Virus record (IMG/VR): IMGVR_UViG_3300045885_000102
Location: 1-23,097 of that record
From: a virus
Length of the DNA stretch: 23,097 bases
Strand: one strand, 5' to 3'
This document shows, one piece after another, positions 1 through 23,097 of this stretch. The notes under the pieces are model-generated. The model searched no databases. It had not been told where the DNA came from and saw nothing but the letters and a program-made list of their open reading frames with translations. The position numbers and the translations under genes were made by a program. Position 1 is the stretch's first letter, and each line of letters begins with the position of its first letter.

Positions 1-2
1 CG

Positions 3-590
3 GCGGCGCGGCAGGCGCGCGAGGGCACGTACGGCCTCGCCTTCCTGCCGCAGGTGTGGGACCAGTACGCGGACGTGTGGCCGGCGCCGGGCGCGCACCT
101 GCTGAGGGCGCCGGTCTACGACGTGCTGGAGGTCGCCCCGGTGGAGCCGGGCTCGGTGGAGGGCGTGTGGCCGCCGCCGGAGGCGAGCGTGACGCGGGTG
201 CGCTTCGCGGCGGGCTACGCGGGCGCCCTCGCCAGTGGCGTCATGGACTTCCAGACCGGCCCGGGGCGGATCGTGCGCGACGCCGGCGACTTCGTCGTGG
301 ACGGCTTCAAGGTCGACGACGTCCTGCGCACGAACCATCCGCAAAACCCGGGACCGTTCACGGTCACCGCGATCACGCCGCTCGTGCTCACGATCGCGGA
401 GACGCCGGCGAACACGGAGCCGAAGCAGACGATCATCAGCACCGAGGCCTCGCCGCCCGAGGCCCTGAAGACGGCGCTCCTCACGCTGGTCGCGTACCTC
501 TACGAGCACCGCGGCGACGGCGCCGTGATCGAGATCCCGCCGCACGTGCGCTTCCTGGTCGAGCCCTATTCCGTGAAGCAGCGGCTCTGA
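3..590 (+). CDS. Head-tail connector protein (gp6/gp8-like), 5' end missing
   Basis: Open from the window edge in the frame starting at base 3. The visible N-terminal stretch AARQAREGTYGLAFLPQVWD resembles the helix plus 'T..AL..Q.W' segment of the phiE125 gp8/HK97 gp6-like connector family, and the C-terminal helical part (ALKTALLTLVAYLYEHRGD) also fits. Such proteins form a ring under the portal and link it to head-closure and tail proteins. The GTG at 54 is internal to the homologous region, so it is unlikely to be the true start. The stop at 588-590 overlaps the next gene's ATG. The missing 5' part is probably the fragment opening at 22999 at the other end of the window. Assignment is from family resemblance and position. 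Confidence 0.8.
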   Translation, partial: AARQAREGTYGLAFLPQVWDQYADVWPAPGAHLLRAPVYDVLEVAPVEPGSVEGVWPPPEASVTRVRFAAGYAGALASGVMDFQTGPGRIVRDAGDFVVDGFKVDDVLRTNHPQNPGPFTVTAITPLVLTIAETPANTEPKQTIISTEASPPEALKTALLTLVAYLYEHRGDGAVIEIPPHVRFLVEPYSVKQRL

Positions 591-943
591 TGCCGCCCGC
601 GGCCGGTACCCTGCCCGAGCGCATCACGCTGCAGCGCCTCAACATGGCGACCGAGGCCTACGAGGACCTCGCGAGCTCGCCCTCGATGGCGGCCTCCGTC
701 GAGACGCTGAGCGACGTGGTCGCCGAGGAGCGCTACCTCATCCGGATCCGCGCGCGGCCGGATCTCCGCGGCAAGCAGGACACCTACCCGGCGATGCGCG
801 TGCTCTGGCGCGATCGCGTGCTGGATCTCGAGGACGTCGTCGAGGTCGAGCGCAACCGCGAGACCCACCTGGTGGCGCGCGTGCGCCTCATCGAAGTCAC
901 CGATCTGCCGACCAGCGCGAGGAGGACCCAGACATGGCCCTGA
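590..943 (+). CDS. Head closure / head-tail joining protein
   Basis: Protein of 117 residues starting with ATG overlapping the previous TGA (TGATG). The layout PERITLQR near the N-terminus, then a beta-rich stretch with ERYLIRIRARPDL, then AMRVLWRDRVLDLEDVVEVERNRETHLVARV matches the phage head-tail joining family (SPP1 gp16-like, Phage_H_T_join), usually about 110 residues. It would close the connector channel and provide the surface on which the tail docks. It lies directly between the connector and the tail tube gene, as expected. The last 10 bases overlap the tail tube start. Confidence 0.8.
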   Translation: MPPAAGTLPERITLQRLNMATEAYEDLASSPSMAASVETLSDVVAEERYLIRIRARPDLRGKQDTYPAMRVLWRDRVLDLEDVVEVERNRETHLVARVRLIEVTDLPTSARRTQTWP

Positions 944-1368
944 GCGACGCGATCGTCACGAACGGCACCACGCTCCAGGTCGGCGACGGCGCGAGCCCCA
1001 CCGAAGCCTTTGCCGCCATCGCCGAAGTCGTCGACATCGATCCGCCGGGCGCCGAAGCCGAGGAGGTCGAGGTCACGCACCTGCTGAGCGAGGCCAAGGA
1101 GTTCAAGGGCGGCCTCGCCGACTTCGGCGAGGGCACGTTCACGATCAACCTGATCCCCGGCGACACGTCCCAGGAGCAGCTCGAGGACGACACCCTCGCG
1201 TCGCCCGTGCCCACGCGGAACTATCGCATCATGTTTCCCGACGGCACGAACGGGCGCGCCTTCGCGGGCTTCGTCAAGATGTTCAAGATCCAGCAGATCG
1301 CCGTCGATGCGGCGCTGCGCGCGCAGGTCACGCTGCGCGCCACCGGCCCCGTCACGCGCGTGCCGTGA
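934..1368 (+). CDS. Major tail tube protein
   Basis: Protein of 144 residues. The N-terminal MALSDAIVTNGTTLQVGDG, the central region EVEVTHLLSEAKEFKGGLADFGEGTFTINLIP and a beta-rich C-terminus are typical of siphophage tail tube proteins (lambda gpV/TP901-1 major tail protein type): 'T.L...DGA.......I.EV..I..P........IDVTHL.S....E...GL.D.G'. It polymerises as hexameric rings around the tape measure. The start lies inside the end of the head closure gene and the stop overlaps the GTG of the chaperone gene (GTGA). No separate tail terminator gene sits before it, which is unusual for this order. Confidence 0.85.
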   Translation: MALSDAIVTNGTTLQVGDGASPTEAFAAIAEVVDIDPPGAEAEEVEVTHLLSEAKEFKGGLADFGEGTFTINLIPGDTSQEQLEDDTLASPVPTRNYRIMFPDGTNGRAFAGFVKMFKIQQIAVDAALRAQVTLRATGPVTRVP

Positions 1369-1751
1369 GCCTGCTCGATCGGACCGCGATCCTCGCCGCG
1401 CCGGACATCAAGACCGAGCGCGTGCCCGTGCCCGAGTGGAGCGGCGAGGTCCTCGTGCGCGGCCTCACGGGCCTGGAGCGCGACGGCTACGAGCAGCGCT
1501 GCTACGAGACCTCGTACACGAACATCCGCGCGTCGCTCCTGACCCTCGCGCTCGTCGACGAGCAGGGCCGGCGGCTCTTTTCGCTCGAGGACGTGGCCGC
1601 GCTCGCCGCGAAGAGCGCGGCGCCGCTGGATCGCCTGTTCGACGTCGCGCGCCGGCTCAGCGGGATCGGCAGGCACGACGTGGCGGCGCTCCAGGGAAAC
1701 TCCGAGCCCGGCCGGAACGGATCTACTACTTCCGGCTCGCCGAGCGTCTAG
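1365..1751 (+). CDS. Tail assembly chaperone, unshifted (gpG-like) form
   Basis: Protein of 128 residues starting at a GTG that overlaps the tail tube stop. The motifs LLDRTAILAAPDIKTERVPV, EWSGEVLVRGLTGLERDGYE and DRLFDVARRLSGI match the phage tail assembly chaperone family that sits between tube and tape measure in siphophages. The protein binds the tape measure and recruits tube subunits. After residue 112 the frame runs through a low-complexity tail (SEPGRNGSTTSGSPSV) to a stop, which is expected of the short product of a frameshifting pair. Confidence 0.85.
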   Translation: MSLLDRTAILAAPDIKTERVPVPEWSGEVLVRGLTGLERDGYEQRCYETSYTNIRASLLTLALVDEQGRRLFSLEDVAALAAKSAAPLDRLFDVARRLSGIGRHDVAALQGNSEPGRNGSTTSGSPSV

Positions 1752-1990
1752 GGCGCACCGTCGGCGAGCTGCTGACGACCATCAGCAGCCGGGAGCTCAG
1801 CGAATGGATGGCGCGTGATCTCATGGACGCAGGGCAGGACCTCGAGCTCGCACAGCGCGCGGCGCCTCGCGTTCCGCGCCGGGTCGCGCCGAGCCGCGCC
1901 GTGATCGGCCCGCGCCCACTGCCCACGCAAGAGCAGTTGCGCCGGAAGATCGAGCGTCTCTTCCCGGTCACCGAGCCGCTGCGTGGCTAA
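1365..1990 (+). CDS. Tail assembly chaperone, -1 frameshift (gpGT-like) form
   Basis: Joined reading: 1365-1700 in the first frame, then 1700-1990 after a -1 slip, giving about 208 residues. The second frame has no convincing start of its own but encodes ERIYYFRLAERLGRTVGE then LLTTISSRELSEWMARDLMD. This is the typical gpT/DUF4035-like extension found after the chaperone ('YRLA..LG.TV.EL...ISS.EL.EW'). A GGGAAAC heptamer is placed in the right phase at 1694-1700. In lambda and many siphophages the G to G-T ratio is set by such a slip and is needed for tail length control. The stop at 1988-1990 overlaps the next gene's GTG at 1983. Confidence 0.8.
1694..1700 (+). promoter_or_regulatory. Programmed -1 ribosomal frameshift site GGGAAAC
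   Basis: G GGA AAC in zero frame (codons GGA at 1695-1697 and AAC at 1698-1700) is a canonical X XXY YYZ slippery heptamer. After a -1 slip the tRNAs re-pair on GGG AAA and reading continues at 1700 into the conserved gpT-like extension. GC-rich sequence downstream could form a stimulatory structure, but none was resolved by eye. Confidence 0.8.
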
Positions 1991-2507
1991 CGTCGTCACC
2001 GTCCGCGGCTTTGACGAGCTCGACAAGGCGCTGCGCGACCTCCCGAAGGAGGTCCAGACGCGCATCATGGAGCCCGCCATCCGTGCCGGAGGAACCATCA
2101 TCAAGCGCGGCGTCGTGCGGCGCCTGCACCGGCGCACGGGCCAGACGGCGGCGGCCATCGAGGTCTCGACGCGGACCGAGGGCGCCGTCGCCGTCGCGAG
2201 CATCGGCGCCTCCGCGGCCTCGAAGCGGGCCTTCGTGCTCAACTTCGTCGAGCGCGGAACGCGCGCGCACGCCATCGCCGCGACGGGCAAGCGCAAGGGC
2301 GGCCAGCCGGTGAAACGCGGCCCGCTCGCCCTCGCCGGCCGAGGCTTCGGGCCGCGCCGCAAGGTCAAGCATCCGGGCACCGCCGAGCAGTCGCCCATGC
2401 GGCGCGCGCTCGCCGAGGATGGGCCGGCCGCCGTCAAGGTCCTCGGGCAGGAGCTCTACGACGGCATGGCCTTCTACGCCGAGCGGCAGCCGAGGCCGAA
2501 GACCTGA
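1983..2507 (+). CDS. HK97 gp10-like tail completion / minor tail protein
   Basis: Protein of 174 residues starting at GTG (overlapping the previous stop). The opening VTVRGFDELDKALRDLPKEVQ followed by AGGTIIKRGVVRRLHRRTGQ and FVERGTRAHAI is the hallmark of the HK97 gp10 family ('G...L...L..L...........A...GA..I....K...P..TG.L...I', then 'E.GT..H....PF'). These proteins work at the neck or tail end during head-tail completion. In most siphophages this gene lies before the tail tube gene; here it follows the chaperone and precedes the tape measure. Its stop overlaps the tape measure ATG (ATGA). A basic, Pro/Gly-rich insert around residues 100-130 is an extension relative to the family core. Confidence 0.75.
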   Translation: MANVVTVRGFDELDKALRDLPKEVQTRIMEPAIRAGGTIIKRGVVRRLHRRTGQTAAAIEVSTRTEGAVAVASIGASAASKRAFVLNFVERGTRAHAIAATGKRKGGQPVKRGPLALAGRGFGPRRKVKHPGTAEQSPMRRALAEDGPAAVKVLGQELYDGMAFYAERQPRPKT

Positions 2508-3823
2508 TGGCGACCATCGGCGCGCTCGTCGTCGACATGCGGGCGAACACGGCGTCCTTCGAGACCGACATGGGCAAGGCCCGGAGCTCGCTCTCGAAGG
2601 CCGGGCGCGAGTTCAAGACGGCCGAGGACCAGGCCGCGCGCTTCGCCTCGAAGGGCCTGGGCGAGATCATCGGCGCCGGCCCCGGGATCGAGCGCGCGCT
2701 GGAGAAGCTCATGAACGGCGCCTTCGGTGCCGGCGGCGCCCTGCGGGCCCTCGGGCAGACGACCTTCGTGGTTGGCGGCATCCTCGCCGTCGCCGCTGCC
2801 GTGCAGAAGCTCAAGGAAGTCATCGGCGAGCGCATCTTCGGCGTCGAGGGCGAGGAGAAGCGCCTGGAGCGCCTGCAGAAGGAGGCCGAGGAGGAGAAGA
2901 AGGCGATGGAGCAGCGCATCGCCGCCGCCACGATGGAGCGGCAGCTGCGCGCCGACATCGCGAAGGCGCAGGGCGAGACGGCCGTCTCCGCGGCCAAGCT
3001 GATCAACGACGAGATCGGCGCACGCCGGGCGGCGCTGCAGACCCAGCTAGCCGACATCGAGGCCGCGCGCGTCGAGGAGATCCGCAAGGGCTTCGCGGTC
3101 ACCAAGGACTTCGAAGCGCGCAAGCAGATCGAGGTCCTCGCCAACGAGAAGGCCCTGGCGCGCATCAAGAGCGCGCAGGCGCAGGCCGCCGTTGACATGC
3201 AGGCGATCGAGGAGGCCGCGTCCCAGAAGCGCCAGCAGATCTGGACCAACGAGACGGAGCGCTTCATCTCCGACCTCGAGCGCCGGCGCCAGGCGCGCGA
3301 GAACATCGAGCAGCAGGCGGCGGCGGCCGCGGAACGCCTCGGCATCGCCCAGGTTATCACGCAATTCAAGCAGGTCGAGGAGCTCAAGAAGGGCGCGCTG
3401 CAGGTCGCGGCCGGCTTCGCGGCGATGGTTGACAAGGGCATTCCTCTGCGCGATCTCCTGCCCGAGATGTCGGCGGCCTCCGCGCAGTTTGCGGAGAAGG
3501 TCAGGGATGTCCGCGTCCAGGCCGCGAATAGCCCGGCCGTCCTCGACAAGCTCGACCGCGAGCTCGCCGACATCGGCTGGGGCGACTTCATCCAGCTCAC
3601 CGATCGCGCTGGCAGCGAGCTTCGCGACGCGCGCCTCGACATGCTCTCGCTGGCGACCGACACCGACACGCTCAACCGCCGCCTCGGGCTCGAGCTCCCG
3701 GCGGGGATCAACCGCGCCATCCCGGAGATCGACAAGCTGATGGTGCGCTTCCAGCTCCTGAAGCAGTACGTCGATGCGGCGACGCGCTCGGTGCAGACCT
3801 TCGAGTTCGCCGTCGCGGAGTAG
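2507..3823 (+). CDS. Tail tape measure protein
   Basis: Protein of 438 residues. It opens with IGALVVDMRANTASFETDMGKARSS, the common N-terminus of tape measure proteins ('L...I..D...F...L..A...'). A hydrophobic segment lies at about residues 86-99 (TTFVVGGILAVAAA). Long Ala/Glu/Lys/Arg-rich coiled-coil stretches follow at about 115-170 and 180-300. The position after the frameshifting chaperone genes is diagnostic. Tape length sets tail length; at roughly 1.5 angstrom per residue this implies a short tail of about 65 nm. It is short for the family but no frameshift is apparent. The start overlaps the preceding stop. Confidence 0.85.
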   Translation: MATIGALVVDMRANTASFETDMGKARSSLSKAGREFKTAEDQAARFASKGLGEIIGAGPGIERALEKLMNGAFGAGGALRALGQTTFVVGGILAVAAAVQKLKEVIGERIFGVEGEEKRLERLQKEAEEEKKAMEQRIAAATMERQLRADIAKAQGETAVSAAKLINDEIGARRAALQTQLADIEAARVEEIRKGFAVTKDFEARKQIEVLANEKALARIKSAQAQAAVDMQAIEEAASQKRQQIWTNETERFISDLERRRQARENIEQQAAAAAERLGIAQVITQFKQVEELKKGALQVAAGFAAMVDKGIPLRDLLPEMSAASAQFAEKVRDVRVQAANSPAVLDKLDRELADIGWGDFIQLTDRAGSELRDARLDMLSLATDTDTLNRRLGLELPAGINRAIPEIDKLMVRFQLLKQYVDAATRSVQTFEFAVAE

Positions 3824-3832
3824 GAGGAGCCT

Positions 3833-4021
3833 ATGCCGCTCACGACCACCGCGCGCAAGGCCACGGTCGCCGTCGAGGACCTCGCCCAGGCCTTCGCCGG
3901 CCTTGCGGCGACGCAGCCGGGCGGGGGCGCTGGCCTCAGCGCTGAGGCGCTCGCCGACCAGATCCGGCGCAACCAGGCGCCCGAGCTCGTGTCGGCGATC
4001 AAGAAGGCCACCGGGCGGTAG
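3833..4021 (+). CDS. Small tail-region protein of unknown function
   Basis: Protein of 62 residues with a good ribosome site (TAGGAGGAGCCT before ATG). It is Ala-rich, with an N-terminal basic Thr-rich segment, a helix around VEDLAQAFAGLAA, a GGGAG linker and a second helix (AEALADQIRRNQAPELVSAIKKA). No family is recognised. It lies between the tape measure and distal tail genes, with its stop abutting the next ATG directly, so it is probably a structural or assembly factor of the tail tip. Confidence 0.6.
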   Translation: MPLTTTARKATVAVEDLAQAFAGLAATQPGGGAGLSAEALADQIRRNQAPELVSAIKKATGR

Positions 4022-4777
4022 ATGCCCGTTACGCTCTTCGCGCGGAACCTGCTCGAGGAGGGCACGGTCACGGCGGCCGCGCTCGCGGAGTATCCCGCCA
4101 CGCGGCTCTACGATCGCGACCGCGGCCAGCAGTGGCAGGCCACGGCCGCGGCGCCCGTGGAGATCGTGCTCGACGCCGGGGCGCCTGTCGCCGCGGCGGG
4201 CCTGGCCATCGCCAACCACAACATCGGCGCCTCGTCGATCATCGTGGCCTCGTCGCCCGACGGCGTCACCTACACGACGGTGACCACGGCCGCCCCGGGC
4301 ACGGGCGCCGTGGCCGTGCTCACGTTCGCCGAGACGACGGCGCGCTACTGGCGCGTGACGCTCCCCGCGGTCGGGACCCTGCAGGCCGGCGAGCTCATGC
4401 TGGGCGTGCCGCTCACGTTCCCGACGCCGGAGCTGCAACCCGACTATCAGGATCGCGTCGTGCCCAACGTGCAGCGCGATCGCTCGCCGGGCGGCTACTC
4501 GTGGACGGTGAAGCGCGGCCCGTCGCGCCGGGAGTTCCGCTTCGGCTGGACCACGCTGGATGCCGCCGCGGTCGCGCGCCTTCAGCAGGCCTACGCGGAG
4601 TCGGACGAAGGCGCGAAGCGCATCGCCTACGTCGACCCCTGGGGCGTGGCCTGGTGGGTCGAGTTCACGGACGACAACGGGCTGCAGGTCCAGCTCGGGC
4701 GCGTCGCGACGGGCGCGCAGCCGACCGCGCCCAACGTCACCCAGGCGGCCACGATCACGTTGCAGGAAGCGCTATGA
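4022..4777 (+). CDS. Distal tail protein with galactose-binding-like N-terminal domain
   Basis: Protein of 251 residues. Residues about 5-125 look like an F5/8-type-C (discoidin, galactose-binding-like) jelly roll: YPATRLYDRDRGQQWQA, then VEIVLDAGAPV, SSIIVASSPDGVTYTTV and ARYWRVTLP follow the usual 'A.ALDG...T.W.......I.IDLG......I......DG..F......A.YVRI' pattern. The remaining part (VKRGPSRREFRFGWTTLDAAAVARLQQ, ending NVTQAATITLQEAL) resembles distal tail proteins that join tube to tip. Its position between the tape measure and the large hub protein supports this. The stop overlaps the hub start (ATGA). Sugar binding is inferred from the fold only. Confidence 0.65.
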   Translation: MPVTLFARNLLEEGTVTAAALAEYPATRLYDRDRGQQWQATAAAPVEIVLDAGAPVAAAGLAIANHNIGASSIIVASSPDGVTYTTVTTAAPGTGAVAVLTFAETTARYWRVTLPAVGTLQAGELMLGVPLTFPTPELQPDYQDRVVPNVQRDRSPGGYSWTVKRGPSRREFRFGWTTLDAAAVARLQQAYAESDEGAKRIAYVDPWGVAWWVEFTDDNGLQVQLGRVATGAQPTAPNVTQAATITLQEAL

Positions 4778-7700
4778 AGGCGCTCACGGCGCCGACGTCG
4801 ATCATCACGCGGCGCGCGTGGACGGTGCCCGCGCTCTTCGCGCAGATCGACTTCACGACGCCGTCAGCCTTCACGCTGCGCATCTCCGATCGCTACCGGA
4901 TCGCCTTCGGGCAGCAGTGGCTACCGCTCGTGGCCGACTGGGGCGACGTCGAGAGCGTGCTGAACACGCTCGACATGGGCGGGCGGCCGGCTACCGCCGA
5001 GTTTGGTCTGAACAATGACGTGCCCGTCGAAGGCGCGGGCAAGCGGCGGATCTCCGACATGATCCGCACCCCGTTCAATCAAGGCGCGGGCGCCTACGAG
5101 TGGGCCTTCGCGAAGGTGACGATCTCGGAGCTGCTCGACGAGCGCCTCGGGTCCGACGACGTGATCCGGCTCGGGGAGTTCTACCTCGAGGATCCCACCG
5201 AGATCGACGACCACGTGCTGCGCGTGCGCATGATCGACGCCACGCTGGCGCTCGAGGACCGCATCCAGCTTACGCGCGTGACGCGCATCAGTTTCCCGCT
5301 CGCCGACCCCGACGCGATCGGCCGCGCGATCCCCGTGCCCTTCGGTGTGCTTACGAACGTGCCGACGCTCAACGTCGTCGCGGGCGCCCTCTCGACGCTC
5401 TCGGCGGCGATCACCACGGTCAGCCCCGGCGTCGGCGGCACGCTCCCGGTGAGCGATACCGCGCTCTTCCCTGCGTCGGGCACGGTGCAGATCGACGACG
5501 AGCAGATCGCTTACTCGTCGAAGACCTCGAGCGGCCTGGTGATCAGTGCGCGGCCGTTTGCGGCGCGGGCCGCCCATTCGCAAGGCGCGACGCTGTGGGA
5601 AGTGCGCAGCGGCGCGCAGGCGTACCGCTACATCGTCGGCGAGAATCGCGGGGCCTACAAGATCGCCGCCGTGACCAACGTGCGCGCGGGCGGCGTACTG
5701 CAGCCCGGCGCCACCGTGAACCTCGACGACACGACGCTGATGCCCGGGCGCTCCTTCGCGGTGATCAACTTCAGCGACCTCCCGGTCATCAGGAAGGACG
5801 TCGTGCTCGACGTGGTCGACACGATCGATGTCGCCGACACCATCGACGTGGCAGACACCATCGACGTCGCGGATACGATCGACGTGGCCGACACGATCGG
5901 CGTCGCCGAGACGATCCGCGTCAACGACACGATCGGCGTCGCCGACGGCATCACGGTCTCGGACAACATCTTCGTGACGTCGCCCTCGCAAACCTCGGTG
6001 GTGCGGCTCGGCACGAACATCCCGCTGCAGATCACCGCGACGCTCGGCGGCGGCGGCGGGCAATTCAGCGCGACGGGCACGATCCTGATGCCCGCCACGC
6101 CGGGCGGCACGATCACCAACGTCAACCGCACGATCACGTATCGCGTGCTCGCGTCGACGATCGCGACGAGCGCCTGGAGCTTCGTGCGCTCGGGCGGCGT
6201 GGTGATCGAGTCGGGCTCGACCTTCCCGGCCGTGGGGCTCCGGCCCACGTTCCAGTACGGCAGCGGCACCGTGTACGGCGCGGAGACGTTCACGATTGCG
6301 GGCACGGGCGCGAGCGGCGGCGGCACGATCACCGTGCAGATCGACGCCTTCTCTGAACAGGTCGAGGCCAACGTCGTCGTCAACAAGGGCGGCAACGCCT
6401 TCCGCGGCGGCGCAGCCTCGAAGGTGGGCGCCGCGACGAAGAGCGGCACGGCCACGAAGACCGGCCTCGCGGACAAAGTCGGCACGGCGGATAAGGTCGG
6501 CCTGGCCGACAAAGTCGGCGCCGCCACGAAGGTCGGCACGGTGACGCTCGTCGGCAACTCGACGGCCGATGTCCTGGTCGGCGACGTCACGTGCGACCTC
6601 GTGGGGCTGCGCGATGACGGCACGGGCACGATCACCGGCACGCCATCCCTGCCGATCCAGAACCCGGCCGACGTCACGAAGACGATCCTGCTCACGTGCT
6701 TCCCGGGCGTGACGCTCGGGCACTTCGGGACGACGTGGGCGGCCACGCGCGCGCAGCTCGCCGGCTTTCAGTGGGCGATGCTCCTCGAGTACCTGCGCTT
6801 CTCGGAGCTGCGCGAACTCGCGGGCGCCCAGGCGCGCGCCGTGCTCTACCTGGAAGCCGGCCGGTGGGAGTTCCGCTTCGTGCCCGACGCCCCGGAGCCC
6901 TCGGTCGTGCTCGACTATGACCGCGACGTGGCCGTGGAGCCCGTCGCGCGCGTGGGCCGCACGCCGCTCGTGGAGCTGAAGACGTCGCTCTGGGTGTACT
7001 CGCACCGCGACTACCGCGTAAGCGGCAGCCCAGAGGAGCAGTACGCGCGGGCCGTCAACGCGAAGGATCTCACCGCGGGCGTGAGCGACGAGATCCAGGA
7101 GACGGTCACGCTGCCCTTCGTGCAGCACGAGGCGACGGCGGACGCGCTCGCCGCGTGGCATCTGTCGCGGCGCAAGCGCCAGCGCCTCACGCTCTCCGTG
7201 ACCGCCTGGTGGAACGTGATCGGGCTCGAGCAGGCCGACTTCGTCGCGATCGACGGGCACCCGATCCTGGCCGCCCATGGCGGCGTCGATCTGGTCTTCC
7301 AAGTCACGCGGCGGCGCTACGCCATCGGCGACGACACGAACGCCGGGCGGATCGCGCTCGATCTCGTGCAGCTCCCCGTGCAACCCACGCCGGCGCGCCT
7401 CCTCACGCCGGAGCCGGGCACCATGCTTCCCCCTGGCACGTCGGTGCCGTTCACGTGGTCGGCGGGTTTCGACGTGACGGCTTACGAGCTGCGCCTCGGG
7501 AGCTCGCCGGGCGCGATGGACTACTACACGAGTGGCGTCACGGGCGCCCTGGGCGCGACGGCGACGCTGCCGGCGTTCACCACGCCGGGCGTGGTGTACG
7601 CCACGCTGCTCTCGCGCTTCTCATCGGGCGAGTGGGTCGAGAACGAGTACACGTATGCGCGTCGCTACACGATCACGGGCACGGGCGACGTGGCGGCGCC

Positions 7701-8070
7701 GCTGGGCCAGCTCGCGGGCGCCGGGCTCGTGGGCGCGAGCGGCACGGGCGGCGTGGTGGCACCGATCGGCGCCCTCTCGGGTACGGGCGTGCTCTTCATC
7801 ACGGGCACGGGCGGTGTCGAGGCGCCCATCGGCGCGATCGACGGCGGCGAGAAGTTCTGGATCGGCGCCGATCCCGACCGCTTCTGGACCGGCGACGATA
7901 CCGACACCTTCTGGGGCCGTGGCCGGCCGCGCGAGCGGGGCGGTGTGGTCGCCCCGCTCAGTGAGCTCGCTGGTGCGGGCACCGTGATCAATCCTGACTT
8001 CTGGGCGGGCGCCGACGCCGACGTGTACTGGTCGGGGCCTGATAGCGGACCATTCTGGGGCGTCGTGTAG
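4774..8070 (+). CDS. Large tail hub / tip protein with internal repeat modules
   Basis: Protein of 1098 residues. The frame is open upstream to 4132, but the ATG at 4774 overlaps the distal tail stop and the upstream stretch is a shadow of that gene. In order: residues 1-345, hub-like (LGEFYLEDPTEIDDHVLRVRM); 349-396, eight acidic hexapeptides (DTIDVA type); about 400-530, beta-rich, Gly/Thr-rich; 547-594, eight basic hexapeptides (xADKVG type); about 600-870, domain like the C-terminal part of siphophage tip proteins (ELAGAQARAVLYLEAGRWEF, TLPFVQHEATADALAAWHL); about 876-965, Ig/FN3-like (PPGTSVPFTWSAGFDVTAYE); 969-1098, GTGGVxAPIG repeats and two FW-rich repeats. It probably forms the baseplate hub/central spike and carries fibre or sugar-binding parts. 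Recognition is by layout rather than a named family. Confidence 0.7.
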   Translation: MKALTAPTSIITRRAWTVPALFAQIDFTTPSAFTLRISDRYRIAFGQQWLPLVADWGDVESVLNTLDMGGRPATAEFGLNNDVPVEGAGKRRISDMIRTPFNQGAGAYEWAFAKVTISELLDERLGSDDVIRLGEFYLEDPTEIDDHVLRVRMIDATLALEDRIQLTRVTRISFPLADPDAIGRAIPVPFGVLTNVPTLNVVAGALSTLSAAITTVSPGVGGTLPVSDTALFPASGTVQIDDEQIAYSSKTSSGLVISARPFAARAAHSQGATLWEVRSGAQAYRYIVGENRGAYKIAAVTNVRAGGVLQPGATVNLDDTTLMPGRSFAVINFSDLPVIRKDVVLDVVDTIDVADTIDVADTIDVADTIDVADTIGVAETIRVNDTIGVADGITVSDNIFVTSPSQTSVVRLGTNIPLQITATLGGGGGQFSATGTILMPATPGGTITNVNRTITYRVLASTIATSAWSFVRSGGVVIESGSTFPAVGLRPTFQYGSGTVYGAETFTIAGTGASGGGTITVQIDAFSEQVEANVVVNKGGNAFRGGAASKVGAATKSGTATKTGLADKVGTADKVGLADKVGAATKVGTVTLVGNSTADVLVGDVTCDLVGLRDDGTGTITGTPSLPIQNPADVTKTILLTCFPGVTLGHFGTTWAATRAQLAGFQWAMLLEYLRFSELRELAGAQARAVLYLEAGRWEFRFVPDAPEPSVVLDYDRDVAVEPVARVGRTPLVELKTSLWVYSHRDYRVSGSPEEQYARAVNAKDLTAGVSDEIQETVTLPFVQHEATADALAAWHLSRRKRQRLTLSVTAWWNVIGLEQADFVAIDGHPILAAHGGVDLVFQVTRRRYAIGDDTNAGRIALDLVQLPVQPTPARLLTPEPGTMLPPGTSVPFTWSAGFDVTAYELRLGSSPGAMDYYTSGVTGALGATATLPAFTTPGVVYATLLSRFSSGEWVENEYTYARRYTITGTGDVAAPLGQLAGAGLVGASGTGGVVAPIGALSGTGVLFITGTGGVEAPIGAIDGGEKFWIGADPDRFWTGDDTDTFWGRGRPRERGGVVAPLSELAGAGTVINPDFWAGADADVYWSGPDSGPFWGVV
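5818..5979 (+). repeat. 18-bp tandem coding repeat, acidic hexapeptide DTIDVA
   Basis: Eight consecutive hexads begin at 5818: four DTIDVA, then DTIGVA, ETIRVN, DTIGVA and DGITVS, trailing into DNIFV. Synonymous codons vary between copies (ACG/ACC, GTC/GTG), so the protein pattern is under selection and this is not a very recent DNA slippage array. Confidence 0.9.
6412..6555 (+). repeat. 18-bp tandem coding repeat, basic hexapeptide xADKVG
   Basis: Eight hexads at residues 547-594: AASKVG, AATKSG, TATKTG, LADKVG, TADKVG, LADKVG, AATKVG, TVTLVG. The period of 6 and the copy number equal those of the acidic array about 430 bases upstream, but the charged position is Lys. Confidence 0.9.
7855..8067 (+). 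repeat. Two Trp-rich repeats at the C-terminus of the tail hub protein
   Basis: Residues from 1028 (FWIGADPDRFWTGDD then TDTFWG) and from 1076 (FWAGADADVYWSGPD then SGPFWG) align without gaps over 21 positions, each with three aromatic pairs 9 residues apart. They flank a copy of the GGVVAPLSELAGAG motif, which itself recurs upstream as GGVVAPIGALSGTG and GGVEAPIGAIDGG. Confidence 0.85.
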
Positions 8071-8085
8071 GAAAGGGAGAAGGCC

Positions 8086-9297
8086 ATGGCTCAATTCCCC
8101 GCGTCGGGTTACGTCAGCGACGAGGCGCGCACCGAAGGCGAGATGAAGAGCGCCTTCGAGGCGTGGCTCGCCAGCACCAAGCAGATCCCCGGCGCGGGCG
8201 TGACGGAGTCGACGCTGACGATCGCGAGCGGCGGCATCACGCCGACCTCCGGCGTGCATGCCGTCGACACCGAAGGCAGCGCGAGCACCGACGATCTCGC
8301 GACGATCGCCACAACGAACCTCCCCGATGGTTCCTTCCTCTGGCTCCATCCCGCGAACAGCGCGCGCGACGTCGTGGTCAAGCACAACGCGGGCGGCGCC
8401 GGGCAGATCGCGCTTCGCGCGGGCGCGGATCTCACGCTCGGCGAGTCGACGAGCTATATCCTGCTCCGGCGCGCGGGCTCCGACTGGATCGAGGTGATGA
8501 GTAACGCGGGCGTGAGCGGCGCGCTCGGCGTGCCCGTCGTGCGCGGCGCGGTCGGCGCGCGCGCGTCGGCGACGACGTACACCGTGAGTAGCGCGAGCTA
8601 CATCGCATTTCAGAATCCCGTCACGGGCACCATTGAGAAGATCGTCACCGCGCAAGGCACGCTGACCGTCAACGCGGGCACGGCGGGGCCGATCGCCAAC
8701 GGGCGCGACCAGGCGGGCGCGTTCACCGCATCGTCGTGGCTCTATCTCTGGTACATCCACAACCCGACGACGAACACGACCGCGTTGATTCTTTCCGCAT
8801 CCGCGACCGCGCCTGTGCTCCCGTCCGGATACACGTTGCAGGCGTACATCTGCGCGTTACGGTGGAATGCGTCATCAAACTTCCCCGCGTCGTATCTGAG
8901 CGGGCGTCTCATTGCGCTCGTGGACCCGAATACGGACGGGCGCGCGTTGACGGCCGGAGCCGCCGGGACGTTTACCTTGATCAATCTCGCCACGTTCGCG
9001 CCACCGGGAAATATCGCTCCGGTGATTCACGTCCATCTATTCGGTGGAGGGACGGTTGCCGCTGGTGTGCCCTTTACGATGAATGTCCAAGTCTCCTACG
9101 ACGGGACGACTCTGTGCGCGCAATCAAACTATGGGCTATCGACGGGCGCCGCCTTGCCCGGAACAATGACGCGGTTTGACCTTGTCCCGATGCCTCTTAT
9201 CAACCGGCAGGCCCTCCATTATTCGATTGGGGGCAGCGCCACGTCGCTCTTGACCTATGCAAACGTTGCCGCATACGAAAACGACAATGGAGGATAG
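8086..9297 (+). CDS. Tail fibre / receptor-binding protein candidate
   Basis: Protein of 403 residues with ribosome site GGAAAGGGAGAAGG before ATG. The N-terminus (FPASGYVSDEARTEGEMKSAFEAWLASTKQ) is the conserved attachment-type start seen in phage fibres placed after the tail tip gene. Then follow DDLATIATTNLPDGSFLWLHP and SARDVVVKHNAGGAGQIAL, a beta-rich segment common in phage fibre proteins. The C-terminal half (about 170-403) is Ser/Thr/Ala/Gly-rich and beta-like without a recognised family. DNA encoding the last part (roughly 8760-9297) is visibly less GC-rich and uses more A/T-ending codons than its neighbours, suggesting exchange of the receptor-binding tip. Confidence 0.7.
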   Translation: MAQFPASGYVSDEARTEGEMKSAFEAWLASTKQIPGAGVTESTLTIASGGITPTSGVHAVDTEGSASTDDLATIATTNLPDGSFLWLHPANSARDVVVKHNAGGAGQIALRAGADLTLGESTSYILLRRAGSDWIEVMSNAGVSGALGVPVVRGAVGARASATTYTVSSASYIAFQNPVTGTIEKIVTAQGTLTVNAGTAGPIANGRDQAGAFTASSWLYLWYIHNPTTNTTALILSASATAPVLPSGYTLQAYICALRWNASSNFPASYLSGRLIALVDPNTDGRALTAGAAGTFTLINLATFAPPGNIAPVIHVHLFGGGTVAAGVPFTMNVQVSYDGTTLCAQSNYGLSTGAALPGTMTRFDLVPMPLINRQALHYSIGGSATSLLTYANVAAYENDNGG

Positions 9298-9301
9298 AGA
9301 G

Positions 9302-9499
9302 GTGGGGAAACGCGCATTCTACGACGCGACGACGCGCGTGCTGAAATGCTGGGGCTACGTCGAGACGAACACGCCGGATGATCTCTGGCGCGACGTGCCC
9401 GAAGACTACGCCACGAAGATCGGCAGCGTGCGACTCAACGCGGCGGGCACGGCCGACGAGCCCAATCCCGATTACGTGCCGAGGGAGGGAGTGATCTAA
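9302..9499 (+). CDS. Small protein of unknown function following the fibre
   Basis: Protein of 65 residues. The GTG at 9302 is preferred because GGAGG (9289-9293) lies 8 bases upstream; an in-frame ATG at 9257 would overlap the fibre gene by 41 bases. Sequence features are KRAFYDATTRVLKCWGYVET then DLWRDVPEDYATKIGSVRLN, with an acidic, Pro-rich end. No family is recognised. Its place between the fibre and another minor protein suggests a fibre accessory or assembly role. Confidence 0.6.
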   Translation: MGKRAFYDATTRVLKCWGYVETNTPDDLWRDVPEDYATKIGSVRLNAAGTADEPNPDYVPREGVI

Positions 9500-9502
9500 G
9501 CG

Positions 9503-9916
9503 ATGCCGCGCAACGCGACATACTCAACCGAGAGCGTCAACGCGAAGGCGAATGCCCAGGCCGCGCTGTGTGACAACGGCTGGCTCCGGCTCTACGACGG
9601 CGCGCAGCCCGCCGACCCCAACGTGGCGATCACGACGCATGTCCTCCTCGCCGAGCTCCGCTTCGCGAACCCCGCCTTTGCCACGGCCGCGGGCGGGATC
9701 GCCTCGGCCAACGCGCTCACGGGCGACTCGAGCGCGAACGCCACCGGGACCGCGGCCTGGTTCCGCGCGTTCAAGGCCGACGGCACCTCGCCGGTCTTCG
9801 ACGGGACCGTGGGCACCGCGGGCTGCGACATCAACCTCTCGACGGTGGCGATCGTCGCGGGCGTGAGCGTGAACATCACCGCGTTCACCGTCACCGAGAA
9901 GAAGGTCGGCCCATGA
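9503..9916 (+). CDS. Minor tail-region protein
   Basis: Protein of 137 residues. NAQAALCDNGWLRLYDGAQPADPN followed by LLAELRFANPAF, TGTAAWFRAFKADGTSPVFDGTVG and a final beta segment (VAGVSVNITAFTV) matches a frequent but uncharacterised phage protein found next to fibre genes. It looks all-beta. The stop overlaps the next ATG (ATGA). Function is unknown; a structural or fibre-associated role is inferred from context. Confidence 0.65.
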   Translation: MPRNATYSTESVNAKANAQAALCDNGWLRLYDGAQPADPNVAITTHVLLAELRFANPAFATAAGGIASANALTGDSSANATGTAAWFRAFKADGTSPVFDGTVGTAGCDINLSTVAIVAGVSVNITAFTVTEKKVGP

Positions 9917-10083
9917 GCGACTTCATCCTCACGTGTACGATCCGGTACCGCCTCGCGGCGATCACGCGCGCGGAGGCCGAGACGATCGGGCGCGCGCTCA
10001 TCACGGCCAAGTGCGAGTACACGCCCGGCGCGCCGATGCTGATCGACTTCGCGCTCCGAGCGAAGGAAGACGACGGGACCTAG
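9913..10083 (+). CDS. Small hypothetical protein
   Basis: Protein of 56 residues whose ATG overlaps the previous stop. The sequence begins MSDFILTCTIRYRLAAITRAEAETIGRAL and ends with an acidic tail (KEDDGT). The alternation suggests a beta-alpha unit. No known family is recognised. Tight coupling and codon use like its neighbours support its being a real gene. Confidence 0.55.
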   Translation: MSDFILTCTIRYRLAAITRAEAETIGRALITAKCEYTPGAPMLIDFALRAKEDDGT

Positions 10084-10092
10084 GCCGGTGAC

Positions 10093-10281
10093 GTGACCAG
10101 GTGGCTCCTGCTGCTAGCGCTCGCCGGCTGCGCGACTCAGGGCGGCCCCATCACGATCCAGGGATGGACGATCAAAGACAACACCGTCGTCTTCTGCCCG
10201 TTCCGGCCGCCCACGAGCGAGCAGCTGCGCGAACGGCTCGCCGGCTGCGAGCCGCGGCCGCCCATCATCCAGTCGCCGTAA
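10093..10281 (+). CDS. Small lipoprotein (possible outer-membrane spanin-like or lysis accessory)
   Basis: Protein of 62 residues from GTG. The N-terminus MTRWLLLLALAGCATQGG is a compact lipoprotein signal: one Arg, a hydrophobic run, and the lipobox L-A-G-C with Cys13. The mature part is short (IQGWTIKDNTVVFCPFRPPT then EQLRERLAGCEPRPP), with two further Cys and several Pro. It precedes a small membrane protein at the end of the late operon, where lysis genes often lie. A spanin outer-membrane subunit is possible, but no embedded inner-membrane partner gene is seen and the function is not shown. Confidence 0.6.
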   Translation: MTRWLLLLALAGCATQGGPITIQGWTIKDNTVVFCPFRPPTSEQLRERLAGCEPRPPIIQSP

Positions 10282-10297
10282 CCCATAGGAGGCCACC

Positions 10298-10486
10298 ATG
10301 CCGCTGCTGTCGCTGCTCATCATCCTCATCGTCGTCGGCGTGCTGCTCTACCTCATCAACACGCTCCTGGGCGCCCTCATCGATCCGAAGGTGCTGAGGA
10401 TCATCAACGTCGTCGTCGTGATCGTGCTCGTGCTCTGGCTCCTGCAGCTCCTGGTGGGACCGCTCAGCGCCATCCGCGTCGGGTGA
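10298..10486 (+). CDS. Small two-helix membrane protein (Thivi_2564-like; possible holin)
   Basis: Protein of 62 residues with a strong AGGAGG ribosome site. Two hydrophobic helices (about residues 3-27 and 35-55) are separated by a short polar turn containing DPKVLRI. The pattern LLSLLIILIVVGVLLYLIN plus IINVVVVIVLVLWLLQLL resembles the small Thivi_2564-type membrane proteins. Two short membrane spans at the end of the late block suit a holin or pinholin, but equally an unrelated membrane protein. Its stop lies in the loop of the terminator that follows. Confidence 0.65.
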   Translation: MPLLSLLIILIVVGVLLYLINTLLGALIDPKVLRIINVVVVIVLVLWLLQLLVGPLSAIRVG

Positions 10487-10499
10487 CGACGCATTTTAT
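10476..10499 (+). terminator. Intrinsic terminator of the late operon
   Basis: GCGTCG (10476-10481), loop GGTGA, CGACGC (10487-10492), then ATTTTAT. This is a perfect 6-bp GC-rich stem followed by a T-rich tract in otherwise very GC-rich DNA. The loop holds the stop codon of the membrane protein. A third copy of GCGTCG at 10501-10506 could pair with the right arm instead. Confidence 0.65.
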
Positions 10500-10655
10500 G
10501 GCGTCGGCTGTGCATATGTTCACATGGGAGAGCCATTTCTCTCTTGAATCGTCGGGTATGCTACGGGGGCATTTCGACGATGTGACAGATCGGCTTGCAC
10601 ACTGACGTGCCACATCAGGCGCGTGGTAACCGACCGCTCCCGAGGAAGGCCGCCC
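10487..10655. other. Non-coding gap after the late operon
   Basis: These 169 bases are less GC-rich than the neighbours and hold no convincing gene. They contain the terminator tail, an imperfect dyad at 10509-10524 (TGTGC ATATGT TCACA) and a weak GAGAG/CTCTC hairpin at about 10528-10543. Promoters were not confidently placed, although one must serve the gene at 10656 if that gene is real. Confidence 0.5.
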
Positions 10656-10856
10656 ATGCGTGACGTTCGCACCGAGCGCGTCGTTCAGATCGTCGATGGA
10701 ATCGCCGAAGAGTACGGCCACAACTCCGAGGAATGGCGCGCGCTTACCGCCGTTTGCGAGAGGATCGCGGCCGGTCGGGCGCCGAGGAAGGCGCCGCGAG
10801 CGCTTCCGCCACGGAATCGGCGATCTCGTCGCCCAGGCGCGAGCGCACGATGCTGA
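10656..10856 (+). CDS. Small hypothetical protein, convergent with the repressor-like gene
   Basis: Protein of 66 residues with ribosome site GAGGAAGG before ATG. The first 45 residues (MRDVRTERVVQIVDGIAEEY then GHNSEEWRALTAVCERI) look like a genuine helical protein with typical GC-rich third positions. The last 21 residues are Arg/Pro-rich and read through the antisense of the neighbouring minus-strand gene, overlapping it by 113 bases. Such an overlap is uncommon, so the tail may be biologically unimportant or the gene may be a remnant. No family is recognised. Confidence 0.45.
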   Translation: MRDVRTERVVQIVDGIAEEYGHNSEEWRALTAVCERIAAGRAPRKAPRALPPRNRRSRRPGASARC

Positions 10857-11217
10857 GGACGTCGGCCGTCGTTCTGCCGCCGCCGGCCTGAAAGGCCAAC
10901 AGCTCGTCGCGCAGGCGTTGGACCTGGGCGCGAAGCATCGGGATCTCGGCGAGGTATCCCTCCTGCCGCTGCAGGTGCTTGCGCATGTCGGCCGGGAGCT
11001 TCGCGCGGGGGGCCTTGGGCCGCGCCTTCCGCGTGCCCAGAAAGAGCTCGAGCGACGCCCTCCGGGAGCGCGAAAGGCCGTGACGGAGTTGACTGATGCG
11101 CGATGGCGTGACGGCGAGCAGTTGCGCCAGGGCTTTCATCCCGCCCGCCGCCTCGAGCGCCGCCTCGAGCAACTCCGCGTCAGATAGGCTCTTTTCAGGC
11201 AGGTGAAGTTCCCTCAA
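10744..11217 (-). CDS. HTH transcriptional regulator (repressor-like), sole minus-strand gene
   Basis: Protein of 157 residues. An N-terminal YdaS/Cro-type helix-turn-helix lies at about residues 20-45 (AAGGMKALAQLLAVTPSRIS, then QLRHGLSRSRR), followed by a basic linker and a helical, probably coiled-coil C-terminal half (EIPMLRAQVQRLRDELLAF). It has no S24/LexA-like peptidase region. The start is uncertain: the only early candidates are TTG at 11217 and an internal TTG at codon 16, both without a clear ribosome site. It is divergent from the small HTH gene at 11265 across a 47-base gap, the classic layout of a lysis-lysogeny switch. It could be the prophage repressor or a different early regulator. 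Confidence 0.7.
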   Translation of the reverse strand: MRELHLPEKSLSDAELLEAALEAAGGMKALAQLLAVTPSRISQLRHGLSRSRRASLELFLGTRKARPKAPRAKLPADMRKHLQRQEGYLAEIPMLRAQVQRLRDELLAFQAGGGRTTADVLSIVRSRLGDEIADSVAEALAAPSSAPDRPRSSRKRR

Positions 11218-11232
11218 TTTTTCTGTTGCGGC

Positions 11233-11263
11233 GTGAGTAGTCTAAGAGTACTAGTCTGCTCAC
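11233..11263. promoter_or_regulatory. Candidate operator/promoter of the genetic switch
   Basis: The divergent gap holds an interrupted dyad: GTGAG (11233-11237) and TAGT (11238-11241), paired with ACTA (11250-11253) and CTCAC (11259-11263). It also has a direct repeat TAGTCT at 11238 and 11252. TTGCGG (11226-11231) and TACTAG (11249-11254) are 17 bases apart and could be -35/-10 boxes of a rightward promoter. Transcription would then start at or just before the GTG at 11265. Confidence 0.4.
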
Positions 11264-11264
11264 T

Positions 11265-11456
11265 GTGAATCCCAGAACTTTAGCCCGTCTCAAGCTCGAA
11301 GCCAAGCGCCTCGGGATCACTCAGGACCGCATCGCGGCGGCGGCCGGCGTTGGGCGCACCTGCGTCGTGCACGTCTTCGCCCGGCGGGCGACGTCCGCGA
11401 ACGTCATCGAGACCACGCGCCGCCTGATCGCCGAAGCCAAGGAGGCCGCCGGATGA
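11265..11456 (+). CDS. Small XRE-family HTH protein (Cro-like)
   Basis: Protein of 63 residues from GTG. The helix-turn-helix is at about residues 17-40 (LGITQDRIAAAAGVGRTCVV, then HVFARRATS), nearly the entire protein, as in Cro-type regulators. No Shine-Dalgarno precedes the GTG, and a putative -10 box ends only 10 bases upstream, so the mRNA may be leaderless. It heads the rightward early operon and faces the minus-strand regulator. Its stop overlaps the next ATG. The Cro role is inferred from size and placement. Confidence 0.7.
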   Translation: MNPRTLARLKLEAKRLGITQDRIAAAAGVGRTCVVHVFARRATSANVIETTRRLIAEAKEAAG

Positions 11457-11650
11457 GCCGCGGCCGCGGCTACATGATCCCGAGCCTCGAGCTCGCGCAG
11501 GCGATCGCGCGGCGGGCGGCCGAGCACACGCTCCCGCGCAAGATCTGCGGCTGGTGTCAGAAGGTGCTGCGTGAAGGCCCTGATCCCGCGTCGCACGGGA
11601 TCTGCCCGGCCTGCCTGGAGCAGAACTTCTCCAAGAAGCCTAAGCCATGA
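11453..11650 (+). CDS. Small zinc-ribbon-like protein
   Basis: Protein of 65 residues, ATG overlapping the previous stop. Two Cys pairs, CGWC and CPAC, are spaced by about 20 residues in KICGWCQKVLREGPDPASHG followed by ICPACLEQNF, a compact zinc-binding knuckle pair. Similar short 'C.WC...SHGICP.C' modules occur in phage and bacterial regulators. The N-terminal half is helical (LELAQAIARRAAEHTL). Metal binding is inferred; the target is unknown. Confidence 0.6.
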   Translation: MSRGRGYMIPSLELAQAIARRAAEHTLPRKICGWCQKVLREGPDPASHGICPACLEQNFSKKPKP

Positions 11651-11739
11651 CCTGGCTCCTGCTCGGGGCGCTGGGCTTCGTGCTCGTCGTCGCTTGGCTC
11701 TGGTACGAGGCCGCGGAGGCGCCGCGATGGGACGAATGA
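11647..11739 (+). CDS. 30-residue single-span membrane microprotein
   Basis: ATG overlaps the preceding TGA (ATGA). The peptide MTWLLLGALGFVLVVAWLWY is followed by EAAEAPRWDE, giving one hydrophobic helix with an acidic C-terminal tail. No family is recognised. Overlapping coupling to the previous gene and a clear membrane span make it more credible than a chance ORF. Confidence 0.5.
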   Translation: MTWLLLGALGFVLVVAWLWYEAAEAPRWDE

Positions 11740-11762
11740 TCGCCACTCGGGGGAGGCCCGAG

Positions 11763-11906
11763 ATGAACGCTCTACACATCCGCTACCGCCAGCACGTGCT
11801 CGATTGCCTGACGTGCCGCCGGGCGCGCGCGGCCGAGCTCCTCTGCGCGGTGGGCCTCGAACTCTACACGGCCACGCTCACGCTCGAGGGAGCGCACGCC
11901 GCATGA
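11763..11906 (+). CDS. Small CxxC protein
   Basis: Protein of 47 residues; the ATG at 11763 is chosen because GGGGGAGG lies 6 bases upstream (ATGs at 11727 and 11736 are in frame but lack one). The sequence is helical with CLTC near the middle ([20 protein letters not shown]), followed by a short hydrophobic stretch. This resembles small phage proteins of unknown function with a CxxC pair. The stop overlaps the next micro-ORF. Confidence 0.5.
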
Positions 11907-11974
11907 GGCCACGCGCGTTCCCGCTCGGTGCGCTCGCGGGCACCGTCGCCGTCCCGCTCGGGAGGTCGATATGA
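11903..11974 (+). CDS. 23-residue leader-like micro-ORF before the annealing protein
   Basis: [20 protein letters not shown] followed by RSI. Its ATG overlaps the preceding stop and its TGA overlaps the ATG of the Bet gene, so a ribosome could pass straight through. The 3' end of this ORF contains the Bet ribosome site (GGGAGG at 11959-11964). It may serve only for translational coupling; a functional peptide is not shown. Confidence 0.35.
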
Positions 11975-12843
11975 CGGACGCCCTCGCGACGACGGCGGCG
12001 CCGCCGACCATGACGGCCGACCAGGCCGCGCTCATCAAGCGCACCATCGCGAAGGGCGCAACGGACGACGAGCTGCGCCTCTTCCTGCAGCAATGCGCCC
12101 GCACGCGCCTCGACCCGTTCGCGCGCCAGATCTTCGCCGTGAAGCGATGGGACACCGATGAAGGCCGCCAGGTGATGTCGACGCAGGTCAGCATCGACGG
12201 ATTGCGGCTCGTCGCCGAGCGCACGGGCGAGTACGAGGGCCAGACGAAGCCCGAATGGTGCGGGCGCGACGGCAAGTGGGTTGACGTCTGGCTCAGCGAC
12301 GATCTCCCGGCGGCGTCCCGCGTGGGCGTACACCGCAAGGGCTTCCGGGAGCCCGCGTGGGGCGTGGCGCGGTTCGATTCCTACGCGCAGCGCAAGAAGG
12401 ACGGCAAGCTCACGCGCATGTGGGATCGCATGGCCGACGTCATGATCGCGAAGTGCGCCGAGGCGCTCGCGCTGCGCAAGGCGTTCCCACACGAGCTGTC
12501 GGGCCTCTACACCTCCGACGAGATGGGCCAGAGCGAGGAGCATCCCGCGCCGTCGCGCGAGCGCCCCGAGCACGTGGACGCGGACGGCGTGGTGGAGGAG
12601 CCGCCCGATCGCGAGTTCCACGTGCCGGCCGTCCTCACGCTGATCGAGCGCCTGCGCGTGCAGCTCAAGCCCACGCCCGAGGGCTGGCGCAAGGTCTGCC
12701 TCGCCTTCTGCGGCTTCGAGAACCTCGCCGACGAGCAGGTGGAGCCGTCCAAGCTCGACGAGCTCCTGACGGTGCTGCAGAAGGTGGCCGCGAAGGACAA
12801 GGACGCGCTGGCGACCATGCGCGCGATCGTCGAGGGGCCGTGA
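11971..12843 (+). CDS. bet: Phage recombination protein Bet (RecT/Red-beta family ssDNA annealing)
   Basis: Protein of 290 residues. Strong family motifs: [20 protein letters not shown] (21-40), [16 protein letters not shown] (46-61), [19 protein letters not shown] (70-88), [14 protein letters not shown] (95-108) and [20 protein letters not shown] (158-177) ending GLYTSDEM. Red-beta-type proteins anneal complementary single strands during phage recombination and replication. The core ends near residue 185, followed by an acidic linker and an extra helical C-terminal domain ([18 protein letters not shown] onward) that may bind SSB or partners. No adjacent exonuclease of the usual type is found. 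It is preceded by GGGAGG and coupled to the upstream micro-ORF. Confidence 0.92.
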
Positions 12844-13220
12844 CGAAGCGGAGCGCCGGGCGCGTCGTGGACAAGGTGAACATGGACCGCCTGCGCACGA
12901 TGGTCCTCGACGGCGCCACGCCGACAGAAGTCTCGGAGCGCTTCGGGCTCGCGATCGGGACGGCGAGCAACCTCACGTCTCGGATCCGCAAGGAACAGCG
13001 GGCCGCCGCAGACGCCGCCCTCGCTCGGCTGCGCGGCAAGGGTCCTACCTATCCCGATGTCGCGAAGAAGCTCCGGCTCAAGGAGAAGGCGGCCGAGGCG
13101 CGGATGAACCTGATCACGGCCTGGCGCGCGCGCCATCCCGAGGCGCGGTGCTCCGACAAGGCCGCGCTCGCCCTCGCGGAGATGGAGGCGGCGTATCGGC
13201 CGCCGCGGAGTGACGCATGA
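12840..13220 (+). CDS. HTH DNA-binding protein of unknown role
   Basis: Protein of 126 residues from a GTG overlapping the Bet stop. A helix-turn-helix is likely at residues 16-47 ([20 protein letters not shown], then [18 protein letters not shown]), in the homeodomain-like/terminase-small-like style. A second helical region ([20 protein letters not shown]) resembles another HTH. It is basic overall. It could be a transcriptional regulator or a displaced small terminase, since no small terminase is found beside the large subunit; the sequence does not decide between these. Confidence 0.6.
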
Positions 13221-13390
13221 CGAAGCAGCAGCACCACTTGGCGCGCGTGCTCGTGATCGAGATCCTGCGCGGCTACCGGCTGAAATCCGACGAGTACGAC
13301 CAGGAATACAAGCGGATCTTCGGCGCCATCGAGCAGGCCCTCGCGCCCGAGCTCGAGAGCCTTGAGCATCGCGCGGAGGCGCGCCCATGA
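13217..13390 (+). CDS. Small hypothetical protein
   Basis: Protein of 57 residues with ATG overlapping the previous stop. It reads [20 protein letters not shown], then RLKSDEYDQEYKRIFGAIEQ and an acidic helix ending in EARP. Predominantly helical and charged; no family is recognised. Its stop is followed at once by the AGGAGG of the next gene. Confidence 0.5.
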   Translation: MTKQQHHLARVLVIEILRGYRLKSDEYDQEYKRIFGAIEQALAPELESLEHRAEARP

Positions 13391-13400
13391 AGGAGGTCGC

Positions 13401-13976
13401 ATGAGCAATATCGCTGTTTCGGGCAAGCGGCAGATCGCGCGACCTCTGAAACTCCTCATCCCGCTCATCAAGGAGCGCCTTGAGCAGATCGCGCACGCGG
13501 GGCTGGAGTTCCAGCGTCAGACGGGTGATCTGCTCATCGAGGCCAAGGAGCAGGTTGCGCTCGGCTCGTGGGGCGCCTGGCTCAATCGCAACTTTCATCT
13601 GAGCGCGAGCACGGCGCGCGTCTACATGCAACTAGCGAGAAAGATGGAGGAGTCGAAGAGCAACGGCCCGGCCGTTGCTAGTCTCCGCGAGCTCACCGGA
13701 CATAGCGAACGTCGACGCGAAGAACGCGCAGCATGGCGTCCGCTCTTCGAGGCGACGCGCGACGTGGATGTGGAAGCGATTGCGCAGGAGAAGCAGTCGC
13801 GCCGCGATGAAGTTGAGCTTCACCGCGAGCTGGCCCAGGAGCTCATCGACATCGGGTACAAGGCGCTGGCGACGCGCCTTCATCCCGACCGCGGCGGATC
13901 GAAGGACGCGATGGCGCGCCTCAATCGAGTCCGCGAGGAACTTAAGGACGTCGCCGCTACGAGGAGGTTTGTATGA
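13401..13976 (+). CDS. DUF3102-like protein with C-terminal J-domain-like HPD motif
   Basis: Protein of 191 residues from the ATG 4 bases after AGGAGG. Residues about 22-85 (ERLEQIAHAGLEFQRQTGDL, LIEAKEQVALGSWGAWLNRN, STARVYMQLAR) match the DUF3102 pattern found in plasmid and phage proteins ('..G..L..AK..L.HG.F..WL......S..TA...M.LA'). Residues 152-180 (GYKALATRLHPDRGGSKDAM then ARLNRVREEL) look like the end of a J-domain, with HPD at 161-163, the motif that triggers DnaK ATPase. Helix I of a normal J-domain is not obvious. It may couple a DNA-binding module to host chaperones; this is inference. Confidence 0.65.
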   Translation: MSNIAVSGKRQIARPLKLLIPLIKERLEQIAHAGLEFQRQTGDLLIEAKEQVALGSWGAWLNRNFHLSASTARVYMQLARKMEESKSNGPAVASLRELTGHSERRREERAAWRPLFEATRDVDVEAIAQEKQSRRDEVELHRELAQELIDIGYKALATRLHPDRGGSKDAMARLNRVREELKDVAATRRFV

Positions 13977-14179
13977 GCGTGCTGATGAAGCCCGTGCGCG
14001 TGATCCAGGAGTTGACGCCAGACCAGCAACTGCGGCGCTCCATGAAGCGGCTGCTGGAACAGCAGGACGCTGCGCATAGCCGGATCGATGCGGAATACGG
14101 TACGCGAATGCGGGAACTGGTCGAGCAGTTCACCGCCGCGCCCGGCAATGACGCCGCGCCCGAGGCTGCACAAGCCTGA
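13973..14179 (+). CDS. Small coiled-coil-like protein
   Basis: Protein of 68 residues, ATG overlapping the previous stop. LTPDQQLRRSMKRLLEQQDA continues as AHSRIDAEYGTRMRELVEQF, suggesting one long amphipathic helix; the end is Ala/Pro-rich. No family is recognised. It is the last member of the Bet-led early gene run. Confidence 0.5.
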   Translation: MSVLMKPVRVIQELTPDQQLRRSMKRLLEQQDAAHSRIDAEYGTRMRELVEQFTAAPGNDAAPEAAQA

Positions 14180-14232
14180 TGACCTGGATGCCGTCCGCGT
14201 ACGCCGCGCGCCTAGGTGAATGGTTTAGCTAA
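14179..14232 (+). CDS. 17-residue micro-ORF linking to the integrase frame
   Basis: ATG overlaps the previous TGA (TGATG) and the TAA at 14230-14232 directly abuts the ATG at 14233. The peptide is MTWMPSAYAARLGEWFS. It may be only a spacer that keeps ribosomes loaded, or chance; no function can be assigned. Confidence 0.25.
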   Translation: MTWMPSAYAARLGEWFS

Positions 14233-15261
14233 ATGTTCACCGTGATCTCCCGTCAAGCGAAGTACGATCCCGCCAAGGGATCAACTTTACGGCGGGGGTG
14301 GCATGTGCAGCTTCTCGACAACGTGATCACGCAATTCATCAGGCACAAGCGCGACGTCCGCGGACGATCCGCGAAGACCATCGAGGCCTACGAGAGTTCG
14401 TGTCGGCTGTTCCGCAACTACGTGGCGACGATGAAGGGCCACGCCTACGCGCACCATTTCAAGCGCGAGGTCATCGAGGCGTGGATCGCGCACCTGAATG
14501 AGCGCGGCCTCGATCCCATCACGATCATCAACCGCCTGGCCGCGCTCCGCGAGCTCGCGAAGTTCGGCGTGCGCGATCGCGTCTGGGCCACCGATCCGTT
14601 CCTCGAGATCGAATCGCCGCGCCGGCCCGTGCGACTGCCCAAGCCCTTCACGGCGCGCGAGCGCGACGCCATGATGGCGCTCGACCTCAGCGACCTCGAT
14701 ACCGCGTTGCGCGCGGTGCTCTACTACGGCGCCCTGCGCGTTGACGAGATCTGCAAGCTCCGGATCCGCGACCTCGAGCCGCCGACCGAGTGGCCCGACG
14801 GCAGCGTGACGCACGCCGCCCTCGTGGTGCGCGGCAAGGGCAACAAGGAACGCAAGGTGAAGATCGGCCGCACGGGCTGGGCGGCCATCGAGCGCTACGT
14901 GCTCGGTCAGCCCGTCGAGAACCGCGGCGAGCGCAGCTTCGTGTTCAACCACGACGGCGGGGAGCCCTGGCACACCAAGATGATCCAGCGGCGGGTCGCG
15001 GCGTGGGGGAAAGCGGCCGGCGTGACGAAGGCGACGCCGCATCGGTGGCGGCATACCATGGCGACCAATGCGCTCCAGGTCCGCCAGAACATCATGGCCG
15101 TGAAGGAGCACCTCGGCCATTCCAGCGTCGCCACGACGCAGATGTACACCGCCGTCGTCGATGCCCAGAAGGACGCTCTGGCTGACGCTCTGGACGCCAC
15201 TGTTCTGCGACACGGTTCTGGGACGACCCCCGCATCCCCCCCCGGTCACGAAGATGCGTGA
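14233..15261 (+). CDS. int: Tyrosine-family phage integrase
   Basis: Protein of 342 residues if started at ATG 14233. A start at GTG 14305 (GGGGGTGG just upstream) gives VQLLDNVITQFIRHKRDVRG, closer to where the family usually begins. Residues about 26-125 form the SAM-like core-binding domain. Catalytic residues are visible: Arg169 (YYGALRVDEICKL), Lys202 (VVRGKGNKERKV), His270/Arg273 (HRWRHTMATNAL), His296 (KEHLGHSSVATT) and nucleophile Tyr305 (TTQMYTAV). The enzyme would integrate and, with an excisionase, excise the phage genome. It is on the same strand as the early genes, placed in mid-operon, followed by the largest gap on its 3' side. Confidence 0.92.
   Translation: MFTVISRQAKYDPAKGSTLRRGWHVQLLDNVITQFIRHKRDVRGRSAKTIEAYESSCRLFRNYVATMKGHAYAHHFKREVIEAWIAHLNERGLDPITIINRLAALRELAKFGVRDRVWATDPFLEIESPRRPVRLPKPFTARERDAMMALDLSDLDTALRAVLYYGALRVDEICKLRIRDLEPPTEWPDGSVTHAALVVRGKGNKERKVKIGRTGWAAIERYVLGQPVENRGERSFVFNHDGGEPWHTKMIQRRVAAWGKAAGVTKATPHRWRHTMATNALQVRQNIMAVKEHLGHSSVATTQMYTAVVDAQKDALADALDATVLRHGSGTTPASPPGHEDA
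14266..14296 (+). promoter_or_regulatory. Inverted repeats just upstream of the preferred integrase start
   Basis: GATCCC (14266-14271), loop GCCAA, GGGATC (14277-14282) is a perfect 6-bp hairpin. CCCGCC (14269-14274) can instead pair with GGCGGG (14291-14296), which overlaps the ribosome site for GTG 14305. The two pairings are mutually exclusive, so they could act as a translational switch or as an operator. No experimental parallel is claimed. Confidence 0.35.
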
Positions 15262-15408
15262 CGTAACCCCGCGTCAGACCTGCCATTTTTCGACCCTGAA
15301 TCCGGCGTCCCAGAACATCCATACAGTGATTCGTGCGCTAAGTGCGCATGATTGCTCGCGTTCGATGGGCTCAGGCTCTGGGATCGACCCCCCGTCCAAG
15401 AATACGCC
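15262..15408. other. Non-coding gap 3' of integrase; possible attP region
   Basis: These 147 bases hold no convincing gene and are less GC-rich than the surroundings. They include TGCGC-TAAGT-GCGCA (15334-15348), a small hairpin that could also be read as the direct repeat GTGCGC, and TCGAT/ATCGA arms at 15362-15366 and 15383-15387. A gap beside the integrase is the usual place for attP, but no tRNA 3' end or clear core with arm sites could be identified. Confidence 0.35.
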
Positions 15409-15558
15409 ATGGCGAGCGGGCATTCCGTGACGCATCCGAAGGCCCCGTGCGACCACTGTGGACGTGAGTACACCGTGAAGCCCAGCGGCGTCGTGCGCGC
15501 GCATCGGCGCGACGGCGACCTCTGCCCCGGCTCCCATCAGCCGCCGAGGACGGCATGA
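15409..15558 (+). CDS. Small zinc-finger-like protein
   Basis: Protein of 49 residues from ATG 15409. CDHCGREYTVKPSGVVRAHR then RDGDLCPGSHQPP is a small CxxC...H...C arrangement often seen in actinophage-like and other GC-rich phage proteins ('C..CG......DG....H......CPGSG'). It probably binds one zinc. The frame continues upstream to a TTG at 15352, but that part looks non-coding. The stop overlaps the next ATG. Confidence 0.55.
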   Translation: MASGHSVTHPKAPCDHCGREYTVKPSGVVRAHRRDGDLCPGSHQPPRTA

Positions 15559-15914
15559 CACCCACGCAGCGCTCCCTTGCCCATCTGCGCGCCCTCGCCG
15601 GCGAGATGGTGGGCGTCGTGGAGCGGCGCCTGCCCTACACGCACGTCACCGTCGACCTGTTCGGCTTCTCCGACCTGGTCGCGATCATCCCGGGGATCCC
15701 CGGCACGGTGTACGTGCAGACGACCAGCGGCGCGAACGTCGCCGCGCGGCTGTCCAAGATGCGCAACGAGCCGATCGCGAGCCGCGTGCGCGCGTGTCTG
15801 GCCGCGGGCAACACGGTGATGGTGCACGGATGGGCACGGCGCGGCCCTCGAGGGAAACGCAAGCTCTGGGAGCTGCGCGAGGTCGTCCTCACGCCGGATG
15901 AGGTACCCCGATGA
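15555..15914 (+). CDS. Conserved phage protein, possible nuclease-like fold
   Basis: Protein of 119 residues. RSLAHLRALAGEMVGVVERR then VTVDLFGFSDLVAIIPGIPG, TVYVQTTSGANVAARLSKMR and VMVHGWARRGPRGKRKLWEL follow a recurrent phage hypothetical ('DLFG.iDv.A......g.QaTsgsn...R..Ki..........g..v.v..W'). The order helix, Asp-containing strands (Asp34, Asp40) and strand with Gln55 recalls PD-(D/E)XK or VRR-type nucleases and resolvases, but the usual Lys is absent. It might be the missing partner of Bet. The nuclease idea is a fold guess only. Confidence 0.5.
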   Translation: MTPTQRSLAHLRALAGEMVGVVERRLPYTHVTVDLFGFSDLVAIIPGIPGTVYVQTTSGANVAARLSKMRNEPIASRVRACLAAGNTVMVHGWARRGPRGKRKLWELREVVLTPDEVPR

Positions 15915-16066
15915 TCATCGTGAAGCTCGCCGACGTGCACGCGCGCGGCTGCGAGTGCAGCAACGGCGACATCGACGAAGAGTGCGCGGAGCTCCGCGGC
16001 CTCATCGCCAACGACGAGGGCGCCGAGGGCGAGATCTACGTCAAGGCCGTGAGGCCGCCGCGATGA
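15911..16066 (+). CDS. Small acidic Cys-containing protein
   Basis: Protein of 51 residues, ATG overlapping the previous stop and TGA overlapping the next ATG. The sequence MIIVKLADVHARGCECSNGD then IDEECAELRGLIANDEGAEG has three Cys in the first half and is acidic. No family is recognised. Confidence 0.45.
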   Translation: MIIVKLADVHARGCECSNGDIDEECAELRGLIANDEGAEGEIYVKAVRPPR

Positions 16067-16239
16067 GCCAGACCTCCTTCGACGCGCTCGACGGCTTCGT
16101 CGTCGCCTGCGGCTGCACGCGCCAGCGCGTCGCCATCGAGACGCGCCCCTCGCTCGATCCCCACCAGGCCGCGCTCGAAGCCGGCCTGCGCGAGGCCCGC
16201 GGCCTCGAGCTCGTGCGCGATCCCCAGGAGCGCGTCTAG
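16063..16239 (+). CDS. Small hypothetical protein
   Basis: Protein of 58 residues, coupled by ATGA to the gene before. MSQTSFDALDGFVVACGCTR continues as QRVAIETRPSLDPHQAALEA; a CGC pair follows a short hydrophobic strand, then a helix. No family is recognised. It belongs to the run of small early genes before the initiator. Confidence 0.45.
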   Translation: MSQTSFDALDGFVVACGCTRQRVAIETRPSLDPHQAALEAGLREARGLELVRDPQERV

Positions 16240-16243
16240 TTCC

Positions 16244-16435
16244 ATGCCCACGTCGACCGCCCACGCCCGGATCCTGGAATCCTTCACCGACCTTCAACCC
16301 ACCGCAGCCCAGCGCGTACGCCGGCTGGAGCGCGAGATCGATACCCTGCTGCGACGGCTCGATCGCCTGGCCCGCCGTCTCGAGCAGGAGCGCGACACGC
16401 TCGATCACTCCGACGCATGGAAAGGAGCGTCGTGA
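16244..16435 (+). CDS. Small coiled-coil protein
   Basis: Protein of 63 residues. AAQRVRRLEREIDTLLRRLD then RLARRLEQERDTLD is an uninterrupted heptad-like, strongly charged helix, so dimerisation through a coiled coil is likely. The stop overlaps the initiator's ATG (TGATG) and its 3' end carries the initiator ribosome site AAGGAG. No family is recognised. Confidence 0.5.
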   Translation: MPTSTAHARILESFTDLQPTAAQRVRRLEREIDTLLRRLDRLARRLEQERDTLDHSDAWKGAS

Positions 16436-17106
16436 TGCCATGGTCTCGATTCGAGCCCGGCTTCTCTCGTCACCCCAAGCGCCTCAAGGTCGGCCCCATC
16501 GCCTCGTGGCTCTGGGTCGCCAGCGTCGACCACTGCACCGAGTTCCGCACCGATGGCTTCCTCGACGCCGCCTCCATCGTGACGCTGTGCCCGACCATCA
16601 AGCCGGCCGAGCTCAAGCGCCACGTCGAGGCCCTGATCGCCATCCGGTCGTGGGAACCCGTCGAAGGCGGCTATCAGGTCCACGGCTATCTCGAGCACAA
16701 CCAGACCGCCAGGCAGGTCGAGGCCGATCGCCAGGCCTCCAAGGACAGATTCCTCAAGTGGATGAGCCAGCGGCGCAGCAACGCCGTTGCTAACGGCGTT
16801 GTGCAGCAGGAATCCAACGGCGCTGCCAACGCCGTTGCAGCGCAGTTGCAACGCTGCTCTCCTTCAGTCAGTCAGTCAGGTACTAACTACTTAGAACCTC
16901 CTGTATCTCCTACGCGATCTACGACCAAACGCGCGCGGCGCGTTCAAACCGGCGCGCCGGGGATTGCTCACGCAATCGATTCGGACTCGAACAGGAGCCC
17001 AGGAGCCCAGGAAACCGAGCTCGCAGTGCTCGCGGCGGCGATGGGAATCACGCTCGAGGAAGCTCGAGCGCGCCAGCTCGAAGCGCGCGAACGAGGCCGC
17101 GCGTGA
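16435..17106 (+). CDS. Replication initiator / replisome organiser-like protein
   Basis: Protein of 223 residues. The ATG at 16435 is chosen over upstream ATG 16417 because AAGGAG precedes it and MPWSRFEPGFSRHPKRLKVG is the usual start of this family. The domain at 1-100 (WLWVASVDHCTEFRTDGFLD, HVEALIAIRSWEPVEGGYQV then HGYLEHN) is the winged-helix-like N-terminus of phage replisome organiser/DnaD-like proteins ('W.....DDGF..HPK......A.GLW........TDGF', then 'WE....GY..HDWL..N'). A low-complexity linker coded by repeats follows (NAVANGVVQQESNGAANAV), then a C-terminal helix (ETELAVLAAAMGITLEEARA). It would bind the origin and recruit host helicase; the repeats in its own gene suggest a lambda-O-like arrangement. 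Confidence 0.65.
   Translation: MPWSRFEPGFSRHPKRLKVGPIASWLWVASVDHCTEFRTDGFLDAASIVTLCPTIKPAELKRHVEALIAIRSWEPVEGGYQVHGYLEHNQTARQVEADRQASKDRFLKWMSQRRSNAVANGVVQQESNGAANAVAAQLQRCSPSVSQSGTNYLEPPVSPTRSTTKRARRVQTGAPGIAHAIDSDSNRSPGAQETELAVLAAAMGITLEEARARQLEARERGRA
16778..16880. other. Candidate phage replication origin (iterons inside the initiator gene)
   Basis: GCAACGCCGTTGC (16778-16790) is a near-perfect palindrome. The 9-mer AACGCCGTT or its reverse complement recurs at 16780, 16792, 16816 (one mismatch) and 16828, spacings of 12, 24 and 12 bases; GCAACGCTGC at 16848 is a further degenerate copy. Four TCAG units follow (16864-16879), then a less GC-rich stretch to about 16920. Iterons followed by easily melted DNA within the initiator gene is the lambda ori layout. 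Confidence 0.5.
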
Positions 17107-17146
17107 ACCAGGTTCCGCGGCGCGCGCGGTCGATGGCGGTGGAGTA

Positions 17147-17488
17147 ATGCCCACTGCACCCGCACGCGCATGCGCCAAGCCGGGGTGCCCGCATCGGCAA
17201 CCCTGCCCCGTGCACCCACCGCGGCTGCGGTGGGCCGCGAACGACGGGAGGAGCGCTGCCTCGCGCGGCTACGGCTACGCGCATCGCGCGCTCCGCGCCA
17301 TCGTGTTCGCGCAGCAGAACTACCTGTGTGCCGAGTGTCGACGCCGACCGGCGGCCGAGCTCGACCATCGCATCGAGCTGCGCGATGGCGGCACGAACGC
17401 GCGCGACAACGTGCGCGGCCTCTGCCTCACGTGTCACGAGGCGAAGACGCGACGCGCGTTCGCCGCGAGGAAACAGGCGAAGCGATGA
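17147..17488 (+). CDS. HNH endonuclease (terminase-associated type)
   Basis: Protein of 113 residues from the ATG after GGTGGAG. Core: YAHRALRAIVFAQQNYLCAE (45-63), paired Cys61/Cys64, LDHRIELRDGGTN (72-84) with the Asp-His pair 73-74, then DNVRGLCLTCHEAKTRR with Asn88, Cys93, Cys96 and His97, a complete HNH/zinc-finger fold. The N-terminal CAKPGCPHRQPCPVH may hold another metal site. HNH proteins immediately before terminase genes are known to assist cohesive-end cleavage in HK97-type phages. Packaging rather than homing is therefore the likely role. Confidence 0.85.
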   Translation: MPTAPARACAKPGCPHRQPCPVHPPRLRWAANDGRSAASRGYGYAHRALRAIVFAQQNYLCAECRRRPAAELDHRIELRDGGTNARDNVRGLCLTCHEAKTRRAFAARKQAKR

Positions 17489-17601
17489 GTGACCCCGGGG
17501 CCGTTGAAATCGCTAGAGAGTCCCAAGGCGAGACCCCCGCCGCAGCCAAACCGCGCGTTACAGTCGCGAAAATACTTACGACAAAAACGAAAAAACGATG
17601 A
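17485..17601 (+). CDS. 38-residue Lys-rich micro-ORF between HNH and large terminase
   Basis: ATG overlaps the HNH stop and TGA overlaps the terminase ATG. It encodes MSDPGAVEIARESQGETPAA then AKPRVTVAKILTTKTKKR. The last 60 bases are strikingly A-rich for this genome, with codons AAA, ATA and CTT otherwise rare here. A small terminase would be expected at this place, but this peptide is too short. The DNA may instead be a cis site (cos-like) that happens to be open, or the remnant of a lost gene. Confidence 0.45.
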   Translation: MSDPGAVEIARESQGETPAAAKPRVTVAKILTTKTKKR

Positions 17602-19199
17602 AAGCCGGCCCCAAGGCGGCGCCGCCCTCGACGAAGCTTCCGAAACTCCGCGCGAAGACGCCGGCGCGGCGCGTGGAGGAGTTCTGCCGCCGATTCCTGA
17701 CGCACGTGAAGGGCGAGCTCGCATCGACGCCGCTGCGCTTCGCGGACTGGCAGCGCGCGGACATCCTCGAGCCGGTGTTCAACACGCTCGGCGCCGACGG
17801 GCGCCGCCAGTACCGGACGGTGTACGTGACGTGTCCGCGCAAGCAGGGCAAGACGACGGTGGGCGCGGCCCTCGCGCTCTTCCTGCTCTACGCCGACGAG
17901 GAGCCGGGCGCGGAGATCGTGAGCGCGGCGGCCTCGCGCGACCAGGCGGCGATCTGCTTCACGATCGCGCGGCAGATGGTCGAGGCCTCGCCCGCGTTGC
18001 GGGACATGACGCAGATCTTTCAGCGGGAGCTCGTGGTGCCGAGCACGGGGTCCCGCTATCGCGTGATCCCGGCGGATGCGCCGACGGCGCACGGCTTCAA
18101 CCTCTCGGGCGCGATCATCGACGAGCTGCACGCGCATCGCGACCGGCGCCTCTACGACGCGCTCACGACGGCGACGGGCGCGCGGCGGCAGCCCTTGACG
18201 GTGATCCTCACGACGGCGGGCACGGACGAGCACTCGATCGCCTCCGAGGTACATCGCTACGCCGAGCAGGTGCGCGAGGGCGTGATCGACGACCCGACGT
18301 TCCTGCCCGTGATCTACTCCGCGCCCCAGGACGCGGATCCGTGGCGCGAGGCGACGTGGCGGGCGTGCAACCCGGCGCTGCGCTCGGGCTTCCGCTCCCT
18401 CGAGGAGCTGCAGGCCGCCTCGCGCACGGCGCAGCGCGTGCCGGGCCGCGAGCCGGCGTTCCGCCAGCTCTACCTGAACCAGTGGGGCACGACGTCGGCG
18501 CTGCGCTGGCTCCCGCTCGCCGCCTGGGACGCCTGCGCGGCTCCAGGATCGACGATCGCGGAGGGGGCCGCACCCTCACCCCGCCGCGCGTATCTCGGCC
18601 TCGACCTCTCGAGCACGACGGACCTCACGGCCCTCGTGGCGCTCCTGCCCGACGACGAGGGCGGCTACGACGTGCGCGCGGAGTTCTGGTGCCCGGAGGA
18701 CAACCTCGCGGCGCGGGGCCTGCGCGATCACGTGCCCTATCCGCTCTGGCGCGACCAGGAGTACCTGACGGCGACGCAGGGGAACACGGTGGACTACTCG
18801 TTCATCGAGGCGCGCATCCACGCCCTGATGCGCGAGTTCGAGGTCGTGGAGGTCGCCGTGGATCCGTGGAACGCGCGGCCGCTGCTCGCCAAGCTCCACC
18901 AGGACGGCGTGCCGGTGATCGCGGTCGACCAGACGATGGCGAAGCTGACCACGCCGTCCAAGGAGCTCGAGCGGCTGGTGCTCTCGGGGGCGCTGCGCCA
19001 CGACGCCAACCCGGTGATGCGCTGGTGCATCGCGAACGCCGTGGCCGACGTGGACGGCAACGGCAACCTGAAGCCGAGCAAGAAGCGCTCGCACGAGCGC
19101 ATCGACGGCGTGAGCGCGCTGGTGACCGCGCTCGCCCGCGCCCTCGTGCAGGACCGAGCCACGAGCGCCTACGAGGAGCACCGCCTGGTGGTCGTCTAG
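17598..19199 (+). CDS. terL: Terminase large subunit
   Basis: Protein of 533 residues, HK97/Terminase_1 type. ATPase: adenine-binding region near FADWQR (48-53), Walker A CPRKQGKT (79-86), Walker B AIIDE (172-176), coupling motif TTAGT (205-209). The nuclease domain from about 330 has acidic residues Asp336 (LGLDLSSTTDLTALV), Asp422 (VAVDPWNA) and Asp503 (RIDGVSALVTALA). It translocates phage DNA into the prohead through the portal and makes the cuts. It follows an HNH gene and precedes small genes and the portal. Full length for the family with no missing motif. Confidence 0.95.
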   Translation: MKAGPKAAPPSTKLPKLRAKTPARRVEEFCRRFLTHVKGELASTPLRFADWQRADILEPVFNTLGADGRRQYRTVYVTCPRKQGKTTVGAALALFLLYADEEPGAEIVSAAASRDQAAICFTIARQMVEASPALRDMTQIFQRELVVPSTGSRYRVIPADAPTAHGFNLSGAIIDELHAHRDRRLYDALTTATGARRQPLTVILTTAGTDEHSIASEVHRYAEQVREGVIDDPTFLPVIYSAPQDADPWREATWRACNPALRSGFRSLEELQAASRTAQRVPGREPAFRQLYLNQWGTTSALRWLPLAAWDACAAPGSTIAEGAAPSPRRAYLGLDLSSTTDLTALVALLPDDEGGYDVRAEFWCPEDNLAARGLRDHVPYPLWRDQEYLTATQGNTVDYSFIEARIHALMREFEVVEVAVDPWNARPLLAKLHQDGVPVIAVDQTMAKLTTPSKELERLVLSGALRHDANPVMRWCIANAVADVDGNGNLKPSKKRSHERIDGVSALVTALARALVQDRATSAYEEHRLVVV

Positions 19200-19224
19200 A
19201 ATCGCGTTGAGGAGGCGGCGCCGC

Positions 19225-19383
19225 ATGGAGAAGTGGCTGAAGCCGCGCGAGCTCGCGCAGCAGGAGCGGGTGTCACTTCGCACGGTCTGGCGCTGGCAGG
19301 AAAAGGGCGTCATCGAGACGCGCCGCCTCGCGACCCGCACCGGCGTGCGCGTGCGCCTGGCCGACGAGGACGACGAAGACTAG
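19225..19383 (+). CDS. Small MerR/excisionase-type HTH protein
   Basis: Protein of 52 residues with AGGAGG upstream of ATG. EKWLKPRELAQQERVSLRTV followed by WRWQEKGVIETRRLATRTGV is the winged helix of the excisionase/MerR-like fold, and the tail is acidic. It might act as an excisionase (Xis), as a regulator, or as the DNA-binding part of a packaging complex: lambda Nu1 has this fold but is much longer. Its location after the large terminase is unusual for an excisionase. It could bind the repeat array at 19701-19750; this is speculative. Confidence 0.6.
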   Translation: MEKWLKPRELAQQERVSLRTVWRWQEKGVIETRRLATRTGVRVRLADEDDED

Positions 19384-19443
19384 CGCAATCGACTCAGCCG
19401 TATTCCCTCCCGATTTCGGCCCGCCCCGCGCCACGATAGGGCC

Positions 19444-19707
19444 ATGGAAACGACACTGCTCTCCGTCGCGCTGCTCGGCCTCATCCCGGCGGCCATCGCG
19501 CATAGCAAGGGCCAGAACTTCGCCATGTGGTGGATCTACGGCCTGCTGATCTGGCCCGTCGCGATCATCCACTCGCTCGTGATCAAGCCCGGCGCGCCCC
19601 AGGCCGTCCTCGCCTCGCACGCCAACCGATCCGCCGCGCCGGGCGCCTACGGTACGGTCCCGCCGGTGAGCCGCGACGAGCTGCGCCACTGGTTCGGCCC
19701 GCGGTGA
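19444..19707 (+). CDS. Small two-span membrane protein
   Basis: Protein of 87 residues. Hydrophobic helices lie at about 5-20 (LLSVALLGLIPAAIA) and 28-47 (MWWIYGLLIWPVAIIHSLVI), joined by a short HSKGQNF turn; the cytosolic-like tail is Pro/Ala-rich. The 'KG..F..WW.YG.L...VA..H.L' pattern recurs in small phage and bacterial membrane proteins of unknown role. Within a packaging block it is out of functional context; superinfection exclusion or lysis control are possibilities without direct support. The stop lies in the first 10-bp repeat of the following array. Confidence 0.55.
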   Translation: METTLLSVALLGLIPAAIAHSKGQNFAMWWIYGLLIWPVAIIHSLVIKPGAPQAVLASHANRSAAPGAYGTVPPVSRDELRHWFGPR

Positions 19708-19750
19708 CATCAAGTGACATGTAGTGACATTTAGAGACATCTAGAGACAT
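19701..19750. repeat. Five 10-bp direct repeats (GTGACAT-type iterons)
   Basis: Exact 10-base period, one DNA turn: GCGGTGACAT, CAAGTGACAT, GTAGTGACAT, TTAGAGACAT, CTAGAGACAT. The core GWGACAT is invariant except for T/A. The array lies mostly outside coding sequence, so the period is not explained by protein repeats. The exact helical phasing suggests a protein-binding site, such as cosB-like terminase sites or an operator array. Confidence 0.9.
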
Positions 19751-19766
19751 CGCCCCGGGTAGTCCC

Positions 19767-19800
19767 TTGCGCGTTTCGCCGCGGCATGCGAAACGCGCAA
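19767..19800. repeat. 13-bp perfect inverted repeat over the portal start
   Basis: TTGCGCGTTTCGC (19767-19779), 8-base loop CGCGGCAT, GCGAAACGCGCAA (19788-19800). The ATG of the portal frame begins in the loop (19786). It lies 17 bases after the repeat array. No T-tract follows, so it is not a standard terminator. It could be an RNA hairpin controlling portal translation or a DNA cruciform/packaging site. Confidence 0.85.
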
Positions 19801-21066
19801 GCAGTGACGCGCCTACAGCGACTCGCCGACGGCTTCAAAGCGGTGTTCCGCCGCGTGGCCGGCCTCGATCTCCGCACGGCGAACCTCGCGAACTGGACGC
19901 TGCCCGGCCTCGCCTTCGCCCCGCTCCCGCCCTCGGCTCAGACCTACACGCAGCTCTACCGCACGCAGCCCGAAGTGCGGACGGTGATCGATTTCCTGGC
20001 GCGGAACATCGCGCAGATCGGCCTGCACGTGTTCCGGCGGATCAGCGACACGGACCGCGTGCGCATCGCCGACCATCCGCTCGCGCTCCTGCTGAAGTCG
20101 CCGAATCCGGCGACGGCGCGCTATCGCCTGTTCGAGTCGACGATGATCGACCTCGGGATTCACTACAACGCCTACTGGCTCAAGATGCGCGAGCGCAACC
20201 GCCTGCAGCTCGTGCGCGTCCCGCCCGAGCAGATCTACCCCGTCGGGCATCTGCTCCCGACGGGCTATCGCTGGACCTGGCCCGACGGGCAGCGCTGGGA
20301 GCTGCCGCCCTCGGAGATCGTGCACTTCCGCGGCTATGACCCGGACAACCCGCTCATGGGCCTGTCGCCGCTCGAGACGCTCCGGCGCCTGCTCGCCGAG
20401 GAGCGCGCGAGCGTCGAGTATCGCGGCGCCTTCTGGCGCAACGCCGCGCGCCTGGCCGGCGTGATCCTGCGCCCGCAGACGGCGCCATCGTGGACGCCAG
20501 AGAAGCGCGAGCAGTTCAAGGACGACTGGGCCGCCTTCTATTCCGGGGCCGCGAACGCCGGCAAGTCGCCCGTGCTCGAGGATGGCATGAGCTACCAGCC
20601 CATGACGGCGACGGCGCGCGATTCGCAGCTCGTCGAGTCGCGCAAGCTCACGCGCGAGGAGGTCGCGGCCGCCTACCACGTGCCGCTGCCCATGGTCGGG
20701 ATCCTCGATCACGCGACGTTCAGCAACATCCGCGAGCAGCACAAGCAGCTCTACCAGGATTGTCTCGGGCCGTGGCTGGTCATGCTCGAGGAGGACATCG
20801 AGCTCCAGCTCCTGCCCGAGTTCACCGATAGCGAGGACGTCTACACGGAGTTCAACATCTCCGAGAAGCTGAAAGGCTCCTTCGAGGAGCAGACGGCCTC
20901 GCTCCGCGTCGGCACGGGCGCGCCCTTCCTCACGCGCAACGAAGCGCGCGCGCGCCTGAACCTGCCGCGCATCCCGGAAGCCGAGTTCGACAAGCCGGTC
21001 ACGAACCTGAACACGCTGGAGGGCGATCAGCAGCGCGTGACCGAGGCCGAGCAGGAGGCGCTATGA
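19786..21066 (+). CDS. Portal protein (HK97 family)
   Basis: Protein of 426 residues. Typical HK97-type features: YRTQPEVRTVIDFLARNIAQ then IGLHVFRR, an internal HPLALLLKSPNP, LGIHYNAYWLKMRERN, PPEQIYPV, PPSEIVHFRGYDPDNPLMGL then SPLETLR, and the C-terminal stem VAAAYHVPLPMVGILDHATF. It forms the dodecameric DNA channel at the head vertex. The start is uncertain: ATG 19786 lies within the hairpin and lacks a clear ribosome site; GTG 19804 in frame lies after it, also without one. The stop overlaps the protease ATG (ATGA). Confidence 0.93.
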   Translation: MRNAQAVTRLQRLADGFKAVFRRVAGLDLRTANLANWTLPGLAFAPLPPSAQTYTQLYRTQPEVRTVIDFLARNIAQIGLHVFRRISDTDRVRIADHPLALLLKSPNPATARYRLFESTMIDLGIHYNAYWLKMRERNRLQLVRVPPEQIYPVGHLLPTGYRWTWPDGQRWELPPSEIVHFRGYDPDNPLMGLSPLETLRRLLAEERASVEYRGAFWRNAARLAGVILRPQTAPSWTPEKREQFKDDWAAFYSGAANAGKSPVLEDGMSYQPMTATARDSQLVESRKLTREEVAAAYHVPLPMVGILDHATFSNIREQHKQLYQDCLGPWLVMLEEDIELQLLPEFTDSEDVYTEFNISEKLKGSFEEQTASLRVGTGAPFLTRNEARARLNLPRIPEAEFDKPVTNLNTLEGDQQRVTEAEQEAL

Positions 21067-21758
21067 GGGATCTCGGCCTCGGGGCCACCGTCGTCAAGGC
21101 CTACCGCCCGCGCCTGGAGTTCGGCACGGCGGGCATGAAGGCCGGCGAGTTCATCGCGCGCGTGGCCGTGTTCAACAACGTCGATCGCTTCGGCGACCGC
21201 ATCTTGCCCGGCGCCTTCACCGAGTCGCTGGCGACGTGGAAGGCGAGCGGCGCCTCCATTCCGGTGATCTATCAACACGCCTGGGGTGAGCCGCCGATCG
21301 GCGAAGTGAGCGAGGCCGCCGAGGACGCGCACGGCCTCATGGTGCGCGCGTCGCTCTACGCCGACGAGAACGAGATCGCGAAGAAAGTCCTGCACGCGAT
21401 GCGCCGCAAGAGTCTCACCGAGTTCTCCTTCGCCTTCGAGACGAAGGCCGCGGCGATCGTCCAGGAGCAGGACGAGTTCGTGCGCGAGATCAAGGCGCTC
21501 GATCTCATCGAGGTCGGCCCGTGTCTGCGCGGCGTGAATCCCGAGACGGAGCTCGTGGCCGTCAAGAGTCGGCTTCTCGAGTCCAAGGCTGGCCGCACGC
21601 TCAGCGCCGCCACGCTCGAGCGTCTGCGTGGGCTCGCGGCCGAGCTCGTGGAGTTCTGTGACTCGCACGACGCGCCTGCGGACGACATCAAGGCGCGCGC
21701 GAAGAACACGCAATGGATCGCTCGCCGGCGCTTCGCGCTGGGCCTCATTCAGACCTAA
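21063..21758 (+). CDS. Prohead maturation protease (HK97 family, S78/U35)
   Basis: Protein of 231 residues. EFIARVAVFNNVDRFGDRIL then PGAFTESL, IPVIYQHAW (catalytic His72), KSLTEFSFAFETK (candidate nucleophile Ser122) and IKALDLIEVGPCLRGVNPET match the HK97 prohead protease pattern ('G.as.fg..D..gD.v..GAF......... ..ll..H....piG', 'lSigF', 'l.EvS.v..PaN'). It cleaves capsid scaffolding domains after assembly. The usual 'S' before Pro-Ala-Asn is replaced by 'GPCLRGVNP', a mild divergence. It sits between portal and capsid genes as expected. Confidence 0.9.
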   Translation: MRDLGLGATVVKAYRPRLEFGTAGMKAGEFIARVAVFNNVDRFGDRILPGAFTESLATWKASGASIPVIYQHAWGEPPIGEVSEAAEDAHGLMVRASLYADENEIAKKVLHAMRRKSLTEFSFAFETKAAAIVQEQDEFVREIKALDLIEVGPCLRGVNPETELVAVKSRLLESKAGRTLSAATLERLRGLAAELVEFCDSHDAPADDIKARAKNTQWIARRRFALGLIQT

Positions 21759-21769
21759 GGGAGGGCGCT

Positions 21770-23002
21770 ATGGCGCTGGTGATCAAGACGGTCCGCGACG
21801 AGCTGCGCGAGGCGAGCGAAGAGGCCAAGGCCATCATGGGGAAGGCCGAGCAGGAGGACCGCCTGCTCACGGACGACGAGAAGAAGCACATCGAGGATCT
21901 CGTCACCAAGGCCGAGACCCTCCAGGGCAAGCTACAGGGCATCGAGTCGCAGAAGGCGCTCGGCGACCGCCTCGAGCGCATGTACCAGCTCGGCGCCAAG
22001 CCCGCGGATCTTCGCCCCGCCATCGAGCCGAATCTCGCGCCGATGTACAAGTCGATGGGCCAGCAGTTCGTGGACTCGCCGCTCTACGCCGCCTTCAAGG
22101 CGACCTCGCGCGCCGGCGTCTGGATCCTCGGCCCGATCGAGCTCAAGGCGACGACGATGACGCCGACGGGCGGCGTGATCCCGACGTCGTTCCTGCCGAC
22201 CGCGCCGCAGCGGCCGCCGCAGATGCGCGTGGCCTCCCTGATCGCGAGCGGCACGCTCAGCGACGGCAGCGCCGTGCCGTACCTGCGCGAGACCGTGTAC
22301 ACGAACATGGCGGCGACGGTGGCGCAGGCCGCCGCCAAGCCCGAATCCACGCTCACGTTCGAGCAAGTGCTCGACCCGCTGCGCACCATCGCCCATTTCC
22401 TGCCCGTGGCTGACCAGCTCCTGGAGGACGCCGACGGCATCCGGAGCTACATCGATACGCAGCTCATCAACGGCGTAATCGCTGTCGAGGAGTCGCAGAT
22501 CATCATCGGCGACGGCGTGGCGCCCAACGTGCGCGGCTTCAAGAACGTCACCGGCCTCGCCACCGCCGTCACGAAGGGCGCCACCGAAGGCTACGCCGAC
22601 GCGATCCACCGGCAGATCATGGCGATCCTCACGGCCTCGCTCACGATGCCCGACGGCCTGGCGATCCATCCGAGCGCCTGGCATCTGCTCGCGACCGAGC
22701 GCGGCGCCGCCGGCGGCGGCTATCTCTCGGGCGGCAACTGGCTCACGGAGCCGACCCGCCAGGTGTGGGGCCTGCCCGTGGCGCTGACGCCGTACCTCGA
22801 CGCCGACGAGGCGCTCGTGGGCGCCTTCGCGACGAAGTCGCAGATCTGGCGCAAGGGTGGCATCGTCGTGAGCGCGAGCAACTCGCACGCGGACTTTTTC
22901 ATCAAAAACTTGACCGCGATCCGCGCGGAAGAGCGCGTGCAGCTCGCCGTCTATCGGCCCTCGGCGTTCGGGATCGTCGACGGCCTCGTCGCGCCGGTGT
23001 GA
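21770..23002 (+). CDS. Major capsid protein (HK97 fold)
   Basis: Protein of 410 residues; ATG 21770 follows GGGAGG. Residues 1-80 are a charged coiled-coil scaffold (VRDELREASEEAKAIMGKAE and DEKKHIEDLVTKAETLQGKL), the delta domain that the protease removes. The shell domain begins around 100-120 (QQFVDSPLYAAFKA) and includes TPTGGVIPTSFLPT, MAATVAQAAAKPESTLTFEQ, HFLPVADQLLEDADGIRSYI, DGLAIHPSAWHLLATERGAA and KGGIVVSASNSHADFFIKN. The cleavage position is not precisely visible. The stop overlaps the next GTG. Confidence 0.93.
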   Translation: MALVIKTVRDELREASEEAKAIMGKAEQEDRLLTDDEKKHIEDLVTKAETLQGKLQGIESQKALGDRLERMYQLGAKPADLRPAIEPNLAPMYKSMGQQFVDSPLYAAFKATSRAGVWILGPIELKATTMTPTGGVIPTSFLPTAPQRPPQMRVASLIASGTLSDGSAVPYLRETVYTNMAATVAQAAAKPESTLTFEQVLDPLRTIAHFLPVADQLLEDADGIRSYIDTQLINGVIAVEESQIIIGDGVAPNVRGFKNVTGLATAVTKGATEGYADAIHRQIMAILTASLTMPDGLAIHPSAWHLLATERGAAGGGYLSGGNWLTEPTRQVWGLPVALTPYLDADEALVGAFATKSQIWRKGGIVVSASNSHADFFIKNLTAIRAEERVQLAVYRPSAFGIVDGLVAPV

Positions 23003-23097
23003 GCGAGCTCGAGCGCGTGAAGGTGATCGTTCCGGCGATGGCCGCGGGGCTCGTGCTCCCGAAGTCCACGCCGCCGCCGGTGGAGGCGCATCTCCCG
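22999..23097 (+). CDS. Head-tail connector protein, 5' fragment cut by the window end
   Basis: GTG at 22999 overlaps the capsid stop (GTGA). Thirty-three codons are visible: MSELERVKVIVPAMAAGLVL then PKSTPPPVEAHLP. The opening strand plus 'PPPVEAHL' recalls the 'PP....SLAEAK.HLR' start of the phiE125 gp8/gp6 connector family. The frame is open to the last base. It is probably the N-terminal part of the gene whose rest begins this window at base 3; continuity is unproven. Confidence 0.6.
   Translation, partial: MSELERVKVIVPAMAAGLVLPKSTPPPVEAHLP

Follow-up and report, generated by a model that had tools for sequence, protein, structure and literature searches.

The stretch of DNA analyzed here (the window, 23,097 nucleotides) is a virus record, IMG/VR IMGVR_UViG_3300045885_000102. 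Its genes run in the order rep, HNH, terL, a gene for a 52-aa winged-HTH (wHTH) protein, a small hydrophobic ORF, an array of direct repeats, portal, protease, and capsid (Table 1). The record is a nearly closed circle that is about 210 bases short by comparison with a near relative, G002 (L205, L206), and in the circular window genome the break falls between the capsid and head-tail genes. G002 comprises 25,420 bases and is a complete circle with a 127-base terminal overlap; it was classed as linear, yet it closes with this overlap. The two genomes match through the structural genes and differ in the integrase-bearing early region, and their integrases have no detectable similarity to each other. 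Neither positions 17489-17597 nor the window as a whole holds a recognizable small terminase gene; in relatives, such a gene lies between HNH and terL. Two sets of 18-bp tandem repeats (5807-5946 and 6408-6537) lie within a long tail ORF (4132-8070), and Rfam and tRNA scans found nothing.

Table 1. Features of the terL-portal junction in the window and arrays of further lineages
Feature	Position	Strand	Remarks
wHTH protein, 52 aa	19225..19383	+	BldC/Xis/Nu1-DBD-like; proposed array binder
Hydrophobic ORF, 87 aa	19444..19707	+	between wHTH gene and array
Operator-like array	19704..19750	+	five direct repeats GWGACATNNA, period 10
Perfect inverted repeat	19766..19801	.	14-bp arms, 8-bp spacer; overlaps candidate promoter
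Candidate -35-like element TTGCGC	19767..19772	+	37 nt before GTG 19804
Portal gene, corrected start GTG 19804	19804..21066	+	Phage_portal 3.4e-86; start from G002 alignment
L080 array			wHTH between terL and portal; AGCGACAGTA x2, AGCGGCATTC
L218 array			wHTH between terL and portal; AGGTCGCATT x3, AGGTCACATC
L223 array			wHTH between terL and portal; GTCCCAT-type x4
L225 array			wHTH between terL and portal; GGACAT-type x4
L043 and L013 arrays			more distant; wHTH between terL and portal; 9-bp arrays

The hydrophobic ORF matches phrog_8436 (2e-14), a family of unknown function. It is 70% identical in G002 and missing from more distant lineages; a few enterobacterial phages carry relatives with 50 to 60% identity. 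Its TGA stop codon (19705-19707) is overlapped by the first copy of the array. The copies (GTGACAT at 19704, 19714, and 19724; GAGACAT at 19734 and 19744) are spaced by 10, 10, 10, and 10 bp, which confirms the five GWGACAT 10-mers in exact 10-bp register described in the first-pass annotation. On both strands of the 23-kb window, GWGACAT occurs at these five places only. Although this count is not unusual (3.6 expected), the tandem register is. Tandem Repeats Finder reported one period-10 array in the terL-portal region (19704-19751, score 61), and in 300 dinucleotide-shuffled versions of the terL-portal interval its tandem score was never reached. Elsewhere in the window, neither the repeat nor the inverted-repeat arm recurs above chance, as it would in a regulon or a repressor operator. 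In the window and G002 alike, the word does not occur outside the array, which points to one target site.

The wHTH gene is preceded by a strong Shine-Dalgarno sequence (AGGAGG, 9 nt upstream). An AlphaFold model of its product has the elements of a wHTH (mean pLDDT of 82.7), and, as is typical of the BldC type, the protein is predicted to be small and to consist of a MerR-like wHTH only. Its PHROG matches were to an excisionase family (PHROG 66, 9e-4) and to TerS (0.0055), while in a profile search of PDB sequences the best match was BldC (0.01) and the third best a TerS domain (0.046). Foldseek also ranked DNA-bound BldC first, with weak E-values. VIA-align gave Z scores of 6.5 for Pukovnik Xis, 5.7 and 5.4 for the Nu1-type TerS domains 7lw0 and 7lwr, and 5.3 for BldC, where differences under 1 count as ties. 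These fold matches group the modeled protein with other small wHTH proteins but do not tell a regulator from an excisionase or TerS. No relative was confirmed in the bacterial genomes scanned, and the cultured phages searched yielded marginal matches only, with no close relative. Several comparisons were set aside. Actinophages Kuleana, Santhid, and Moosehead also have small genes in the terL-portal interval, but these encode another type of protein ("RNA binding" or hypothetical), and AlpA of P. aeruginosa, considered as an analogue, is a different and larger protein. The protein encoded at 12840, which had been named as another possible binder, was rejected: it is missing from G002 and therefore cannot be the conserved binder.

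Recurrence of the array with the wHTH gene

In G002, the wHTH protein is kept at 88% and the array is kept with three clear copies. Further wHTH-bearing lineages were identified with wHTH and portal as queries (Table 1). Across eight wHTH lineages, the array has 3 to 5 direct-repeat copies at 9 to 10 bp, as expected of a BldC-type site. The sequence of the repeat differs from lineage to lineage (GTGACAT, GCGACAG, GTCGCAT, GTCCCAT, and CGGACAT); despite this drift, the period, copy number, direction, and place of the array are constant.

We counted co-occurrence in 58 nonredundant terL-portal intervals, calling a wHTH at an HMM E-value below 1e-3. Arrays with a period of 9 to 11 were present in 8 of 8 intervals with a wHTH and in 3 of 50 without one (Fisher 9e-8, a value that overstates certainty and serves as a guide only, because the intervals share ancestry and neighboring genes are not independent). 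When the window and G002 were left out, arrays were present in 6 of 6 wHTH intervals compared with 3 of 50 without wHTH. Thus, the array is conserved and tied to the neighboring wHTH gene.

Some intervals have additional features. In the two lineages with 9-bp arrays (L043 and L013), another gene separates the array from portal. Small proteins are encoded between array and portal in L043 (5666-5893), L013 (2431-2658), and L033 (2704-2919); by eye they resemble the "RNA binding protein" between terL and portal in Kuleana and Santhid, and those tested matched no Pfam family. In L043 (5562-5605), a nine-T run lies between the wHTH stop codon and the array, which is followed by a perfect hairpin of 8 bp. 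L033 is an exception among the intervals without a wHTH. A different small protein takes the place of the wHTH there (2429-2650), ribbon-helix-helix-like by eye and with no Pfam match; downstream of its gene come a distinct 10-bp array and a TTGACA.

The tandem word of the window (GTGACAT, 10-bp spacing) also occurs in other settings, and a scan of viral contigs returned at least 120 stretches. The matches listed fall in or at rep genes and activator genes, and none of them lies beside a gene related to the wHTH gene or to the window portal gene. In at least seven contigs (six of one cluster, plus L106), activator-type genes carry the word at their 3' end, and all four of the genes tested matched phrog_36 and/or phrog_248. 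In L097, L105, L112, L149, L161, L172, and L106, the last codons of these genes are made up of tandem ATGTCAC at 10 bp. By analogy, this context would parallel the use of an operator beside a late regulator. The likeness to the phrog_36/phrog_248 (DUF1492-type) late activators extends to gene order, with the regulator gene located upstream of HNH and terL in L097, L112, and L149. However, the regulator is unrelated, the repeats have the opposite orientation, and they lie upstream of the terminase genes rather than of portal.

The gap between array and portal start

The inverted repeat has arms of 14 nt (19766-19779 and 19788-19801) that are 100% complementary around an 8-nt spacer, and it begins 15 bases past the last GAGACAT. 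The first-pass annotation had correctly placed it beside the array but gave it 13-bp arms and a 17-base gap. It is the sole perfect inverted repeat in the window (arms of at least 11, loop of 3 to 12), and arms of at least 14 arose in 1 of 30 Markov-simulated genomes. It does not have the GC-rich stem and following T tract of an intrinsic terminator, in line with the earlier statement that a terminator does not explain it, and it matched no Rfam family. Among viral contigs, it was found only in a near-identical copy of the window phage. Alignment with related phages had been proposed as a check on both repeats: from the array to the portal start, where G002 and the window differ in length by 2 bases, the array is kept but the inverted repeat is not. 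A loxP-like reading of its geometry was dropped because of this lack of conservation. Inverted repeats are somewhat enriched in the array-portal gaps of relatives (combined p of 0.003 without the window); they are short, and the position and sequence of the stem vary. Judged by these comparisons, the inverted repeat is real, so far specific to the window phage, and outside the conserved core. Overlapping the candidate promoter, it may be a second, lineage-specific control site.

The portal gene had been annotated as starting at an ATG in the loop of the inverted repeat (19786), which is probably a miscall. Homology between the window and G002 begins at a GTG (19804 in the window, 964 in L004), and the G002 portal has no in-frame start upstream of it, so the portal probably starts at GTG 19804. 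With this start, the inverted repeat sits just 5' of the start codon, and the spacing from array to start agrees with that of four other lineages.

Measured from the last repeat core of the array, the portal start codon lies 53, 52, 51, 53, and 55 bp away in five of the lineages, compared with 61 bp in G002. For five of six distances to fall within 5 bp has a chance of about 1e-4 under a uniform 20-120 model, and a TTG at -36 to -38 of the portal start in four of six lineages has a shuffle p of about 1e-4 at any offset; both patterns were noticed after the fact, and the portal start codons are predictions. L004 and L080 are without this TTG, and the helical phase of the array-to-start spacing was not significant by itself (0.11). 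Across lineages, Shine-Dalgarno sequences are good at wHTH starts and absent or weak at portal starts. From its position, we infer that the TTG fits a -35 element of a promoter whose transcript starts near the portal start codon. A sigma-70 pair with both hexamers near consensus and 16 to 18 bp apart was not found at the scan thresholds, and the promoter is therefore given as a candidate.

Candidate functions of the array

We consider it probable that the array is a BldC/Xis-type operator that is bound by the 19225 protein and controls a promoter for the portal and capsid genes. The protein, encoded about 320 bp upstream, would bind the array as a head-to-tail row in the manner of BldC on direct repeats, each 10-bp repeat, and hence each helical turn, taking one wHTH monomer. 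When bound, it would act on a promoter located past the array and ahead of the portal start codon, so that the genes for portal, protease, capsid, and tail would be expressed apart from terL. The transcript would be nearly leaderless, and the protein could act by activation or by repression. A direct-repeat array with a 9- to 10-bp period beside a wHTH gene is what the binding mode of BldC and RdfS predicts. An operator controlling capsid-gene expression, and the 19225 protein as its possible binder, had both been proposed in the first-pass annotation; the comparative evidence (co-occurrence of wHTH and array, near-constant distance to portal) favors the two proposals, with binding as the predicted step.

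The same annotation had drawn a parallel to a cos/pac-like module with a symmetric cosN. As a packaging signal, the array would be a cosB- or pac-type site for the wHTH protein, acting as a miniature TerS DBD, and the inverted repeat would be the cut site. Resemblance to Nu1-type TerS DBDs is seen in the structural matches given above and in the L218 protein (PHROG 57, 4.4e-5). Moreover, terL and HNH adjoin the wHTH gene, the array site is unique in the window and G002 genomes, and neither the window nor the complete G002 circle yielded a recognizable TerS. We nonetheless regard a packaging signal as unlikely, because relatives with both wHTH and array carry an additional, TerS-like gene immediately before terL (P27-type in L080, 2.9e-12; L223, 6.6e-4; L225, 2.8e-4; L218, 0.065). 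Symmetry of the kind expected at a cut site beside the repeats is absent in G002 and differs in position elsewhere, leaving the would-be cosN unconserved. A packaging site would not be expected to keep a fixed spacing from the portal start codon, contig ends do not cluster at the array, and the TerS of HK97 reads a single 15-bp site beside cos, with no iteron array (PMC11331095). We would also give rather low odds to a dual use, in which a filament-forming, BldC-like protein on a 9- to 10-bp array marks the boundary of terL and portal in a family of small environmental phages, and the site serves both late transcription and packaging. The array would then be, for example, the recognition half of a cos site, with TerS reduced to a DBD in the window and G002.

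Control might instead act on RNA, with the hairpin hiding the portal start or attenuating transcription and the array being incidental or part of a protein-bound RNA. The predicted fold is stable (-31.8 kcal/mol, z of -2.7), and the enrichment of inverted repeats in the gaps of relatives would agree with it. Yet the stems of relatives vary, the G002 fold is no better than shuffles (z of -0.7), and the hairpin comes without a terminator tail, making RNA-level control quite improbable; in particular, the suggestion of an attenuating hairpin over the portal ATG is weakened by the probable GTG start and by nonconservation. It is very unlikely that the repeats are iterons of a replication origin, bound by the initiator encoded at 16417, because the rep genes of the window and G002 share different internal repeats of their own, CAACGCCGTTG, which are the likelier origin and argue against the second origin proposed earlier. 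The array also follows the wHTH gene and not rep, and its word drifts with lineage. The slim chance that we leave to an origin comes from the rep-gene context of tandem GTGACAT, which is common within phage rep genes (at least 48 contigs, one ORF cluster) and is contained in the L129 rep, a member of the window's own rep family (phrog_2447). The CAACGCCGTTG repeats and palindromes inside the rep genes are found at 16779-16850 in the window and at L206:10699-10737. Finally, in an excision or integration site, the wHTH would be the excisionase, the array its site, and the inverted repeat the recombinase core. The weak excisionase matches (PHROG 66 and Pukovnik Xis) would suit this, as would the 14-8-14 geometry of the inverted repeat, which resembles that of tyrosine-recombinase core sites. 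But G002, with an unrelated integrase, keeps the protein and the array and loses the inverted repeat, so that the protein is not inherited together with an integrase as an excisionase would be; with the integrase gene 4.4 kb away, we consider such a site extremely unlikely. Near the G002 integrase gene (L206:8700-9150), recurring CPG/SGF-type translations suggest TGTCCGG-type DNA repeats, which are possibly the arm sites of the G002 attP.

Relation to known systems

As a putative operator with its own regulator, the array is best compared with the targets of BldC. In Streptomyces, BldC binds direct repeats head to tail, in variable number and one helical turn apart (PMC5859096). The likeness lies in a small MerR-like wHTH without other domains and in direct repeats of variable number with about one turn per predicted monomer. 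However, BldC repeats are imperfect and AT-rich (AATTxxxxC) and BldC is a chromosomal pleiotropic regulator, whereas the window has one site in a phage genome, where binding is a prediction. The Xis-like RdfS forms head-to-tail oligomers with 10 bp per monomer (PMC11963761). Directionality factors of the Xis/RdfS type, such as Pukovnik Xis (4j2n), have the fold that is predicted for the 19225 protein, but their site of action is attP, where they work with a partner integrase; here, protein and array outlast an integrase swap. Nu1-type TerS DBDs have in common with it the wHTH fold and the place beside terL, and lambda cosB likewise has repeated binding sites. In contrast, the 52-aa protein has no TerL-binding or oligomerization domain, its site is downstream of terL, and relatives have another TerS.

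A further comparison is with the Caulobacter GTA promoter (GafY/GafZ), where the GafZ element is a palindrome between -35 and -10 (PMC11150451). There, too, an upstream activator site and a palindrome in the promoter spacer precede a capsid-type cluster. The proteins are others, however, and there is no 10-bp array; in the window, the promoter is a candidate and the inverted repeat is unconserved. By analogy, it is conceivable that a second regulator acts at the gap palindrome.

A full-text literature search found no report of a wHTH-array module, which does not by itself prove that none exists. The pair of wHTH and repeats recurs in several distantly related uncultured phages, and the analysis also corrected the predicted portal start codon. 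If the proposed control is true, it would pair a particular protein with a particular DNA site in an unstudied phage group. A word that drifts while spacing, copy range, and portal distance stay fixed would form a natural series on how BldC/Xis-type proteins read direct repeats. It further suggests that the portal and capsid genes of these phages may have their own switch, apart from terL.
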